A program made the position numbers and the translations under genes. The notes beneath the pieces are model-generated. The model searched no databases. It worked only from the letters and a program-made list of their open reading frames with translations, and was not told the origin of the DNA. A stretch of 64,000 nucleotides of DNA from Streptomyces sp. TSRI0107 (lineage in GTDB: Bacteria > Actinomycetota > Actinomycetes > Streptomycetales > Streptomycetaceae). Of this stretch, positions 1 to 64,000 are shown piece by piece (position 1 is the stretch's first letter; every line of letters begins with the position of its first letter). The stretch lies in NCBI RefSeq assembly GCF_001905845.1, contig NZ_LIVZ01000003.1:310001-374000 (forward strand), given 5' to 3'.

Positions 1-69
1 CGGCCACACCACTGTTGCCCTGGGGCATCACAGTCACGGTGTCTTCCCTTCCAGCGAAGGGGAACCGAT

Positions 70-405
70 CTAACGCCGCCCGTCCGTCCTGTCGATCTGC
101 GAACGCGTGTAACGGCGCCCGCGCTCGTATGCCAGCAGCTGTCCGGCGGGGTCCAGTTCCACTCGGTAGCTGGCCATCACGCTGGTCGTCGCCGGAATGC
201 GTTCCAGCTCCATGACCTCTACGTCGGCTTCCCAGCCCCGCTCGGTCGGCTTCAGCGACGAGACGGACTCCGGTGCCCGGCCCAACAACTCGGTGAGCTG
301 GGCGATCGCACTGCGCATCGCCTCCGGGGCGGACACGCGCTCCTCGGCGGACTCCTGCTGTGACGGGGGACTAGCCTTGTTCGGCTCACGGTCGCTCGTG
401 ATCAT
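70..405 (-). CDS. gvpO: Gas vesicle protein GvpO
   Basis: 111-aa protein. The C-terminal two thirds (from about residue 30) matches the GvpO family by eye: a helical segment with AIAQLTELLGRAPESV, followed by a conserved core with GWEADVEVMELERIP and a Y-x-V-x-L-D strand ending in Y-x-R-x-x-R-Y. GvpO is an accessory protein of actinobacterial gas vesicle clusters and in Streptomyces is usually the first gene of the gvp set. The gene reads leftward out of the window, so the rest of the cluster probably lies beyond position 1. ATG start with an AAGGTGA-like ribosome site a few bases upstream. The N-terminal 25 residues are hydrophilic and probably disordered. Confidence 0.85.
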   Translation of the reverse strand: MITSDREPNKASPPSQQESAEERVSAPEAMRSAIAQLTELLGRAPESVSSLKPTERGWEADVEVMELERIPATTSVMASYRVELDPAGQLLAYERGRRYTRSQIDRTDGRR

Positions 406-587
406 TCACCTTCTCGGTCGTACTCCCATCATCAACCCTCGCGTGTGACCCACGCCACTCCTGCACCGCTCGATGTCCGAGGAGGAGCCCGGTCGCCCGG
501 CGGCGCCGGTCCGGTCGCGGGCGTGGCGCGGGGCGGCGACGCTGGGACGGCACGGGTGGGAAGGCGCGGCGCCTCGGTTTCACGCCC

Positions 588-611
588 GGTGATCCGCCCG
601 GTGATCCGCCC
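588..611. repeat. Tandem 12-bp direct repeat (2 copies)
   Basis: Two perfect head-to-tail copies of GGTGATCCGCCC lie in the gvpO-katE divergent intergenic region, just upstream of the GGGTAC hexamer. They may be replication slippage or a duplicated regulator half-site. Confidence 0.6.
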
Positions 612-617
612 GGGCCT

Positions 618-623
618 GGGTAC
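618..623 (+). promoter_or_regulatory. Possible SigB-type -10 element of katE
   Basis: GGGTAC sits 70 bp upstream of the katE start. GGGTAC/T is the -10 consensus of Streptomyces stress sigma factor SigB-type promoters, and catalase genes are known SigB targets. I cannot place a clean -35 element at the usual 14-16 bp distance, so this is a weak call. Confidence 0.3.
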
Positions 624-692
624 CCGCTGCGCGCGCCCCCGCGCGGGGCGGCACCAGCGGTAGAGACGACTTGAGCCCAAGGAGCAGGACGT

Positions 693-2969
693 ATGAGCGA
701 GGCCAATCCCTTGAAGCGGGTAGCCCACAAGGTCGCCGACAGCTTGCAGGGCGACGGCGGACCGGCCGACGGGATCCCCGGCAAGCCGGGTGCCGAGTCG
801 CCGTCGGTCGCCGAACCGACCGAGCCGAGGGAGCCGCTGCCGCCCAAACCCGACCAGAGCGGCCCGGAGACCGTGTCGCCGACCGGTCAGCCCACCGGCG
901 CCGACCAGGCCCGGATGGCCCAGTCCGGCGCTTATCTCACGACCGCCCAGGGCGCCCGGCTGTACGACACGGACCACTCGCTCAAGGCGGGACCGCGCGG
1001 ACCGGTCCTGCTGCAGGACCATCACCTGCGCGAGAAGGTGATGCACTTCGACCACGAGCGGATCCCGGAGCGCGTGGTGCACGCCCGGGGCGCTGCGGCG
1101 CACGGGGTGTTCCAGGGCTACGGCACGGCGGCCTCCGTGTCCAAGGCCGCGTTCCTCGCGAAGGACGTGGAGACGCCGGTGTTCGTGCGTTTCTCCACGG
1201 TGCTGGGGTCGCGCGGGTCGGCCGACACCGTGCGCGACACCCGGGGTTTCGCGACGAAGTTCTACACCAGCGAGGGCGTCTTCGACCTGGTCGGGAACAA
1301 CATCCCGGTCTTCTTCATCCAGGACGCGATCAAGTTCCCGGACGTCATCCACGCGGGGAAGCCGCATCCGGACCGGGAGATCCCGCAGGCGCAGAGCGCG
1401 CACGACACCTTCTGGGACTTCGTCAGCCTGCACACCGAGGCCACCCACCACACCCTGTGGAACATGTCCGACCGGGGCATCCCGCGCTCGTTCCGGATGA
1501 TGGAGGGCTTCGGCGTCCACACGTTCCGGCTGGTGGCCGCGGACGGCGGCACCACGCTGGTGAAGTTCCACTGGAAGCCGAAGCTCGGGGTGCACTCCCA
1601 GGTGTGGGAGGAGGCGCAGATCACCAGCGGGGTGGACCCGGACTTCCACCGGCGGGACCTGGCCGACGCCATCGAGGCGGGCGCCTATCCGCAGTGGGAG
1701 CTGGGCATCCAGACGTTCCCAGACACCCCGGAGCAGACCTTCGAGGGCATCGACCTGCTGGACCCGACGAACATCGTCCCCGAGGAGCTGGCGCCGGTGC
1801 AGCCGGTCGGGCTGCTCACCCTGAACCGCAATCCGTCGAACTTCTTCGCGGAGACCGAGCAGGTCGCGTTCCACGTCGGCCATCTGGTTCCCGGGATCGA
1901 CATCACCGACGACCCGCTGCTCGCGGGCCGGCTGTTCTCCTACCTGGACACGCAGATCACCCGGCTGGGCGGCCCCAACTTCCCGCAGCTGCCGATCAAC
2001 CGTACGCACGCGCCGGTCAACGACATGCAGCGCGACGGCATGCACCAGACGGCGGTCCACCGGGGCGCCGCCCCCTACCGGCCGAACTCGCTCGACGGCG
2101 GGTGTCCCTTCCTGGCCGGCGCGGACACCGGGGCGTACATCGAGACGCCGGTGCGGGTGCCGGAGTCGACGAAGGTGCGGGAGGCGCCGGAGTCGTTCGC
2201 GGACCACTTCAGCCAGCCCCGCCGGTTCTGGCTGAGCATGTCGCCGGTGGAACGGGAGCACATCATCGGCGCGTACGTCTTCGAGCTCGGCAAGTGCTAC
2301 GAGCAGGCCGTCAAGGAGCGGCAGCTGCAGGTGCTCGCCAACATCGACCCGGAGCTGTGCGAGCAGGTCGCCCAGGGGCTCGGCCTGCCGGCCCCGTCGC
2401 CGACCGTGCCGCTCGCCGATGTCGCGCCCAGCCCGGCGCTGTCGCAGGTGGGTGACACGTGGCCGGTCGACGGGCGGATCGTCGGCATCGTCGCCGGCGC
2501 GGACGGCGACCTGGAGGGGGTGCGCGCGGTGCGCGAGGCGGTGCTGGAGGCGGGCATGGTGCCGCTGGTCGTCGCGCCGGCCGGCGGCACCCTCGCGGCC
2601 GGTGACGGCGCGGTGACGGTGCAGCGCACGTATGTCACCGCGCGGTCGGTGGAGTTCGACGCCTTGCTGCTGGCCGGTGCTCCCGCGGTGGGCAGCGACG
2701 CGTACACCGCCCGTGACGCGAAGTCGACGCCCACCGCCGCGGAGCCGGCGACGTGCGACCCGCGGGTCCGGCTGCTGCTGGCGGAGGCGTTCCGGCACGG
2801 GAAGGCCATCGGCGCCTGGGCGGACGGCAAGGCCGCCCTCGACGCGGCGGGCGTGCCCACGGACGCGCCGGGCGTGGTCCTCGCCGACTCCCCCACCGCG
2901 GCGCTGGAGCAGGTCACCCGGCTGCTGGGCGCGCACCGGGTGTGGGAGCGGTTCTCGACCCCGGCCTGA
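693..2969 (+). CDS. katE: Catalase HPII, large-subunit type
   Basis: 758 aa, the length of large-subunit (clade II) catalases, which disproportionate hydrogen peroxide using haem in the cytoplasm. Visible motifs: the catalytic histidine region [31 protein letters not shown], the active-site asparagine region [14 protein letters not shown], and the haem-ligand tyrosine motif RLFSYLDTQ. The C-terminal ~170 residues after the catalase core form the flavodoxin/DJ-1-like domain typical of HPII. The N-terminal ~70 residues are Pro/Glu rich. AAGGAG lies 8 bp before the ATG. Transcribed alone and divergently from gvpO; a possible SigB-type -10 is present upstream. A 9-bp minisatellite follows the stop codon. 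Confidence 0.95.
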
Positions 2970-2981
2970 CGGGCACGCTCC

Positions 2982-3035
2982 GGCCGAAAGGGCCGAAAGG
3001 GCCGAAAGGGCCGAGCGGGCCGGGAGGGCCGGGAG
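2982..3035. repeat. 9-bp minisatellite, six tandem units
   Basis: Six contiguous 9-bp units begin 12 bp after the katE stop: three copies of GGCCGAAAG, one GGCCGAGCG and two GGCCGGGAG. All units share GGCCG. Expansion by slippage is the simple explanation; a role in katE 3' end structure is possible. Confidence 0.8.
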
Positions 3036-3096
3036 GTACGGCACGGATCGCGGGCTGAGAGGATGGCACGGTTGATCATCGAAGGGGGATCCCGCC

Positions 3097-3282
3097 ATGA
3101 CCGTGCTCATCCTGTCCGCCGTCCTGCTGCTCGCGATCGGGGGCTGCGTGTGTGTGGTGTGGGCGGAGCGCGGCGGCCCCCGCTGGGCGCGTGTGGTGGC
3201 CCGGCTGACGGTGGGAGCGGGTGAACTGCTGAGCAAGGCGGGGCGTTCGGGCGGCAGCCGGAACAACGGCTCGGACGACTGA
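3097..3282 (+). CDS. Small single-pass membrane protein
   Basis: 61-aa protein. Residues about 2-22 form one hydrophobic segment (VLILSAVLLLAIGGCVCVVW), followed by a basic, Gly/Ser-rich cytoplasmic-type tail. A strong ribosome site (GAAGGGGGA) lies 7 bp before the ATG, which is the main argument that this short frame is real. No recognisable family. It follows katE in the same direction after a minisatellite, so co-transcription with the catalase is possible but not shown. Confidence 0.55.
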   Translation: MTVLILSAVLLLAIGGCVCVVWAERGGPRWARVVARLTVGAGELLSKAGRSGGSRNNGSDD

Positions 3283-3351
3283 CCGCTCCGCCACACCCCC
3301 GGCGCGCGGCCGTCCTTCGGCGGGGACGACGCGGGCCGGGAGCGACTGGGG

Positions 3352-3891
3352 TCAGCCGGGCAACGCTCCCGCGCCGCCGTTCGCGCTCAGCGCCGGCTCG
3401 TCCCTGCGGCGGGGCGGCAGATGCCGGTCCAGGGGCCCGCCATGGGCGCGCGTCAGCTCGCGCAGGGCGCGGTCCAGCACATATTCCAGCAGTAAGGGCG
3501 GGGTGAGGGTGCCGCTGCCGTCCGGTGGGACGAGCCAGTGCAGCGCGCCCCAGCGGCAGTGCGGGGCGGGGGCGGCGATCCAGCCGCCCTCGGTCACGTA
3601 CCGGACGTCGTGGCCGGCCCAGAGGGCCGCGGGCTCGGGCGGCACCAGGAATCCGACCCGATGGCCCCGGGCGTCGAGCAGGACCGGGCCTGGGGCGACC
3701 CCGGGCAGGGCTTCGAGCAGGTCGGCGGCGTACAGTCCCAGGCGTTCCGGAACGGTCAGTACGTCCCACTGCCGCCCGGCGGCCAGCAGGTGGATCCCGG
3801 TGACGCCGTGCTGCCAGTCGTCCCGGCAGGCACGTGGGTCCTTCGCCGCGGCGGCCAGCCAGTCCAGCGCCCTCGTCCACTCCGACAGCAC
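3352..3891 (-). CDS. Hypothetical protein resembling Streptomyces primase/polymerase-like N-terminal proteins
   Basis: 179 aa from the GTG at 3891, which has GGGAGG at 9-bp spacing; the upstream TTG at 3900 directly abuts that site and is less likely. The pattern (ALDWLAAAAKDPRACRDDW at the N-terminus, then LLAAGRQWDVLTVPERLG, GPVLLD, VGFLVPP and a HWLVPPDG strand) recalls a Streptomyces family annotated as bifunctional DNA primase/polymerase-like. The catalytic acidic triad of true archaeo-eukaryotic primases is not obvious, so an enzymatic role should not be assumed. The C-terminal 30 residues are Arg/Pro/Gly rich and probably disordered. Confidence 0.6.
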   Translation of the reverse strand: MLSEWTRALDWLAAAAKDPRACRDDWQHGVTGIHLLAAGRQWDVLTVPERLGLYAADLLEALPGVAPGPVLLDARGHRVGFLVPPEPAALWAGHDVRYVTEGGWIAAPAPHCRWGALHWLVPPDGSGTLTPPLLLEYVLDRALRELTRAHGGPLDRHLPPRRRDEPALSANGGAGALPG

Positions 3892-4121
3892 GATCGCCAA
3901 CCTCCCGTAGCAGGATGAACACGTCGGGCGGCACTTCCGCGACGCCGGGACGTGCCGACGGCGGAGTGCGACTCGTGCCGTAGTCCAGCCGAACGCGCGG
4001 CTGGAAGGCCATATGCGTGAAGTCCTGTTCGCCGGATTCAGCGAGCGCGGGCGCGCGGAGCGGAACGGCGTCCGCTGTCACGCGCCCCCGCGTACCGCCT
4101 CACAACACCGGTGCGCGGTCG

Positions 4122-4595
4122 TCAGCCGACCTCCGTGCCGCCTCGTGCGGGCGAGCGGCGGGCGAAGCCCAGTACGGCGAGCAGGGTGGTCGGCTGCCGG
4201 GTGGACAGGTAGAGGTACGGCGCGGCGCAGTCCGGGTCGTCGATCTCGATGCGCAGGGCCGTCGGGACGTAGCCGCGCAGCAGCATCAGCGCGCGTACGT
4301 CGGCCCGCCGGGTGCGCCACAGGAACGCCTCCTCGGCGTCCAGGATCTCGGCCAGGCCGAGCGAGGTGAGGGGGAAGCGCAGCGAACCCGCGACGAGGTG
4401 TCCGCCCGTCACGACGATGCGGACGGCGCCGTAGACGCGCAGTGCCAGTGCCGCCAGAGCCGTCACCGTGACACATCCGCCGGCGGCGGCCACCGCTCCG
4501 AAGGGCAGCAGGGCGGCGGCGGCCATCACACCCAGCATCGCGGCGAACCAGTACCACGACCTCGGGACGCCGAGACGTTCTTCGTACAGACGCAT
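4122..4595 (-). CDS. DUF3093 family membrane protein
   Basis: 157 aa. The N-terminus (YEERLGVPRSWYW) is followed by two hydrophobic helices (about residues 16-32 and 37-54). The conserved soluble part carries PLTSLGLAEILDAEE, RALMLLRGYVPTALRIEIDDP and YLYLSTRQPTTLLAVL, the pattern of DUF3093, a widespread actinobacterial family of unknown function that sits near dut in many genomes. Here the neighbours are unrelated. ATG start; divergent from the TPR gene with a 156-bp spacer. Confidence 0.75.
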   Translation of the reverse strand: MRLYEERLGVPRSWYWFAAMLGVMAAAALLPFGAVAAAGGCVTVTALAALALRVYGAVRIVVTGGHLVAGSLRFPLTSLGLAEILDAEEAFLWRTRRADVRALMLLRGYVPTALRIEIDDPDCAAPYLYLSTRQPTTLLAVLGFARRSPARGGTEVG

Positions 4596-4751
4596 GCCCC
4601 CACCATGTCAGCTCCGCCGGGCGGGCTGTTCACCGCCCACCGCGTCAGGCGAGTGAGGACGCCACTACGCTGGGTGCCGGACCCCGGCGAGGGCGCACGG
4701 TCCGTGTGCGTGCGGGGCCGGGCGGCGTACGCACAGTTCGGGAGGCACCCC

Positions 4752-6455
4752 ATGGACTACTACGATCTCGGCACTCACTCCCGTCCGGTGACGACCGCGT
4801 CCGCCGAGGCCCGGCTCTGGTTCGACCGCGGCCTGGCCTGGACGTACGGCTTCCACCACGAGGAGGCCGTCCGCTGCTACGAGGCGGCCGCCGCGGCCGA
4901 CCCCGACTGCGCCATGGCGTACTGGGGCATCGCCTACGCGCTCGGCCCCAACTACAACAAGCCGTGGGAGTTCTTCGACGATCAGGAACTGCCCCGAACG
5001 GTCGAGCGCACCCATGCCGCCGTGGAGCGGGCGCACGAGAAGGCGGCCGGCGCCACGCCCGTCGAGCGTGCGCTGATCGGCGCGCTGCGCGCCCGCTATC
5101 CGCAGTCCCGGCCGGTCGAGGACTGCTCGGTGTGGAACACGCCGTACGCCGACGCCATGCGCGCCGTCTACGAGCTCGCCCCCGACGACCTGGACGTCGT
5201 CACCCTGTACGCCGACGCACTGATGAACCTGACGCCCTGGCAGCTGTGGGACCTGCGCACCGGCGAGCAGGCCGAGGGCGCGCGCACGCTGGAGGCCAAG
5301 GCCGTGCTCGACCGCGCGCTCGCCACGGAGGACGGCCGCGGCCATCCGGGCGTCCTGCACATGTACATCCATCTGATGGAGATGTCCCCGACGCCGGAGG
5401 CCGCCCTGCCGGTCGCCGACCGGCTGCGCGGTCTGGTCCCGGACGCCGGTCACCTCCAGCACATGCCCTCACACCTCGAAGTGCTGTGCGGCGACTACCG
5501 GCAGGTCGTCGCGGACAACAGCCTGGCGATCGCCGCCGACGAGAAGTTCCACGAGCGTGCCGGGGCGATGAACTTCTACACGCTGTACCGGTCGCACAAC
5601 TACCACTTCAAGATCTACGGGGCGATGTTCCTCGGCCAGTCCGAGACCGCCCTGCGGACGGCGGCCCAGCTGGAGGCGTCCATCCCGGAGGAGCTGCTGC
5701 GGGTGCCGAGCCCGCCCATGGCCGACTGGCTGGAAGGCTTCCTCGCCATGCGGGTGCACGTGCTGATCCGGTTCGGCCGCTGGGCCGACATCCTCGCACT
5801 GCCGCTGCCGGCGGACCGGGAGCTGTACTGCGTGACCACCGCGATGCTGCACTACGCGCGGGGCGTCGCCTTTTCCGCGACCGGCCGGATCAGCGAGGCC
5901 GAGGAGGAGCGGGAGCTGTTCCGCGCGGCGGTCGCGCGCGTCCCCGCGACGCGGATGCTGTTCAACAACACCTGCGCCGACATCCTCGCCATCGCCTCGG
6001 CCATGCTGGACGGCGAACTGGAGTACCGCAAGGGCGACTTCGACGCCGCCTTCGCCGCCCTGGAGCGGTCCATCGCCCTGGACGACGGCCTTCCCTACGA
6101 CGAGCCGTGGGGCTGGATGCAGCCCACCCGGCACGCCTACGGCGCCCTGCTGCTGGAGCAGGGGCGGGTCGCCGAGGCGGAGGCCGTCTACCGGGCCGAC
6201 CTCGGCCTGGACGACACTCTGCCGCGCCCCTGCCAGCACCCCGGGAACGTCTGGTCCCTGCACGGCTTCCACGAGTGCCTGCTCCGGCTGGGCAAGACGG
6301 CGGAGGCCCGGCTCGTCGCCCATCAGCTCAAGCTCGCGACCGCCCTGGCGGACGTCCCCGTCGAGTCGTCCTGCTTCTGCCGTATGGACACGGCGGCGCC
6401 GGCGGGTGCGGGGACGGGTGCGGCGGCACCGCACTGCTGCGGCGCGGACGACTGA
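4752..6455 (+). CDS. Tetratricopeptide repeat protein with Cys-rich tail
   Basis: 567 aa. The start at 4752 is chosen because GGGAGG lies 6-7 bp upstream and the preceding in-frame sequence is low-complexity. Helical TPR-type repeats begin at residue ~15 (LWFDRGLAWTYGFHHEEAVR, AAADPDCAMAYWGIAYALG) and recur to the C-terminus (YRKGDFDAAFAALERSIALDDG, LLEQGRVAEAEAVYRADLGLDD). HMYIHLMEMSP and QHMPSHLEVLCGDY are histidine-rich helices typical of this uncharacterised bacterial TPR family. The last ~30 residues carry SSCFCRMD and PHCCGADD, an unusual cysteine/histidine cluster that could bind metal. Function unknown; a scaffold is the default guess. Confidence 0.8.
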   Translation: MDYYDLGTHSRPVTTASAEARLWFDRGLAWTYGFHHEEAVRCYEAAAAADPDCAMAYWGIAYALGPNYNKPWEFFDDQELPRTVERTHAAVERAHEKAAGATPVERALIGALRARYPQSRPVEDCSVWNTPYADAMRAVYELAPDDLDVVTLYADALMNLTPWQLWDLRTGEQAEGARTLEAKAVLDRALATEDGRGHPGVLHMYIHLMEMSPTPEAALPVADRLRGLVPDAGHLQHMPSHLEVLCGDYRQVVADNSLAIAADEKFHERAGAMNFYTLYRSHNYHFKIYGAMFLGQSETALRTAAQLEASIPEELLRVPSPPMADWLEGFLAMRVHVLIRFGRWADILALPLPADRELYCVTTAMLHYARGVAFSATGRISEAEEERELFRAAVARVPATRMLFNNTCADILAIASAMLDGELEYRKGDFDAAFAALERSIALDDGLPYDEPWGWMQPTRHAYGALLLEQGRVAEAEAVYRADLGLDDTLPRPCQHPGNVWSLHGFHECLLRLGKTAEARLVAHQLKLATALADVPVESSCFCRMDTAAPAGAGTGAAAPHCCGADD

Positions 6456-6471
6456 CCGCCCGGGGAGACGT

Positions 6472-6906
6472 CTACGCGACCCAGCAGTAGACAGCCTGGT
6501 CCCGGTGCCGGGCGCTGCCGACGAGGGCGGCCAGACCGGTCAGGATCGCCTCGGCGATCTCGGTGCGGACGACCTCGCCGTCGGCGGCGCGCCGCTCGGC
6601 CCACGCCACCGCCGCCTCCCGCAGCCGGGAGCGCTCGGCCGCGGCGAGTGCGGCGGACAGGCGTGACGAGACCGCGAAGACGACGCTCCCGCCGTCGTCC
6701 TGCTCGGCGACGAACCGGGGCTCACCGGCGTCGGCGAGTTCGTCGAAGCTGCCGCCCGCCAGCAGGCACTCCCACTCGACCACGGCCTCCTCCACGTCGA
6801 AGTTGCCGAAGGACAGCGACTCGAACGCCTGTCCCGGCCCGTGCCGAAGCGCCTCTGCCGCCGACGTGTCGTCCGGCGCGACGAAGAACTCGACGATGCT
6901 GCTCAT
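6472..6906 (-). CDS. Conserved hypothetical protein (likely BVMO operon partner)
   Basis: 144 aa, acidic, no signal peptide or membrane segment. The N-terminal half (MSSIVEFFVAPDDTSAAEAL, SFGNFDVEEAVVEWECLLAGGSF) reads as an alpha/beta fold and the C-terminal half is helical and Ala-rich. I recognise it only as a conserved Streptomyces hypothetical. It starts 18 bp after the stop of the upstream monooxygenase on the same strand, so the two are probably co-transcribed. It ends 16 bp from the converging TPR gene. Confidence 0.6.
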   Translation of the reverse strand: MSSIVEFFVAPDDTSAAEALRHGPGQAFESLSFGNFDVEEAVVEWECLLAGGSFDELADAGEPRFVAEQDDGGSVVFAVSSRLSAALAAAERSRLREAAVAWAERRAADGEVVRTEIAEAILTGLAALVGSARHRDQAVYCWVA

Positions 6907-6924
6907 GGTGTCGGGCGGGTCCTC

Positions 6925-8853
6925 TCAGCTGATGTCCAGGTCCGCGAAGTCCGCGTGGCGCAGGAAGCGCCACACCTCCCCGGCGGAGAAGGGGCACTGG
7001 GTCGCCGTGCGGTCGCGTTCGGTCCAGTAGTAGTTGCGTGCCCGGGGGTCGCTCCAGGTCTTCGTGAGGTTACGGCGGTCGACCTCCTCGTTGAACCGCC
7101 GGTACGGCTCCTCCTTCACGGTGATCGCCTTCTTGCCGTCGAGGATCAGCCGCTCGATGCATTCGAGGGCGTGGACGGTGATGAGTTCGTGGTACGTGGG
7201 GATGTTGAGCATGCTGCTGGTGTTCGGGCCGTAGATGGTCCACAGGTTCGGGAAGCCCGGCATCATGCAGCCCTTGTAGGCGCGTGCTCCGCCCTCGCTC
7301 CACAGCTCGTCCAGTGTGCGCCCGTCGCGGCCGGTGATCTTCATCGGGAAGAGGTAGTCCCGGGCGCGGAAGCCGGTCGCGTAGACGATGGCGTCCACGT
7401 CGTGCCGGGTGCCGTCGGCCGTCTCGATCCCGGTGCGGCCGATCCGGCGGATGCCGTCGGTGACGAGTGTGACGTCGTCCCGCTGGATGGCGTCGAGGAC
7501 GCTGTACTCGGGGTCCACCAGGACGGGCCGGGCCGCGAGCACCGGGTGGGGCGGTGTCATCCTCGCCACGAGCGCGGGGTCGCCGAGTTTGTGTTCGAGG
7601 AAGGCGACGGCGGTGTCCCGCGCCGCCTTGTTCACGGCGCTGAGGGCGTGCGGGTCGTCGTAGTCGGGGTCGATCTCGGTGGCCGTCGCCAGCACGTTGG
7701 TCGCGTATGTGGCCCTGAACCGCGTGAAGTTGGTGTGGTACGGCATGTTCCGGTCGAGCCAGGTGACCTGGTCGGGGAAGGGCGAGCGGTAGCCGGGCAC
7801 GGGGAACAGCCACTGCGGTGTGCGCTGGAAGACGGTGACGTGCCCGGCGTGCCGGGCCAGCTCCGGGACGAGCTGGTAGCCCGTGCAGCCCGTCCCGATG
7901 ACCGCCACCCGTTTGCCGGCCAGGTCGGCCCCGGCCGGCCAGCGGGCGGTGTGCCAGGACGGGCCGGTGAACTCCTCGGCCCCCTCGATCCGCGGAATGT
8001 TCGGCCGGTTGAGGAAGCCGACGGCGGAGATGACGGCGTTCGAGCGGAGCGTGCGCTCCCCTCGCGGGCCCGCCACGTGGATCGTCCACGTCCCGGAGTC
8101 CTCGTCCCACTCCATCGCGCGCACCTCGGTGTCGAACACGATGTCGTCGCGGACGGCGAACTCGTCGGCGACCCATTCGAAGTACTCGGCGTTCTGCTCC
8201 GCCGGGCAGAACGGGTACGGGTAGCCGAAGTCGACGCCGTACAGGTGGGTGTAGGCGCGGCTCGGGGAGTCGACGCGGCAGCCCGGGTAGCGGTTCTCCC
8301 ACCAGGTGCCTCCGACACCGGAGTTCTTCTCGACGACCGTGCAGGCGATGCCCGCCCGTTTCAGCTGGACGGCCGCGTTGAGGCCGCCCATGCCCGCGCC
8401 GATGACCGTGACGTGGAAGTCCGCCAGCCGTTCGGGGGGCGGCGGGGCCTGCCAGTGCAGGGCGCGGGCCCACGGGTCGAGGGCCAGGTCCTCCAGCCAC
8501 AGCCCCATGTCCTCCTCGGGGATCTCCTCGCCCGCCGCCAGGGCCAGGCTGACCGGCAGGCGCTCGGCGGGACCGGGCTCGATGTGACCGGCTCCGGCGT
8601 CACGGTAGGCCTTGAGGAAGCGCGCCGCCTTGTGCCACAGGAGCGCGGTGTCCTCCGCGCCGACCGGGACTTTCATCTCGAGCACGCCCGCCGGCACGGT
8701 CGTCACCTTCGTCGCCGCGAGTTCGTCGTCGCCGGTCAACTGGTACAGCAGGCCCCGCAGCACCATCGGGTCGGCGTACCGGACGGCGTCCTCGATGGTC
8801 TCGTCGGTCGCGTCGAGCAATTCCTTGCGGGTCCCGCCTTCAAGCGTCGCCAT
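6925..8853 (-). CDS. FAD-dependent Baeyer-Villiger-type monooxygenase
   Basis: 642 aa, longer than the ~540-aa type I enzymes because of an N-terminal helical extension of ~130 residues. Rossmann motif VIGAGMGGLNAA binds FAD, and FTGPSWHTARWP matches the Baeyer-Villiger fingerprint FxGxxxHxxxWP. A second dinucleotide motif (VIGTGCTGYQL) fits NADPH. GCMMPGFPNLWTIYGPN is the usual C-terminal block. Such enzymes insert oxygen next to a ketone to give esters or lactones; the substrate here is unknown. The ATG at 8853 has GGAAGGA at 6-7 bp; in-frame upstream sequence is Arg-rich and not protein-like. Followed by a hypothetical gene in the same operon. Confidence 0.9.
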   Translation of the reverse strand: MATLEGGTRKELLDATDETIEDAVRYADPMVLRGLLYQLTGDDELAATKVTTVPAGVLEMKVPVGAEDTALLWHKAARFLKAYRDAGAGHIEPGPAERLPVSLALAAGEEIPEEDMGLWLEDLALDPWARALHWQAPPPPERLADFHVTVIGAGMGGLNAAVQLKRAGIACTVVEKNSGVGGTWWENRYPGCRVDSPSRAYTHLYGVDFGYPYPFCPAEQNAEYFEWVADEFAVRDDIVFDTEVRAMEWDEDSGTWTIHVAGPRGERTLRSNAVISAVGFLNRPNIPRIEGAEEFTGPSWHTARWPAGADLAGKRVAVIGTGCTGYQLVPELARHAGHVTVFQRTPQWLFPVPGYRSPFPDQVTWLDRNMPYHTNFTRFRATYATNVLATATEIDPDYDDPHALSAVNKAARDTAVAFLEHKLGDPALVARMTPPHPVLAARPVLVDPEYSVLDAIQRDDVTLVTDGIRRIGRTGIETADGTRHDVDAIVYATGFRARDYLFPMKITGRDGRTLDELWSEGGARAYKGCMMPGFPNLWTIYGPNTSSMLNIPTYHELITVHALECIERLILDGKKAITVKEEPYRRFNEEVDRRNLTKTWSDPRARNYYWTERDRTATQCPFSAGEVWRFLRHADFADLDIS

Positions 8854-8967
8854 GCGTCGTTCCTTCCGGCACGGGGTCATCGGAGGCCGCGGGCGGTGGT
8901 CCTCCGGGGACCACCGCCCGCCGCGCCGAGCCTGGCACCGCGCCCTAAAGCCGCCGCGCACGGCGGC

Positions 8968-10077
8968 TCAGCCGCCGAACAGCACCCGTCTGCCGGTGGT
9001 GAAGCGGCGCAGGGTCTCCGGCAGCGGCCGTACGCCGATGCCGGGTGAGGCCGGCACGGTGAGGTGGCCGTCGCGCAGGACGAACGGTTCGGTGACGTCC
9101 TCGGCGAAGTACCGGCTGGAGGCCGAGGTGTCGCCGGGCAGGGTGAAGCCGGGCAGGGCCGCGAGCGCCAGGTTGGGGGCACGTCCGATGCCGGTCTCCA
9201 GCATGCCTCCGCACCAGGCGGGGACGCCGTGTGCCGCCGCGACGTCGTGGACGCGCCGGGCCTCCAGGTAGCCGCCGACCCGGGCGGGTTTGACGTTCAC
9301 GACCCGGCAGGCGTCCATGGCGATGGCGGAGGCGGTGTCCCGGGCGGAGTGCAGGGACTCGTCGAGGCAGACGGGTGTGGCGATCCGCTGTTGCAGCAGG
9401 GCGTGCGCGTGGAGGTTGTTCTCCTCCAGCGGCTCCTCGATGAGCAGCAGCCCGAACTCGTCCAGCCTGCGCAGGTGTTCGGCGTCGGCGAGGGTGTAGG
9501 CCGTGTTGGCGTCGACCTGGAGGGGGAGCCCGTCGCCGAAGCGTTCGCGCACGGCCCGTACCGGTTCGACGTCCCAGCCCGGCTCTATCTTCAGCTTGAT
9601 GCGCAGATAGCCCTCGGCGAGGTAGCCCTCGACCTCGTCGAGGAGTGCGGGCACCGAGTCGCGGATGCCGACCGAGACCCCGGCGGGCACCCGGTCGCGG
9701 ACGGCGCCGAGGAAGGTGGCCAGCGGCATGTCGTGGGCCCGCAGTTCGGCGTCGAGCACGGCGGTTTCGAGGGCGGCCTTGGCCAGCTCGTGGCCCTTGA
9801 TCCTCGCGAGCGCGGGGGCGAGCGCGGCGGTGGTGAGCCGGGGCAGCGCGGCGGCTCGGGGCAGCAGGAAGTCGCGCAGGACGATCTCGGCTCCGGCGAC
9901 GAACTCCGGGCAGTACAGCGGTTCCGGGTCGGCCGCGAACTCGGACCAGCCCTCGGCCTCGTCGGTGACGACGTGCAGCAGGAAGGTGTCCTTGCTGGTC
10001 ATGACGCCGAACGAGGTGCGGAACGGGGTGACGAGGGGGATGGCCACATGGAGGAGTTCCACGCGTTCGAGCTTCAT
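8968..10077 (-). CDS. N-succinyl/N-acylamino acid racemase, o-succinylbenzoate synthase family
   Basis: 369 aa, enolase superfamily (MLE subgroup). Catalytic features read directly: KxK motif in RIKLKIEP, metal ligands in QVDANTAYT, LLIEEPL and CLDESLHS, and the second-side lysine in VNVKPARVGGY. These enzymes either make o-succinylbenzoate for menaquinone or racemise N-acylamino acids. No other men genes lie nearby; instead it overlaps the upstream COG3375-type acetyltransferase by 4 bp (ATGA), the arrangement of the racemase route for D-amino acids. Therefore N-succinylamino acid racemase is the favoured function. MenC activity remains possible since the family is promiscuous. Confidence 0.88.
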   Translation of the reverse strand: MKLERVELLHVAIPLVTPFRTSFGVMTSKDTFLLHVVTDEAEGWSEFAADPEPLYCPEFVAGAEIVLRDFLLPRAAALPRLTTAALAPALARIKGHELAKAALETAVLDAELRAHDMPLATFLGAVRDRVPAGVSVGIRDSVPALLDEVEGYLAEGYLRIKLKIEPGWDVEPVRAVRERFGDGLPLQVDANTAYTLADAEHLRRLDEFGLLLIEEPLEENNLHAHALLQQRIATPVCLDESLHSARDTASAIAMDACRVVNVKPARVGGYLEARRVHDVAAAHGVPAWCGGMLETGIGRAPNLALAALPGFTLPGDTSASSRYFAEDVTEPFVLRDGHLTVPASPGIGVRPLPETLRRFTTGRRVLFGG

Positions 10078-10925
10078 CGGGGACCGGCCTCCTCGCCGCC
10101 TCGGGTCAGGGTGTACCAGCCGTCGCGGCTCATCCCGGTCACGGTGAAGCCCTCGGCGAACGCCTCGGTGAACACCTCCCGGACGGCGTGCCGCCAGCGC
10201 CGGGCCAGCGCGGGGTCGGCGGCGCGGAGCGCGACCGCGTCGGCGGGCACCCGGCACCGGAGGTGCCGGTCGCCGGCGTCCCGCCCGGCCAGCGGTCCGC
10301 CGTCGGGGGCGCGGTGCGTGATCCGGGCGGGCGGCGTGTCCAGCGGGGGCTCGGGGTCGGCGGGGCGGGGGGTGAGCAGGTCCCAGGTCACGGTGAGCCG
10401 GTCGCTCTCGTCGCCGTCGTTCACGCCGTCGGCCATGGGGCCGTAGAAGTCGACGAGGTACTCGGTGCCGGTGGCGCCCAGTTTGGCCAGGTTGAAGCGG
10501 GCGTTGCGGCCCACCAGGGGGTCGAACGTCCAGCGCATGGTGCGGGCGCCCCGTTCCAGTGCCCACACCCGCTGGGCCTGCTTGACGGCGTGGCCGACCC
10601 CGCGGTCGCTGGCGGCGGCCGCGGCCACCAGCGAGTACGAGTCCCGCCGCTCGGGCTCCCCGGGGACGGCCACCGACGCGCCGGCCAGCCGGTCCCCGTC
10701 GTGCGCCGCGTGCACCGCGCCCCCGGCGTGCACCAGGCTGTGCAGCACCTCCGCCGGGTAGGGCGGGATGCTGCGGGGTGTCTTCCAGACGTCGCAGAAG
10801 AAGTCGGCCACCTCGGCGATGCCGGCCACGTCGTCGACGGGGCGCAGGGTGACCCCGGCCGCGCGGGCGGCGCCCGCGGCGAGGTCGCGGATCGCGGCCG
10901 GGACGGAAGTCGTCACTCGTGTCAT
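10074..10925 (-). CDS. GNAT acyltransferase, COG3375 type (putative D-amino acid N-succinyltransferase)
   Basis: 283 aa. Begins with a GNAT-like first half (GVTLRPVDDVAGIAEVADFFCDVW) and has the block RGVGHAVKQAQRVWALERGARTMRWTFDPL with VGRNARFNLAKLGATGTEYLVDFYG, which marks the COG3375 predicted acetyltransferases found next to racemases. In Geobacillus kaustophilus a member of this group succinylates D-amino acids ahead of N-succinylamino acid racemase. Its stop overlaps the racemase start (ATGA), so the two are translationally coupled. Divergent from the pucR-like gene across a 106-bp spacer, which makes it the likely target of that regulator. Confidence 0.85.
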   Translation of the reverse strand: MTRVTTSVPAAIRDLAAGAARAAGVTLRPVDDVAGIAEVADFFCDVWKTPRSIPPYPAEVLHSLVHAGGAVHAAHDGDRLAGASVAVPGEPERRDSYSLVAAAAASDRGVGHAVKQAQRVWALERGARTMRWTFDPLVGRNARFNLAKLGATGTEYLVDFYGPMADGVNDGDESDRLTVTWDLLTPRPADPEPPLDTPPARITHRAPDGGPLAGRDAGDRHLRCRVPADAVALRAADPALARRWRHAVREVFTEAFAEGFTVTGMSRDGWYTLTRGGEEAGPR

Positions 10926-10961
10926 GGCTCAGAAGTCTGCGGTTGCCTCTCCTCGTCCGCC

Positions 10962-11010
10962 TTGGCCTCCCGGACAAGAGACCCGTAAGGTCATGGTGCG
11001 ATCGGCCAAT
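10962..11010. promoter_or_regulatory. Candidate PucR-type operator (TTGGCC ... ATCGGCCAAT)
   Basis: TTGGCC at 10962-10967 faces ATCGGCCAAT at 11001-11010 in the divergent GNAT/pucR promoter region. The same ATCGGCCA word returns as both arms of a dyad at 13798-13831 in front of the M20 gene of the same pathway. Shared sites between two promoters of one pathway suggest one regulator, most simply the local PucR protein. Confidence 0.4.
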
Positions 11011-11031
11011 CCGGAGAGAGGCGCAGCCGTA

Positions 11032-12594
11032 GTGGAAGCCTGTACGCTCGCCGACCTGCTCGACACCCTCGGCGGCTCCGCCGTGCGGCTGCTCGTCGCG
11101 CCCGTCGGCGGGACGGCCGTCCCGGTGCACGAGGTCGTCCTGTACGACCCGCACGTGCCGCTGCCCCGCTCCCCCGGCGCTCTGCTGCTGGCCGTCGGCG
11201 TGCGCGCGGGCGCCGCCGGGCCGCTGGTGCGGGACGCCGCCGGGGCGGGCATGGCGGGGCTGGTGGTGCGGGGGGACGAGGGGCCGGTCGCGGAGGCGGA
11301 GGCGCACGGCCTGGCCCTGCTCGGCGTCGCCGGGGACCTCGCCTGGCATCAGGCGCATCTGCTGCTGGCCGCCGCCGTCGGGGCGCGGCCGTCGCCGGTG
11401 GGCAGCGACGCGGCGCTCGGTGACCTGTTCTCCCTGGCGGACGCCGTGGCCGCCTCGGCGGGCGGCGCGACCGCGATCGAGGACCGGCGCCAGCGCATCC
11501 TCGCCTACTCGACGGTGGCCGGGCAGGCCGTCGACGAGGATCGCCGGCAGGGCATCCTCGGCCTCCAGGTGCCGGACAGCCCCGAGAACACCGAGCAGTA
11601 CCGGCTGCTGTTCGCCGCCGACGGCCCCGTCCGGCTGCCCGCGCTGAGCGGCGACGGCCTGCCCCGCCTGGCGGTCGCGGTGCGCGCCGGAGGCGAGACG
11701 CTGGGCTCGCTGTGGGTGGTCGACGACGGGAGTCTGGCGCCGGACGCGGAGGACGCCCTCGTCCAGGGCGCCTCGACGGCGGCGCTGTTGCTGCTGCGGG
11801 CGCGGGCGGCGCAGGAGCTCGCCCGGCATCAGCACGGCGAGCTGCTGCGCCGGCTGCTCGACGGCACCGCGGACGCGGCGACGGCCGGCCACCGGCTGGG
11901 GTTCGGGGAGGGCGCGGTGCGGGTGGCCGCGTTCGCCCTGGAGGCCGCGTCGGCCACGCCGGACGGGGAACAGACCGCGCTGCGGCTGCTGGACCTCGTA
12001 CGGCTGCAGTGCGAGGCGCGGTACGGGCGGCGGGCGTGCGTGCTCGCCGACGGTGTCGTCTACGCCCTCCTGCCGGCCGCCGGGGAGCGGGGCGCGGAGC
12101 GGCACCGGCGGTTCGCCGAGGGCGTCGTGCGGCAGGCGGGGCAGGCGCTGCGGGCGCGCGTGAGGGCCGGGCTCGGCGAGGTGGTGGACCTGGAGGAGGC
12201 CGGGGCGTCCCGCGCGGACGCCGACCTGGTGCTGCGCGTCCTGGGCGACGGCCGGCCGGTGGCGACGGTGGACGAGGTCCGGCCGCGGGTCGCCCTGCTG
12301 CGGCTGTCCGAGGTCATGGCGGAGCGGCGGGAGCTGAGCGCGGGCGCGTGGCGGCGGGTGCTGGCGTACGACGAGCGGCACGGCACCGAGTACGCCCGCA
12401 CCCTCGTCTGCTGGCTGGACGCCGGATGCGACATGGCGGGTGCCGCACGGCTGCTCGCCGTGCACCCCAACACGTGCCGCTACCGGCTCAAGCAGGTCCG
12501 GCAGCAGCTCGGCATCGATCTGGACGACCCCGACGAACGGCTGGTGCTGTGGCTGCAGTTGCGGACGCTGGGCGGCCTGACCGGCGGAGGCTGA
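11032..12594 (+). CDS. PucR family transcriptional regulator
   Basis: 520 aa from GTG 11032, preceded by GGAGAGAG at 11-bp spacing; an in-frame ATG at 10993 is possible. Order: N-terminal purine-catabolism-regulator-like domain (VEACTLADLLDTLGGSAVRLL...), a GAF/GGDEF-like central part (~200-400), and the C-terminal PucR helix-turn-helix about residues 440-510 (LVCWLDAGCDMAGAARLLAVHPNTCRYRLKQVRQQLG). Regulators of this family control amino acid and purine catabolism. It lies between the acyltransferase-racemase pair and the M20 desuccinylase and is divergent from the former, so a role as pathway regulator is likely. Confidence 0.88.
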   Translation: MEACTLADLLDTLGGSAVRLLVAPVGGTAVPVHEVVLYDPHVPLPRSPGALLLAVGVRAGAAGPLVRDAAGAGMAGLVVRGDEGPVAEAEAHGLALLGVAGDLAWHQAHLLLAAAVGARPSPVGSDAALGDLFSLADAVAASAGGATAIEDRRQRILAYSTVAGQAVDEDRRQGILGLQVPDSPENTEQYRLLFAADGPVRLPALSGDGLPRLAVAVRAGGETLGSLWVVDDGSLAPDAEDALVQGASTAALLLLRARAAQELARHQHGELLRRLLDGTADAATAGHRLGFGEGAVRVAAFALEAASATPDGEQTALRLLDLVRLQCEARYGRRACVLADGVVYALLPAAGERGAERHRRFAEGVVRQAGQALRARVRAGLGEVVDLEEAGASRADADLVLRVLGDGRPVATVDEVRPRVALLRLSEVMAERRELSAGAWRRVLAYDERHGTEYARTLVCWLDAGCDMAGAARLLAVHPNTCRYRLKQVRQQLGIDLDDPDERLVLWLQLRTLGGLTGGG

Positions 12595-12615
12595 CCGGGC
12601 GGCGGGTGCGGTCGT

Positions 12616-13722
12616 TCACCCGGTCCCGGCGAGCCAGTCCCGCAGCCGCCGTTCGCACTCCCGCAGGTGCGCGACCGGTACGTACTCGCCGGCCGTGTGG
12701 GCCAGCGACGGATCGCCGGGGCCGTAGTTGAGCGCGGGCGTGCCGAGTGCGGTGAAGCGGGCGACGTCGGTCCAGCCCAGCTTGGGGCGCGGCGTGGCGC
12801 CCAGGGCCTCGACGAGGGAGGCCACGGCGTCCTGGTCGAGGCCGGGGAGGGCGCCGGGTACCGCCTCGGTGACCTCGACGCGGAAGTCGGGCTCGGGGAA
12901 ACGGTCGGGCGGGAACAGCGCGCGCAGGTACTCCTCGGCCTGCCCGGGGGTGCGGCTCGGCGCGAAGCGGGCGTTGACGGTGACGACGCACTCGTCGGGG
13001 ACGACGTTCCCGGCCACTCCGCTGCGCACGGCGACGGCGCTGAGCCCTTCGCGGTAGGTGAGGCCGTCGATCACGACCCGTTCCGGGGTGTGCTCGGCGA
13101 GCCGCTGGAGGACGGCCGCGGCACGGTGCGCGGCGTTGACGCCGGTCCAGGCCCGCGCGGTGTGGGCGCGTGCGCCGCGTACGGTGATGTCGGCCATCAG
13201 GACGCCCTGGCAGCCGGCCTCGACACCGGCGTCGGAGGGCTCCATGAGCACCGCGAGGTCGGCCTCGAGCAGGGCGGGGCGTTCGGTGGCGATGCGGTGC
13301 AGGCCGTTGCGGTCGCCCTCGACCTCCTCGCACTCGTAGAAGACGTACGTCACGTCGCGGTCGGCGGGCACGGGGACGGTGGCCGCGAGGCGCAGGGCGA
13401 CGGCGACGCCGCCCTTCATGTCGCAGGCACCCAGCCCGTACAGCAGCTCCCCGTCCAGGCGGGACGGCAGGTTGCCGGCGGCGGGCACGGTGTCGAGGTG
13501 CCCCGCGATGATCACCCGCTGCGGGCGGCCCCGGTCCGTGCGGGCCACGACGGAGTCGCCGACGCGCTCCACCGTCAGCCAAGGCAGTCGCCGCAGCGCG
13601 TCCTCGACGGCGTCGGCGAGAGGTGCCTCCGCGCCGCTCTCGGAGGGGATGTCGACGAGGGCGCGGGTCAGGGCGACGACGTCGGCGGTGAGGTCGAGCG
13701 GGGGGCCGGGGTGGGGGCTCAT
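12616..13722 (-). CDS. M20 peptidase, succinyl-diaminopimelate desuccinylase (DapE)-like
   Basis: 368 aa, actinobacterial DapE subgroup of M20. Metal and catalytic motifs: IIAGHLDTVPA, LYGLGACDMKGGVA, YVFYECEEVEGDRNGL, LMEPSD and NYGPGDPSLAHTAGEYV. In Streptomyces a separate housekeeping dapE is normally elsewhere, so this is probably a paralogue. Next to a GNAT succinyltransferase and a racemase of the N-succinylamino acid type, the best reading is an N-succinyl-L-amino acid desuccinylase, the last step of D- to L-amino acid conversion. True DapE function cannot be excluded from sequence. Convergent with pucR (21-bp gap), divergent from the nucleotidyltransferase. Confidence 0.85.
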   Translation of the reverse strand: MSPHPGPPLDLTADVVALTRALVDIPSESGAEAPLADAVEDALRRLPWLTVERVGDSVVARTDRGRPQRVIIAGHLDTVPAAGNLPSRLDGELLYGLGACDMKGGVAVALRLAATVPVPADRDVTYVFYECEEVEGDRNGLHRIATERPALLEADLAVLMEPSDAGVEAGCQGVLMADITVRGARAHTARAWTGVNAAHRAAAVLQRLAEHTPERVVIDGLTYREGLSAVAVRSGVAGNVVPDECVVTVNARFAPSRTPGQAEEYLRALFPPDRFPEPDFRVEVTEAVPGALPGLDQDAVASLVEALGATPRPKLGWTDVARFTALGTPALNYGPGDPSLAHTAGEYVPVAHLRECERRLRDWLAGTG

Positions 13723-13797
13723 CGTGGCTGCTCCAGGGGTCCAGGGGCGTGGACAGTCCCCGATGATGCGGAACGCCGGGCCGGCGGTGGTGCGCGC

Positions 13798-13831
13798 ATC
13801 GGCCAGAATGAGCTTCCGGCCTTTGGCCGAT
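13798..13831. promoter_or_regulatory. Dyad ATCGGCCA-N18-TGGCCGAT
   Basis: Perfect 8-bp arms at 13798-13805 and 13824-13831 in the 141-bp spacer between the divergent M20 and nucleotidyltransferase genes. The arms repeat the ATCGGCCAAT word at 11001-11010 in the pucR/GNAT promoter region. Confidence 0.5.
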
Positions 13832-13863
13832 CTCCCAACGCGGTGGGTGCGGATACTGGTGCG

Positions 13864-14625
13864 ATGGATCAACTGCGGCGGCTGATGGGACTGGTCGACG
13901 ACGTGCTGGGCCCCGGGCTCGTGGGGGCGTACCTCCATGGGTCCGCGGTGCTGGGCGGGCTGCGGCCGGCCAGCGATCTGGACGTCTTGGTGGTGTGCGA
14001 ACGGCCCATGGACGGCCGGCGACGGCGGGCGCTGCTCGACGGGCTGCCGGCCGTCTCGGGCGCCGGCTCGCCGGGCGGGCCCCGGCCGGTCGAACTCACC
14101 GTCGTGGTCCGCTCCGAGGTGTGCCCGTGGCGCTGGCCGCCGGTCGGCGACTTCCTGTACGGCGAGTGGCTGCGCGACGAGTTCGAGGCGGGGGCGCTGC
14201 CCCGGCGCGGGCCGATGCCGGACCTCGCCGTGCTGATCACGATGGTCCTGTCCGGCGATCACCCCGTCACCGGACCGCCGCCCGCACGGGTCCTCGACCC
14301 CGTCCCGCACGCCGATCTGGTCCGGGCGATGACGGCGGGCCTGCCCGGACTGCTGGACGACCTGGACGCCGACACCCGCAATGTCGTGCTGACGCTGGCA
14401 CGCGTCTGGACCACGCTCGCCACCGGCGAGATCCGGCCGAAGGACGCCGCGGCCGACTGGGCGCTCGCCCGGCTCCCCCCGGAGCACCGCCCGGTGCTGG
14501 AGCACGCCCGCCGGCTGTATCTCGGCTCCTCCTACTCGGAGGAGACCTGGACCGAGGAGCTGCGGGCGGGGGTACGTCCCCTTGTGGAGGCCGTGCTCAC
14601 CGAGATCCGCCGGCAGCTGCCGTAA
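13864..14625 (+). CDS. Aminoglycoside nucleotidyltransferase-like protein, ANT(3'')/AadA type
   Basis: 253 aa. Nucleotidyltransferase signature AYLHGSAVLGGLRPASDLDVLVV (GS then D-x-D) near residue 20, followed by ELTVVVRSEVCPW carrying the third acidic residue region, and a helical C-terminal domain with LTLARVWTTLATGEIRPKDAAADW, the pattern of the AadA C-terminal fold. Enzymes of this type adenylate streptomycin/spectinomycin, but many chromosomal Streptomyces copies have unproven substrates. Its stop is 6 bp from the converging phospholipase-like gene. The promoter region shared with the M20 gene contains the ATCGGCCA dyad. Confidence 0.8.
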   Translation: MDQLRRLMGLVDDVLGPGLVGAYLHGSAVLGGLRPASDLDVLVVCERPMDGRRRRALLDGLPAVSGAGSPGGPRPVELTVVVRSEVCPWRWPPVGDFLYGEWLRDEFEAGALPRRGPMPDLAVLITMVLSGDHPVTGPPPARVLDPVPHADLVRAMTAGLPGLLDDLDADTRNVVLTLARVWTTLATGEIRPKDAAADWALARLPPEHRPVLEHARRLYLGSSYSEETWTEELRAGVRPLVEAVLTEIRRQLP

Positions 14626-14631
14626 CGGCCC

Positions 14632-15912
14632 TCACCCGCCGCAGGCCGTGCGGATGCGGTAGAACGCGCTGAGGTAGCTCGCGTGGTGGGCGGCGGAGAT
14701 GATCCGCACCATCGCCTCGTCGGCCGAGCGCAGCGACGACCCGGTCAGGTTGGCGCTGCCGGTGTAGACGCGCGGGGTGAGGTCGCCGCCGAGGTCGCCG
14801 TCGATCAGCATCTGCTTGTTGTGCGGGCGCACGTCGATGCCCGGGCCGTTGGGGATGCGGCAGCGGCGGTGCTGGATGCCGGCGGCGTCGAGCTCGGCGC
14901 TGACGGCGCTGTCGGTCTCGGCGTAGAGGATGTCGATCCAGCATCCCCTGCCGCGCAGCTCGGCCAGCTTGTCGGCGACCTGGGCGCGCGAGCGGTAGAA
15001 GGTGTACGTGACGATGCGGATGTCGGTCCAGCGCTGCTGCCCGCCCGCGTCGGTGTAGGAGCACCTGATCCCGTTCAGCGCCTGGACGATGTCGTCGGTG
15101 GCCGGGTTGTTGTAGGAGCTGTCACCGCGCGGGAAGAAGTACGCGCGGTAGGCCGAGCCGGGCGGGGTCGAGAAGTACGCCCTGTTGTCGCCTCCGGCGA
15201 GGGTGCGCCCCTGGCGGAGCCGGTCGTGGTAGGTGACGTACCCGTCGTACACGGCGCCGTTCGTGAAGGTGACCGCGTCGTTGAAGGATTCGTCCTTGTA
15301 CCACTGGGAGAGGTTCGAGGACGTCTGGAAGACGACCTTCGAGTAGCTGCTGCCGTCGTCGAAGGGCCCGATCCTGGAGAAGACCAGGAACTTGTTGTGG
15401 CTGTACGCCGGTTCGGGCGGGGCGACGCCCAGGCAGCCGCGCCGGACGTCGTCCACGCCGTCGGGGTCCTCGAACCGGTCGTCGCAGACGACGATCCAGG
15501 AGCGGGCGGCGGTGTCGGTGCCGAGCGCGGCCTTCAGCGACGCGTAGGGGGCGTTGGCGTACTCGTCGCCGTCGGCGTCGACATAAGTCGAGTCGTCGAC
15601 GATCAGCCGTACGTCGACGCCGCGCCGGTGGGCGGCGATCAGCGCGTCGGCGACCTCCCGGTCGTTGAACTCGTACACCGAGCCGCGGATCCGCGCCCCG
15701 GCCGGTGTTCCCGCGATCAGCCGGACGAGCTGGGTGAAGATCGCCTTCCGCTGTGCCGTCGTGCCCATCGGGTCGTTGAACACCGGGCCGCCGACGACCG
15801 GCTTGGGTGCCGCGGCCGCCGGTGTGCCGCCGGCCAGCAGGAGGGCGGCGACCAGGGACAGGACCACGGTGAGGGACAGCGGCACGGCACGGGCGGTGGG
15901 CGAGGGAGTCAT
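14632..15912 (-). CDS. Secreted phospholipase D-like protein
   Basis: 426 aa starting at 15912, with GAGGAAAG upstream; a longer in-frame ATG at 15969 lacks a site. N-terminal Sec-type signal peptide (about residues 1-37, ending around AAAAPKP). Two PLD-type HxK motifs are present: SHNKFLVFS near residue 165 and PHNKQMLID near residue 375; only the second has the full HxKxxxxD, the first has Ser where Asp is expected. Other conserved parts are YEFNDREVADAL, VRLIVDD and GSANLTGSS. Probably an extracellular phosphodiesterase or phospholipase; activity may be altered by the missing Asp. Confidence 0.82.
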   Translation of the reverse strand: MTPSPTARAVPLSLTVVLSLVAALLLAGGTPAAAAPKPVVGGPVFNDPMGTTAQRKAIFTQLVRLIAGTPAGARIRGSVYEFNDREVADALIAAHRRGVDVRLIVDDSTYVDADGDEYANAPYASLKAALGTDTAARSWIVVCDDRFEDPDGVDDVRRGCLGVAPPEPAYSHNKFLVFSRIGPFDDGSSYSKVVFQTSSNLSQWYKDESFNDAVTFTNGAVYDGYVTYHDRLRQGRTLAGGDNRAYFSTPPGSAYRAYFFPRGDSSYNNPATDDIVQALNGIRCSYTDAGGQQRWTDIRIVTYTFYRSRAQVADKLAELRGRGCWIDILYAETDSAVSAELDAAGIQHRRCRIPNGPGIDVRPHNKQMLIDGDLGGDLTPRVYTGSANLTGSSLRSADEAMVRIISAAHHASYLSAFYRIRTACGG

Positions 15913-15993
15913 GGGAGCGAGCTTTCCTCGCCTCCCGGCGGCGCGCGTGCGACTTGGTGCCGAGTTCATTCGGACGGCCGACAGACGACGTCC

Positions 15994-17160
15994 TCAGCCG
16001 AGCGCGGGCGGAGTCCAGTCCGCGTGCCGCAGGATGGCGCGCAGCGTCGCCCCGGACGGTGCCAGCCGCATGGCGGTGTCGCGCAGCGCGGTGGCCAGGG
16101 GGTGGCGCAGTTGCTGGCCCATGCGGCCGGCTCGGCGGGCGGCGCGGGCCACGGACTGGCTGCGGGGCCGGCGCTCGGCGTCGTAGCGGGCGAGAGCCGC
16201 GGCCACGGTGGGTTCGGTGGCCAGGGCGGCGGTCAGGGTGACCGCGTCCTCCAGGGCTTGGCAGGCGCCCTGGCCGAGGTTGGGGGTCATGGCGTGGGCG
16301 GCGTCGCCGAGGAGCGCGATCCGGCCGGCGGTGAACGACGGCAAGGGGGTGGCGAGTTCGTGGATGTCGTGGTGGAGGACGGCTTCGGGCCGGGTCGCGT
16401 CGAGCAGGTCGGGGATCGGGTCGTGCCAGTCGGCGAACCGGTGGCGCATCGCGGACAGCGGGTCGGTGTGCCGTACGCCGGGCGGTGAGTTGAGCACGGC
16501 GTGCCACTCGGCCCGGCCGTCGGTGAAGGCGATGTGCCCGAACTCGGCGCCCCCGCCCCAGGTGATCTCGAAGTCGCTGTCGAGGTCGACGGGGTGCTCG
16601 GTGATGGCGCGCAGGACCGTCGACCCGCTGTAGACGGGTCCGGGGTGGTCCGGGAACAGGCCGGCGCGCAGCCGGCTGTTGACGCCGTCGGCCGCCACGA
16701 CCAGGTCCGCTTCGAGGACGCCGTCCGGGACGGGCACCGTGAGCCGGTCGGGGGTGGTGTGGTCGACCGAGGTGACCTCGGCGCCGACGAGCAGCCGGTC
16801 CGGGGGCAGGGCGGCGCGCAGCAGACGGTGCAGCTCGGCGCGCGGGATGCCGACGATCGGGGTGCCCAGTTCGCGTTCGAGGGCCGCACCGTCCATACGG
16901 GCCAGCCGGGCGCCCTTGGGGGTGCGGGTGCCTCCGGTGTACTGCGGGCGCGCCGCGGCACGCACGGCCGCGCCGACGCCGAGGGCGTCCAGGGCGCGCA
17001 GTCCGTTGGCGTGCAGGGAGATCCCGGCTCCCACGTCGGCGAGGGTGGCGGCGCGTTCCACCACCGTCACCCGCCAGCCGATCAGCCGCAGGCCGACGGC
17101 GGCGGCCAGCCCTCCGATGCCGCCACCGACCACCACCGCGCTGCCGCCCGTGTCCCGCAT
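15994..17160 (-). CDS. FAD-dependent aromatic hydroxylase-type monooxygenase
   Basis: 388 aa. Group A flavoprotein monooxygenase motifs: VVVGGGIGGLAAAVGL (FAD ADP-binding) with ERAATLADVGAGISL, the DG motif region VVAADGVNSRLR, and GRIALLGDAAHAMTPNLGQGA (GD motif). Members hydroxylate salicylate-like or other aromatic compounds; the substrate is unknown. Divergent from a TetR gene whose twin operators occupy the 111-bp spacer, so expression is probably derepressed by the substrate or a relative. ATG 17160 chosen with AAGGGGGA upstream. Confidence 0.88.
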   Translation of the reverse strand: MRDTGGSAVVVGGGIGGLAAAVGLRLIGWRVTVVERAATLADVGAGISLHANGLRALDALGVGAAVRAAARPQYTGGTRTPKGARLARMDGAALERELGTPIVGIPRAELHRLLRAALPPDRLLVGAEVTSVDHTTPDRLTVPVPDGVLEADLVVAADGVNSRLRAGLFPDHPGPVYSGSTVLRAITEHPVDLDSDFEITWGGGAEFGHIAFTDGRAEWHAVLNSPPGVRHTDPLSAMRHRFADWHDPIPDLLDATRPEAVLHHDIHELATPLPSFTAGRIALLGDAAHAMTPNLGQGACQALEDAVTLTAALATEPTVAAALARYDAERRPRSQSVARAARRAGRMGQQLRHPLATALRDTAMRLAPSGATLRAILRHADWTPPALG

Positions 17161-17202
17161 GTCCTGGTCCCCCTTCTTCCGGGCGCGCTGCACACGCCGG
17201 GT

Positions 17203-17263
17203 TTCTACATCTGTAGAAGCCTCTCCGGACGCAGAAGATACTCCCGCCCTCTACAGGTGTAGA
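17203..17263. promoter_or_regulatory. Twin palindromic operators CTACA-N2-TGTAG
   Basis: Operator 1 is TTCTACATCTGTAGAA (17203-17218; 7-bp arms, 2-bp spacer). Operator 2 is TCTACAGGTGTAGA (17250-17263; 6-bp arms). Their centres are 46 bp apart in the spacer between the divergent FAD monooxygenase and TetR genes, and the second ends 8 bp before the TetR start. This is the standard layout for a local repressor controlling both genes. Confidence 0.75.
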
Positions 17264-17271
17264 AATGGGGG

Positions 17272-17838
17272 GTGGCCACCGATCGACGCACCCTCCTCGC
17301 CGACGCCGCCGTCAGCGTGCTCGCCGAGCACGGCACACGGGGTCTGACGCACCGCGCCGTGGACCGGGCGGCGCGGCTCGCGCCCGGCACCACCTCCGCG
17401 TACTACCGCACCCGTCAGGCGCTGCTCACCGCACTGGTCAGGCGGCTGGTCGACCTGGACCAGGCGGAACTCCAGGAGGCCGGCGAAGCGGCACCGGCAC
17501 CGCGGGACGCGGCGGAACTGGCCGCCCGCATCGCCGCGTTCTGCGAGCGGCGGCTGACCGGGGAGGGGCGGCGGCGCTCCCTCGCCCGCTACGCGTGCGC
17601 CATCGAGAGCGTGCATCACCCCGAACTGCGCGAGATCCTCGTACCGCGCGAGAACGCGGCGCTGAACCTCGTACGCGACTTCCTCGCCGCCCAGGGCGTC
17701 CCCGACCCCGCGGAACGCACCGTCACCCTGCTGACCTGCGTGGACGGACTGGTGTTCGACCGCCTGGTCGGCGGCGGGGACGCCGTCCCGGAGCAGGAGA
17801 TCCGCAGGCTCGTGGAGGGGGTCCTGCGGGCCGGCTAG
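17272..17838 (+). CDS. TetR family regulator
   Basis: 188 aa, GTG start. N-terminal helix-turn-helix about residues 5-50 (TLLADAAVSVLAEHGTRGLT, HRAVDRAARLAPGTTSAYY). The remainder is the variable helical ligand domain. It is divergent from the FAD monooxygenase and two identical-core palindromes lie between them, so autoregulation plus control of the monooxygenase is likely. The start is only 8 bp after an operator, suggesting a very short leader or leaderless message. The last 4 bp overlap the converging SRPBCC gene. Confidence 0.88.
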   Translation: MATDRRTLLADAAVSVLAEHGTRGLTHRAVDRAARLAPGTTSAYYRTRQALLTALVRRLVDLDQAELQEAGEAAPAPRDAAELAARIAAFCERRLTGEGRRRSLARYACAIESVHHPELREILVPRENAALNLVRDFLAAQGVPDPAERTVTLLTCVDGLVFDRLVGGGDAVPEQEIRRLVEGVLRAG

Positions 17839-18293
17839 CCGACGCCGGCGCCGGCGGTCTCGTGCTCGCGCACCGCGATCCTGGCCAGCTTCGTCAGCAT
17901 CATGCCGTTGCGGATCGCGACGACGTAGTCCACGGGGAGTCCGTGCATCCGGGTGCCGGGGCCTCGCAGAGGGTGCCAGTCGAGTTCGAAGAGCGTGTGC
18001 TCGCCCCAGGGGATCAGCCGCATGGCGATGCGGGCCGCGCCGAAGGGGTCCGCCTTCGCCTCCAGTTCCAGGCGGCGCTCGGGCTCGCAGATCCGCACGA
18101 CACAGGTGTCGTCCAGGGTCAGGGCGCCGAATCCGACGCGGACGCGCAGCCGGGCGCCCACGTCCGGCCAGTCCGGGTCCGCGTCGAGCACCTGCCGGGT
18201 GCCCGTCACCCACTCCCCGTAGCGACGGCCGTCGGACAGCAGGCTCCAGACCTCGGACGGCGAACTCAGGATCAGACGGCGGTTCCGGGCCAC
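17835..18293 (-). CDS. SRPBCC (polyketide cyclase/dehydrase-like) family protein
   Basis: 152 aa from GTG 18293, which has AAGGAG at ~10 bp; GTG 18302 abuts that site. START-like helix-grip features: SSPSEVWSLLSDGRRYGEWVTG at the N-terminus, a beta-rich middle (ARLRVRVGFGALTLDDTCVV, RRLELEAKADPFGAARIAMRLIPWGEHTLFELDWH) and a long C-terminal helix. Such proteins bind lipids or other hydrophobic ligands; no catalytic residues are evident. Ends converge with the TetR gene. Confidence 0.75.
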   Translation of the reverse strand: MARNRRLILSSPSEVWSLLSDGRRYGEWVTGTRQVLDADPDWPDVGARLRVRVGFGALTLDDTCVVRICEPERRLELEAKADPFGAARIAMRLIPWGEHTLFELDWHPLRGPGTRMHGLPVDYVVAIRNGMMLTKLARIAVREHETAGAGVG

Positions 18294-18605
18294 GTCGGCC
18301 ACGCTCCTTCCGGAGTACGGGGAGGCTGCGAGCCTGCTCAGCGCGCTCCTCGCAACGTAGCCGCGCGGTACGGGGCGAGCACCGGGGCCAGCGGGCCGGC
18401 CCAGCCGTTGGCGGCGTGGGGCGAGCCGGGGTGACCTGGCGCGATCGGGGCCCGGCCGGTCGCGGGCCGCCGCTCGTCCGACCAGGTGACCCCCGGTGAG
18501 GGACCCGTTCCCGGGACGTCCACTTCCGGTTCACGACCGCCCCGAGAGGATGACCCTGCGCCCTGTCGGCGCGCGCCGACGGGCGTTGCTTCTTACGATC
18601 GCGGC
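18294..18605. other. Intergenic stretch, no gene recognised
   Basis: About 310 bp between the SRPBCC gene and the next small gene. I see no convincing frame, dyad or RNA motif; it must carry the promoters of the two flanking divergent genes. Confidence 0.4.
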
Positions 18606-18878
18606 GTGGCACATACCTTCGACGAGCTGGTCGAGATGCAGCGCGCGGCCGACCAGGCCCACAACCGGGTCGAGGAGCTGCGGGCCCAGTACGGGTCGCC
18701 GACCCAGCCGGGCGGCTGGTCCGCGCGCCAGACCGAGACCTACGAGACGGCGTGGCGTGCCTGGCGGGATCTGGCCCGCGACATGCAGGGCGCGGTCGCC
18801 GAGTACGCGGCCGAGACGCGGGCGCCGCGGCGCGAGGTGGAGGAGGAGCTGAGGAAACAGGTCCGGTCCTCGGAGTGA
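18606..18878 (+). CDS. Small helical hypothetical protein
   Basis: 90 aa, GTG start (MAHTFDELVEMQRAADQAHN). The whole chain is predicted alpha-helical and highly charged, with a WxxARDMQGAVAEYAAE segment and a basic/acidic C-terminus. Codon use fits the neighbours. No family recognised beyond conserved Streptomyces hypotheticals. No clear Shine-Dalgarno precedes the start, which may be leaderless. The next gene in the same direction begins 105 bp downstream. Confidence 0.6.
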   Translation: MAHTFDELVEMQRAADQAHNRVEELRAQYGSPTQPGGWSARQTETYETAWRAWRDLARDMQGAVAEYAAETRAPRREVEEELRKQVRSSE

Positions 18879-18983
18879 AACGACGCCGAAGTGACGTCGA
18901 AGTGACGTCACCCGCCGGGAGCGGACCGGGCGCCGGTCCGGAATTCGGGCGCCGCCGTGCGCGCGACACGGCAGGATGCACCC

Positions 18984-20525
18984 GTGCATCACCTGCTGTG
19001 CGGGCTCGCCGCCAATCCCGCCCTGCCGGGCGCGCTGATCGACCGGCTGATCGGCCTCGCGGACGACGACGTCGACTCGGCCCTCGCCTGCCGAGCTGAC
19101 CTCGGCCGGGCGCGGGCCGTCGCGCTGTCCCGGCGTGACGCGGCGATCGCGGTACGGCTCGCGTACTCGGGCGGGCTGACCGCGGCCGACGTCGATCCGG
19201 TGGCCCGGCCGGGGGCCGCGCTGGCGCTCCTGGACGAGGGGGCGGGCAGCGCGCAGTGGGCACGGCGCTTCGCCGCCGATCCGGTCGTCGAGCACCGGGA
19301 GAAGCTGGCGGCGTGTACCGGTCTGCCGCCGGACGTGACGGACGCGCTCGCCGCCGACCCGGAGACACGCGTCGTGACGGAGCTGGCGCTGTGGACGACG
19401 TCCTCCGACGTGGCCGCCCGGCTCGCCGGGCATCCGCACGCCGAGGTGCGCAGCGCGGTCGCGGCCAACGAGGCGACACCGTCGGCGGTGCTGGGGGCGC
19501 TGGTCACCGGTGACGTGCTCCCGCCCGCGCGGTGGTGCCTGGTCTGCGACCGGGAGGCCACGCCGTTCGCGCACGATCCGCACTGCGACCGGCCCGGCTG
19601 CGAGCTGCCGTCCGGTGCCGCGTGCGACGGCGGGCACGAATCCACCGTCCACGGCATGTACGAACGGGCGCTGCGGAACCCGGCCACGCCCGCCGCCGCC
19701 GTCGTGGGCTTCGCCGAGCACCCCTCGCCGGTACTGCGCTCCCTGCTCGCCGCCCGGCCCGACCTGCCGCCACCGGTGTACCGGCGCCTGGCCCACGACT
19801 CCTCCCCCGCCGTCCGCGCCGAGCTGGCGGAGAACCCGGCGATCGACGAGGCCCTGATCCGCGCGCTGGCCGAGGACCCCGGTCATGACGTGCGGCGCAG
19901 GCTGGCGCACCACCCGCGCGTGCCGCTGGACGTGCTCGCCGAGCTGGCCGACGCGACCAGGATCGGCCCGACGTCGCTGCCGCGTGTCGTCGCCGCCTCG
20001 CCCTCGGAGGTCGAGGAGCTGGCCGCGTCCCCGAATCCGACGCTGCGGATGTTCGTGGCCGCACGACGGGACCTGCCGCCCGAGATCCGCGACGCGCTCG
20101 CCGAGGACCCCGACGCGAAGGTGCTCGCCTCCATCGCCGCGCACCCCGGCCTCTCCGAGTCCCGGCTCCGCGCCATGACCGGCCGGCACGGGGCCCGGGT
20201 CATCGCCAGGGTGGCGGCCAACCCGGACGCGTCACCGGCCCTCCTGCACGACCTGGCCCGGCACCGGCCGCCGGTCCCCAAAGCGCTCCGCGAGATCGCC
20301 CGGCACCCCGCCGCCCCGGCCTCGGCGCTCCTCGCCTGCCTGGCCGACCCACGAGCACGCCCCGTCGCAGCCGCCCACCCGGCTCTGCCGCCCCAGGTCG
20401 TCGTGGACCTCCTCACGGACGACGACGAGCAGGTGGCCGAGGCCGCTGCCGCCAATCGCGCGCTGCCCGCGGCCGAGATGGCGCGCCTGGTGTCCCTGGC
20501 GGACGCGGGGGCCGGGGCCTTCTGA
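18984..20525 (+). CDS. Leucine-rich-repeat-variant (LRV) protein with Cys/His insertion
   Basis: 513 aa from GTG 18984 (18957 ATG is an in-frame alternative; AGGAT a few bases upstream of the GTG could be a -10 of a leaderless transcript). Roughly 24-residue helical repeats of the form L-A-x-D-P-x-x-x-V-R-x-x-L-A-x-x-P run through the protein, e.g. EHPSPVLRSLLAARPDLP and EDPGHDVRRRLAHHPRVPLDVL. A Cys/His-rich insertion at about residues 185-218 (C185-x2-C188, H197, H200, C201, C206, C214, H218) interrupts the repeats and could bind zinc or an iron-sulphur cluster, as the LRV protein of Azotobacter does with its own Cys-rich part. Function unknown; probably protein interaction. Confidence 0.78.
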   Translation: MHHLLCGLAANPALPGALIDRLIGLADDDVDSALACRADLGRARAVALSRRDAAIAVRLAYSGGLTAADVDPVARPGAALALLDEGAGSAQWARRFAADPVVEHREKLAACTGLPPDVTDALAADPETRVVTELALWTTSSDVAARLAGHPHAEVRSAVAANEATPSAVLGALVTGDVLPPARWCLVCDREATPFAHDPHCDRPGCELPSGAACDGGHESTVHGMYERALRNPATPAAAVVGFAEHPSPVLRSLLAARPDLPPPVYRRLAHDSSPAVRAELAENPAIDEALIRALAEDPGHDVRRRLAHHPRVPLDVLAELADATRIGPTSLPRVVAASPSEVEELAASPNPTLRMFVAARRDLPPEIRDALAEDPDAKVLASIAAHPGLSESRLRAMTGRHGARVIARVAANPDASPALLHDLARHRPPVPKALREIARHPAAPASALLACLADPRARPVAAAHPALPPQVVVDLLTDDDEQVAEAAAANRALPAAEMARLVSLADAGAGAF

Positions 20526-20538
20526 CGCGGCTCGGCTG

Positions 20539-20577
20539 GTGAGCGTCCCGACTGTGAGCGTCCAGACTGTGAATTCC
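20539..20577. repeat. 15-bp tandem direct repeat, about 2.3 copies
   Basis: GTGAGCGTCCCGACT (20539-20553) is followed directly by GTGAGCGTCCAGACT (20554-20568) and the start of a third copy. It sits between the LRV and VanW genes. Two short dyads follow: ACGGGA-AGC-TCCCGT at 20599-20613 and GTACCC-N6-GGGTAC at 20617-20634, possible vanW regulatory elements. Confidence 0.6.
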
Positions 20578-20705
20578 GCCCCATATTCCCGATCCGAGAC
20601 GGGAAGCTCCCGTTCTGTACCCGCCTCTGGGTACCTTGGGTGACTGCCCGCGCCCAGCGCCGCGCCGTCGGGTGACCCTCCACACACACCTCGCCCAGGA
20701 GACTC

Positions 20706-22508
20706 ATGCGCCCCCGAATACCCTCCGCCTCCCGCATCGCCTCTCTTCCGCCCGTCGCCCTGGCGGGCGGCGCGCTGGCCGTCGGTGTCGGCGGGCTGTA
20801 TCTCACCGGGCTGCTGATCGCGGGCGGGGAGATCGAGGCGGGCACGACGGTGCGCGGTGTGGACATCGGCGGCCTGAACCACGACGAGGCCGTGCGGAAG
20901 CTGGAGCGGCACCTGTCCGCGGCCGGCTCGCGACCGATCGCCGTCGAGGTCGGCGACGACCGGGACACGGTGGATCCGCGGCAGGCCGGGCTGGCCTTCG
21001 ACGCCGAGGGGACCGTCGACCGGGCGGCGCGCACCGGCCGCGACCCGTTCAGCGCGATCGGCGGGCTGTTCGGCTCGGGCGGCGCCGTCGACCCCGTGGT
21101 GAGCGTGGACGAGGACAAGGCCCGGTCCGCGCTCGGCGGGCTGGCGAAGGCGCACGACCGGACGGCGCGGGACGGCGCCGTCACCTTCGCCGGCGGCAAG
21201 GTCCGGGAGGTCACCCCGCGCACCGGGTCCGCGCTGGACGTGGACGCCGCCGTCGGCACCCTGCGTTCCGCCTTCGAGCGCGCCGAGCGCGACCCGGTCA
21301 CCGTCCTGCCCACCCGTGAGACGCGGCCGGAGGTCGACGCGGACGAGGTGCGGCGGGCGGTGCGCGAGTTCGCGCGGCCGGCGATGTCGGCTCCCGTCAC
21401 CCTCACCGCCGGCGGGCAGCGTTTCTCCGTCGCCCCGGCGGTCCTGGGCGAGCACCTTTCGATGCGGCCCGACGACCACGGCACGCTGCGGCCGCGGCTC
21501 GACGGCAAGGGCCTGCTCGCCGCCCCGGCGGTGGCCGAGCCGCTGGCCGAGCTTCCCAGGACGGCCGAGAACGCCGAGCTGGGGCTCGACGGCGACAAGG
21601 CCGTGGTGACCGCCGACGGCCATGCCGCCGTGGAGGTCACCGACAAGTCGCTGGGCAAGGCCGTCATGCCGCTGCTCACCAAGTCCGGCGCCGCCCGCAC
21701 CGGCGATGTCTCCGCGCGTACGGTCCAGCCCGAGCTGACCCGCGAGAACGCCTCCCGGCTGGGGCTGACGGAGAAGCTGTCCTCGTTCACCGTCAACTTC
21801 GAGCAGGCCGACTACCGCACGAAGAACGTGGGCCGGGCCGTGGAGCTGATCAACGGCTCCCTCGTCAAGCCGAACGAGACCTGGAGCTTCAACCGGACCG
21901 TCGGGGAGCGCACCGCGGCCAACGGTTTCGTCGACGGCATCATGATCCTCGACGACCAGTACAAGAAGGCTCCCGGCGGCGGTGTCTCGGCCGTGGCCAC
22001 GACCGTCTACAACGCGATGTTCTTCGCCGGGGTCAAGCCCGTGGAGCACGGCGCCCACTCGTTCTACATCGAGCGCTACCCGGAGGGCCGGGAGGCCACG
22101 GTCGCCTGGGGCAGCCTCGACCTGAGGTTCACCAACGACACCGGCAACGCCATCTACATCAAGGCCGAGTCCACCGAGACCTCCGTGACCGTCACCTTCC
22201 TCGGCACCAGGAAGTACGACGAGATCAAGTCGGTCAAGGGGCCGCGCACCAATGTGCAGGAGCCGACGCGGAAGGTGAGCACCGACGAGGAGTGCGTGCC
22301 GCAGACGCCGCTCGAGGGCTTCGACGTGACCGTGGAGCGGGTGTTCTACAACGACGGCCGCGAGGTGCGGCGGGAGCCGTTCCGCACGCACTACACGCCG
22401 CGCAACGAGATCGTCTGCGGCACGGCCGACGGGCTCCCTGCGGAGACCGGCGGCACCCGGTCCAGCGTCCTGGAGCCGTCCTCCACGTTCATGGACCTGA
22501 TCCAGTAG
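20706..22508 (+). CDS. VanW family membrane-anchored protein
   Basis: 600 aa. Short basic N-terminus and one hydrophobic signal-anchor at about residues 14-38, then extracytoplasmic domains. Residues ~40-340 hold two peptidoglycan-binding-4-like repeats (GTTVRGVDIGGLNHDEAVRKLE and a second related half). The C-terminal VanW domain follows (YRTKNVGRAVELINGSLVKP, PNETWSFNRTVGERTAANGF, GGGVSAVATTVYNAMFFAG). VanW proteins occur in glycopeptide-resistance clusters but are also common chromosomal envelope proteins of unknown biochemical role. A strong SD (AGGAGA) precedes the ATG. Confidence 0.9.
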   Translation: MRPRIPSASRIASLPPVALAGGALAVGVGGLYLTGLLIAGGEIEAGTTVRGVDIGGLNHDEAVRKLERHLSAAGSRPIAVEVGDDRDTVDPRQAGLAFDAEGTVDRAARTGRDPFSAIGGLFGSGGAVDPVVSVDEDKARSALGGLAKAHDRTARDGAVTFAGGKVREVTPRTGSALDVDAAVGTLRSAFERAERDPVTVLPTRETRPEVDADEVRRAVREFARPAMSAPVTLTAGGQRFSVAPAVLGEHLSMRPDDHGTLRPRLDGKGLLAAPAVAEPLAELPRTAENAELGLDGDKAVVTADGHAAVEVTDKSLGKAVMPLLTKSGAARTGDVSARTVQPELTRENASRLGLTEKLSSFTVNFEQADYRTKNVGRAVELINGSLVKPNETWSFNRTVGERTAANGFVDGIMILDDQYKKAPGGGVSAVATTVYNAMFFAGVKPVEHGAHSFYIERYPEGREATVAWGSLDLRFTNDTGNAIYIKAESTETSVTVTFLGTRKYDEIKSVKGPRTNVQEPTRKVSTDEECVPQTPLEGFDVTVERVFYNDGREVRREPFRTHYTPRNEIVCGTADGLPAETGGTRSSVLEPSSTFMDLIQ

Positions 22509-22550
22509 TCCACGATCTGAATAGTCAACGCGGTGCTATAGCGTGGCCCG

Positions 22551-23114
22551 ATGGCACTGCGCAACGCACTGATGGCCGCCCTCCTCAGGGGCGAGGCGTC
22601 CGGCTACGACCTCGCCAAGGAATTTGACGCCGCCGTCGCCAACTTCTGGATGGCCACCCCCCAGCAGCTCTACCGCGAGCTGGAGCGCATGGAGGCCGAC
22701 GGTCTCATCGCGGCGCGGGTCGTCGAACAGGAGCGGCGGCCCAACAAGCGCGTCTTCCGGCTCACCGAGGCCGGTCTCGAGGCTGTGCGCGCCTATGTCG
22801 CCGAGCTCCCCGGGAAGCCGACGGCGATCAGGGACGAGCTGATGGTGAAGGTCCAGTGCGCCGACGTGGGCGACCTGGAGGCCGTACGAGCGGCGGTCAC
22901 CGAGCGGATGGAGTGGGCCGCCGCCAAGCTCGCCCACTACGAGCGGCTGCGGGCCCGCCTGCTGGACGGGCGCACCGAGGACGAGTTCTTCGCCGAGGCC
23001 GAGCGGATCGGCCCCTACCTCACCCTGCTGCGGGGCATGTCCTTCGAGCGGGAGAACCTCCAGTGGGGCGAGATGGCCCTGCGCCGGCTCCGGCAGCGCG
23101 CGGCGGCACGCTGA
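22551..23114 (+). CDS. PadR family transcriptional regulator
   Basis: 187 aa. PadR winged helix at residues ~1-80: NALMAALLRGEASGYDLAKEF, PQQLYRELERMEADGLI and RRPNKRVFRLTEAG. The C-terminal helical vir_act_alpha-type domain follows (AVTERMEWAAAKLAHYERLRARL). The start lacks a Shine-Dalgarno but TATAGC lies 12-17 bp upstream, suggesting a leaderless transcript. No adjacent transporter or phenolic-acid gene indicates its target. Confidence 0.88.
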   Translation: MALRNALMAALLRGEASGYDLAKEFDAAVANFWMATPQQLYRELERMEADGLIAARVVEQERRPNKRVFRLTEAGLEAVRAYVAELPGKPTAIRDELMVKVQCADVGDLEAVRAAVTERMEWAAAKLAHYERLRARLLDGRTEDEFFAEAERIGPYLTLLRGMSFERENLQWGEMALRRLRQRAAAR

Positions 23115-23140
23115 CGCGGGAGTTCCGACACCGGAAGTGA

Positions 23141-23200
23141 GCGTACGATCGTACGCCCGAGAGCGTACGAACGTACGCTTCCAAGTGTACGATCGTACGC
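23141..23200. promoter_or_regulatory. Three 16-bp palindromic operators at 22-bp phase
   Basis: GCGTACGATCGTACGC (23141-23156, perfect palindrome), GCGTACGAACGTACGC (23163-23178) and GTGTACGATCGTACGC (23185-23200). Start-to-start distance is exactly 22 bp each time, about two helical turns, and the third copy ends at the base before the ATG of the acetyltransferase gene. The local TetR protein encoded by the second gene of this operon is the obvious candidate ligand. Confidence 0.85.
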
Positions 23201-23782
23201 ATGGCCCAGGACCACTTCGCGGACGACCCCCGCAGCAACCTCGAACGCATGCTGGCCGGCGACCTCTACATCGCCGACGACCCCGAGATCGCCCGGCGTC
23301 AGCAGCACGCCGTGCGGCTCGCCGCCCGCTACCAGGCCGCCTACGCCGAGGACGCCGTCGCGGCCCGGCCGCTGCTCGCCGAACTGCTCGGCGCGGTCGG
23401 CGCCGACGTCGAGGTGCGCCCGCCGCTGTACGTCGACTACGGCAGCAACATCACCATCGGCGCTCGCACCTTCGTCAACTACAACCTGACCGCGCTGGAC
23501 GTCGCGGCGATCACCATCGGCGAGGACTGCCAGATCGGCCCCAACGTCCAGCTGCTCACCCCGACCCACCCCCTGGAGCCGCGGCCGCGCCGCGACAAGC
23601 TGGAGGCGGCCCGTCCGATCACCATCGGCGACAACGTCTGGCTCGGGGGCGGCGCCATCGTCCTGCCCGGCGTGACCATCGGCGACAACTCCGTCGTCGG
23701 AGCCGGCGCGGTCGTCACCAAGGACGTCCCCGCGAACGTCGTGGTCGTCGGCAACCCCGCCCGCCCGGTCCGGGAGCTCTGA
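23201..23782 (+). CDS. Maltose/galactoside O-acetyltransferase family (NodL-LacA-Maa type)
   Basis: 193 aa. N-terminal Mac domain (RMLAGDLYIADDPEIARRQQHAVRLAARYQ) then left-handed beta-helix hexapeptide repeats (ITIGARTFVNYNLTALD, ITIGEDCQIGPNVQLLTPTHPL, ITIGDNVWLGGGAIVLPGVTIG). The histidine in TPTHPL is the catalytic base of this family, which transfers acetyl from acetyl-CoA to sugars. The ATG immediately follows an operator and has no Shine-Dalgarno, so translation may be leaderless; ATG at residue 17 (MLAGDLY) is an alternative. Operon with the TetR gene 10 bp downstream. Confidence 0.87.
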   Translation: MAQDHFADDPRSNLERMLAGDLYIADDPEIARRQQHAVRLAARYQAAYAEDAVAARPLLAELLGAVGADVEVRPPLYVDYGSNITIGARTFVNYNLTALDVAAITIGEDCQIGPNVQLLTPTHPLEPRPRRDKLEAARPITIGDNVWLGGGAIVLPGVTIGDNSVVGAGAVVTKDVPANVVVVGNPARPVREL

Positions 23783-23792
23783 GGTTCCCCCG

Positions 23793-24386
23793 ATGGCCAC
23801 GGGACACGCGGATCCCCGGCGCCGCGAGCGCATCGTCGAGGCCACGCTCGACCTGATCGCCGAGGAAGGCCTGGCCGGCGTCTCCCACCGGAAGATCGCC
23901 GCGCGCGCCGGGGTGCCGCTGGGGTCGATGACGTACCACTTCGGCGGCATGGACGAACTGCTCCGGGACGCCTTCGGCCGCTTCACGGACCACATCGTCG
24001 GCGTGTTCGACGCCTACCTCGCCGCCCCGGCCGACCAGGACGAGGCCCGGGAGGCGGTGGCCGATCTCGTGCACGCGCTCTCCGAGGGGAGCCGGCGCGA
24101 CCTCGTGATCACCCAGGAGCTGTACACGCTCGCGGCGCGCCGGCCCGCGTACCGGGAACTCACCCATGAGTGGATGCGCCGCAGCCGCACGCATCTGGAG
24201 AAGCACTTCCCCCCGGACACGGCACGTCAACTCGACGCTCTCATCGAGGGTCTGACCCTGCATCGCGCGCTGGCCCGCGAACCGCACGACCGGGCACTGA
24301 CCCTGGAGGCCGTCACCAGGATCACCACGCCCGGCCCGGATCCTCGTCGGGAGACAACCCACAGCCCCCGTGCGGCACAGGCCTGA
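23793..24386 (+). CDS. TetR family regulator of the acetyltransferase operon
   Basis: 197 aa. Helix-turn-helix at residues ~10-55 (RERIVEATLDLIAEEGLAGV, SHRKIAARAGVPLGSMTYHF), the rest helical ligand-binding domain. Second gene of the operon after the acetyltransferase, with GAGG 8 bp before its ATG. The triple palindrome upstream of the operon suggests negative autoregulation. Its stop lies inside a strong hairpin, and the last 65 bp overlap the 3' end of the converging acyltransferase gene. Confidence 0.88.
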   Translation: MATGHADPRRRERIVEATLDLIAEEGLAGVSHRKIAARAGVPLGSMTYHFGGMDELLRDAFGRFTDHIVGVFDAYLAAPADQDEAREAVADLVHALSEGSRRDLVITQELYTLAARRPAYRELTHEWMRRSRTHLEKHFPPDTARQLDALIEGLTLHRALAREPHDRALTLEAVTRITTPGPDPRRETTHSPRAAQA

Positions 24387-25464
24387 CCCCTGTGCCGCAC
24401 GGGTCTCGGGAGGCGGTCCGGCCTACCGTGCCCGGGTCCGCGACCGTTTCCGCGCCCGTTTCCGTGCCCAGCGCGGTGGCGAGGCGGGCGCGGACGCGGG
24501 CCGCGTCGGCGGGTGTGCGCAGGGGTGCGGCGGTGCGGCAGCCGGGCAGGTTGGCCTTGGCGAGGCTGCTCAGGAGGGCGCGCGGCCCGCTGTCGATGAA
24601 GGTGGTGTAGCCCGCCCGGTGCAGGGCGCGCAGGGTGTGGTCCAGCGTCATGGGTGTGGTCAGGTGGGCCGCCGCGGCGCTGCGGAGCTGGGCGGGGGTC
24701 CGTGCGGGGCGGCCGGACGTGGCCGTGTACACGGTGAGGGTGGGCGGGTCGACCGGCCGCCCGCGCAGGAGGCGGCGGTAGACGCGGTGGACGTCGGTGA
24801 GGAGGGGGTGGTGGAAGGCGGTGCGGCTGGTGAGGAGGGTGGCGCGGTGGCCGTTGTCCTGGGCTGCCCGCCGGGCGGCGGCGAGTTCGCCGGCGGGACC
24901 GGCGAGGACCGTCTGGGCGGGGGCGTTGCGGGCGGCGACCCGCACCTGGCGCAGGCCGCCGCCGGCGAGCAGGCGGGCGGTCTGGTCGGTGGTCATGTCG
25001 GTGGCGAGCAGGCCGGCCGCGGGCAGCGCCGCGTCGCGCAGCATCCGGTCGCGGACGCACAGCAGCCACGCGCCCTGGTGCACGCTGATCGCCCCGGCCA
25101 CGGTGAGGGCGGCGAGGTCGCCCATGCTGTGGCCGAGCACGGCGTCGACAGGTGTGCGCAGTGACTTGAGCAGCGCGCCGGCCGAGGCGACGACCGCCGC
25201 GTAGGTGGCGAGGTCGAAGGCCAGCGGGTGCCGGGCCAGGAGTTCGTCGGGGCCGGGTGCGGCGGGGTCGGTGAGAAGGTGGCCCACCGGCGGTCCGGGG
25301 CGTCCCAGGGCGCTGGTCAGGGTGTCGACGGTGCGCAGGACGTCCCGTACCGCGGGCAGGTGGTGGAGGTGGCGGAGGGCGCCCGGGAGGTAGGCGCCCT
25401 GTCCCGGGCACATGAGCACGGTGCCGGGTGATCCGCCGGCGGGGGCGGGATCCTGACGGGTCAT
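24322..25464 (-). CDS. Acyl carrier protein S-malonyltransferase-like acyltransferase
   Basis: 380 aa, FabD/AT fold. VLMCPGQGAYLPGAL near the N-terminus replaces the usual FPGQG; the nucleophile serine is in VLGHSMGDLAAL, the acid-binding arginine region is CVRDRMLRDA, and the catalytic histidine is in AFHHPLL. It loads malonyl or a similar acyl group from CoA onto ACP. The start overlaps the ketosynthase stop (ATGA), and an ACP gene lies just before that, so the three form one translationally coupled operon. The last ~45 residues (from GTETGAETV) are low-complexity and the frame crosses the terminator hairpin, so the true functional end may be earlier. Confidence 0.85.
   Translation of the reverse strand: MTRQDPAPAGGSPGTVLMCPGQGAYLPGALRHLHHLPAVRDVLRTVDTLTSALGRPGPPVGHLLTDPAAPGPDELLARHPLAFDLATYAAVVASAGALLKSLRTPVDAVLGHSMGDLAALTVAGAISVHQGAWLLCVRDRMLRDAALPAAGLLATDMTTDQTARLLAGGGLRQVRVAARNAPAQTVLAGPAGELAAARRAAQDNGHRATLLTSRTAFHHPLLTDVHRVYRRLLRGRPVDPPTLTVYTATSGRPARTPAQLRSAAAAHLTTPMTLDHTLRALHRAGYTTFIDSGPRALLSSLAKANLPGCRTAAPLRTPADAARVRARLATALGTETGAETVADPGTVGRTASRDPCGTGVRPVPHGGCGLSPDEDPGRAW
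24367..24403. terminator. Bidirectional hairpin, 15-bp perfect stem
   Basis: CCCGTGCGGCACAGG (24367-24381) pairs perfectly with CCTGTGCCGCACGGG (24389-24403) across a 7-nt loop that contains the TetR stop codon. No U-tract, as usual in Streptomyces. It fits a shared terminator for the converging TetR and acyltransferase genes, although the acyltransferase reading frame runs through it to 24322. Confidence 0.75.
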
Positions 25465-26741
25465 GAGGCGGTGCGGAAGGCCAGCGCCACGTTGTGGCCG
25501 CCGAACCCCATGCTGGTGCTGACGGCGGCCAGCGGCCCGGAGGGCAGCGGGACGGGCTCCGGGCCGACGACGTTCAGTTCGATCGCCGGGTCCAGGCGTT
25601 CCAGGGTGCAGTCGGGCGGCGCGGTCCGCTCGCGCAGGGCGAGCACCGTCATGACGGCCTCGATCGCTCCCGCGGCTCCCAGCGTGTGCCCGAGAGCGGC
25701 CTTGATCGCGCTGACCGGTACGTCGTCCAGCGCCGCCCCGAACACGCCGCGCAGCGCCTGCGCCTCGCCGAGGTCGCCGAGCGGCGTGGAGGTGGCGTGG
25801 GCGTTGATGTGCCGGACCTCGTCCGGGGGGAGCGCCGCGTCCTCGAGGGCCGCGGTGATCGCCGCGGCGCAGCCGGTTCCGCCGGGGGCGGGCTGGGCGA
25901 CGTGATGGCTGTCGTTGGTGATGCCGGCGCCGGTCAGGTAGCCGTACACGCGGGCCCCGCGGGCCGCCGCGTGGGCGACGCTCTCCAGGACGAGGATGCC
26001 GGCGCCCTCCCCCATGACGAAGCCGTCGCGGTCTGCGTCGAAGGGGCGGGAGGCCCTTTTGGGTTCGTCGTGCCGCCGGGAGAGCGCCTGCAGGCGGGCG
26101 AACCCGGCGAAGGCGACCGGCACCAGAGCGGACTCGGTGCCGCCGGCGACCACCAGGTCGGCGTGGCCGGCCCGGATCATGGCGAGGGCCTGGGCGAGGG
26201 CTTCGGCGCCCGCGGCGCAGGCGCTGACCGGAGCGTGCACCCCGGCCTTGGCACCGACCATCAGGCCCACCTCGGCGGCCGGGTGGTTGGGCAGCATCAT
26301 CGGGATCGTGCGCGGAGCGACCCGGTCGGGCCCGCCTTCCTCCAGGCGCCGGTTCTGTTCCACGATGGTGCCGAGGCCGCCGAGTCCCACGCCCACGGTC
26401 GCGGCGACGCGGGTGCCGGCCGCGGCGAGTTCGGGCCGCTTGGGGAGTCCCGCGTCCCGCAGCGCCTCCTGGGCGGCCACCAGGGCGAGCTGGGCCGAGC
26501 GGTCGCAGTGCGCGGCTTTCGCGGGTGACAGCACCGACCGGGGGTCGACCGCCGCGGTCGCGGCGAGGTGGACCCGCGCGGGCCCGTTCGGCGGGCCGAT
26601 CTCGATACGGTCGATGCCGCACTTCCCGGCGAGCAGGGCCGTCCAGGTCGACGGCACGTCACCGCCGAGGGCGGTGGTCGCGCCCAGGCCCGTGATGGCG
26701 GCGACCGCGTTCCCGGGGGCCGGATCGTGCGGGTGGCGCAT
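25461..26741 (-). CDS. Beta-ketoacyl-ACP synthase II (FabF-like ketosynthase)
   Basis: 426 aa. Complete catalytic triad: cysteine in APVSACAAGAEAL, histidine in NAHATSTPLGD and second histidine in KAALGHTLGAAGAIEAV. DGFVMGEGAGILVLE and STSMGFGGHN are standard FabF blocks. It condenses malonyl-ACP with an acyl chain. Starts 2 bp after the ACP stop and overlaps the acyltransferase start. No chain-length-factor, ketoreductase, dehydratase or phosphopantetheinyl transferase gene is adjacent, so the set must borrow other enzymes or act in a reduced pathway. Confidence 0.92.
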   Translation of the reverse strand: MRHPHDPAPGNAVAAITGLGATTALGGDVPSTWTALLAGKCGIDRIEIGPPNGPARVHLAATAAVDPRSVLSPAKAAHCDRSAQLALVAAQEALRDAGLPKRPELAAAGTRVAATVGVGLGGLGTIVEQNRRLEEGGPDRVAPRTIPMMLPNHPAAEVGLMVGAKAGVHAPVSACAAGAEALAQALAMIRAGHADLVVAGGTESALVPVAFAGFARLQALSRRHDEPKRASRPFDADRDGFVMGEGAGILVLESVAHAAARGARVYGYLTGAGITNDSHHVAQPAPGGTGCAAAITAALEDAALPPDEVRHINAHATSTPLGDLGEAQALRGVFGAALDDVPVSAIKAALGHTLGAAGAIEAVMTVLALRERTAPPDCTLERLDPAIELNVVGPEPVPLPSGPLAAVSTSMGFGGHNVALAFRTAS

Positions 26742-26743
26742 GC

Positions 26744-27019
26744 TCACGAGGGCTCCCCGGCGGGCGCGGGTACGACGGTGGCGAGATGGTCGACGATCTG
26801 ACGCACCGTCGTGAGCCGTTCGGCGTCCTCCACGGGGACCTCGATCTGCCAGTGGTCCTCGATGGCGGCGACCAGTTCCAGCCGGGCCAGGGAGTCGACG
26901 CCCAGGTCGTCCCGCAGCGAGCTGTCGAGCTCGACGTCCTCGACGGACAGGTCCTCGACCGTCGCCGCCAGCAGCTCCCGCACTACGTCGAACAGCTCGC
27001 GTTCCTCGGTGGTCGTCAC
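26744..27019 (-). CDS. Acyl carrier protein
   Basis: 91 aa from GTG 27019, with GAGGAGGA at a good distance; longer in-frame starts run through Arg/Pro-rich non-coding-like sequence. The phosphopantetheine attachment serine is in DDLGVDSLARLELVAAIED, and the N-terminal helix (ELFDVVRELLAATVEDL) is typical. It carries acyl intermediates for the adjacent ketosynthase and acyltransferase. First gene of the trio; about 260 bp of non-coding sequence separates it from the upstream oxidoreductase and presumably carries its promoter. Confidence 0.9.
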   Translation of the reverse strand: MTTTEERELFDVVRELLAATVEDLSVEDVELDSSLRDDLGVDSLARLELVAAIEDHWQIEVPVEDAERLTTVRQIVDHLATVVPAPAGEPS

Positions 27020-27283
27020 GGGGGTTCCTCCTCGTGTGGGTCGGCGGGCGGGGCCGGGGCAGTGGGCGTCGCCCGCTCCGGCGCTCTGCCGGTCGCATGC
27101 CGACAGCTTTTCCGAGCATCCGGAACGGCAAGCCGCACTTGAGGAGGGACGAGGGAGCATCCGGTGCAGCGAAGGGGCGCCTCACCGGCGGCGTCGGCCT
27201 CAGCACGCGTTCGGGCGCCCCGCCTGCCGGTCAGGGTGGTGTGCGGTTCGCGCGTAAAGGACGCCGGCGGTCGTGCGGCCGTG

Positions 27284-28708
27284 TCAGGCGGGCGGGACGC
27301 CGAGGTGGCGCAGGGCCGATGCCGCCGCGCCGGCGCCGCACATCCCGTGGGCTCCGGCGCCGGGCGGGGCGGCGGCCGAGCAGAGGAAGACGCCGGGGAC
27401 GCCGGTGGTATAGGGGTCGAGTGACAGGCAGGCGCCGAGGACGAGCCGGCGGACGGTCTGGGCGCCGGTGAGGATGTCGCCGCCGGCGAAGTTCGGGTTC
27501 GCGGCGGCGAGGTCGGCGGGGCGGGTGACGTGCTGCCCGACGACGCGTTCGCGGACGCCGGGGGCGAACCGCTCGATCTGCCGCAGGATCGCCTCGGTGG
27601 CGTCGCCGTCGTAGCCGTTCGGGACGTGGGCGTACGCCCACACGGGGTGCACGTCGCCGACCGAGCGGGACGGGTCGGCGAGGTACTGCTGGCCGACGAG
27701 GACGAAGGGCCGTTCGGGCATCCGGCCGGCCGTCACGTCCCGCTCCGCCCGTGCCACCTCGGCGAGCGGGCCGCCCAGATGCACGGTGCCGGCCCGTCGG
27801 GCGTGCTCGTTCGTCCAGGGCACGCCGCCCTCCACCGCGAGGTCCAGCTTGAACGCGCCGGGGCCGCGACGGAAGCGCCGGTAGGCGGCGCGCACGCGGG
27901 GCGGGAGCCGGTCGCCGTAGACGCGGGCGACCTGGCCGGGGTCGAGGTCGAGGAGGGTCACGTCGGCGGGCGGGAGCCGGGTGTGGTCGGTGACGTGTAC
28001 GCCGGTGTGGATCGTCCCGCCGTACCGGCGGAGCACGGCCGTCAGGGCGTGGGCGATGGAGCGGGAGCCGCCCTCCGCGACCGCCCAGCCTGCCGCGTGG
28101 CCGGAGGCGAGGAGGCCGAGGCCCACGGCCGAGGTGAACGGGTGGGAGAGCGGCCGGAACGCGTGCGCCGCGACGCCCGCCCACAGGGCCCGGGCGCGAG
28201 GGGTGCGGAACAGGCGGGCCAGGGCGGTGGCGGGCAGGGCGGTGGGCAGGCCGAAGCGGGCCAGCAGCAGCGGGTGGTCCGGGACGCGCAGCAGCGGTCC
28301 CATCACGTCCTCGGCGAGGGCGTCCCACCGGCGGGCCGACGGTCCGACGAGGGCCCGGTAGCGGTCGCCGTCGGCGCCGAGGCCGCGGGCGGTGTCCTCG
28401 ACGGAGCGCAGCAGCACCCCGGCCGTGCCGTCGTCCAGCGGGTGGACGCAGTCGACGTCGGGCCACCGCCAGCGCAGGCCGTGGTGTTCCAGGCCGAGGG
28501 AGCGGAACGCCGGGGAGGTGACCCCCATGGGGTGGATGGCCGAGCAGTGGTCGTGCAGCAGTCCGGGCAGGATCGCCTCGTGGCCGCGGGTGCCGCCGCC
28601 GACCTCGTCGGCCGCCTCCAGGACGGTGACCTCCAGGCCCGCCTTCGCCAGAAGGGCGGCTGCGGTGAGACCGTTCGGGCCGCCGCCCACGACGACCGCG
28701 GACGTCAT
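27284..28708 (-). CDS. Phytoene-desaturase-like FAD-dependent oxidoreductase (COG1233 type)
   Basis: 474 aa. N-terminal dinucleotide-binding motif SAVVVGGGPNGLTAAALLAKAGLEV with VLEAADEVGGGTRGHEAI, and C-terminal VPGVFLCSAAAPPGAGAHGMCGAGAAA, the closing FAD block of carotenoid-desaturase-like enzymes. GPGAFKLDLAVEGGVPW and DPSRSVGDVHPVWAYAHVPNG mark the uncharacterised subgroup common in actinobacteria. Substrate unknown; lipid or isoprenoid oxidation is plausible. Same strand as the ACP operon but 264 bp apart, so co-transcription is uncertain. The ATG at 28708 (MTSAVVV) is chosen; an upstream ATG adds 15 non-conserved residues. Confidence 0.85.
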   Translation of the reverse strand: MTSAVVVGGGPNGLTAAALLAKAGLEVTVLEAADEVGGGTRGHEAILPGLLHDHCSAIHPMGVTSPAFRSLGLEHHGLRWRWPDVDCVHPLDDGTAGVLLRSVEDTARGLGADGDRYRALVGPSARRWDALAEDVMGPLLRVPDHPLLLARFGLPTALPATALARLFRTPRARALWAGVAAHAFRPLSHPFTSAVGLGLLASGHAAGWAVAEGGSRSIAHALTAVLRRYGGTIHTGVHVTDHTRLPPADVTLLDLDPGQVARVYGDRLPPRVRAAYRRFRRGPGAFKLDLAVEGGVPWTNEHARRAGTVHLGGPLAEVARAERDVTAGRMPERPFVLVGQQYLADPSRSVGDVHPVWAYAHVPNGYDGDATEAILRQIERFAPGVRERVVGQHVTRPADLAAANPNFAGGDILTGAQTVRRLVLGACLSLDPYTTGVPGVFLCSAAAPPGAGAHGMCGAGAAASALRHLGVPPA

Positions 28709-28899
28709 GACGCCGGGTCCGGCTCGCTCAGTGGAATCACCCTTCCGCCGCACGGCACAGGCCTGTGAGCAACGTTTCCCTCAGGCTAGGACCGTCGACC
28801 GCACCCGGCCAAGCAGGCTTGCACCCAGGGGGTGTCTCGCCGAGCATCCCGGGCTCGCTCGATCCGCCGGACGCCGGCCCGGCCGGGGTGTCCTGACGT

Positions 28900-28930
28900 T
28901 TGACCTCAAGTGGACTTGAGTTTCTACGGT
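28900..28930 (+). promoter_or_regulatory. MerR/SoxR-type promoter with 19-bp spacer
   Basis: TTGACC (28900-28905) and TACGGT (28925-28930) are separated by exactly 19 bp, and the dyad CTCAAGT-GG-ACTTGAG (28905-28920) lies between them. This is the architecture of MerR-family promoters; the arms match the E. coli SoxR box (CCTCAAGT...ACTTGAGG). It drives the MarR-like gene at 28968. No MerR gene is present in the window. Confidence 0.7.
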
Positions 28931-28967
28931 GACGGGGCAGTCGCCACCCGGAACGAAAGGCCCCGCC

Positions 28968-29429
28968 ATGTCGGCCACACAGCTCTCCGACGCCGAACTC
29001 GCCGCGCAGCCCGCCGCGTACTGGACCGGGCTCGCCTACGAATCGCTCATCGCGTTCACCCGGGCGCGGCAGGCGGAGCTCGGCTACACGCAGCCGCAGT
29101 TCTGGCTGCTGCGGAACCTGTCACGCGAGGACCTGTCCCCCGACGGCCGGGGCATGACCGTGCCGGAGCTTCGGCAGGCCATGGCGTCCTATCTGAGGCC
29201 GGAGGACGATCTCGCGGCCGAGGCGGAGGTGCTGCTGGAACGGGGCTGGCTGTCCCGTGACGCGGACGGGCGGTGGTGGCTGACCAAGGCGGGGGAAGCG
29301 GCCCGGGTCGATCTGAAGCAGCACGCCCCGGCCATCCGGGCGCGCATCCACGAGGGCGTCGACGACGCCGACTACGTCACCGCGCTGAAGGTCCTCCAGC
29401 GGATGATCCACAACACGAGCCAGGCCTGA
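28968..29429 (+). CDS. MarR-like winged-helix regulator
   Basis: 153 aa. N-terminal helix (YWTGLAYESLIAFTRARQAELG), recognition region TQPQFWLLRNLSRED, GMTVPELRQAMASYLRPEDDLAAEAEVLLERGWLSRDADGRWWLTKAGEAARV as wing, and a C-terminal dimerisation helix. The fold fits MarR though the HTH is unusual. AAAGG lies before the ATG. Its promoter has MerR/SoxR-type geometry, so it may be induced by a redox or drug-responsive MerR protein encoded elsewhere. Confidence 0.75.
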   Translation: MSATQLSDAELAAQPAAYWTGLAYESLIAFTRARQAELGYTQPQFWLLRNLSREDLSPDGRGMTVPELRQAMASYLRPEDDLAAEAEVLLERGWLSRDADGRWWLTKAGEAARVDLKQHAPAIRARIHEGVDDADYVTALKVLQRMIHNTSQA

Positions 29430-29521
29430 CGCCCCGACCGCCCGCACTCGGACCCGCCTCCACCACCACGGATTCGAACGTGTTCAATTGGCGCGTCGAC
29501 ATGTGTGGGGAGGGGCCGGGG

Positions 29522-30028
29522 ATGGGCGGATTCAGGCCACGCGGGTGGGGTCGCGCGCTGGGCGGCGTCACGATCGCGCTGACCGTGACGGCCGGGTGCG
29601 GGCCGTACCAGTACTACGGGGGTACGGGGGTGCACGACGCCACGGAGGCGGAGGTCGCGGGGAGCTGGGTGAACGTCGAGGACACCCGGGTCACCCTCCA
29701 CCGGGACGGCACGGCCGTCGTCCGGCGGCTCGACGGCCACGACTTCGACTTCGACGACGGCTGGCGCCTGTCGGGGACCGGCACCTGGGAACTGACCGAC
29801 GACAGCGAGGGCCAGGAGGTGCACCTCGCCCTGACGACCCGGTCCGGCGTCGAGACACGCGCCGACGCCGAGAAGGCCGACGACGGCTCCGTCCGGCTCG
29901 ACCCGCCCGAGACGTACGCGTGGGACCTGTACGTGGACCGCGATCGGCACGAGAAGGTACGGCTGTTCTTCTTCTACGGCGACCCCGACGCCGGCAACTC
30001 CTACGTGCTGTCGCGCCCGCGCGGGTGA
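29522..30028 (+). CDS. Putative lipoprotein
   Basis: 168 aa from ATG 29522, with GGGAGGGG 6 bp upstream. Basic N-terminus, a short hydrophobic stretch (VTIALTVTAGC) and a cysteine that would be the lipid-modified residue; threonine at -3 is an atypical lipobox residue. The mature part is beta-rich (AGSWVNVEDTRVTLHRDGTAVVRRLDG, LSGTGTWELTDD, VRLFFFYGDPDAGNSYVL) and resembles small lipocalin-like secreted Streptomyces proteins. Function unknown. Confidence 0.7.
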   Translation: MGGFRPRGWGRALGGVTIALTVTAGCGPYQYYGGTGVHDATEAEVAGSWVNVEDTRVTLHRDGTAVVRRLDGHDFDFDDGWRLSGTGTWELTDDSEGQEVHLALTTRSGVETRADAEKADDGSVRLDPPETYAWDLYVDRDRHEKVRLFFFYGDPDAGNSYVLSRPRG

Positions 30029-30280
30029 GATGACGACGGCTCTGGGTACCGGTGCGCTCGCGTATTCAACTGCCATGGGCGTCCCGCCCGGTGACCAGAC
30101 GCCTTGCGGCGCCTCGAAACGTACGGCCCACTGCTCCGCTCGACGTTCTCATGGCGAACGCCGGGCCACTTCACCCTCGGCGCCGACGGGGGACTACGCA
30201 GATGCCGCCCTGCGCCGCACGGCCTGACGGGCGGGCGCAGGCGAGTACGCGCGATACCAGGCGTACGCACATATAGGGCT

Positions 30281-30337
30281 CTTGCAATAGCCCGCGCATG
30301 CAAGTATTGTCTTCGCATGTAAGGCGCGCTTGCATCC
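30281..30337. promoter_or_regulatory. Cluster of TGCAAG-type elements upstream of the aldo/keto reductase
   Basis: CTTGCA (30281-30286), GCATGCAAG (30296-30304), GCATGTAAG (30315-30323, 19 bp from the last) and CTTGCATCC (30329-30337) lie 65-125 bp before the reductase start. The outer pairs are inverted, the inner pair direct. The arrangement suits a MarR/HxlR-type dimer; the MarR gene at 31931 is a candidate. The rest of the 374-bp intergenic stretch 30029-30402 shows no gene I can support. Confidence 0.45.
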
Positions 30338-30402
30338 AGGGATGCGGCGCTCACGCGGGGCTGCTCCGGCCCCTCCCCCCACATCTCGCAAAGGCACTTC
30401 TC

Positions 30403-31413
30403 ATGTCGCTCAAGAGCATCCTTCCCGGCCGCCTCGGCTTCGGCACCGCCCCGCTCGGCAACATGTTCCGCGCGATCCCCGACGACGAGGCCCGCGCCAC
30501 CGTCGAGGCCGCCTGGGACCACGGCATCCGCTTCTACGACACCGCTCCCTTCTACGGCGCCGGTCTTGCCGAGGAGCGGCTGGGCGACGTCCTGGCGGCC
30601 AAGCCGCGCGACACGTACGTCCTGTCCACCAAGGTCGGACGCGTCATCCTCGACGAGCACGAGACCGACGTACCCGACTTCGGCGAGAAGGGCGGCCTGT
30701 TCGAGCACGGCAACCCGAACAAGATCCTCCACGAGTGGACCGCCGAGGCCACCGAGCGTGCCATCGAGGGCAGCCTCAAGCGCCTGGGCACCGACCGGCT
30801 CGACATCGTCTGGGTCCACGACATCGCCCAGGACTTCCACGGCGACGCGTGGATCGGCAAGTTCGAGGAGGCCCGCACCGGCGCCTTCCGCGTGCTGTCG
30901 CGGCTGCGCGACGAGGGCGTGATCAAGGCCTGGGGCCTGGGCGTCAACAAGACCGAGCCCATCGAGCTGACCCTCGCCCTCGACGAGCCGCAGCCCGACG
31001 GCTTCCTCCTCGCGGGCCGCTACACCCTCCTCGACCACGACCACGCCCTCCAGCGCCTGCTCCCCATGGCACAGGAGCAGGGCGTCGACATGGTCGTCGG
31101 CGGCCCGTACAGCTCCGGGATCCTCGCCGGCGGCACCCACTTCGAGTACCAGCGGGCCCCCGCCGAGATCATCGAGCGAGTCGGCAAGCTGAAGGCGCTG
31201 GCCGCCGAGCACGGCGTCAGCATCAAGGCCGCCGCCCTGCAGTTCTCCCTCGCCCACCCGGCGTCCGCCGCCGTCATCCCCGGCACCACCCGCCCCAGCC
31301 GCATCGCCGAGGACACCGCGGCCCTGAACGAGACGATCCCCGCCGCGTTCTGGACCGACCTGCGCGCCGCCGGCCTGGTCAGCCCGGCCGCCCCGCTCCC
31401 GAACAACGCCTGA
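30403..31413 (+). CDS. Aldo/keto reductase
   Basis: 336 aa, TIM barrel of the D-threo-aldose 1-dehydrogenase-like subgroup. Catalytic residues by motif: Asp and Tyr in RFYDTAPFYGAGLAEERLG, Lys in VLSTKVGR, His in IVWVHDI. NADP-binding C-terminal part: AAVIPGTTRPSRIAEDTAAL. Reduces aldehydes or ketones in the cytosol; substrate unknown. Forms a likely operon with the SRPBCC gene 26 bp downstream and the MarR gene after it. The promoter region carries several TGCAAG elements. Confidence 0.9.
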   Translation: MSLKSILPGRLGFGTAPLGNMFRAIPDDEARATVEAAWDHGIRFYDTAPFYGAGLAEERLGDVLAAKPRDTYVLSTKVGRVILDEHETDVPDFGEKGGLFEHGNPNKILHEWTAEATERAIEGSLKRLGTDRLDIVWVHDIAQDFHGDAWIGKFEEARTGAFRVLSRLRDEGVIKAWGLGVNKTEPIELTLALDEPQPDGFLLAGRYTLLDHDHALQRLLPMAQEQGVDMVVGGPYSSGILAGGTHFEYQRAPAEIIERVGKLKALAAEHGVSIKAAALQFSLAHPASAAVIPGTTRPSRIAEDTAALNETIPAAFWTDLRAAGLVSPAAPLPNNA

Positions 31414-31439
31414 CCCCACACAGCAACAGGAGCACCACC

Positions 31440-31859
31440 ATGGCTTCCACGTCCGTCTCCCGCGTCGTCCCCGCATCCCCCCAGGAGGTCTGGAACCTCA
31501 TCGGCGGCTTCGACGCACTCCCGGACTGGCTCCCGTACATCCCCGAGAGCACCGCACTCGACGGCGGCCGCGTCCGCCGCCTGACCAACCCCGAGGGCAA
31601 CGTCATCATCGAGCGCCTGGTCGGCTTCAACGAGGCGGAGCGCCACTACAGCTACGCCATCCTCGAAGCGCCGTTCCCCGTCGACGGCTACGTCTCCACC
31701 CTCCGCGTCCACACGGTCCCCGGCCGCGACGACGTCGCCGAGGTGCAGTGGTCCGGACGCTTCAACCCCAAGGGCGCCACCGAGCAGGAAGTCGTCGACC
31801 TCTTCACCGGCATCTACGCCGACGGCCTCGACGCCCTCCACCGGACGCTCGCAACCTGA
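31440..31859 (+). CDS. SRPBCC family protein
   Basis: 139 aa, a complete small START-like domain: MASTSVSRVVPASPQEVWNLIGGFDALPDWLPYI, a central beta sheet (RVRRLTNPEGNVIIERLVGFNEAERHYSYAIL) and a C-terminal helix (VVDLFTGIYADGLDALHRTL). This subgroup is the polyketide cyclase 2 / MxaD type. AGGAG precedes the ATG. Lies between an aldo/keto reductase and a MarR regulator, so it may bind or process a hydrophobic compound in the same response. Confidence 0.85.
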   Translation: MASTSVSRVVPASPQEVWNLIGGFDALPDWLPYIPESTALDGGRVRRLTNPEGNVIIERLVGFNEAERHYSYAILEAPFPVDGYVSTLRVHTVPGRDDVAEVQWSGRFNPKGATEQEVVDLFTGIYADGLDALHRTLAT

Positions 31860-31876
31860 GCACCCGCCACACCCTC

Positions 31877-31893
31877 ATAGGGTTCGGACCTAT
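31877..31893. promoter_or_regulatory. Short dyad ATAGG-N7-CCTAT before marR
   Basis: Arms ATAGG (31877-31881) and CCTAT (31889-31893) lie 38 bp before the MarR start codon. Possible autoregulatory operator; weak because the arms are only 5 bp. Confidence 0.35.
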
Positions 31894-31930
31894 CCTTGGC
31901 CAGCCGCATCCGGAAGGAGGCACGGACCCC

Positions 31931-32389
31931 ATGACCGCGACGGACCCCGCGCTCACCGCCCTCGCCAACGGCTGGGGCGCCCTGTCCCTGCTGCACGGCA
32001 GGATCGAGACGCACATCGAGCGCGCCCTGCAGTTCCGGCACGACCTCAGCGTGCGGGAGTACTCACTGCTCGACGTACTCAGCCGCCAGCACGACGGCGA
32101 AGGCGGTCACCTGCAGATGAGGCAGGTCGCCGATGCGGTCGTACTCAGCCAGAGCGCGACCACCCGCCTGGTCAGCCGCCTGGAGGAGCGCGGCCTGCTG
32201 TCCCGGTATCTGTGCCCGACCGATCGGCGCGGCATCTACACCGACGTCACCGAGAGCGGCCTGAGGCTCCTGGAGGAGGCCCGGCCGACGAACGACGCCG
32301 CCCTTCGGGAGGCGCTCGACGGCGCGGCCACGAACCCGGAGCTGGCGTCGCTCGTCGCGGCCGTGGAAGCGGTGCGGGCCCCGCGCTGA
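31931..32389 (+). CDS. MarR family transcriptional regulator
   Basis: 152 aa. Winged helix with LSVREYSLLDVLSR, MRQVADAVVLSQSATTRLVSRLEERGLLSR and the wing LCPTDRRGIYTDVTESGLRLLEEA, all canonical for MarR. GGAAGGAGG provides a strong ribosome site. Last gene of the aldo/keto reductase-SRPBCC-marR group; likely regulator of that group and of itself. Confidence 0.9.
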   Translation: MTATDPALTALANGWGALSLLHGRIETHIERALQFRHDLSVREYSLLDVLSRQHDGEGGHLQMRQVADAVVLSQSATTRLVSRLEERGLLSRYLCPTDRRGIYTDVTESGLRLLEEARPTNDAALREALDGAATNPELASLVAAVEAVRAPR

Positions 32390-32506
32390 GCCACCGCCCT
32401 CCCTTCCGTCGGGGCGGGCGCGGAGGAGACGGCCGGGCGGCGCCTGGAGGAGGTGTCGCCGTAGGGCACGGCCCGTGAACCCTCCCGGTACCCGGCGCGC
32501 ACAGCG

Positions 32507-33715
32507 CTACCGCGACAGGTGGCGCAGCGCCACCGCCGCGTGCAGGGCGGCGCCGGCCGCCAGGGCCGGTTCGTCGAAGACCACTCGGTTGGAGTGACAG
32601 TCGGGCGCCTCCTCGGCGGAGGTGCCCGGCCGGCGTGCGCCGAGGAAGGCCATCACGCCGGGGACGCGGCGCAGGACGTACGAGAAGTCCTCCGCGCCCA
32701 TGAACGGCTCCGGCAGCTCCTCGACCAGGTCGGCGCCGAGCAGCGCCGCGGCGGTGTCGCGGACGGTCCCGGCGACCTCCGGGTCGTTGACGACGGGCGG
32801 ATAGCCCTCGATCAGATCCACGTCGACGTCCGCCCCGTGCGCGGCGGCCACATGCCGGGCGACACGCTCGACGCCCTCGCGCACACGGCGCCGGGTCTGC
32901 GGGGTCAGGGTGCGGAAGGTGCCGTGCAGTTCGGCGGTCTCCGGGATGATGTTCGTGGTCGTCCCCGCGTGGATCGAGGCGATGGTGATCACGGCGGGGT
33001 CGAAGACGTGCACGCTGCGGGTCGCCAGCGTCTGCAGCGCCTGGACGATCTCGCAGGCCACCGGGATCGGGTCGAGGGCCGTGTGCGGCGCCGAGGCGTG
33101 GCCGGAACGGCCGCGGACGGTCAGGTGGATCTGGTCGGAGGCGGCGAAGGTCGGGCCGGGGCGCAGCCGGACGGTGCCGCTCTCGAACCGCGTGGTGACG
33201 TGCAGGGCGAACGCCGCGACGATCCCGGCGCCGTCCGGGGTCTCCAGCAGCCCCTCCTCGATCATGTACCGGGCGCCTCCGTCGGTCTCCTCCGCCGGCT
33301 GGAACATGAACAGCACCCGCCCCGCCAGCTCCGCCCGCCGCGCGGCGAGCAGCCGGGCGGCGCCGACCAGCATCGCCGTGTGCAGATCGTGGCCGCAGGC
33401 GTGCATGGCGCCGGGCACCTCGGAGGCGAACTCCAGGCCGGTCTCCTCCTGTTGGGGCAGGGCGTCCATGTCGCCGCGGAGCAGGACGGTGGGCCCGGGG
33501 CGGGCGCCCTCCAGTACGGCGGTGACCGAGGTCAGCCGGTCGCCCGTGGTCACCGTCAGCCCCAGACCGCCGAGGGCGTCGAGCACCGTGCGCTGCGTCC
33601 GGGGCAGCTTGAGGCCCACTTCGGGGGCGCGGTGCAGACGGCGGCGCACGGCGACGATCCCGGGCAGCAGCACGCGGGCGTCGTCGAGCAGGCGGACGGG
33701 AGCGGCGTCGGTCAT
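32507..33715 (-). CDS. M20D-type amidohydrolase (N-acyl amino acid deacylase)
   Basis: 402 aa. Motifs of the HipO/aminoacylase group: RRRLHRAPEVGLKLP, LRGDMDALPQQEETG, GAMHACGHDLHTAMLVGAA (metal ligands), MFQPAEETDGGA and EPFMGAEDFSYVLRRVPG. It hydrolyses N-acyl amino acids, indole-3-acetyl conjugates or similar amides; substrate unknown. ATG 33715 has GAGGAGG upstream. Not linked by operon structure to its neighbours, and distinct from the DapE-type M20 at 12616. Confidence 0.9.
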   Translation of the reverse strand: MTDAAPVRLLDDARVLLPGIVAVRRRLHRAPEVGLKLPRTQRTVLDALGGLGLTVTTGDRLTSVTAVLEGARPGPTVLLRGDMDALPQQEETGLEFASEVPGAMHACGHDLHTAMLVGAARLLAARRAELAGRVLFMFQPAEETDGGARYMIEEGLLETPDGAGIVAAFALHVTTRFESGTVRLRPGPTFAASDQIHLTVRGRSGHASAPHTALDPIPVACEIVQALQTLATRSVHVFDPAVITIASIHAGTTTNIIPETAELHGTFRTLTPQTRRRVREGVERVARHVAAAHGADVDVDLIEGYPPVVNDPEVAGTVRDTAAALLGADLVEELPEPFMGAEDFSYVLRRVPGVMAFLGARRPGTSAEEAPDCHSNRVVFDEPALAAGAALHAAVALRHLSR

Positions 33716-33842
33716 GCTGCCTCCTCTGGTGCGGCGAGCGCTCGGTCGGCCCGGAATGCCTGCCCACCCGGTCGGTCCTTCACGCGGCACTCCTCTAGCA
33801 TGGCCCGGAGGCCGCCGCCGGCGGCCGAACGGGGAGGGCGTG

Positions 33843-34385
33843 ATGGTGTACAGGCCGGTCGACGGAGAGGTGTCCGTGCACTACGGCCAGATCTACGTCG
33901 AGAGCGCGGACGAGGAATCGGTCGAACTGCACGACTGCTTCGCCGGTCAGACGTCGGGGCTGTGCGGAGCCGCGGTGCCCGGGATGCTGTTCCTGATCAC
34001 CGGGCTGCACACCGGCGACGTGGGCTTCACCGTCGAGGTGCACGACCGCGCCCCCGTGCTCGACCCGGTGTGGGAGGACGTCGTCGAGGTGTCGTACCGG
34101 CCTCGTTCCGCGGACGTCTCCCTCAATGAGTGGGGCGGCGGGGCGAGCTATCCGCTCGGTCTGGAGGAGACCGACTACCGGGTGCGCTACAGCGCGCTGG
34201 GCATGGACCGGGGCAGCGAGCTGGACACCCGGATCGAGGAGGCGCAGGCGGACCGCTACCTCCTCCAGTTCTGGCCGGCTCCGCCCGAGCCGGACCGCGT
34301 CCTGCGGCAGACGGCGAGCGTGGCCGCCTACTGGCACGGCGTCGCCCGCGGCGAGCCCGCGTCCAGGATCACCGAACGCGCCTGA
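33843..34385 (+). CDS. Conserved hypothetical protein, possibly truncated by a TGA
   Basis: 180 aa, beta-rich first part (HYGQIYVESADEESVELHDCFAGQTSGLCGAAVPGMLFLITG, VGFTVEVHDRAPVLDPVWEDVVEVSYRP) followed by helices ending in SVAAYWHGVARGEPASRITERA. Not a family I can name. GGGGAGG precedes the ATG. After the TGA the same frame stays open for 23 more codons with a strongly charged Glu/Arg/Ala helix (AERRARAEEKRAER...) and a TAG at 34456, which looks like a lost or read-through C-terminal tail. Confidence 0.7.
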   Translation: MVYRPVDGEVSVHYGQIYVESADEESVELHDCFAGQTSGLCGAAVPGMLFLITGLHTGDVGFTVEVHDRAPVLDPVWEDVVEVSYRPRSADVSLNEWGGGASYPLGLEETDYRVRYSALGMDRGSELDTRIEEAQADRYLLQFWPAPPEPDRVLRQTASVAAYWHGVARGEPASRITERA

Positions 34386-34530
34386 GCCGAACGCCGGGCC
34401 CGCGCCGAGGAGAAGCGCGCCGAGCGGGAGCGGCAGGTCGAACTTGAACGCCGGTAGTGGGGCGGGCGGTTGCCGAGCGACACCCCACGTGGGTCACGCC
34501 CTGCCCGCCGGGTGACGCCGGACGAGCGGG

Positions 34531-35871
34531 CTACGCGTCGGTGCCGTGATCGGCCTCGGCCGGCCGGGGCGCCCGGCCGTCGGCTGACTCCAGCAGCCGC
34601 AGCGCTGGCGGGTTGATGGCTTGCGGCGCCCCCTGGTAGTCGTACTGGAAGAGGGCGATGCCGTGCTGCGAGGCCCACGCGACGGCCGGCGGGGTGTAGC
34701 CGGCCAGTGAGAAGAACAGGGCCTCCCGCTCCTTGGCGGTGGCGACGCCGTGCAGCTGCTGGACGGTCGGGCGGGTGGTGGGGCTGCCCTCCATCTTCAC
34801 CTGGGCCAGGCCCGCTTCGGAGATGACGTCGATCCCCTCGTCGGCGCCGACGGGCGTGGCCACCGCGTCGGTGAAGCCCAGGTACCGCATCCAGTCGACG
34901 GCGATGAGTTCGGCGTCCCGCGCGGTGCGGATCAGCCGTGGCTCGGGCCGGCCCGCCGCAGGCGCGGCCGGTGCGGGGAGGGCCGCGGCCTCTTCCCTGG
35001 CGGCGAGGGCGGTCCGCAGCGAAGGGTTGTCCAGGAAGGAGAAGAGCACGTCCCCGACCTGCAGTCCCCTGCCTTCGATCACGTCGTCGGGATCGGGGTC
35101 GTACCTGTAGGACGTGCCTCTGTCCGACACGGCCGCTCCGCGGTCGGTGAGGATCAGCAGGGCCGGGCGCTTCCCGGACCCGACGGCCGCCGAGAGGGCG
35201 ACGCACAGGATGCGCTCGTCGACCGCGACATGCCGTCGAGCGAGCCGCTCCGCCTCGGCCCGGACCCGGGGGTCGCGTGCCGCGCCGGTCCCCGACAGGC
35301 AGTACGCGATCGCTTCCTCCTGCGGTGTTCCCCGCTCCGGCAGGCCGTCGAGCAGCTGACGTACCGCGCGCCGCAGTGCCTTGGCCGCTCTGGCCGCCTC
35401 ACCGGCGGCGGCCTCCCGCTGCTCCCGCTCGCGCTGCCGCTCGGCGAGTGCGGCCTTCCTCTCCTGGATCCTGGCCTGCCGGGCCGCTTGAGCCGTGCTC
35501 CGGGCGCTGTTGCGCCGGCCCGCCGGGGTGCGGTCGAGTATCCATGCGGTGATTCCCGCGACCGCGGTGACAGCCAGGGAGATCGCCGCGACGACCTCGG
35601 AGAACAACATCGCGACCAGCGCGACGAGGAACGCGACGATGGCCACGAGGATGAGCGACAACTCGATCCCCGCCACCCAGTTGTCCACCGGCGAGATCCG
35701 AGCCGTGCTCTTGTCACCGCCGGCGGCTCGGGTGTCGCTCTGCGAGGAGCGCGAGTCCGCCGGCGCCCGGCCGGACCCGGGGCATGCCTGCCCTTGCACC
35801 TTGTGGGAGACGATGCGTCCCTTGCCCAAGGGCAGCTGCATCCGACAGACCGAACATATGCCGAGCGGCAC
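34531..35871 (-). CDS. Membrane-anchored Mrr-like restriction endonuclease domain protein
   Basis: 446 aa from GTG 35871 (MPLGICSVC); a longer ATG at 35940 is possible. N-terminal zinc-ribbon-like cluster C6-x2-C9, H23, C30; two transmembrane helices (about 69-90 and 93-112); a charged coiled coil (~125-180); a middle domain; and a C-terminal Mrr_cat-type domain with MRYLGFTDAVATPVGADEGID and LAQVKMEG, i.e. the D...QxK nuclease core, plus HGIALFQYD. Mrr nucleases cut modified DNA, but anchoring to the membrane suggests sensing or attacking incoming DNA, or a repurposed nuclease fold. Target is inference. Confidence 0.8.
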   Translation of the reverse strand: MPLGICSVCRMQLPLGKGRIVSHKVQGQACPGSGRAPADSRSSQSDTRAAGGDKSTARISPVDNWVAGIELSLILVAIVAFLVALVAMLFSEVVAAISLAVTAVAGITAWILDRTPAGRRNSARSTAQAARQARIQERKAALAERQREREQREAAAGEAARAAKALRRAVRQLLDGLPERGTPQEEAIAYCLSGTGAARDPRVRAEAERLARRHVAVDERILCVALSAAVGSGKRPALLILTDRGAAVSDRGTSYRYDPDPDDVIEGRGLQVGDVLFSFLDNPSLRTALAAREEAAALPAPAAPAAGRPEPRLIRTARDAELIAVDWMRYLGFTDAVATPVGADEGIDVISEAGLAQVKMEGSPTTRPTVQQLHGVATAKEREALFFSLAGYTPPAVAWASQHGIALFQYDYQGAPQAINPPALRLLESADGRAPRPAEADHGTDA

Positions 35872-35951
35872 TGCTTCCCCCCGCACCCCTTGCTTCGAAA
35901 GTGAGCAGACTTTAACCGATCCGGCCGGCGCCGACGTCACCAGACATGACG

Positions 35952-36320
35952 CTATGGGGACCGAGGGGCGTCGCAGAGCACGCCCGCCCGGCAGGCGTCC
36001 CGGTACGAGGACTCGTAGGCCCGTTCACCGGCGCCCTTCGCGCCGAGGATGAGCCCGCAGACGGCGGCGGCCAGCACGAGCTGGCTGATGGCGACGGTGC
36101 GCGCCCTGCGGAGCGCGGCCACGACGGCGAGGACCAGGGCGGCGGCCGGCACGAAAGCGGCCTTGCGCAGGTAGGGGCCGGGCCGGTCACCGTAGCTCTG
36201 CGGGTCCCACGACCAGTAGGTCGCGGCCCAGGACAGCCAGATCACGGCCAGGACCGCCAGCTCGACGACGATCAGGACCGTGGCGGCGCCGCGACCGGAA
36301 CGTTCGGTGTCTGCACTCAC
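35952..36320 (-). CDS. Small integral membrane protein
   Basis: 122 aa from GTG 36320 with GGGGGA at 9 bp; longer in-frame starts add Arg/Pro-rich residues. Three hydrophobic segments: VLIVVELAVLAVIWLSWAA, AAFVPAAALVLAVVAAL and ISQLVLAAAVCGLILGA. It ends in a Cys-containing tail (YRDACRAGVLCDAPRSP) that would be extracytoplasmic. No family recognised. Divergent from chrB; spacer of about 107 bp includes the nested dyads. Confidence 0.65.
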   Translation of the reverse strand: MSADTERSGRGAATVLIVVELAVLAVIWLSWAATYWSWDPQSYGDRPGPYLRKAAFVPAAALVLAVVAALRRARTVAISQLVLAAAVCGLILGAKGAGERAYESSYRDACRAGVLCDAPRSP

Positions 36321-36375
36321 CCGGCGACGGTCCCCCGGCGGGCGCGCGCTGTCATGAGTACCCGTACTCAAACCC

Positions 36376-36427
36376 GGTCGGCACACAGTCGGATGTAACG
36401 GCTGCTACATTTCCTGATGTGCCGACC
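36376..36427. promoter_or_regulatory. Nested dyads in front of chrB
   Basis: Outer dyad: GGTCGGCACA (36376-36385) and TGTGCCGACC (36418-36427), perfect 10-bp arms 32 bp apart. Inner dyad: ATGTAAC (36393-36399) and GCTACAT (36404-36410), one mismatch. The outer right arm ends at the base before the chrB ATG. Could be an operator pair or an mRNA structure over the start codon. Confidence 0.6.
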
Positions 36428-36985
36428 ATGGAAGCGGACGTGCGCTGGCTCGTCCTCGTGATCAGGATCCCCGCCGAGCCCTCCCGTCACCGGGTGGCCG
36501 TCTGGCGGGAGCTGCGCCGCATCGGCGCCCTCTCCCTCGGGCAGGGCGTCTGGGCGGTGCCCGACGTGCCGGTCTTCGCCGACGGTGTCGCCCGGGCCCT
36601 GGAGCTCACCGACAAGTCGGGCGGTCTCGCGCTCACCCTCAACGCCTCCGGCCGCGGCCCCGAGGACGCCGCCCGCTTCCAGGCGATGTTCACCGCGGCG
36701 CGCTCCGCCGACTGGTCCGAGTTCCTGGCGGACTGCGGCAAGTTCGAGGACGAGATCGCCAAGGAGATCCGCAACGCCAAGTTCACCCTCGCCGAACTGG
36801 AGGAGGAGGAGCAGTCCCTGGAGCGGCTGCGCCGCTGGCACCGCGACCTCACCGCCCGCGACGTCTTCGGCGCGCCGGAGGCCGCCGAGGCCGCGGCTCG
36901 CCTCAAGACCTGCGTGGCCGTGTGCGAGGACTACGCCGAGCGGGTCTTCGCCGTCCTGCACGAAGCCCCGGAGGACCTCGGATGA
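36428..36985 (+). CDS. ChrB N-terminal domain protein (chromate-resistance regulator type)
   Basis: 185 aa from ATG 36428; a GTG three codons upstream overlaps the dyad. Core motif RWLVLVIRIPAEPSRHRVAVWRELRRIGALSLGQGVWAVPD is the ChrB N-terminal signature; the centre is a glutamate-rich coiled coil (KFTLAELEEEEQSLERLRRWHRDLTARDVFG). The C-terminal ChrB domain of longer proteins is absent. Linked with chromate efflux in other bacteria, but here the next gene, overlapping by 4 bp, is an MFS transporter rather than ChrA. No Shine-Dalgarno is visible. Confidence 0.82.
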   Translation: MEADVRWLVLVIRIPAEPSRHRVAVWRELRRIGALSLGQGVWAVPDVPVFADGVARALELTDKSGGLALTLNASGRGPEDAARFQAMFTAARSADWSEFLADCGKFEDEIAKEIRNAKFTLAELEEEEQSLERLRRWHRDLTARDVFGAPEAAEAAARLKTCVAVCEDYAERVFAVLHEAPEDLG

Positions 36986-38178
36986 CCGCCACCGCTCCCA
37001 CGCAGGCGGCGCCCGCCCGCCGCATGTGGCCGCTGTACGCCGCCGGGTTCACGACGGCCTTCGGCGCGCACGGCATCGCCGCCAACCTCGGCGGCTTCTC
37101 CGACGACGCCGTCACCTCCCTGCTCGTCCTCGGCGGGCTCCTCGCCCTCTACGACGGCGCCGAGGTCGTCCTCAAACCGGTCTTCGGCACCCTCGCCGAC
37201 CGCATCGGCGCCAAGCCCGTTCTCGTCGGCGGCCTCGTCGCGTTCGCCGCCGCCTCCGCCCTGTACGTCATGGCCGACAGCCCCGGCTGGCTCTGGGCCG
37301 CCCGCCTCGGCCAGGGCGCCGCCGCCTCCGCGTTCTCGCCGTCCGCCTCCGCGCTCGTCGCACGTCTCAACCCGGCCGCCAAGCGCGGCCGCGCCTTCGG
37401 CAGCTACGGCTTCCACAAGTCCGTCGGCTACACCCTCGGCCCCCTGCTCGGCGGGCTGCTGGTGTGGGCCGGCGGTCTGCGGCTGCTCTTCACCGTGCTC
37501 GCCGTGCTCGGTGCCGGGGTCGCGGTGTGGGCGGCGGTCGCCGTGCCGGCCGTGCCGCCGCTGCCCAAGCAGCGCCAGACGGTCCTCGACCTGGCGCGCC
37601 GGCTCTCCGACCCGGTCTTCCTCGGCCCCACGGCCGCGCTCGCCGCCGCGACCGCCGCGCTGTCCGTCGGCGTGGGCTTCCTGCCCGTCTCGGGCGCCGC
37701 CGCCGGACTCGGCACCATCGCCACCGGCGCCGCAGTATCCGTCCTCGCGGCCACCGCCGCCTTCGTCCAGCCCTACGCCGGACGCGCCCTCGACAGCGGG
37801 CGGCTGACCACCGGTACCGGTCTCGCCGCCGGCCTGGCCGTCACCGCCGCCGGCCTCGGCTGCGCCATGCTGCCCGGCCTCACGGGGGTGCTCCTCGCCG
37901 CCGCCCTCATCGGCGCCGGCACCGGCCTGATCACCCCGCTCGGCTTCGCCGCACTCGCCACCCGCACTCCCGAGGAACGCATGGGGCAGACCATGGGCGC
38001 CGCCGAACTCGGCCGCGAACTCGGTGACGCCGGCGGCCCCCTCCTCGTCGCGGCGGTCGCCACCGTCGCCACCCTCACGTACGGCTACGCCGCCCTGGCC
38101 GTCCTCGTCGCCCTCGGCGCCGCGGTGGCTGTCGTACAGCGCAAGGGGGCGATAGCCGGCGCGGGCCGGGCCGGATAG
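36982..38178 (+). CDS. MFS transporter coupled to chrB
   Basis: 398 aa, about 12 transmembrane helices. MFS signature between TM2 and TM3: VFGTLADRIGAKPVLVGG; conserved NPAAKRGRAFGSYGFHKSVGYTLGPLLGG in TM4-5, and TPEERMGQTMGAAELGRELGDAGGP in the second half. The start overlaps the chrB stop (ATGA), so translation is coupled. Efflux of chromate, another oxyanion or a drug is the likely role; the substrate cannot be read from sequence. Its 3' end overlaps the extended frame of the converging WD40-like gene. Confidence 0.88.
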   Translation: MTATAPTQAAPARRMWPLYAAGFTTAFGAHGIAANLGGFSDDAVTSLLVLGGLLALYDGAEVVLKPVFGTLADRIGAKPVLVGGLVAFAAASALYVMADSPGWLWAARLGQGAAASAFSPSASALVARLNPAAKRGRAFGSYGFHKSVGYTLGPLLGGLLVWAGGLRLLFTVLAVLGAGVAVWAAVAVPAVPPLPKQRQTVLDLARRLSDPVFLGPTAALAAATAALSVGVGFLPVSGAAAGLGTIATGAAVSVLAATAAFVQPYAGRALDSGRLTTGTGLAAGLAVTAAGLGCAMLPGLTGVLLAAALIGAGTGLITPLGFAALATRTPEERMGQTMGAAELGRELGDAGGPLLVAAVATVATLTYGYAALAVLVALGAAVAVVQRKGAIAGAGRAG

Positions 38179-39289
38179 CGCACCGCCGCCGCCCGTTCCG
38201 GTCAGTGCAGGGACCAGATGTGCATCGCGGACTCGGTGGTGGTGCACCACATCCGATGGCGGTGGGGAGGCCGGACACCGGGAACGGGTAGGTGACCGGT
38301 TCGAGCGGGCGGGGCGGGTCGGTGCGGAGCAGCCAGTGCCGGCCCTCGCCCCATTCCTCGTCGGTCTCGACGGTCCCGGTGAGGACGGTGGTCTCGTCGA
38401 GGAAGCCGCCCGCCCAGTCCCACGCGAGCCAGAGCTCGTCGGCGTCCGGGTCCGCGTCGGGGTGCGGCGGGACAGTGGTCTCGGCGTCCCACCGTCCCAG
38501 GGCGGCGCCGTCCTCGGTGCGCAGGACGGCGAGGGCGTCCTGGTCGTGGTCGACGGTGAGGAGCCGGTCGCCGGACGGGCTCACGTCCATCAGGACCAGG
38601 TCCTGGTCCTCGAAGTGGTCGACGGTCAGCCGCTCGCCGTCCCAGCGCCCCCAGCGCAGCGGCGCCCCGTCCTGCCCCTCCCCGATGGTCAGCCCCATCT
38701 GCGCCGGGTCCGGATGCGGCACGTGGACGCTCCCGGCGGCCGCCGACCGGGCGTCCACCCGCGCGAGGACCCGCCCGTCGCGGGCGTCCAGCACCAGCCA
38801 CTCGTCCACGGTCTCGCCGTCCAGCGGCCCTTCGGACAGCGGCCCGCGGACGTGTGCCCACACCAGGCGCCCGTCGGACGAGAAGGCTGCGGATCCCCGG
38901 TCGGGGTAGCGGTGGTCGCGGTCGTCCGCGTACTCCTCGAAGGAGCGGTGCATCTCCCGGCACGCGCCGTACCAGCAGCCGTGCCGGACCTCCCAGCGCA
39001 CCGCGCCCGTGGGATCCACGGCGCGCACCGCGTGCACGCCCGTGAAGACGGCCAGGCCGCCGTCCGGCGCCACCGCGCTCGATCCGAACCGCAGTGGCCA
39101 GGGAGCCGGGAAGCGCAGGGCGTCCCCCGTCGCGCGGAAGTCGCCGTCCAGCCGCTGCACGACCAGCTCGTCGTCGCCGCGTTGCACCAGCGTGCGCCCT
39201 CCCGCCGACCTCACCAGCTCCGCCGAGGTGCGGGGATTCGTGAACAGGGTCGGCAGGGTGGCGACGAGTCGGGCGGGCTGGGACGGCAC
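38075..39289 (-). CDS. WD40-like beta-propeller protein with probable 3' frameshift
   Basis: 404 aa as read from GTG 39289 (GGGGAG 5 bp upstream). Blade-like repeats: SSAVAPDGGLAVFTGVHAVRAVDP, SAAFSSDGRLVWAHV, DVSPSGDRLLTVDHDQDALAVL, DWAGGFLDETTVLTGTV. After FPVSGLPTAIGCG the frame turns into Arg/Pro-rich sequence and overlaps the MFS gene by 104 bp. In the next frame the same DNA reads WCTTTESAMHIWSLH and stops at 38202, a natural final propeller strand. So a one-base deletion near 38245-38255, or a sequencing error, is likely and the intact gene would span 38202-39289. Function unknown. Confidence 0.7.
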   Translation of the reverse strand: MPSQPARLVATLPTLFTNPRTSAELVRSAGGRTLVQRGDDELVVQRLDGDFRATGDALRFPAPWPLRFGSSAVAPDGGLAVFTGVHAVRAVDPTGAVRWEVRHGCWYGACREMHRSFEEYADDRDHRYPDRGSAAFSSDGRLVWAHVRGPLSEGPLDGETVDEWLVLDARDGRVLARVDARSAAAGSVHVPHPDPAQMGLTIGEGQDGAPLRWGRWDGERLTVDHFEDQDLVLMDVSPSGDRLLTVDHDQDALAVLRTEDGAALGRWDAETTVPPHPDADPDADELWLAWDWAGGFLDETTVLTGTVETDEEWGEGRHWLLRTDPPRPLEPVTYPFPVSGLPTAIGCGAPPPSPRCTSGPCTDRNGRRRCAIRPGPRRLSPPCAVRQPPRRRGRRGRPGRRSRT

Positions 39290-39331
39290 GTGAACTCCCC
39301 GTGTGTGGTGACGGACAGCACGCACCGTACG

Positions 39332-39802
39332 TCACGGCACCGACAAGGACCCGCTGCCGTAGGGCGCGTACAGATCGAGCAGCCGGGTGCGGGCGGCGTA
39401 CAGGCGGTGGGCGAGTACCAGGCCGACCCAGCGGGCGACCGCCTCGCCCATGCCGGGCTCGGTGCGGCACAGCGCCCGGACGGCCTCGGCGTCGAACTCC
39501 CAGGCGCGCACCGGGGTGGCCGCCTCGGCGCCCAGCTGCCACACGTGCGGCGGATAGAGCCAGGAGCAGCCGACGAGGTCGCCGAAGCCCAGGGTCTCGA
39601 TGACGGCGGGGCGCCGGCCGGGGACGCGCAGGTCGAGGGCGACCGTGCCGGTGCGGACGATCCAGAAGCGGTCGGCCCTGCCGCCCTCTTCGAACAGGCG
39701 GGCGCCCTGCGGGACGGTCACCCCGCGGGCGACGGACATCAGCGTGCCCCGGTGCTCGGTGGGCAAGGCCCGGTTCATCCGGGGTGTGGTCGTGGTGGTC
39801 AT
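39332..39802 (-). CDS. Cyclic nucleotide-binding domain protein
   Basis: 156 aa. One Crp-type cNMP-binding beta-barrel: VTVPQGARLFEEGGRADRFWIVRTGTVALDL and VIETLGFGDLVGCSWLYPPH (phosphate-binding-cassette region), followed by a helix. There is no C-terminal helix-turn-helix, so it is a stand-alone sensor or enzyme-interaction module rather than a Crp/Fnr DNA-binding regulator. Divergent from the flavohaemoglobin gene; the shared 440-bp region carries DosR-like dyads, one of them (39897) close to this gene. Confidence 0.82.
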   Translation of the reverse strand: MTTTTTPRMNRALPTEHRGTLMSVARGVTVPQGARLFEEGGRADRFWIVRTGTVALDLRVPGRRPAVIETLGFGDLVGCSWLYPPHVWQLGAEAATPVRAWEFDAEAVRALCRTEPGMGEAVARWVGLVLAHRLYAARTRLLDLYAPYGSGSLSVP

Positions 39803-39896
39803 GGAACTGCGCCTCCTCGTACGGCGGCCGAAGCGTGGTCGCCCCGGCTGTACGGCACCTGAGGACAGCGTCGGTCACGGGCGCGGCGGACGGCTT

Positions 39897-39910
39897 GGGC
39901 CGAGCGGCCC
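39897..39910. promoter_or_regulatory. GGGCC-N4-GGCCC dyad, outlying DosR-like site
   Basis: GGGCC (39897-39901), GAGC, GGCCC (39906-39910), about 95 bp before the cyclic-nucleotide-domain gene. Its centre is 115 bp from the first member of the main array, i.e. five times 23 bp. Confidence 0.45.
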
Positions 39911-40008
39911 TGTCCGGCGTGCCGGTGGGCTCTCGTCCGGGCCGCCCAGCCGGCCGGGCCCGGGTGTGCCGCCCGTGCTCCGCCGAGTGGTCCGGTCGGC
40001 CCCGTGGC

Positions 40009-40116
40009 ACAGGGCCGAAGGTCCCTGTTCGCGGGGGACGGAGGTCCCCGATGCGTGGGGCCGGTGGTCCCGGGTGCCGGGGCCGGTGGTCCCGATCCCC
40101 TGGGCTGGTGGTCCTC
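40009..40116. promoter_or_regulatory. Array of five DosR/DevR-like dyads, 22-23 bp apart
   Basis: Pattern GGGnC-N4-GnCCC. Site A ACAGGGCCGAAGGTCCCTGT (40009-40028). Site B GGGGAC-GGAG-GTCCCC (40034-40049, perfect). Site C GGGCC-GGTG-GTCCC (40058-40071). Site D GGGGCC-GGTG-GTCCCG (40079-40094). Site E GGGCT-GGTG-GTCCT (40102-40115, degenerate). Centres at 40018.5, 40041.5, 40064.5, 40086.5 and 40108.5. The M. tuberculosis DosR core is GGGAC-N4-GTCCC. All sites lie 125-235 bp upstream of the flavohaemoglobin start. Confidence 0.75.
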
Positions 40117-40242
40117 CGTTGCCGGTCAGCGCCCCGGAACCGGCCGGAACGCTCGAATCCGGTTGCTATACAGAGGCGGCGGACCGCTCCACCCGGCGCG
40201 GTCGCCGCCTTCTCCGTTTCCCGCCCCGTCCAGGGAGGCTTC

Positions 40243-41445
40243 ATGCTGTCCGCAGAGTCCGCCGCCGTCATACGCGCCACGCTGCCCGCCGTGGGCGGCG
40301 CGCTCGACGAGATCACCGAGCGCTTCTACGGGGAGCTGTTCCGCGACCACCCCGAGCTGCTGGACGGCATGTTCAACCGGGGCAACCAGGCCGTCGGCAG
40401 CCAGCGCCGGGCCCTGGCCGGGGCGGTGGCCGGCTTCGCGACCGCGCTGCTCGCGAACCCCGACGCCCGCCCGGACGCCCTGCTGCAGAGGATCGCCCAC
40501 AAGCACACCGCGGTGGGTGTCACCGAGGACCAGTACACGGTCGTGCACAAGTACCTGTTCGGGGCGATCGCCGAGGTGCTGGGCGACGCGGTGACGGCGG
40601 AGGTGGCCGCGGCCTGGGACGAGGTGTACTGGCTGATGGCCGGCGCGCTGATCGCCCTGGAGGCGCGGATCTACCAGGGCGCGGGCGTGGAGCCGGGCGA
40701 CATCTGGCGGCCGTGGACCGTCGTCGAGCGCCGCGAGGAGACCGCGGACGTGGTGTCGTTCCTGCTGCGGCCCGCCGACGGCGAGCCCGCGCCGCCGGCC
40801 CGCGCCGGGCAGTACGTCAGCGTCCGGGCGACCATGCCGGACGGGGTGCGCCAGCTGCGGCAGTACAGCCTGTCCGCCGACCCGGGCGGCCAGCTCCGCC
40901 GTATCACCGTCAAGCGGGTCGCGGGCGGCGAGGGCGCCCCGGACGGCGAGGTGTCGAACCTGCTGCACGGCACGGTGCGGGTCGGGGACGAGCTGACCCT
41001 CTCCGCGCCGTTCGGCGACGTGGTCCTCGACGAGACCGGCACCCCGCTCGTCCTCGTGTCGGCGGGCATCGGCTGCACTCCCCTGGTCGGGATGCTCGCC
41101 CGGCTCGCCGCGACCGGTTCGGAGCGCCCCGTCCAGGTGCTGCACGCCGACCGCTCCCCCGACGAGCACGCCCTGCGCGCCGAGACGCGCCTGCTGGCCG
41201 ACCGGCTGCCGCACGCGCAGACCGTGTTCTGGTACGAGCGCCCCGGCGCCGCCGAGCCCGACGCCCGCACCGGTCTGATGGACCTCTCCGAGGTGACGGT
41301 CCCCGCCGACGCGACCGTGTACCTGTGCGGCCCCCTGCCGTTCATGCGCGCCGTCCGTTCGCAGCTGCTGGAGCAGGGAGTCGCCCCGCAGCGCATCCGC
41401 TACGAGGTGTTCGGCCCGGACCTGTGGCAGGCGGACGCCGCCTGA
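40243..41445 (+). CDS. hmp: Flavohaemoglobin, nitric oxide dioxygenase
   Basis: 400 aa, full three-domain length. Globin domain 1-140 with distal Tyr29 (RFYGELF), Gln54 and the proximal haem histidine at about residue 88 (IAHKHTAVGV). FAD domain with RQYSLSADPGG (RxYS). NAD domain with VLVSAGIGCTPLVGML and VYLCGPLPFMRAV. It converts NO plus oxygen to nitrate with NAD(P)H. GGGAGG precedes the ATG. The upstream operator array and the adjacent haem-type GAF kinase/response regulator suggest induction by NO or hypoxia. Confidence 0.93.
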   Translation: MLSAESAAVIRATLPAVGGALDEITERFYGELFRDHPELLDGMFNRGNQAVGSQRRALAGAVAGFATALLANPDARPDALLQRIAHKHTAVGVTEDQYTVVHKYLFGAIAEVLGDAVTAEVAAAWDEVYWLMAGALIALEARIYQGAGVEPGDIWRPWTVVERREETADVVSFLLRPADGEPAPPARAGQYVSVRATMPDGVRQLRQYSLSADPGGQLRRITVKRVAGGEGAPDGEVSNLLHGTVRVGDELTLSAPFGDVVLDETGTPLVLVSAGIGCTPLVGMLARLAATGSERPVQVLHADRSPDEHALRAETRLLADRLPHAQTVFWYERPGAAEPDARTGLMDLSEVTVPADATVYLCGPLPFMRAVRSQLLEQGVAPQRIRYEVFGPDLWQADAA

Positions 41446-41561
41446 CCTCCGGCTGAGACGCGGACCGCCGTCCGCGGCGCTGGGGGGTGTCCCGTCGATC
41501 AGGCCGGATCAGGGAGGTGCCAGGCGCCGCGAGCCCGGCATGATCGGCGAGACGCCCCCTA

Positions 41562-43283
41562 TCAGGGAGTGACAGGCACCCGCCAGCACAGCCGGGTGCC
41601 GCCGGACGGCGGTGTCGTCCAGGTCAGCTCGCCGCCGAGCTGGGCGGCCCGTTCCGCCATGTTGCGCAGTCCGCTGCGGCGGCCCTCGGCGGGGATGCCG
41701 ACGCCGTCGTCGGAGACCTCAAGCCGCAGCTCCCTCGCGTCGGTCTCCAGGACCACGTCGGCGCGGCCCGCGCGGGCGTGGCGGGCGACGTTGGTCAGTG
41801 CCTCGGAGAGGACGGCGACGACGTGGTCGGCGGTCTCCTTGGGCACGCGCGTGTCCAGGAGGCCGTCCATCCGCAGGCTGGGCGAGAAGCCCAGGACGGG
41901 GGCGGCCTCCCCGACCACGCGGGCCGCGCGGGCGCGCAGGCCGGTGCCGGCGCCGTTCCCGCGGGAGCGCAGACCGAAGATCGTCGAGCGGATGATCTTG
42001 ATGGTCTCGTCCAGGTCGTCCACCGCGCGTGTCACCCGTTCCGCGGCCCCCGGGTGCTCGATGAAGCGGCCGGCGCTCTGCAGCGTCATACCGGTCGCGA
42101 ACAGCCGCTGGATCGCCAGGTCGTGCAGGTCGCGGGCGATCCGGTCGCGGTCCTGGAGCACGGCGATCCGCTCGGCGTCCCGGCGCCGCTCGGCCAGTTC
42201 CATGGCGACCGCGGCCTGCCCGGCGAAGGACTCCAGCGGCTCGGTCCGGTGCCGGGAGAACGCCGCCTGGCCCGCCTCGCGGACCAGCAGGACGACACCG
42301 CGTACGCCGTCACCGCTGCCGATGGGGACCGCGACCGCCGGGCCGAGTCCGGCGAACCTCGGGGGGCCGGTCGAGACGCGGTCGTCCTGGGCGATGTCCG
42401 GGGTGGTGACGGTGGCGGCGTCGGCGAAGGCCCGGCCGATGAGGCTCGCGTCCACCGGCAGCACCAGCCCCCGGTGCACCTCGGCCTCCTCGCCGAGGGC
42501 GAGTTCGACGGTGAGGGTCCCGGTGTCCTCCATGGGCACCGCGACCACCGCGAGCGCCGCCCCGGTGATCTCCCGGGCGCGTTCGGCGATGAGGCCCAGC
42601 ACCTCGCTCCGGCCGCTGCCGGACATGATGCTGTGGGTGATCTCCGCGCTGGCCCGCAGCCACCGCTCCCGCAGCCGGGACTCCTCGTAGAGACGGGCGT
42701 TGTCGATGGCCACGCCGGCCGCCACGGCCAGCGTGGCCAGCACCGACTCGTCCTCCTCGTCGAACTGCGCCCCGCCCCGCTTCTCGGTCAGGTAGAGGTT
42801 GCCGAAGATCTGGTCGCGGACCCGGATGGGGACGCCGACGAAGGTGTTCATGGGCGGGTGGTGGGGCGGGAAGCCGTACGAGGCGGCGTGCTCGGACAGC
42901 TTCGCCAGCCGCAGCGGCTCGGGGTGCCGGATCAGTTCGCCGAGGATGCCGTGGCCCTCGGGGAAGTTGCCGATCTCGGCGATCTGGTCGTCGGTGACGC
43001 CGACGGTGTAGAAGTCCGACAGCCGTCTGCCGTCGGGGCCGATCACGCCGAGGGCCGCGTACCGGGCGTCCACGAGTGCCGCCGCGGCCTGCACGATGCC
43101 GCGCAGCACCTGCTGGAGGTCGAGTTCGCGCCCGACCGACAGCACCGCTTCCAGCAGGTTGTGCACGCGGTCCCGGGTGCCGCGGGCGGCGTCCAGGCGT
43201 GCCTGGACCTCCTCCAGCAGTTCGTCCAGCCGAAGCTGGGGCAGCCGGATGCGTGCCTCGCCCGGCTCCGCGCCGCTCACCAC
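41562..43283 (-). CDS. DevS/DosS-like GAF sensor histidine kinase
   Basis: 573 aa from GTG 43283 (GGAGGG 7 bp upstream). Two GAF domains (about 40-200 and 205-365), then HisKA_3 with DRIARDLHDLAIQRLFATGM (phospho-acceptor His ~387) and a HATPase with EALTNVARHARA and DDGVGIP. The first GAF keeps GFPPHHPPMNTFVGVPIRVRD; the histidine of HPPM (~142) aligns by eye with the haem-ligating His149 of mycobacterial DosS. It probably senses oxygen, NO or redox state through haem. Second gene after its response regulator (95-bp gap). Confidence 0.9.
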   Translation of the reverse strand: MVSGAEPGEARIRLPQLRLDELLEEVQARLDAARGTRDRVHNLLEAVLSVGRELDLQQVLRGIVQAAAALVDARYAALGVIGPDGRRLSDFYTVGVTDDQIAEIGNFPEGHGILGELIRHPEPLRLAKLSEHAASYGFPPHHPPMNTFVGVPIRVRDQIFGNLYLTEKRGGAQFDEEDESVLATLAVAAGVAIDNARLYEESRLRERWLRASAEITHSIMSGSGRSEVLGLIAERAREITGAALAVVAVPMEDTGTLTVELALGEEAEVHRGLVLPVDASLIGRAFADAATVTTPDIAQDDRVSTGPPRFAGLGPAVAVPIGSGDGVRGVVLLVREAGQAAFSRHRTEPLESFAGQAAVAMELAERRRDAERIAVLQDRDRIARDLHDLAIQRLFATGMTLQSAGRFIEHPGAAERVTRAVDDLDETIKIIRSTIFGLRSRGNGAGTGLRARAARVVGEAAPVLGFSPSLRMDGLLDTRVPKETADHVVAVLSEALTNVARHARAGRADVVLETDARELRLEVSDDGVGIPAEGRRSGLRNMAERAAQLGGELTWTTPPSGGTRLCWRVPVTP

Positions 43284-43378
43284 CCGTGTTCCCTCCAGGC
43301 CTCGTCTCGTGTGCGCCCTCCGCCCGGACGCGTCCGCCGCCTCTCCTGCCACCGTAGACCGGGCCGGGAGCGGGCGGC

Positions 43379-44077
43379 TCAGAGGCCGCGGCCGTCCTGC
43401 CGGAGCCGGTCCTGGGCCTGGCTGGCGATGACGGCGGCCTGGACGCGCCGTTCGACGCCGAGCTTGGCCAGGAGGCGGGAGATGTGGTTCTTGACGGTCT
43501 TCTCGGCGAGGAACAGCTGCTGTCCGATCTGCCGGTTGGTCAGGCCCTCGCCGACCAGGGCGAGGATCTCGCGTTCCCGGTCGGTCAGCGCGGGCAGGGC
43601 GTCCGGTTCCTGCTGCGGCTGGTCGGCGCCGCGCAGCCGGGCCATGACCCGGCTGGTGGCGCTCGGGTCGAGCAGGGACTGGCCGCGGGCCACCGTGCGG
43701 ACCGCGGTGACCAGGTCGGAGCCCTGGATCTGCTTCAGAACGTATCCGGAGGCGCCCGCCATGATCGAGTCGAGCAGGGCCTCCTCGTCGTCGAAGGAGG
43801 TCAGCATCAGGCAGGCCAGGCCGGGCATCCGTGAGCGCAGTTCACGGCAGACGGTGACGCCGTCGCCGTCGGGGAGCCGGACGTCGAGGACGGCTACGTC
43901 CGGTCGCAGCGCCGGTACCCGCACCAGCGCCTGTTCGACGGTGGCGGCCTCGCCGACGACGTCGATGTCCGGTTCGTCGTCCAGCAGGTCGCGCACCCCG
44001 CGCCGGACCACCTCGTGGTCGTCCAGCAGGAAGACGCGTACCGGTCCGTCGGGCCCGGGCCGCTCGCTGTCCGCCAT
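43379..44077 (-). CDS. NarL/DevR-type response regulator
   Basis: 232 aa from ATG 44077 (GAGGAG upstream). Receiver: [29 protein letters not shown], phospho-acceptor Asp in [13 protein letters not shown], switch Thr/Ser in [28 protein letters not shown]. LuxR-type helix-turn-helix: [44 protein letters not shown]. The sequence closely follows DosR/DevR of mycobacteria, including the linker. Partner of the adjacent kinase. A GGGCC-N4-GGCCC dyad upstream suggests autoregulation, and the array before hmp contains its likely targets. Confidence 0.92.
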
Positions 44078-44162
44078 CGCTCGCTCCTCGTCCTGGTTCC
44101 GCGGGGCCCCCGCGCTGCACGGGTTCCCCTTCAGGATCCTTCTCGTCACAGGGCCGGATGGC

Positions 44163-44180
44163 CAGGGCCGTTCGGCCCTG
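44163..44180. promoter_or_regulatory. CAGGGCC-N4-GGCCCTG dyad upstream of the response regulator
   Basis: Perfect 7-bp arms, 4-bp spacer, 86 bp before the response-regulator ATG on the minus strand; same GGGnC-N4-GnCCC logic as the hmp array. A half-matching GGGCC at 44151 precedes it. Confidence 0.55.
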
Positions 44181-44203
44181 ATCGCGACCGGACCCGAAGA
44201 CCG

Positions 44204-45091
44204 CTACGCCTTCGAGACCTCGTCGAGCACCTCCCGGATCACATGCCGGGCGTTGCCCGCCATCGCCGGGTTCGTCTCCCGGTAGTACGGCAGCGCGATC
44301 ACGGCCTGCGAGAGCGTCCGCGCCCGGCCGCGCAGCCAGGTCGCGTCGTCGACGTCCAGTGCCTCCCGGAACACCTGCCTGGCCTCGGCCGGCAGCAGGT
44401 TCCACGCCGGGAACAGGTCGCAGGCCGGATCGCCGACGCCCATGCAACCGAAGTCGATCACCGAGGTCAGCCGGCCCCCGTCCACGAGCAGGTTGCCCGG
44501 CATGAGGTCGGCGTGCAGCCACACCGGGGGCCCGTCCCAGTCCGGGGCCCGCAGCGCCTCCTGCCATACGGCGGCCACGGCGTCGCAGTCGACGCCTTCC
44601 TGCGGGACGGCGCGCAGCTGCTCGATCGCCGCCCGGGTCTCCGCGTCGAGGGAGGCGACCGGCCCGCCGCGATGGGCCGTCGGCGCTCCCGGCAGGGTGA
44701 CGCCGCGGACCGCCGTCACGAACGCGGCGAGGTCCGCGGCCAGCGCCACCGGCTCGGTCAGCGCTCCCGCCTCGGGGTTCTCCCCCGGCAGCCACCGGTA
44801 CACCGACCACGGCCACGGATACCCCTCGCCGGGCTCGCCGGCCGCCAGCACCTCGGGGACGGGGGTGGGCAGCAGCGGCGCGAGACGCGGCAGCCAGTAC
44901 TGTTCGAGCGCCACGTCCGCGACGCCGCCCCGCGTCAGCGGGAGCCGTACGGTCATCTCGTCGCCGAGCCGGTACACGGCGTTCACCGTGCCGCCGGACG
45001 GGAACCGCGTCAGCGGCAGCTCCGCCCACCGGGGGAACTGCTCCGCGATCAGCCGCCGTACGAGGTCGTCGTCCACGCCGTGGTCCGTCAT
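44204..45091 (-). CDS. Aminoglycoside phosphotransferase (APH) family kinase
   Basis: 295 aa. Catalytic loop VWLHADLMPGNLLVDGGRLTSVIDFGCMGVGDPACDLFPAWNLL includes the HxDxxxxN and DFG-like D of APH kinases; the N-lobe has FPSGGTVNAVYRLG (nucleotide loop) and MTVRLP with a lysine replaced by arginine. This subgroup is commonly annotated as phosphotransferase enzyme family; antibiotic resistance is not established. Its ATG overlaps the stop of a 29-codon upstream ORF (ATGA), suggesting translational coupling. Confidence 0.85.
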   Translation of the reverse strand: MTDHGVDDDLVRRLIAEQFPRWAELPLTRFPSGGTVNAVYRLGDEMTVRLPLTRGGVADVALEQYWLPRLAPLLPTPVPEVLAAGEPGEGYPWPWSVYRWLPGENPEAGALTEPVALAADLAAFVTAVRGVTLPGAPTAHRGGPVASLDAETRAAIEQLRAVPQEGVDCDAVAAVWQEALRAPDWDGPPVWLHADLMPGNLLVDGGRLTSVIDFGCMGVGDPACDLFPAWNLLPAEARQVFREALDVDDATWLRGRARTLSQAVIALPYYRETNPAMAGNARHVIREVLDEVSKA

Positions 45092-45177
45092 GCGGCGTCG
45101 TCCGTCTCGTGGAGCCGTATGTCCCGGTTGGCGAAGTGGTGGCCGCCGACCGCGGCTCGGACCGCCTTGCGCGCCAT
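45088..45177 (-). CDS. 29-aa ORF translationally coupled to the APH gene
   Basis: Starts MARKAVRAAVGGHHFANRD and ends ETDDAA. ATG 45177 has a very strong ribosome site (AAGGGGGGA) at 6 bp and its TGA overlaps the APH start as ATGA. The APH gene has no good ribosome site of its own, so the short ORF may set its translation. It could be a leader peptide, possibly drug-responsive, or a small protein in its own right. Basic N-terminal half, acidic end. Confidence 0.5.
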   Translation of the reverse strand: MARKAVRAAVGGHHFANRDIRLHETDDAA

Positions 45178-45318
45178 GCCCGTCCCCCCTTTGTCCGATT
45201 GTCGTCCGGCCTGGTCGGAGCCGGTGATCGTCGAGGTTAACGGGTACGGCCGCCCGCCGGGGCGCCGGGACGTCACGGCCGCCGGAGTGCGGGAGGGCAC
45301 CCGGCGGCCGTGCGGGGG

Positions 45319-46635
45319 TCACATGTCGGCGGCGTCCACGACGTCGCCGAGGTCGACGAACTTGAAGCCGGTCGCGGTGCGGGTGCCGCCCTCGCCGTCG
45401 GAGACCTCGGGGGTCTCATGGCCGTCCTGGACGACCAGCAGGCCGTTCGGGTAGCGGCGGCCCAGCGGGGCGTTCAGGACGGCGGCGCCGTCGCACTCCT
45501 CCGAACCGTCGAGCGTCGCCGAGGCGGCACCGACGCGGAAGCCGCCCTCGTACTCGTTGTCCTCGCTCACCTCGCGGTCGTACAGGGCGAAGGTGTCGTC
45601 GCCCTGGCTGGAGGCGAGGAGGTAGCCGTCGCCGTCGGACTCCTGGAACAGGGTCAGGCCCTCGACGTCGGCGGTCAGCCGCTCGCCGCCGTAGCCGGGG
45701 TCGGCGCCCGCCGTGCACTCCTCGGTCGCCTCGTCGTAGACGCCGGGCACACCGAACTCGCGGACCTTGTCGACCAGGACCGGCTTGGTGGTGAGGTCGG
45801 CGCGCACCCGCCAGATGCCGATGTCCTCCTGACCGGCGTAGAGGGTGCCGGTCGCCGGGTCCACCACCATGCCCTCGACCTGCGGGAGCTCACCCGGTTC
45901 CGCGCACGGCGACCAGCTGGTGCCGTCCGGGAGGCGGAAGGACGACGGGAGGTCGAGGGTGCGGACCTTGCGGTAGCCGACGGTGCCGCTCGCCGTGGGG
46001 GTCAGCTCGACGAGCGCGACGCGGGTCCGTTCCCGCTGGCTGACCAGGGCGTAGGTGCGTCCGGTGGCCTTGTCCTGCCAGGTGGCGAGGCCGTACGCGG
46101 TGCGCTGGTCGTTGATCTCGGCCTGGTCGGCGGAGAACACCGGGGCGGCGGCCGGGTCGGTGATGTCGGTCAGCGGGGCGCCCGGCCTGGACGGGTCGAT
46201 GCGGTAGATCCGCAGCCGGTCGTTGCCGCGGTCGCTGACGACGGCCACGTCGGCGCGGCCGGCGGAGGTGCGCAGTCCGGTGACGAGGTCGACGTTGTTG
46301 AAACGGCCGGGGGCGTCGTCCTCGGCGGGCGGACGCGGGGCGGGCAGCGACTGCACCAGGCGGGCGTCCAGGTCGTACACGCGCAGGCCGCCCTCCTTGG
46401 CGGTCGCGACGACGAGGCTGCGGTCCGGGTCGGCCGCGTTGCGCCAGATCGCCGGGTCGTCCGCGTCGGAGTTGCCGCCCGCCTCGTCGTCGTACAGCGC
46501 GGGGGTCTCGCTGACGGGGGTGACCGTGGGGAGCGCCTCGTCGTCGGCCCCGGCCGGGGTGACGGCCAGGAGGGTGAGCACGGCGGTGCCCAGGGCGAGG
46601 GCGGCGGTTCTGCGCGGAGTGCGGTGCGTTGTCAC
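45319..46635 (-). CDS. Secreted beta-propeller phytase (3-phytase)
   Basis: 438 aa from GTG 46635, with AAGGAAG 5 bp upstream; ATG starts at 46650 and 46665 lack a site. Signal peptide ~1-31 (ALALGTAVLTLLAVTPAGADD). Beta-propeller phytase motifs: DADDPAIWRNAADPDRSLVVATAKEGGLRVYDL (calcium and phosphate-binding Asp/Lys), RFNNVDLV, VVSDRGNDRLRIYRID, QVEGMVVDPATGTLYAGQEDIGIW and LTADVEGLTLF. It releases phosphate from calcium phytate outside the cell. No pho box was recognised. Confidence 0.9.
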   Translation of the reverse strand: MTTHRTPRRTAALALGTAVLTLLAVTPAGADDEALPTVTPVSETPALYDDEAGGNSDADDPAIWRNAADPDRSLVVATAKEGGLRVYDLDARLVQSLPAPRPPAEDDAPGRFNNVDLVTGLRTSAGRADVAVVSDRGNDRLRIYRIDPSRPGAPLTDITDPAAAPVFSADQAEINDQRTAYGLATWQDKATGRTYALVSQRERTRVALVELTPTASGTVGYRKVRTLDLPSSFRLPDGTSWSPCAEPGELPQVEGMVVDPATGTLYAGQEDIGIWRVRADLTTKPVLVDKVREFGVPGVYDEATEECTAGADPGYGGERLTADVEGLTLFQESDGDGYLLASSQGDDTFALYDREVSEDNEYEGGFRVGAASATLDGSEECDGAAVLNAPLGRRYPNGLLVVQDGHETPEVSDGEGGTRTATGFKFVDLGDVVDAADM

Positions 46636-46985
46636 AAGCGCTTCCTTCATCGGTGTCGAGGACATGCCGATGCTGCGGGCGGTAGATGGCGCGGAGGAGA
46701 CCAAGATCTGTACACACGGTCGAGGGCGTCGGTTTCCAGCCAGACGGAATGTGTAACTCAGATCACACGGGAAGCTTTCAACCGGACATTTCCGGCTCCG
46801 CTGCGATTACCGAATATCGAACGCGGCTCAAACAGTTTTGGAAGGCAAGTTTCATTGCCTCGATCAACCTTCGAAACGCAGGCAGTTGCCCCCGTCACAC
46901 CCTTGAATAGATGGATCATGAAGCTTTCGGGCCCTGGATGTATCGCACAGTCGACACGGAAACCGCAGCACTTAACGTCCTGTTC
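46636..46985. other. 350-bp A+T-enriched divergent promoter region
   Basis: Non-coding stretch between phytase and the APC permease, noticeably lower in GC than its surroundings. GAAGCTTTC occurs twice (46771-46779 and 46920-46928). GTGT-N10-ACAC at 46751-46768 is a weak dyad. I see no gene and no recognisable riboswitch fold, but the base composition suggests regulatory content. Confidence 0.45.
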
Positions 46986-48545
46986 ATGACTCAGCTGGAC
47001 GCACGGCCCATGGCCGGAAACACAGGCGAAGAGGGCCCCGGCCACGGCATGCGTGCCAAAGGGCTGAGCGGCAACTCCGTCGGGCTGCTGGGCAGCGCCG
47101 TCATCGGCGTCTCCACCGTGGCCCCGGTCTACTGCCTGACCTCCACCCTCGGGTCCACCGCCGGCGAGGTCGGACTGCAGATGCCGGCGGTGTTCCTCGC
47201 CGGCTTCCTGCCGATGCTGCTCGTCGCGTTCGCCTACCGCGAGCTGAACAAGGTCATGCCGGACTGCGGCACCTCCTTCACCTGGACGGTGAAGGCGTTC
47301 GGCCCGAAGGTGGGCTGGATGTGCGGCTGGGGGCTGGTGATCGCCACGATCATCGTGCTCTCGAACCTCGCGGGTGTGGCGACCTCGTACTTCTGGCTGC
47401 TCGCCGGTGAGATCACCGGCAGCGAGGACGTGGCCGCCCTCGACGGGAACAAGGCGGTGCACATCGTCACCTGCCTGGCGCTGGTCGCCATCGCGACCGT
47501 GATCAGCTATCGCGGGATGACCGCGACCAAGGGCGTGCAGTACGCGCTGGTCGGGCTCCAGCTGGTGGTCCTCGCCCTGTTCGTCGCGATGGCGTTCGGG
47601 AAGGCCGGCAGCGCCGACTTCCCGACCTCGGCGGACTTCTCCTGGTCCTGGATGAACCCCTTCGCGGTGCAGTCGTTCGGCGCCTTCACCGCCGGACTGT
47701 CGCTGTCGATCTTCATGTACTGGGGCTGGGACGCCTGTCTCACCGCCAACGAGGAGACCAGCGGCAGCGCCAAGACGCCGGGCCGCGCGGCGCTGCTCGC
47801 CATGGTGGTGCTGGTCGGCTCGTACCTGGCCACCGGTGTGGCCGCGCAGATGGTCGTCGGCTCCGGCGACAAGGGGCTGGGACTCGCCAACCCCGACACC
47901 TCCGACAACGTCTTCGCCGCGCTGGCCGGTCCGGTGATGGGCTCGGCGCTGGGCATCCTGCTCTTCGTGGCCGTCCTCGCCTCGGCGGCGGCCAGCCTGC
48001 AGACCACGTTCATCCCGGTCGCCCGCACGGTCCTCGCGATGTCCACGTACGAGGCGCTGCCCGCCTCCTACGCCAAGGTCCACGAGCGATTCCGCACCCC
48101 GGGCCGCGCCACGGTCATGGCCGGTGTCGCGACCGGCGTGTTCTACACGGTGATGACGCTGGTCAGCGAGCACGTGCTGGTCGACACGATCTACGCGCTC
48201 GGCCTGATGATCTGCTTCTACTACGCCCTCACCGCGTTCGCCTGCGTCTGGTACTTCCGCGCCGAGGTGCTGCGCTCCGGCCGCGACCTGCTCTTCAAGG
48301 GCCTCTTCCCGCTGGTGGGCGGGCTGCTGCTGAGCGCGGTCTTCGCCAAGACGCTGATCGACATGTGGAATCCGGAGTACGGCAGCGGCTCCTCGGTCCT
48401 CGGCGTGGGCTCGGTGTTCGTGATCGGCGTGGGCCTGCTGCTCCTCGGTGTGGTGATCATGTACTGGATGCGGTGGCGCAACCCGGCGTTCTTCCAGGGC
48501 AGGACCCTCACCACGGAGACGCCGTCGCTGGTCGCCGAGGACTGA
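46986..48545 (+). CDS. APC family amino acid permease
   Basis: 519 aa with about 12-14 membrane helices. N-terminal signature LSGNSVGLLGSAVIGVSTVAPVYCLTSTLG and VAFAYRELNKVMPDCGTSFTWTVKAFGPKVGWMCGWGL are standard for the amino acid-polyamine-organocation superfamily; FMYWGWDACLTANEETSGSAKTPGRAALLA is the conserved TM6-loop region. Imports an amino acid or amine. Starts at 46966-46986 are ambiguous; ATG 46986 is chosen as the first residue of family-like sequence. A strong hairpin terminator follows. Confidence 0.88.
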   Translation: MTQLDARPMAGNTGEEGPGHGMRAKGLSGNSVGLLGSAVIGVSTVAPVYCLTSTLGSTAGEVGLQMPAVFLAGFLPMLLVAFAYRELNKVMPDCGTSFTWTVKAFGPKVGWMCGWGLVIATIIVLSNLAGVATSYFWLLAGEITGSEDVAALDGNKAVHIVTCLALVAIATVISYRGMTATKGVQYALVGLQLVVLALFVAMAFGKAGSADFPTSADFSWSWMNPFAVQSFGAFTAGLSLSIFMYWGWDACLTANEETSGSAKTPGRAALLAMVVLVGSYLATGVAAQMVVGSGDKGLGLANPDTSDNVFAALAGPVMGSALGILLFVAVLASAAASLQTTFIPVARTVLAMSTYEALPASYAKVHERFRTPGRATVMAGVATGVFYTVMTLVSEHVLVDTIYALGLMICFYYALTAFACVWYFRAEVLRSGRDLLFKGLFPLVGGLLLSAVFAKTLIDMWNPEYGSGSSVLGVGSVFVIGVGLLLLGVVIMYWMRWRNPAFFQGRTLTTETPSLVAED

Positions 48546-48564
48546 CGGCCGACCTGACCGCAGA

Positions 48565-48601
48565 CGAACGGCGGGGCACCCCGGGGGTGCCCCGCCGTTC
48601 G
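48565..48601 (+). terminator. Strong hairpin after the permease gene
   Basis: CGAACGGCGGGGCACCCC (48565-48582) and GGGGTGCCCCGCCGTTCG (48584-48601) are perfectly complementary, giving a ~16-bp stem with a tetraloop-sized turn, 20 bp after the permease stop. Confidence 0.85.
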
Positions 48602-48620
48602 TTCGTGATCTGCTTCCACG

Positions 48621-49004
48621 ATGTTCCCGCACTGCTGCGCCGAGATGGCCGACCGGGTGAACCGGCACTGCGACCGGCACGACGACCCCTCCTCCTGCCC
48701 GGACGCGTTGATCTCGTACACCCCCCGGTTCCGGGAGTACGCGCTGATCGTCCACGACGGCGGCACGTCGGGCGTCGGCATCGCGTTCTGCCCCTGGTGC
48801 GGGCGGCGGCTGCCCGAGTCGCTGCGGGACCGGTGGTTCGACGAACTCGAACGCCTCGGCGTCGACCCCTGGGAGGACCGGGTCCCTCCCGAGTTCGAGG
48901 AAGACCGCTGGTTCACCGCACCCGGTGAAGGGTTCACCGCACCCGGCGAAGGGTTCGGCGCGCCCGGCGAAAACCACCTGCCGCCGCGGGAGCACCAGCC
49001 CTAG
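48621..49004 (+). CDS. DUF6980 family small protein with C-terminal octapeptide repeats
   Basis: 127 aa. MFPHCCAEMADRVNRHC, HDDPSSCPDALISYTPRFREYALIVHDGG and IAFCPWCGRRLPESLRDRWFDELERLG form a compact domain with CxxC-type cysteines (HCC, CPWC) likely to bind zinc; this matches the DUF6980 pattern. After PWEDRVPPEFEEDRWF come three near-identical repeats of xFTAPGEG (24-bp DNA repeats at about 48913-48970), then a Pro-rich end. The repeats look like recent expansion. Function unknown. Confidence 0.75.
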   Translation: MFPHCCAEMADRVNRHCDRHDDPSSCPDALISYTPRFREYALIVHDGGTSGVGIAFCPWCGRRLPESLRDRWFDELERLGVDPWEDRVPPEFEEDRWFTAPGEGFTAPGEGFGAPGENHLPPREHQP

Positions 49005-49013
49005 CGTTGCGTC

Positions 49014-49796
49014 ATGAGCCTGTGGAGTCTCGACCGATACCGCGCCGAAATCCTCGTCCAGACCGACCTGCTGCGCTCCCTCCTCGGCGGCGCCGACCCG
49101 GCGGCCCGCGTACCGACCTGCCCCGAATGGAACCTCGGCCAGCTCGCACGGCACGTCGGCGGCAACCACCGCTGGGCCGACACGATCGTGCGCACCCGGG
49201 CCACCGGGCCGGTCTCCACGGAACTGGTCGACGAGGTGTTCCACTACGGCGACGAGGACCCGGCGGTGCTGGACGCCTGGCTCGCCGACGGCGCCCGGCG
49301 GCTCACGGACGCGCTGGCGGACGCCGGGCCCGAGGCGCGCGTGTGGACCGTCGTACCGGATCAGCCCCTGGTCTTCTGGGCGCGCCGCATGCTGCACGAG
49401 ACCGTCGTCCACCGCGCCGACGCGGCGTGGACGGTGGGCGCCCGCTACGAGGTCGAGCCGGCGGTGGCGCGGGACGCGCTGGACGAGTGGATGTCGTTCG
49501 GCTCCGTGCCCGAGACGTACGACCCGTCGCTCGCCCGGCCCCTGCTCGGTCCCGGCCGCACCCTCGCCTTCCAGGCCGCCGACGCTCCCGACGGAAGCTG
49601 GTTCGTTAATCTCACCGGTGACGTGCCGCGCTGGCGGCGCGGCGGGGGCGAGGCCGCCGTCACCGTCCGGGCGGCCCTCGCCGACCTGCTGCTCCTGGTC
49701 TACGGGCGCCCCGTGCACGACCGGACGAGCGTCGACGGCGACCGGGACCTGCTCGGACTGTGGCTGGAGCGGACCGGCTTCTGGCTGCACGAGTGA
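49014..49796 (+). CDS. Maleylpyruvate isomerase family mycothiol-dependent protein
   Basis: 260 aa. DinB-like four-helix N-terminal domain with metal-binding histidines: VPTCPEWNLGQLARHVGGNHRWAD and ARRMLHETVVHRADAAW; the C-terminal MDMPI domain is beta-rich (FVNLTGDVPRWRRGGGEAAVTVRAALADLLLLVYGR). These actinobacterial proteins use mycothiol; most have unknown substrates. Starts 9 bp after the DUF6980 stop, so probably in one transcript with it. Confidence 0.88.
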   Translation: MSLWSLDRYRAEILVQTDLLRSLLGGADPAARVPTCPEWNLGQLARHVGGNHRWADTIVRTRATGPVSTELVDEVFHYGDEDPAVLDAWLADGARRLTDALADAGPEARVWTVVPDQPLVFWARRMLHETVVHRADAAWTVGARYEVEPAVARDALDEWMSFGSVPETYDPSLARPLLGPGRTLAFQAADAPDGSWFVNLTGDVPRWRRGGGEAAVTVRAALADLLLLVYGRPVHDRTSVDGDRDLLGLWLERTGFWLHE

Positions 49797-49826
49797 GCGA
49801 ATCCCGGACGGGGTTACTCGGGGGGC

Positions 49827-50876
49827 ATGGCGAAGCTGCATCTTCCCGGGCGTGCCGGGCACAACGACAAGCTCGACGACCGCAAGCCGACTCCGGAGGA
49901 GGCCGGTCCCGGCCCGGAGGTGGAACGGGACGCACCCGAGACCCCGGCCAAGCTGCCGAAAGGTGCCTGGAAGGCGGTGCTGAAGGGCAGCCTCAAGGAG
50001 TTCAAGGACGACGAGCTGGCCGACCGCGCGGCGGCGCTGACGTACTACGGGGTGCTGGCGCTGTTCCCGGCCCTGCTGGTGCTGGTGTCGCTGCTCGGCC
50101 TCTCCGGCAAATCGACCACGGACAAGGTGCTGGACAACCTGCAGTCGCTGGCGCCCGGCCCCGCCAGGGACATCATCACCCGGGCCGTCGAGCAGCTTCA
50201 GGGCAACGCGGGCACCGGTTCCCTGGTGGCGGTCATCGGTCTGGTGGTGGCGGTGTGGTCCGCGTCCGGCTACGTGGCGGCGTTCATGCGGACCGCGAAC
50301 GCGGTGTACGACATCCCGGAGGGGCGGCCGGTGTGGGCGATCCTGCCGGTGCGGCTCGGGGTGACCGTGGCCCTGATGGTGATGGCGCTGATCAGCGCGC
50401 TGATCGTGGTGTTCACCGGGGGTGTCGCGCGCCGGGCGGGCGATCTCCTCGGAGTCGGGGACACCGCGCTGACGGTCTGGGCGATCGCCAAGTGGCCCGT
50501 GCTGCTCGTGCTGGTCACCCTCATGATCGCGCTGCTGTACTGGGCCGCCCCGAACGCCCGGGTGCGCGGCTGGCGGTGGATCACCCCGGGCAGTTTCCTC
50601 GCCCTGGTGATCTGGATGATCGCGTCCACGGGGTTCGCCTTCTACGTCGCGAACTTCGGCTCGTACAACAAGACGTACGGGACGATGGCGGCCGTCATCA
50701 TCTTCCTCATCTGGCTGTGGATCACCAACCTGGCGATCCTCCTCGGCCTGGAGTTCGACGCGGAGACGGCACGCCAGCGCGCGATCGCCGGCGGCCATCC
50801 CCCGGAGCAGGAGCCCTACACCGAGCCGCGCTCGACCCGTACTTGGGACGACGACGAGCCGCCCGGCGGTCGCTAG
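49827..50876 (+). CDS. YihY/BrkB family membrane protein
   Basis: 349 aa. Charged N-terminal ~55 residues (KLHLPGRAGHNDKLDDRKPTPEEAGPG), then KDDELADRAAALTYYGVLALFPALLVLVSLLGL, SLVAVIGLVVAVWSASGYVAAFMRTANAVYD and IALLYWAAPNARVRGWRWITPGSFLALVIWM, the ordered blocks of the YihY family with six membrane helices. Once thought to be RNase BN; now regarded as an inner-membrane protein of uncertain role. The last 40 residues are hydrophilic. Confidence 0.9.
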   Translation: MAKLHLPGRAGHNDKLDDRKPTPEEAGPGPEVERDAPETPAKLPKGAWKAVLKGSLKEFKDDELADRAAALTYYGVLALFPALLVLVSLLGLSGKSTTDKVLDNLQSLAPGPARDIITRAVEQLQGNAGTGSLVAVIGLVVAVWSASGYVAAFMRTANAVYDIPEGRPVWAILPVRLGVTVALMVMALISALIVVFTGGVARRAGDLLGVGDTALTVWAIAKWPVLLVLVTLMIALLYWAAPNARVRGWRWITPGSFLALVIWMIASTGFAFYVANFGSYNKTYGTMAAVIIFLIWLWITNLAILLGLEFDAETARQRAIAGGHPPEQEPYTEPRSTRTWDDDEPPGGR

Positions 50877-50917
50877 GGGGGCCGTCGCCCGGCAGGCGCA
50901 CAGAGAGCGGGAAGACC

Positions 50918-52274
50918 ATGACGAACGGACCCAGGGAAACGAACGGCCCCAGGGACAGACGTGCCTTCGGTGACCAACCCGGCCGGCCCCACGGCGCCGG
51001 CACACGCGAGCGTACGGAGTACACCGGGCGATACGTGGTCCAGGTCGTACAGAGCGACCAGGAGAGCGCGTTGAACGCCCTGCGCTCCCAGGCCGGCATA
51101 GGGCCCGTCGAGCGCGTCCGGGCAACCGAGCCCGAAGGCGTCTCCGAACTCCTGGAGCGCCCCGGCGCGTCCGTGTACTACGAGGAACTCGGCGTCGTGG
51201 TCGTGGAGGTCCGGCCCGAACAACGCCACGCACTGATGGTCGCGGCCGAACAGGAGTCCTCGATCATCGCGGCGGAACCGGAGCGCATGGTCTATGCCGC
51301 CGCTCCGATCATCGCACCGAACACGGCGCCGACCGAGTTCTTCCCGGCCTACCGCAGCGACGAGGATGTGGTCGAACGGCATACCCAAGCCCAAATGGGC
51401 CCCGGTCTCGGGCCCGGCGTGGGATGAACAGGCCCTGACCTGGGGGCTGCAGGCGATCCGGGCGAGCCTGTCGGGTCTGACCGGCCGCGGTGTCAAGATC
51501 GCCGTCCTCGACACCGGTGTCGACACCGAGCACCCGGACCTCGCCGGTCGTATCGAGGCGACGGCCTGCTTCGTGGCGGGCGAAACCGTGGCGGACGGCA
51601 ACGGTCACGGCACGCACTGCGCCGGGACGGCGGCCGGCCCGGCACAGCCCTCTCGGGGTCCACGCTACGGCGTGGCCTGCGACGCCGGGATTCTCGCGGC
51701 GAAGGTGCTCAGCGACGCGGGCACCGGCACCGACGGCCAGATCCTGGCGGGCATCGCCTGGGCCGTCGCGCACGGCGCCCAGGTGATCTCCATGTCGCTC
51801 GGCGCACCCGTCTGGCCGGGTGCACTCTTCCCGCAGACGTACGAGCAAGCCGCCCGGTGCGCGCTCCGCCACCAAGCGGTGACGGTCGCCGCCGCCGGCG
51901 ACGACAGCAATCGGCCCACATACGTCCAGCCCGTCAGCCGGCCCGCCAACTGCCCTTCCGTCCTCGGAGTCGCCGCACTCGACAAGACGCTCACGGCGAC
52001 GTACTTCTCCAACGGCGGCATCAACATCCCGGGCGGCGAGGTCGACATCGCCGCGCCCGGCAGGGACGTGCGCTCGGCCGCGCCGGACGGGTGGTACCGG
52101 ACACTGAGCGGCACCAGCACCGCCACCGCGCACGTCGCGGGTGTCATCGCGCTGCTCGCCCAGGCGCACCCCGACGCTTCCGCGGCCGACCTCAAGTCCC
52201 TGTTGCCGGCCGGCGCCTTCCCGCTGGCTCAGCCCGCCAGGGACGTGGGAGCGGGCCTGGTCCAGGCGCCGTGA
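50918..52274 (+). pseudogene. Subtilisin-like S8 protease, pro-domain and catalytic domain in different frames
   Basis: First frame 50918-51427 encodes a low-complexity N-terminus and an I9-like inhibitor/pro-domain (YTGRYVVQVVQSDQESALNAL, SVYYEELGVVVVEVRPEQ), then stops at TGA 51425. The next frame (+1), entered around 51401-51416, reads AWDEQALTWGLQAIRASLSG and a complete S8 domain to 52274: Asp in KIAVLDTGVDTEHPDL, His in GNGHGTHCAG, Ser in LSGTSTATAHVAG. Joining the frames by skipping one base at GGG CCC G gives a normal pro-protease. It is either a frameshift mutation, a sequencing error or a +1 programmed shift. No secretion signal is seen. First gene of the MBL/CHAT/DUF2235 locus. Confidence 0.75.
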
Positions 52275-52393
52275 CCAGAGAACGGCGGCGAAGCCCGCAC
52301 CACAGCCGTCGCGCGCGTTCGATTCGTTCCCACTAGACTGGACGTGTACCCCAAAGGGGTCATCACATGACACCTCACTCAGAGGTATGACCC

Positions 52394-53491
52394 ATGTCCG
52401 GGCACGTCTTCGTGGTCAATTGCCTGCCCGTCGGTCACGGCGACTGCATTCTCGTCGAGTACGGCGATCAGAGGAACCCGGCCCGTGTCCTCATCGACGG
52501 CGGGCCCGCCCGGTCCTATCAGGCCCTGCGTGACGCCATCGGCGAACTTCCGCCGGACAGACGCCGTTTCGACTTGCTGGTGGTCACCCATATCGACACG
52601 GATCACATCGACGGTGTGCTCATTCTTCTCCAAGACGAGGAGCTGGGTGCCGAGTTCGACGATGTGTGGTTCAACGGCTGGCCGCAGCTGAAGTCGCTCT
52701 CCGCCGGCCGAGCGCGGGACGTCTTCGCTCCGCCGCAGGGCGAGTTCCTCGGTCATCTCCTGCACGCACGGGGCCAGGCGTGGAACCGCTCGTTCGCAGC
52801 GGACCGCGGATGCGTGATGGTCGCGGATCGGGGGCCGCTGCCCGCACGGGAGCTGCCCGGGGGCGCGACGATCACGCTGCTGTCCCCGCGCGAGGAGAAC
52901 CTGCTGAAGCTGCGGCGGACATGGGTCGAGGCGCTCCGGGATGCCGGGATGCGGCCTGGCGACTGGGACCAGGCCAAGGCTCGGCTCGACGCACGCGCCG
53001 AGTACCGGCCGCGGGCTCCTCGGGACGATGTGTACGCCACCAGGAAGTTCGGTTCCGACACATCCGCGGCGAACGGGGCGAGCATCGCGTTCGTCCTCGA
53101 CTACCGGGGCCGCAGAGTGCTGTTCGGCGCGGACGCGCACGTGTCCGTGCTCACCGAGGGGCTGAGGCGTCTCGCCGACGGCCTGGGGGTCCTGCGTGTG
53201 CCCCTGGACGCCGTGAAGCTCTCTCATCACGGCAGCATGGCCAACATCGACGGCACGTTCCTCGACACGATCGACGTCTCACGTTTCCTGCTGTCGACCA
53301 ACGGGGCGTATTTCCGGCACCCGGATCCGGAGACCATCCTGCTCCTCGCGGAGCGTGCGCCGGGAGCCGAAGTCCGGTTCAACTACCGCTGCCGCACGAC
53401 CGAGGTGTGGGAGCGGCCCGGCGCGGCACCGGGCGGGGGAATCCGCGCGGTGTACCCGCCCGAAGGCCAGGTGCTGGACCTGGGATCGTGA
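52394..53491 (+). CDS. MBL-fold (ComEC/Rec2-type) metallo-hydrolase
   Basis: 365 aa. Metallo-beta-lactamase ligands: THIDTDHIDG (H66, D68, D70, H71), late Asp in VLFGADAH (D247) and KLSHHGS (H278/H279). The first strand VFVVNCLPVGHGDCILVEYG with LIDGGP matches ComEC/Rec2-like stand-alone hydrolases. Cytoplasmic, no signal or TM. A short hairpin (ACCCC-AAA-GGGGT, 52348-52360) and a TAGACT -10-like box lie in the 119-bp spacer. Followed after 22 bp by the CHAT gene. In conflict systems such hydrolases accompany CHAT and trypsin/subtilase proteins; substrate could be a nucleotide or nucleic acid, unproven. Confidence 0.88.
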   Translation: MSGHVFVVNCLPVGHGDCILVEYGDQRNPARVLIDGGPARSYQALRDAIGELPPDRRRFDLLVVTHIDTDHIDGVLILLQDEELGAEFDDVWFNGWPQLKSLSAGRARDVFAPPQGEFLGHLLHARGQAWNRSFAADRGCVMVADRGPLPARELPGGATITLLSPREENLLKLRRTWVEALRDAGMRPGDWDQAKARLDARAEYRPRAPRDDVYATRKFGSDTSAANGASIAFVLDYRGRRVLFGADAHVSVLTEGLRRLADGLGVLRVPLDAVKLSHHGSMANIDGTFLDTIDVSRFLLSTNGAYFRHPDPETILLLAERAPGAEVRFNYRCRTTEVWERPGAAPGGGIRAVYPPEGQVLDLGS

Positions 53492-53513
53492 CGGTCCGGC
53501 GAAGGAGAGCGCG

Positions 53514-56375
53514 ATGGCGCCGTCGGATTTCGAGAAGCTCGACATGGAGGTGCTGGCCGGCCGGCGCGACCAGCTGTGGGTCTCGGCACGTTCCCGGATG
53601 GGCGCGGTGTACGCCGTACCCCACGCCGGCTGGCGCAGGGAGCAGCTGACGGCAGCCGGCGCGCTGCTGCAGGACGCCGTGTGGCATGGTGATGAGGCCA
53701 CCGCAGAAGCAGAACACACCGGGAAACAGCTTCAGGACCTCCTCTTCGGGGACACTGATGTGCTCGCCCTCTTCCAGCGCACCCGTGGCGCCGCGGCCGA
53801 CGCGGGTCGGCCACTCGTCGTCCGCATACTGAGCGCACCCCATGACATCGCCGCGTTCCCCTGGGAACTGACGCTCGACCCCGAAGGCGGCCGGACGTCC
53901 GGCGGCGGGACGTACCTGACCCTGGCGCCGGACGTGCACATCATCAGGCTCGCCCGCACCCGGACGTATCCGGTGCGCGCCCGCCCGATCGAACCACCCC
54001 TGCGCATCCTGGTCGTGCTGTCCAGCCCTGAGGGCGACCAGATCCCGTTCGACCTGTACGAGGAAAAGAGGATCCTCCTGAACGAGCTCACCCCGCTCGT
54101 GCACAGCGGCAAGATCGTCGTGGATGTGGAGGACCGGCCCAGCCTCGACAACCTCCACCGGTGCATCAGCGGCCGGACGCGCGGCTACCACGTCGTGCAC
54201 TATCTGGGGCACGCCAGCCAGTCGGGCCTGGTACTGGAGACCGGCAGGGGCTCGCCACGCGACGTCACGGCGGAGCAGTTCACCAGCTTGCTGCAGGGCT
54301 GCCCGGACCTGCGACTCGTGGTCTACGCCGGCTGCCTCACCGCAGGCCCCCCGCAGCCCGCGAGCCCGCGTCGGCGGTCGGAGGAGAACTGGCGCGCGTC
54401 ACCCAGCATCGCGGACCTGAGTGCCAGGACGGCGGCGCCGGTCGTGGTCGGTATGCAGGCTGTGCTGCCGTTCCCGACACAGCGCATCTTCGCCCGCATT
54501 TTCTACCGATCGCTGGCAGGTGGACGGGACCTCGCCGGCGCCGTCCAGCTCGCCCGCGGCGCCGTTCGCGGCGACGAGTTCGTCGGAGGCTTCCTCGACT
54601 GGGCCGTCCCGGCGCTCTTCGTCGGCGGTGACGAACCAGGGCCTCTCCTCGGCGTGTCCGTGCCCTCGACAGCCACGCCACGCCCCGTACGCCGGGAGCT
54701 GAAGCTCGGGCTGGAGGAAGAGGAGCGCTCGCTGCTCAGCCGGCCTGTGTCCCTTCGGCAGGCGATGAGCATCGTCAGCGGCCGGAGCTCCTCCCGCGCT
54801 CTCCTGGTCACCGGCACGCCGGACCTGCGCACCCCCTTCGTGGCCCGGATCCTGGAGGATCTAGGCGACGACGTCTCGCTGGTTCTGTATGTCCACGCCC
54901 AGGAGTTCAAGGACGAACCGGATCCGGTGGGCCGGCTCTGCACCTGGATCACCGAGTTGCTCACGGGGCTCGACCGTCGGGCACGGCAGCCGCACAAGAG
55001 CTGGCGCAGCCACGACTGGTGGAAACGCATACTCGAAGAACTCGTCGCCGTGCCCGCGGTCCTCGCGTTCGACGGCCTTGAGGATCTCTCCGACACGGCC
55101 GCGAAGGAGCTCGGCGGTGTGTTCCGGGAACTGGCGCTGCGCCGCGGACGGGCACGCCTGGTCCTGGCCGGCATGGTCGACATGAATCGCTTCCTGGGTG
55201 ACCGCGCCACGCGATACGCCCAGCAGATCCTCTTGCGTCCCTTGGAATGGACACAGGTCGAACGGTGGATCCGCTGGAACGTCCCCGAACTCCTGCGTCA
55301 TCAGGACAGGCTCGAACGGTGGTACACGGAAGGCTTCCAGGAGGACTTCACGCTGTGGACGCGGCTCGCGGAAAGGACCGCCAACCGCCCCGCGGCAGAC
55401 CCCCAGAGCATTGTCAACGAACTGCTCGCCACCCGCTCCCCCGCCCCCCTGGACCGTGCCGCCCCACCTCTGCTGGCCGCCCTCGCCCACCCGGACACGG
55501 CGGGCTGTGCCGAGGAGTTCGCCGGCTGGATGACCGCCCTGGCCAACAGGAAACGGGTGGGGGGAAAGGTCGTGGTCTCCGGTGGCACGGGCGAGCCGTC
55601 CTCCATCGCCGCGCTGTCACCGGTCGATTCGCCCTTCGCAGGGCAGCGCACGGCCACTGACACCGACGCCGTGCGCTGGACGCAGGAGGCACTGACGGAC
55701 GGCGCGAACGTGCTGCTGCTGGATTTCGGCAGACCGGGACCTTCGGCCATCTGGGACGGCATCTGCCGTCGGCTGAGGCAACAGGGCGTGCTGGTGATCG
55801 GCGTCGGCGGGGACCGGGGTGACGAGGAGATCCGCTATCCCCCGTGGTGTCCCGACGTCCTCACGGTCGGCTCGCTGACCGGCGGAAGACCTCCACGTTC
55901 GGCGATGTGGAAGCCGTCCGCGGGGAAGCCGGAGATCTTCGCCGCCGAGAGCCTCGCCTGGGCCGACCCCCCTCCCGCTTTCGCGCAACTGCGTCACGGC
56001 AGCCATCAGGCGGCCCTGGGCGTGCTGGCCGCCGCGCTCCTGGTCTGGTCGGTGGACAGGACACTCACCGGCGAGGGCGTGCGTGACATTCTGCTGAGGA
56101 CGGCTCCGCCCGGAAAGGCGCAACGCGACGGCGAGGCCGCGCACTTCCGAGCGCTGAACTTGGATGCCGCGCTGGAGCACGCCCGCGTCCGTCTGCTGGC
56201 GAAGGTCCTCGCGCACGGCCGGGCCGGCAGACGGGAACTGGTAGCGGCCACCGGTCTGTCCCCCGGACTGGTGAGTGATCTGCTCGCTCAGCAGCAAGCC
56301 GCTCACCGCGTACGCCGGGTCGTGACGGAGGAGGGAGAGAAGTACGAACTGATCGAGACGCCCCCCGACAGATAG
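53514..56375 (+). CDS. CHAT protease - degenerate NTPase - degenerate subtilase - winged helix fusion
   Basis: 953 aa. CHAT caspase-like domain ~1-380: catalytic His233 in HVVHYLGHAS and Cys274 in LVVYAGCLTAG. Region ~425-640 looks like a STAND/AAA NTPase: Walker B-like VPAVLAFDGLEDL (Asp520) is kept, but the P-loop position (LLVTGTPDLRTPFVA) has no GK[ST]. Region ~685-890 is subtilase-like (ANVLLLDFGRPGPS, GVLVIGVGGDRGDEEIRYPPWCPDVLTVGSLT), with HGSHQAALGVLAAA at the catalytic-Ser site, apparently lacking Ser at the nucleophile position. C-terminal winged helix ~891-953. AGGAGAG precedes the ATG. Likely a regulated protease that detects a signal through its non-catalytic modules. Confidence 0.85.
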   Translation: MAPSDFEKLDMEVLAGRRDQLWVSARSRMGAVYAVPHAGWRREQLTAAGALLQDAVWHGDEATAEAEHTGKQLQDLLFGDTDVLALFQRTRGAAADAGRPLVVRILSAPHDIAAFPWELTLDPEGGRTSGGGTYLTLAPDVHIIRLARTRTYPVRARPIEPPLRILVVLSSPEGDQIPFDLYEEKRILLNELTPLVHSGKIVVDVEDRPSLDNLHRCISGRTRGYHVVHYLGHASQSGLVLETGRGSPRDVTAEQFTSLLQGCPDLRLVVYAGCLTAGPPQPASPRRRSEENWRASPSIADLSARTAAPVVVGMQAVLPFPTQRIFARIFYRSLAGGRDLAGAVQLARGAVRGDEFVGGFLDWAVPALFVGGDEPGPLLGVSVPSTATPRPVRRELKLGLEEEERSLLSRPVSLRQAMSIVSGRSSSRALLVTGTPDLRTPFVARILEDLGDDVSLVLYVHAQEFKDEPDPVGRLCTWITELLTGLDRRARQPHKSWRSHDWWKRILEELVAVPAVLAFDGLEDLSDTAAKELGGVFRELALRRGRARLVLAGMVDMNRFLGDRATRYAQQILLRPLEWTQVERWIRWNVPELLRHQDRLERWYTEGFQEDFTLWTRLAERTANRPAADPQSIVNELLATRSPAPLDRAAPPLLAALAHPDTAGCAEEFAGWMTALANRKRVGGKVVVSGGTGEPSSIAALSPVDSPFAGQRTATDTDAVRWTQEALTDGANVLLLDFGRPGPSAIWDGICRRLRQQGVLVIGVGGDRGDEEIRYPPWCPDVLTVGSLTGGRPPRSAMWKPSAGKPEIFAAESLAWADPPPAFAQLRHGSHQAALGVLAAALLVWSVDRTLTGEGVRDILLRTAPPGKAQRDGEAAHFRALNLDAALEHARVRLLAKVLAHGRAGRRELVAATGLSPGLVSDLLAQQQAAHRVRRVVTEEGEKYELIETPPDR

Positions 56376-56412
56376 GCCCTCGTGCCAGGAAGACATGCCC
56401 TCGGAGACTGTG

Positions 56413-57477
56413 ATGGGCAAGAACATCGTGATGTGCCTGGACGGCACCGGCAACCAGCTCAAGGCCCGCGGCAACACCAATGTCGTCAGGCTCTACCAGA
56501 TGCTCGATCTACACGACCCCGCCGTGCAGATCGCCTACTACGACCCGGGCGTCGGCACGTTCTCCGCCACCGGCGCCTGGACGCTCCCCGCCCGCAAATT
56601 CTCCCGTCTCCTCGGGCTCGCCTTCGGCTCCGGACTCAGGACGAACCTCGCCGAGGCCTACACGTATCTGATGCACCATTACGAATCCGGCGACCGGATC
56701 TACCTCTTCGGCTTCAGTCGGGGCGCATACACCGCCCGGGCTCTCGCGGGTCTCCTCAAGGCGGTCGGTCTGCTCCGACCGGGCTCGGAGAACCTCGTCC
56801 CCTACGCCATCTCGGTATACGCCAAGAGCCGGAACTGGACCGAGGACGACTGGGATCAACTGCACCGGTTCGCCGACGCGTTCAGCAGGAAGGTGGACGA
56901 ACGGACCGGAGTCCCCGTGCATTTCATGGGGCTGTGGGACTCGGTGAAGGCCGCCGGGCTGCTGCGCTGGAATCTGCGGTGGCTCCATACCAGGCGCGTC
57001 CCCAACGTCGGCCGTCTCCGGCACGCCGTCGCCATCGACGAGAAGCGCCGACCGTACGAGGAGTATCTGGTTCTGCCCCCGAAGAAACCGGGGGCACCGG
57101 GCCCGCTGATCGAGCAGGTCTGGTTCGCCGGGGTCCACTCCGACGTGGGCGGCACCTTCGACGACGACCCCAAGCTGCCCACCATCGCTCTCAAATGGAT
57201 CGTGGACGGCGCGCTCGACTCCCGGCTCCTGCTCAAGAAGGGGGCTTACGCGAAGCACTTCACCTTGGACTCCGGCCACGCGCTCGGCACGATCCACCGC
57301 ATGGGAGCCGTGTGGGCTCTGCTCACCTACCGGCGCCGCCGTGTCCCCGAAGACGCCGGGGTACACGCGAGTGTACGGCTGCGCATCGAGTCCGACGCCG
57401 GGTACGGACGACGCGTCCCGAGGAATGTGACGTGGGCTGACAAGGACTGGCTGACCCCCGATCCCCGAGCCGCCTGA
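56413..57477 (+). CDS. DUF2235 (Tle1-like) alpha/beta hydrolase
   Basis: 354 aa from ATG 56413 (GGAG at 6 bp; ATG 56395 also possible). MGKNIVMCLDGTGNQ is the DUF2235 opening; nucleophile elbow LFGFSRGAYTARALAG (Ser102), Asp176 in FMGLWDSVK and His242 in WFAGVHSDVGG complete a lipase-like triad. Family members include type VI secretion phospholipase effectors of the Tle1 group. No TM or secretion signal is visible. Starts 37 bp after the CHAT gene, so probably the terminal gene of the locus and a candidate membrane-damaging effector. Confidence 0.9.
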   Translation: MGKNIVMCLDGTGNQLKARGNTNVVRLYQMLDLHDPAVQIAYYDPGVGTFSATGAWTLPARKFSRLLGLAFGSGLRTNLAEAYTYLMHHYESGDRIYLFGFSRGAYTARALAGLLKAVGLLRPGSENLVPYAISVYAKSRNWTEDDWDQLHRFADAFSRKVDERTGVPVHFMGLWDSVKAAGLLRWNLRWLHTRRVPNVGRLRHAVAIDEKRRPYEEYLVLPPKKPGAPGPLIEQVWFAGVHSDVGGTFDDDPKLPTIALKWIVDGALDSRLLLKKGAYAKHFTLDSGHALGTIHRMGAVWALLTYRRRRVPEDAGVHASVRLRIESDAGYGRRVPRNVTWADKDWLTPDPRAA

Positions 57478-57578
57478 CGTCCGCAGCGGTCGTCGTGTGG
57501 TCCGCGGGACCGGCTTCAGCGCCAAGCACTGCCCTCGCCCGTGCCAACAACGGCTCAACGACAGTCCAGGAATCGCCC

Positions 57579-58382
57579 ATGCACGACCATGATTCGGTAG
57601 CACTGCCGACCGGGCGGCGGTTCGGACATACGTTCTTCGCCGTGATTCTCGACGACACCCTGTCCGGAGCCGCCGAGGCGGCTCCCGCCCGCCGCCTTCT
57701 GCTGCGCGCCGCCGTGACCGGAGCCGCCGTGGCCGGCGCCGGGCTCGCACTGGACGTCTCGCCCGCGGCCGCCGCCCCGCCCGCCGCCCGGCCGCGGCCG
57801 GCCACCGCCCGGGAAGCGCTGCGGGAGCTGGCCGCCGGGAACCGGCGCTGGCGCACCTACCGGGAGCAGCACCCGGACGAGACCCCGGCCGTGCGGCAGG
57901 CGCTGACGTCGGGGCAGCACCCGTTCGCGATCGTGCTCGGCTGCATCGACTCGCGGGTGCCGCCGGAACTGGTCTTCGACCAGGGGCTCGGCGACCTGAT
58001 CACCGTGCGCAGCGCCGGGGAGGTGCTGGACGAGGCGGTTCTCGGCAGCATCGCCTACGGGGTGCTGGAGCTGGGGATACCGCTGATCGTGGTGCTGGGC
58101 CACCAGTCGTGCGGGGCCGTGCGGGCCGCCGTGGAGGCGGACGAGTCGGGTGGGCCGCTGCCCGCCCACATCCAGTACCTGGCCGACCAGATAGCCCCGG
58201 CGATCGACCGCGGCACCGAGGGCGACGCCCGCGTCGACGCGACGATAGACGCCAACATACGGCTCGTGCGGTCCCGGCTCGCGGCGGACAAGGATCTCGC
58301 CGAGCGGGAGGCGGACGGGCGGCTGTCGATCGTCGGCGCGCGGTACGAGCTGACCAGCCAGCTGGTGCACCGCGTCGCCTGA
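57579..58382 (+). CDS. Beta-carbonic anhydrase with twin-arginine-like leader
   Basis: 267 aa. Zinc ligands in VLGCIDSRVPPE (Cys, Asp-Arg dyad) and GHQSCGAV (His, Cys), with DQGLGDLITVRSAGEV between, identify a beta-class carbonic anhydrase catalysing CO2 hydration. Residues ~38-65 (ARRLLLRAAVTGAAVAGAGLALDVSPAAAA) read as a Tat-type export signal, but they follow an unusual ~37-residue N-terminal extension. GTG/ATG choices inside the extension could shorten it. Probably exported; not linked to the preceding conflict-type locus by spacing alone (101 bp). Confidence 0.88.
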   Translation: MHDHDSVALPTGRRFGHTFFAVILDDTLSGAAEAAPARRLLLRAAVTGAAVAGAGLALDVSPAAAAPPAARPRPATAREALRELAAGNRRWRTYREQHPDETPAVRQALTSGQHPFAIVLGCIDSRVPPELVFDQGLGDLITVRSAGEVLDEAVLGSIAYGVLELGIPLIVVLGHQSCGAVRAAVEADESGGPLPAHIQYLADQIAPAIDRGTEGDARVDATIDANIRLVRSRLAADKDLAEREADGRLSIVGARYELTSQLVHRVA

Positions 58383-58436
58383 CGGACGATCACCCGGTGG
58401 CGCCGGACGCGGCGCCACCGCTCCCGTGCTCCTGCC

Positions 58437-59933
58437 TCAGCTCCCTGTCGTGGTGTTCGTCGGCCTCAGCCTCCGCAGGAGGGGCCAGGCCAGCAGCACC
58501 GCGATCACCGCGTACACCGTCACCGCGAACGGGGTGTCGACCAGGCCGGTGACGCTGCCGTCGCTGATCTGCAGGGCCCGGCGGAGCTGCTGCTCGGCGT
58601 TGGGGCCCAGGATGACGCCGATGACGGCGGGCAGGACGGGCAGGCCGTAGCGGCGCATGCCGTAGCCGATGAGGCCGATGACCAGCAGGATGACCAGGTC
58701 GACGACTTCGCCGCCCACCGCGTAGGCGCCGACGGCCGCGAAGAACAGGATGCCCGCGTAGAGGTACGGCCTGGGGATGCGCAGGAGCCTCGCCCAGAGC
58801 GGGGCCAGCGGCAGGTTGAGGGCGAGCAGCAGCACCATGCCGACGAAGAGGGACGCGATGAGGCCCCACACCAGTTCCGGTTCGCGTTCGAAGAGCAGCG
58901 GGCCGGGCTGGATGCCGTACTGCTGGAACGCGGCCAGCATGACGGCGGCGACGGCTGTGGTCGGCAGGCCGAGGGTCAGCATGGACACGAGGGTGCCGGC
59001 CGCCGAGGCGGAGGCGGCCGACTCGGGTCCGGCGACGCCCTCGATGGCCCCCTTGTTCCACTCGTCCTTGTGCTTCGACAGCCGTTTCTCCGTGACGTAC
59101 GACAGGAAGGTGGGGATCTCGGCCCCGCCCGCCGGGATCGCGCCGAACGGGAAGCCGATGAACGGGCCGCGCAGCCAGGACTTCCAGGTGCGTCTCACAT
59201 CGCCGCGGCCGAGCCACGGGCGGCCCACCGGGATCGGTTCGCCGGGCGTGCGCCGCAGGTGCGCCGCCACCCACAGGGCCTCGCCGATGGCGAACAGGCC
59301 GACCGCGACGATCACCACGTCGACGCCGTCGGCGAGCTGGAGCGAACCGAAGGTGAGCCGCTGCTGCCCGGTCATCTGGTCCAGGCCGACCAGGCCGAGG
59401 GTGAGTCCGATCAGCAGGGAGGCGAGGCCGCGGACGCGGGAGGAGCCGAGGACCGAGGTGACGGCGATGAAAGCCAGCACCATGAGGGCGAAGTAGTCCG
59501 GCGCGCCGATGCCGACGGCGAGCTCGGCGACGGTCGGGGCGAGCACCACCAGCAGGATCGTGCCGACCATGCCGCCGGCGAAGTGGCCGATGGCGGCGGC
59601 CGCGAGGGCCTGTGCGCCGCGCCCCGACTTCGCCATCGGGTTGCCTTCGATGGCGGCGACGACGGCCGCGCTCTCGCCGGGTGTGTTGAGGAGGATGGAG
59701 GTGGTGGAGCCGCCGAACATAGCGCCGTAGTAGATGCCCGCGAACATGATGAACGCGCCGATGGGGTCGAGTCCGTACGTCACCGGCAGCAGCAGCGCGA
59801 CCGCCATGGCGGGCCCGATGCCGGGCAGGACGCCGATCGCGGTGCCGAGGAGTACGCCGAGGGCGGCCCACAGGAGGTTGAGCGGGGTGAGAGCGGTCCC
59901 GAAGCCGTCCAGGAGGGAGTCGAGGGCGTTCAT
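58437..59933 (-). CDS. tctA: Tripartite tricarboxylate transporter permease TctA
   Basis: 498 aa, about 10-12 membrane helices. Family signature at the N-terminus: [21 protein letters not shown] and [41 protein letters not shown], repeated in degenerate form in the middle ([28 protein letters not shown]). Large membrane subunit for proton-coupled uptake of citrate-like acids delivered by TctC. Last gene of tctC-tctB-tctA; 1 bp after the tctB stop. Confidence 0.93.
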
Positions 59934-59934
59934 G

Positions 59935-60474
59935 TCACAGGACTCCCATCAGCGGGCCGCCGGGCAGCGGCACCCCGAGCAGGTGGTCGAAGACGACGTA
60001 GGTGACGAGGGAGAGGACGGCCGCGATCAGCGGGTCGCGGTCGGTGCGGCGGCTGCCGAGGGCGAACGCGGCGCCCCAGAAGAGCAGGGCGCCCGCGGCG
60101 GGGAAGCCGAGGGGTTCGATGAGGACGGCGGAGCCGAGGAAGACGCCCGCGAGCAGCAGCACGGTGCGCCAGTCGGCGGGCTCGGACAGGTCGACGTCCT
60201 CGCCGGTCTCGGCCTGGCCGCGGCCGCCGCGCAGCACGTCGACGGCGAGCAGGGCGGAGATCAGCAGCAGGCCGGCGCCGACGACGACGGGCACGGTCCG
60301 CGGGCCGACGGGGCCGCGCTGGGCGATGTCGGCGTCCATGGTCAGGGCGTCGGTCAGGACCAGCACGCCGAGGGCCAGCAGCAGGGCGCAGACGCCGAGT
60401 TCGGAGTGGTCGCGCAGCCAGGAGCGGCGGGCCGGGGCGGGCGGCGCGGGTGTGTCGGTGGCCGGTGTCGTCAC
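59935..60474 (-). CDS. tctB: Tripartite tricarboxylate transporter small subunit TctB
   Basis: 179 aa from GTG 60474, overlapping the tctC stop by 3 bp (GTGA). Four hydrophobic helices: [81 protein letters not shown] and a C-terminal one. [10 protein letters not shown] is the conserved loop before TM2. Small membrane subunit of the TTT transporter. Confidence 0.88.
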
Positions 60475-61454
60475 AGTCCCAGCTCCTTCAGTACGGAGAC
60501 CACGCGCCGGTCCTGGGCGTCGAGGAACGCGCCGAACCGGTCGCCGGTGAGGAAGGCGTCGTCCCAGCCGTTCTCGCGCAGGGACCGCCGCCACTCGGGC
60601 GAGTCGTGCAGCGCCTCGATCAGCCGGATCAGCTTGTCGCGTTCGGCTTCGGTGAGGCCGGGCGGGGCGACGACGCCGCGCCAGTTGGTGAAGTTCACGT
60701 CGTAGCCCGCCTCGCGGAGCGTGGGGGCGTCGAGGCCGTCGACGCGCTCGGGCCCGGTGACGGCGAGCAGGCGCAGCTCGCCCGACTTGATCTGGTCGAG
60801 GTATTCGCCGACGCCGGAGACACCGAAGGCGACCTTGTTGCCGAGGATGGAGGCGAGGAGTTCGCCGCCGCCGTCGAAGGGGACGTAGTTGACGTCCTTC
60901 GGGGAGATCCCGGCGGCCCGGGCCATCAGCATCGGCGCCAGATGGTCGGGGCCGCCGGGGGCCGAGCCGCCGCCCACGGGCAGCTTGCCGGGGTCGGCCT
61001 TCCAGGCGTCGATCAGGTCGTCGACGGTCCGGTACGGCGAGTCCTTCGCGACCACCACGACGTCCTGTTCCTCGGTGAGGCGGGCGATGGGGGTGGTGTC
61101 GGCGAGGGTCTTCGGCGCGTCGTTGGAGCGCACGGCGCCGACGACGCCGAGCCCCATCGACATCGCCAGCTTGCCGTTGCCGTGCTCGCTCACCAGCCGG
61201 GTCAGGCCGACGGTGCCGCCGGCCCCGGGGAGGTTGAACACCTCGATGTTCGGGGTGAGGCCGGCGTCCTCGGCGTTGCGGGCGGCGGTGCGCGCGGTGA
61301 TGTCGTAGCCGCCGCCGGGGGTGTTGGGGACCATGAAGCGCAGGCCGGGGATGCGTGTGCCGGTCTCGGCGCCGCTGCCGGTGGCCAGCAGCGGTGGTCC
61401 CAGCAGCACGAGCAGGGCGGCGCCGAGCAGGGCGAGGGGGGTGCGCAGGCGCAC
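60471..61454 (-). CDS. tctC: Tripartite tricarboxylate transporter substrate-binding protein TctC
   Basis: 327 aa from GTG 61454, the start giving a normal signal peptide (MRLRTPLALLGAALLVLLGPPLLATG); GTG 61463/61466 and ATG 61499 are in frame. Bug-family features: LRFMVPNTPGGGYDITARTAA, FNLPGAGGTVGLTRLVSEHGNGKLAMSM and GGSAPGGPDHLAPMLMARAAGI. Binds the carboxylate in the exoplasm and delivers it to TctAB. First gene of the operon; divergent TetR gene lies beyond the TGCCTAAA dyad. Confidence 0.88.
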   Translation of the reverse strand: MRLRTPLALLGAALLVLLGPPLLATGSGAETGTRIPGLRFMVPNTPGGGYDITARTAARNAEDAGLTPNIEVFNLPGAGGTVGLTRLVSEHGNGKLAMSMGLGVVGAVRSNDAPKTLADTTPIARLTEEQDVVVVAKDSPYRTVDDLIDAWKADPGKLPVGGGSAPGGPDHLAPMLMARAAGISPKDVNYVPFDGGGELLASILGNKVAFGVSGVGEYLDQIKSGELRLLAVTGPERVDGLDAPTLREAGYDVNFTNWRGVVAPPGLTEAERDKLIRLIEALHDSPEWRRSLRENGWDDAFLTGDRFGAFLDAQDRRVVSVLKELGL

Positions 61455-61635
61455 GAAGGCCACCACCTGTCGGTCGGATCGGGAGGGAGGTGGCCACATG
61501 GTGCCCGGGGGCGGGCGGGCTGTCGCGCTTGTGGAGGCAACGATGGTTGTGGTCGTTGTGGTCGGGGCGGAGAGGCCCGGTGGACTCCTGCACGATCAGC
61601 GGCTCGTCCCCTCGCCGCCTAAAGGGAACGGAATT

Positions 61636-61654
61636 TGCCTAAAGGCTTTAGGCA
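61636..61654. promoter_or_regulatory. Operator-like dyad TGCCTAAA-GGC-TTTAGGCA
   Basis: Perfect 8-bp arms with 3-bp spacer, 67 bp before the TetR start; a half-site GCCTAAAGG lies at 61617-61625. It sits between tctC and the TetR gene, so either or both could be controlled. Confidence 0.65.
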
Positions 61655-61720
61655 TGCGCATAATCCATTCAGGCGGAGTCCTGGTCAGGCAGACTCCGGG
61701 GAGGCAGAGAGCGGAACGGC

Positions 61721-62290
61721 ATGGCACGCGTGGGACTGACCGCCGTGCGTCTGATCCAGGCGGGCGCCGAGCTGGCCGACGAGGTCGGCTTCGACCAGGT
61801 GACCCTCTCGGCGCTCGCCCGGCGGTTCGACGTCAAGGTCGCGAGCCTGTACTCCCACCTGCGCAACTCGCAGGAACTCAGAACCGGGATCGCGCTGCTC
61901 GCCCTGGAGGAACTCGCCGACCGCGCCGCCGACGCGCTCGCCGGGCGGGCCGGCAAGGATGCCCTCACCGCGTTCGCGAACGTCTACCGCGACTACGCCC
62001 GAGAGCACCCCGGCCGGTATGCAGCGGCCCGGCTGCGGCTCGACCCCGAGACGGCGGCCGCCGGTGCCGGCGTACGGCATGCGCGGATGACGCGGGCGAT
62101 CCTGCGCGGCTACGACCTGACGGAACCGGACGAGACCCACGCGGTCCGCATGCTGGGCAGCGTGTTCCACGGCTACGTGAGCCTGGAGCTGAGCGGCGGC
62201 TTCAGCCACAGCGAACCCGACTCCGAGGAGACCTGGGCGCGCGTCCTCGACGCCCTCGACGCCCTGCTGCGCAACTGGCCCGCGCAGTGA
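61721..62290 (+). CDS. TetR family regulator (WHG-type C-terminal domain)
   Basis: 189 aa. HTH: TAVRLIQAGAELADEVGFDQV and TLSALARRFDVKVASLYSHLRNSQEL. C-terminal part has VFHGYVSLELSGGFSHS and matches the TetR_C_33/WHG subgroup (FHGYVSLE). Stop codon overlaps a possible GTG start of the next gene, so the SGNH hydrolase is its likely operon partner and target; the TGCCTAAA dyad is its candidate operator. Confidence 0.88.
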   Translation: MARVGLTAVRLIQAGAELADEVGFDQVTLSALARRFDVKVASLYSHLRNSQELRTGIALLALEELADRAADALAGRAGKDALTAFANVYRDYAREHPGRYAAARLRLDPETAAAGAGVRHARMTRAILRGYDLTEPDETHAVRMLGSVFHGYVSLELSGGFSHSEPDSEETWARVLDALDALLRNWPAQ

Positions 62291-62319
62291 CCCCCGACCA
62301 CCCCCCACCGGCGGAGATC

Positions 62320-63501
62320 ATGAACACCCCTTGGATCACGACCCCTCTCACCGCGGACCTCCTGCGCGGCGCCCTCGACCTGGAACACACCGAGCACGGG
62401 GTGCTGCCGCACCGGCTGCCCGCCCGGGCCCGCGCGCAGTACGCCGATCCGCTGCTCGCCTCGGCGGAGACCCAGCCGTCCGGCGTACGGCTGGTGTTCC
62501 GCACCCGCGCCACCGCCGTGGAGCTGGACACGCTGCCCACCAAGCGGGTCTACGTCGGCGCCCCGCCCCGCCCGGACGGCGTCTACGACCTGCTCGTCGA
62601 CGGCGAGCCGGCCGGGCGGGGCACCGTGGCCGGCGGCAACACCCTGACCATCGACATGACGACCGGGTCCTTCGAGTCCCGGTCCGGACCGGCCGGCACG
62701 GTCCGCTTCGACGGACTGCCCGACCGGGCCAAGGTCGTCGAGATCTGGCTGCCGCACAACGAGACCACCGAACTCGTCGCCCTGCGCACGGACGCCCCCG
62801 TGGAGCCCGTGCCCATGGACGGGGAGCGGCCGGTGTGGCTGCACCACGGCAGCTCGATCAGCCACGGCTCCGACGCCGCCAGCCCCACCACCACGTGGCC
62901 CGCGCTCGCCGCGTCCCTGGGCGGGGCGGAGCTGGTCAACCTGGGCTTCGGCGGCAGCGCCCTGCTCGACCCGTTCACGGCGCGGGTGATGCGGGACACC
63001 CCCGCCGATCTGATCAGCCTGAAGATCGGCATCAACCTGGTGAACCTCGACGTGATGCGGCTGCGGGCCTTCACCCCCGCCGTCCACGGATTCCTCGACA
63101 CCCTCCGGGACGGTCACTCCACCACCCCGCTGCTGGTGATCTCCCCCATCCTGTGCCCCATCCACGAGGACACCCCGGGCCCCGGCGTCCCGGACTTCTC
63201 CACCCTCAAAACGGGTCAGCTCCGGTTCCGGGCGACCGGAGACCCCGAGGAGCGCGCCTTCGGCAAGCTCACCCTGAACGTCATCCGCGACGAACTCGCC
63301 AGGATCGTCGAGCAGCGCGCCGCCGAGGATCCGCACCTGCACTACCTGGACGGCCGCACCCTCTACGGCGAGGCCGACGCCGCCGAGCTGCCGCTGCCGG
63401 ACGGCCTGCACCCGGACGCCGCCACCCACCGCCGCATGGGCGAGCGCTTCGCCCGGCTGGCGTTCGGCACGGGAGGCCCCTTCGCGGGCGGGGGTTCCTG
63501 A
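62320..63501 (+). CDS. SGNH/GDSL-type hydrolase
   Basis: 393 aa from ATG 62320; GTG 62287 overlapping the TetR stop is the alternative. N-terminal ~180-residue beta-rich domain (VRLVFRTRATAVELDTLPTKRVYVG, NTLTIDMTTGSF), then an SGNH domain: block I VWLHHGSSISHGSDA (Ser in GSS rather than GDS), block II LGFGGSALLDP, block III LKIGINLVN, block V PDGLHPDAATHRRMG (Asp/His). Serine esterase on a sugar ester or lipid; no signal peptide is seen. Translationally linked to the TetR gene. Confidence 0.88.
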   Translation: MNTPWITTPLTADLLRGALDLEHTEHGVLPHRLPARARAQYADPLLASAETQPSGVRLVFRTRATAVELDTLPTKRVYVGAPPRPDGVYDLLVDGEPAGRGTVAGGNTLTIDMTTGSFESRSGPAGTVRFDGLPDRAKVVEIWLPHNETTELVALRTDAPVEPVPMDGERPVWLHHGSSISHGSDAASPTTTWPALAASLGGAELVNLGFGGSALLDPFTARVMRDTPADLISLKIGINLVNLDVMRLRAFTPAVHGFLDTLRDGHSTTPLLVISPILCPIHEDTPGPGVPDFSTLKTGQLRFRATGDPEERAFGKLTLNVIRDELARIVEQRAAEDPHLHYLDGRTLYGEADAAELPLPDGLHPDAATHRRMGERFARLAFGTGGPFAGGGS

Positions 63502-63576
63502 GCGCGGAGCGCGAACCCCGCGCCGCCCCTCCGCCCCGCTCACCCTGAGTCCGTGTCCTGAGCCCCTGGAGGCCGA

Positions 63577-63605
63577 CGTCAATGTCAGGTAGCCTGACAT
63601 TGACG
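63577..63605. promoter_or_regulatory. 29-bp dyad with 13-bp perfect arms
   Basis: CGTCAATGTCAGG (63577-63589), TAG, CCTGACATTGACG (63593-63605), 21 bp before the quercetinase-like start. The core TGTCAGG...CCTGACA is typical of TetR-type operators; its regulator is not in the window and may lie just downstream. Confidence 0.75.
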
Positions 63606-63625
63606 CTCTCAGCCGGAGGCTCCCC

Positions 63626-64000
63626 ATGACCATCGAGTACGCCACCCCCTACCGCTCCCGCTCGTTCATCCCGCCCGAGCCGGGCAAGCCGTACTTCATC
63701 GAGAAGGGCATGGGCGACCGGGCCCATCTCTTCGGCGACCTGATCACGATCTACGCGGGCGGGGAGCAGACCGAGAACACCTTCAACTTCTTCACCGCCG
63801 AGGGACCGAAGGGCAAGCTCATCCCGGCCCACTCGCACCCCGACACCTACGAGGTCTTCTACATCGCCCACGGCGCGGTACGGCTGTTCGTGGAGGACCT
63901 GGAGGGCGAGCAGCACGAACGGCTGCTCACACCGGGCGACTTCGGCTTCGTACCGAAGAACTGCCCGCACGCCTACCGCATGGAACGCCATCACTCGCTG
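63626..64000 (+). CDS. Quercetin 2,3-dioxygenase-like bicupin (partial, runs off the window)
   Basis: First 125 codons. MTIEYATPYRSRSFIPPEP, then a cupin with AGGEQTENTFNFFTAEGPKG and metal-ligand motif IPAHSHPDTYEVFYIAHG (His-x-His-x5-Glu pattern), GDFGFVPKNCPHAYRM carrying the fourth ligand. This order matches the Streptomyces quercetinase QueD (a bicupin); the second cupin would lie beyond 64000. The enzyme opens the flavonol C ring with O2, releasing CO. AGCCGGAGG precedes the ATG and a 29-bp dyad controls the promoter. Confidence 0.8.
   Translation, partial: MTIEYATPYRSRSFIPPEPGKPYFIEKGMGDRAHLFGDLITIYAGGEQTENTFNFFTAEGPKGKLIPAHSHPDTYEVFYIAHGAVRLFVEDLEGEQHERLLTPGDFGFVPKNCPHAYRMERHHSL

Follow-up and report, generated by a model that had tools for sequence, protein, structure and literature searches.

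Caspases and CHAT peptidases belong to one superfamily. MBL-fold proteins of the Avs1a/LmuA kind are pro-nucleases which, according to the cited sections of Tuck et al. 2025 (PMC12799240), are opened by partner trypsins or caspases in the AVAST, Hachiman and Canu systems. The same sections present Canu (KaeCanABC) as a compact operon in which a caspase-superfamily protease, a caspase domain with an Ig-like fold, adjoins the MBL pro-nuclease encoded downstream of it. In the nuclease-protease Hachiman PflHamMAB, the MBL is activated by a trypsin-type protease and accompanied by the helicase HamB; there, HamA domains fused to the protease have lost their own catalytic motif in virtually all cases, and the sections cited describe no subtilase-like domain. 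AVAST type 1 associates the MBL Avs1a with a trypsin-like protease fused to a STAND domain. STAND and peptidase domains that are catalytically inactive also accompany caspase-like peptidases in the iSTAND/VMAP ternary systems, conflict systems of multicellular bacteria (Kaur et al. 2020, PMC7159879). According to the sections cited, actinobacteria lack the iSTAND systems almost entirely, and neither CHAT nor MBL occurs as a term in the text of that article. Finally, SAVED-CHAT (PDB 8tl0) provides an example of a CHAT peptidase under an attached sensor domain.

These arrangements are echoed by a locus of Streptomyces sp. TSRI0107, located in a stretch of 64,000 nucleotides (contig NZ_LIVZ01000003.1, positions 310,001 to 374,000), hereafter the window. 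All features below lie on its forward strand and are numbered from its first nucleotide. The gene of an MBL-fold protein (52394..53491) is followed after 22 bp by a gene that we call CHATx (53514..56375), a single stop-free ORF of 953 aa, and 19 bp further by the gene of a Tle1-like phospholipase (56395..57477). From N to C terminus, CHATx is composed of a CHAT peptidase domain, a dead STAND-like NTPase domain, a dead subtilase domain and a winged helix. We propose, with a probability of about 0.58, that MBL, CHATx and the phospholipase work together as one self-destruction module gated by a protease, which would make it a CHAT-type variant of protease-activated nuclease defence. By analogy, it would be the CHAT-type counterpart of Canu, AVAST type 1 and nuclease-protease Hachiman, and proteolytic activation of a DNase is predicted.

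As in Canu, a caspase-superfamily protease adjoins an MBL assigned by its sequence to the pro-nuclease family. The locus differs from Canu by its CHAT peptidase in place of the caspase (C14) CanA, by the absence of a CanB gene, no gene being present between MBL and CHATx, by the domains fused to the protease, by the upstream position of MBL and, with respect to the Canu systems of the cited sections, by the additional phospholipase. The upstream position of MBL relative to a protease-STAND-type fusion is that of AVAST type 1, but CHATx carries a CHAT cysteine peptidase, with no trypsin family detected by Pfam or NCBIfam, and the lysine of Walker A is missing from its STAND-like domain. MBL itself matches LmuA of PADLOC (3.4e-62) and Avs1a of NCBIfam (2.9e-54), in the latter case with 184.3 bits, below the family cut-off of 420, and it retains the THIDTDH metal motif. 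Unlike the iSTAND/VMAP systems, CHATx has no MoxR or vWA gene beside it among the neighbours scanned with Pfam. No SAVED family is reported for CHATx by Pfam with E up to 1, although absence there excludes nothing. PADLOC has no family for CHATx, and no description of a CHAT-STAND-subtilase protein was found in the open-licence PMC literature.

A first-pass annotation of the window had read CHATx as an active CHAT peptidase joined to two apparently dead domains and a winged helix. Its CHAT part is well supported. PF12770 matches residues 69-355 (E 1.7e-13, 51.1 bits against a cut-off of 24), and the domain as we delimit it covers aa 69-375 (53718..54638). The His/Cys pair described as intact is indeed so, since His233 (54210..54212) and Cys274 (54333..54335) fall on the catalytic columns in an alignment of 17 CHAT sequences (17/17). 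The top Foldseek match of the full-length AlphaFold2 model is SAVED-CHAT (E 7e-8); this model has a mean pLDDT of 42.6, too poor to judge the fold of the subtilase region. The flanks of the active site are atypical, YAGCLT instead of the usual LNxCE/S. The protease, predicted as active from its intact dyad, is therefore only assumed to be so.

The second domain (aa 412-600, 54747..55313) had been described as an AAA region whose P-loop position has no GK[ST]. We use the names of Walker and STAND motifs in their standard sense. The Walker A motif (54813..54836) is eroded, its lysine included, and reads GTPDLRTP, or GAPGLRTP in the CHATx ortholog of Streptomyces sp. NBC_01214, while a Walker B-like VLAFDGLEDL is retained; the domain is thus predicted to be inactive as an NTPase. 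To specify the region, a profile of the two orthologs (residues 395-645) was aligned by hhalign with STAND-domain profiles from the same genome, with 40 shuffles each. It scored 25.7 with NB-ARC (98 columns in register, best shuffle 22.4, hhalign probability 6%), 30.7 with AAA_16 (173 columns in register, best shuffle 19.1, 19%) and 31.9 with both combined (167 columns, best shuffle 16.9, 29%). None of the 40 shuffles reached the observed score with any of the three profiles, and the order of the motifs (Walker A, Walker B, sensor strand) is that of STAND proteins, with hhalign probabilities of at most 29%; some of the NB-ARC domains run as positive controls against the AAA_16 profile come from genes that are also in it, so that not all of these controls are independent. 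Pfam, at E up to 10, detected no STAND or AAA domain in CHATx, and a search of PDB sequences with this region detected no AAA protein, the best AAA match having an E of 0.63. The AlphaFold2 model of the domain alone is weak (pLDDT 55.2); ORC/Cdc6, NB-ARC and archaeal AAA+ chains match it weakly, with Z of 5-6.6, and barstar with up to 7.1, all below 8 (VIA-align). Taken together, profile alignment argues with moderate strength for a diverged STAND-like NTPase domain, which makes the earlier AAA assignment more specific.

The third domain (aa 651-880, 55464..56153) is a pseudo-subtilase. The two-sequence profile, run by hmmsearch against PDB sequences, retrieved the PatA cyanobactin protease (3.1e-9) and many subtilisins, which establishes S8 homology. 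The roles of individual subtilisin residues are textbook knowledge. In an alignment with three S8 proteins, the position of the catalytic Ser, in the motif GSH (55998..56006), is occupied by His831, and by Tyr in the ortholog, with no gap at this end; Asp767 takes the place of the oxyanion Asn, and the catalytic Asp and His are both gone. The loss of the Ser suspected earlier is therefore accompanied by that of the whole triad. The C-terminal winged helix-turn-helix (aa 881-948, 56154..56357), likewise as first annotated, is the best-modelled part of CHATx (residues ~881-948, AlphaFold2 pLDDT 69-83 by tens) and matches ArsR-type and Z-alpha winged helices, CzrA among them, over ~60 residues (rmsd 1.3-1.8, E 0.01-0.02, Foldseek probability 1.00).

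The whole architecture is seen again in the NBC_01214 ortholog (locus L055), which is 64% identical and has lost the same catalytic positions. Both loci have the order MBL then CHATx, with a gap of only 8 bp in L055. Thus domain order, lost and kept active sites, their conservation in the ortholog, tight MBL-CHATx pairing and the exchange of the adjoining phospholipase are all established at the level of sequence. Since CHATx was seen in two species only, by scans with exact peptide words that are not exhaustive, the pairing with MBL rests on one comparison. The ortholog itself was recovered from two peptide patterns only in a genome contig scan, and another contig scan gave none. Among 294 other congeners, one gave a full-length match, and such non-exhaustive word scans showed none in the genome samples of the family, order and class; a scan of viral sequences gave no relative, and the nine plasmid records retrieved each match the CHAT part only.

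This distribution bears on another role for CHATx: like other CHAT proteins, it could regulate programmed death or division in Streptomyces, as part of development or housekeeping. The CHAT part does show a resemblance to HetF, though weak (24.5 bits against an NCBIfam cut-off of 1200), and the neighbourhood, judged by eye from the gene list and from Pfam scans, is not recognisable as a defence island. So rare an occurrence is nevertheless at odds with a developmental core gene, and the relatives of MBL come from defence systems, so that we regard this role as rather improbable. No tRNA was found in the 64-kb window, and a DNA search with 13.1 kb in 31 genomes, its own included, found no clean empty site, the flanking genes being scattered.

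Are the dead domains simply decaying relics? If the four domains are compared, identity between the orthologs is lowest in the winged helix (51.5%) and the subtilase (61.7%), and residues 601-650, which lie between the STAND-like domain and the subtilase, fall below all of them (42.0%). Yet identity in the STAND-like domain (67.7%) comes close to that in CHAT (70.0%), neither species has a broken reading frame, and dN is lower than dS in every domain, with dN/dS of ~0.16 for CHAT, ~0.18 for the STAND-like domain, ~0.35 for the subtilase and ~0.59 for the winged helix in this two-ortholog comparison. The latter points to purifying selection maintaining the dead domains, and a functionless relic, already disfavoured, is hardly credible. 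Precedents for retained dead domains are the HamA fusions with lost active site reported in the cited sections of PMC12799240.

The dead subtilase changes faster than CHAT (dN 0.327 against 0.209). This would be consistent with a more specific version of our proposal, in which the subtilase and STAND-like domains are baits and not scaffolds: they would mimic cellular enzymes under attack, proteases and ATPases, and binding of the invader's inhibitor would free CHAT. The genome indeed holds potential models for both, namely STAND genes with intact P-loops and S8 genes, with 14 matches to the S8 gene of the window, itself included. But the faster change may simply reflect looser constraint, and such a guard or decoy function appears unlikely to us.

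That S8 gene (50918..52274) lies two genes upstream of CHATx, and the first-pass annotation had supposed that the dead subtilase docks with its product or is cut by it. Their common fold family, and the position of the S8 gene on the same strand, 119 bp before MBL, which sits between it and CHATx, speak in favour of this. The gene is, however, frameshifted at ~51,410-51,427, its N-terminal part being in one frame (50918-51427) and its catalytic part in another (51294-52274), whereas both parts are in one frame in 8/8 close homologs; a programmed frameshift conserved in the S8 gene was rejected for the same reason. This split, the interposed MBL gene and the Tle1-like gene downstream of CHATx had escaped the first-pass annotation. 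At the eight homolog loci (13.0-13.5 kb each), the gene after S8 is a conserved one encoding 75-83 aa, and none of the called genes there resembles MBL or CHATx. At the ortholog CHATx locus, neither part of S8 has a match in 16 kb. Moreover, the dead subtilase is no closer to the neighbouring S8 (rank 27 among the 40 matches listed) than to other subtilases. We did not judge the S8 gene to be part of the system, and the docking or cleavage idea, which finds no support in these observations, is very unlikely. In other bacteria, S8 genes nevertheless neighbour relatives of this MBL gene (L117, L231, L239, L240 and L241), so some S8 link may exist at this locus. Descent of the dead subtilase from such MBL-neighbouring S8 proteins was considered and rejected, as they scored no better than unlinked ones (best rank 21 among the 40 listed; seven were given, one of them absent from the 40), a test biased against descent by the many unlinked S8 proteins chosen as best CHATx matches.

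In the module that we propose, MBL would be the pro-nuclease. An alignment of 15 MBLs delimits two variable insertions, aa 93-157 (52670..52864) and aa 174-226 (52913..53071), as candidate gating loops, the first by analogy with HamM/CanC in the cited sections of PMC12799240. No cleavage site was recognised in these loops, placed by alignment. We surveyed 32 other MBL loci, picked by hand and not random. A caspase or CHAT gene is present in the cluster in 17/32, by Pfam or annotation, and three more (L228, L233, L238) encode divergent CHAT-type proteins akin to the one of L230 (E 1e-20 to 1e-22 over ~500 aa), raising the count to 20/32. Six of the surveyed loci are Streptomyces caspase-X-MBL triplets in a Canu-like order, with related X proteins. 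S8 or patatin is present without caspase or CHAT in 7/32 loci; no caspase, CHAT, S8 or phospholipase was recognised beside MBL in 5/32 (L105, L106, L116, L234, L235). An apparent MBL-CHAT fusion of 1003 aa in L114 was rejected: the C-terminus of MBL continues in another frame, which we read as a frameshift, and it was not counted as evidence of fusion.

A phospholipase gene adjoins the MBL-CHATx pair in both species, from different families: Tle1-like here, with its GFSRG motif (PF09994, 4.7e-76), and patatin in NBC_01214, 6 bp before MBL. The former is the sole PF09994 match in this genome, no Tle1-like gene was found in the 10 relatives searched, and PADLOC has no family for it. Patatin or Tle1-like genes occur in the cluster in 5/32 of the surveyed MBL loci (L118, L119, L225, L227, L239); in L227 and L239 they are annotated as DUF2235, an earlier designation of the Tle1-like family, and match PF09994. 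The words 'patatin', 'phospholipase' and 'DUF2235' do not appear in the main text of PMC12799240, the article on Canu.

Our working model is the following. CHATx would be the sensor and switch of the module, and its STAND-like and subtilase domains, having lost catalysis, would act as scaffold, sensor or docking surfaces, the winged helix being a further DNA- or partner-binding element. Sensing of an invader, probably a phage, would release or assemble the CHAT domain, which would cut the gating loops of MBL. The opened nuclease would destroy DNA and the phospholipase, controlled by the same switch, would be a second, membrane-directed effector. We infer a defence role and this mode of activation from relatedness to the systems described above, the combination of inactive STAND and inactive peptidase domains having been described in conflict systems in the cited sections of PMC7159879.

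A bolder extension is a three-armed death machine in which CHAT, held by a sensor made entirely of dead enzymes, would free both DNase and phospholipase. In NBC_01214 the cluster, with genes 6-29 bp apart, also holds a haem peroxidase of animal type and a GMC oxidoreductase adjoining patatin, and these could oxidise the freed fatty acids. The nuclease-protease-phospholipase trio could be a wider class, to judge from the patatin or Tle1-like genes at MBL loci linked to caspase or S8 genes. We consider this extension doubtful. If true, fatty acids would be oxidised to lipid signals or toxins in NBC_01214, and a caspase-like protease, a phospholipase A and a cyclooxygenase-like enzyme would be united within one bacterial operon.

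Should the proposed module be confirmed, CHAT peptidases would be a further class among the proteases opening MBL pro-nucleases, and the module would show that such a switch can draw its controlling part from two different dead enzymes kept under selection. Patatin and Tle1-like genes recurring beside MBL-caspase and MBL-CHAT pairs point to a combined attack on DNA and membrane.

The 953-aa protein encoded at 53514-56375, named here CHATx, belongs in an 8.74 Mb genome to a run of genes on the same strand: a gene for an S8 subtilase-type peptidase lying in two frames (50918-52274), a gene for an MBL-fold protein (52394-53491), CHATx itself and a gene for a Tle1-like hydrolase (56395-57477), with intergenic gaps of 119, 22 and 19 bp respectively. 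This cluster is bordered on one side by a BrkB-like gene, a mycothiol-dependent isomerase-like gene and an amino-acid permease, and on the other by a carbonic anhydrase; no tRNA was detected in the window by ARAGORN. The Tle1-like gene is the sole one of its genome and was present in none of the 10 relatives searched.

CHATx residues 69-355 correspond to a CHAT domain (Pfam 1.7e-13), in which His233 and Cys274 occupy the catalytic columns in 17/17 aligned CHAT sequences, ortholog included. The intact His/Cys pair noticed in the first-pass annotation is thus confirmed, as is the C-terminal winged helix (wHTH), which covers residues 881-948. Residues 640-895 match subtilases, since the two-sequence profile of CHATx and its ortholog retrieves PatA (3.1e-9), PCSK9 and subtilisins among PDB sequences. 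In an alignment with the three S8 proteins that passed the alignment filter (window S8, L071 and L074), without gaps at the end, GTSMA stands opposite GSHQA in CHATx and GSYQA in the ortholog, placing His831 (Tyr in the ortholog) at the nucleophile position and Asp767 at that of the oxyanion Asn, while Asp and His are both absent from the segments expected to bear them. An alternative HMMER alignment brings Ser830 to the nucleophile position but needs a gap, and we prefer the ungapped register. Because Asp and His are missing, this pseudo-subtilase is predicted to be dead in either register, as had been proposed from GSHQ at the Ser position.

The middle domain remained undetected by Pfam and by PDB sequence search. 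A two-sequence profile of residues 395-645 (CHATx and ortholog) was therefore compared with profiles of 14 NB-ARC and 15 AAA_16 domains, all from the same genome, using 40 column shuffles per comparison as background. Scores were 25.7 over 98 columns for NB-ARC (top shuffle 22.4, hhalign probability 5.6%), 30.7 over 173 columns for AAA_16 (19.1, 18.9%) and 31.9 over 167 columns for the joint profile (16.9, 29.5%), and 0/40 shuffles reached the observed score in each case. Control alignments with the joint profile gave 12.6 for the pseudo-subtilase, 13.4 for MBL and 19.3 for CHAT, and the pseudo-subtilase scored up to 20.8 against AAA_16; single NB-ARC domains, some from genes also within the AAA_16 profile, scored 85-377 against it in 14/14 cases. 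The register held across Walker A, Walker B and the sensor strand, then the LRPLEW stretch. In a search of the two sequences, hmmsearch with the joint profile gave 4.1e-6 for the window protein and 2.9e-9 for the ortholog; with NB-ARC alone, the window protein reached only 0.0043. Taken together, shuffle-test scores, in-register motifs and hmmsearch argue for a STAND-like, strongly diverged domain. Its P-loop lacks GK[ST], as anticipated: GTPDLRTP (GAPGLRTP in the ortholog) stands where GxxGxGK[ST] is expected. The predicted model (pLDDT 55.2) would agree weakly with this assignment: the top Foldseek rows are ORC/Cdc6 (E 0.014, no row < 0.001), and VIA-align Z values are 6.6 for Cdc6/Orc1, 6.5 for NB-ARC and 6.4 for an archaeal AAA+ ATPase, with barstar up to 7.1.

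One full-length ortholog was found, in Streptomyces sp. NBC_01214 (NZ_JAPEOS010000001.1; locus L055, genome G227), with 63.7% identity over 946 aligned residues. No further full-length CHATx was listed among 293 other genomes of the genus, 296 of the family, 292 of the order (searched with the C-terminal part) and 393 of the class, these samples overlapping. Nei-Gojobori dN/dS values between the two loci, rough as dS is near or above 1, are 0.209/1.27 for CHAT, 0.243/1.36 for the STAND-like domain, 0.543/0.89 for segment 601-650, 0.327/0.94 for the pseudo-subtilase, 0.415/0.70 for the wHTH and 0.264/1.28 for MBL. Since dN is below dS throughout, the dead domains are maintained. The earlier reading of two dead domains holds.

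MBL directly precedes CHATx at both loci (65.5% identity between the MBL proteins) and is the conserved partner of CHATx. In the window the order is MBL, CHATx, Tle1-like phospholipase. The window MBL matches LmuA (3.4e-62) and Avs1a (1.1e-37) in PADLOC, and Avs1a in NCBIfam (2.9e-54, although its 184 bits fall short of the 420 cut-off); it retains the metal motif THIDTDH, GAD and the HHG motif. At L055 (3880-9989), a GMC oxidoreductase, an animal haem peroxidase (start predicted by the gene caller) and a patatin precede MBL and CHATx, in this order and in one run, with gaps of 29, 6, 6 and 8 bp; a lipid-oxidising extension of the system is possible.

It had been suggested that the pseudo-subtilase docks with, or is cut by, the upstream S8 peptidase. 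This is not borne out. The N-terminal (50918-51427) and catalytic (51294-52274) parts of S8 are in different frames, split near 51,410-51,427, and both match one open frame in 8/8 close homologs, to which the N-terminal part is 51-66% and the catalytic part 67-70% identical. A conserved gene of 75-83 aa comes after S8 at each of these eight loci, where the called length of S8 is 424-448 aa and no called neighbour matches MBL or CHATx. No copy of this small gene was seen next to the window S8; tblastn of the L154 copy gave only weak matches elsewhere in the window, the best of them at 10146 (E 0.032). The frameshift could stem from an assembly error, and S8-MBL gene pairs occur at other loci; we take the window S8 as a probable broken neighbour.

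The company of MBL was surveyed at 32 other loci. MBL matched in 18/199 Streptomyces genomes, own included (15 loci taken, weak G145 and G191 matches left out), in 82/376 genomes of the phylum, mostly short and weak (two taken), and in 66 plasmid records, of which 15 were hand-chosen, mostly rhizobial, leaving out those annotated avs1a and most gammaproteobacterial and Firmicute ones; L240 was chosen with its S8 name already visible. The sample being non-random and many plasmid gene names being annotations, fractions are only indicative. At 17/32 loci the cluster contains a CHAT gene or a caspase gene, the latter recognised as C14 or by its annotation: C14 at L107-L112, CHAT at L113-L115 and L230 (23.8 bits, just below the cut-off of 24), caspase at L225, L226, L227, L229, L232, L236 and L237. 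Three (L228, L233, L238) encode an 846-861-aa protein without Pfam match, kin to the L230 CHAT protein; five (L117, L231, L239, L240, L241) have an adjacent S8 peptidase but no caspase or CHAT-type gene, and two (L118, L119) an adjacent patatin without protease, and none of these partners was recognised at L105, L106, L116, L234 and L235. Patatin or Tle1-like genes lie within five clusters (L118, L119, L225, L227, L239), in the order Tle1-like, caspase, hypothetical, MBL at L227 (1241-6083, Bradyrhizobium plasmid) and S8, MBL, Tle1-like at L239 (2799-6937, Miltoncostaea plasmid).

Several loci deserve mention for themselves. The Streptomyces triplets L107-L112 (C14 caspase, protein of about 427-455 aa, MBL) have a Canu-like order and are possibly members of Canu. 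The 846-935-aa family directly upstream of MBL (L228 2419-5004, L233 1958-4498, L238 1793-4333, L230 2650-5457), touched by the CHAT profile in the L230 member only, seems to be a further class of divergent CHAT-type partners. An apparent MBL-CHAT fusion at L114 (5630-8641) proved to be a frameshift inside the MBL gene. Protease-free L105 (4013-6932) and L116 (4306-7000) have in common a divergent neighbour that carries DUF2278 and Lamin Tail domains and may be a partner of a different kind. At L234 (992-3969, Agrobacterium pAt plasmid) MBL is immediately preceded by a Tn3-type transposase gene split over two frames.

Tuck et al. (PMC12799240) showed MBL proteins of this kind to be DNases that two insertions keep blocked. 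In Hachiman and AVAST a partner trypsin does the opening, and in Canu this falls to a caspase together with its partner protein; they also report loss of the catalytic motif from virtually all protease-fused HamA domains. CHATx, in which a caspase-superfamily cysteine protease is combined with a one-time NTPase and a one-time protease, fits the role of activator. We therefore read it as a putative sensor-protease and MBL as its candidate pro-nuclease, cleavage being suggested by gene adjacency; the phospholipase would be a second effector. Inactive STAND proteins and peptidase domains figure in the account of conflict systems by Kaur et al. (2020, PMC7159879), who propose decoy or dominant-negative roles. 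The dead domains of CHATx could serve either as scaffold/sensor or as bait, both being compatible with the data. Defining features of both Canu and AVAST type 1 were looked for and not found, so the locus is assigned to neither; it would rather represent a variant among protease-activated MBL nuclease systems.
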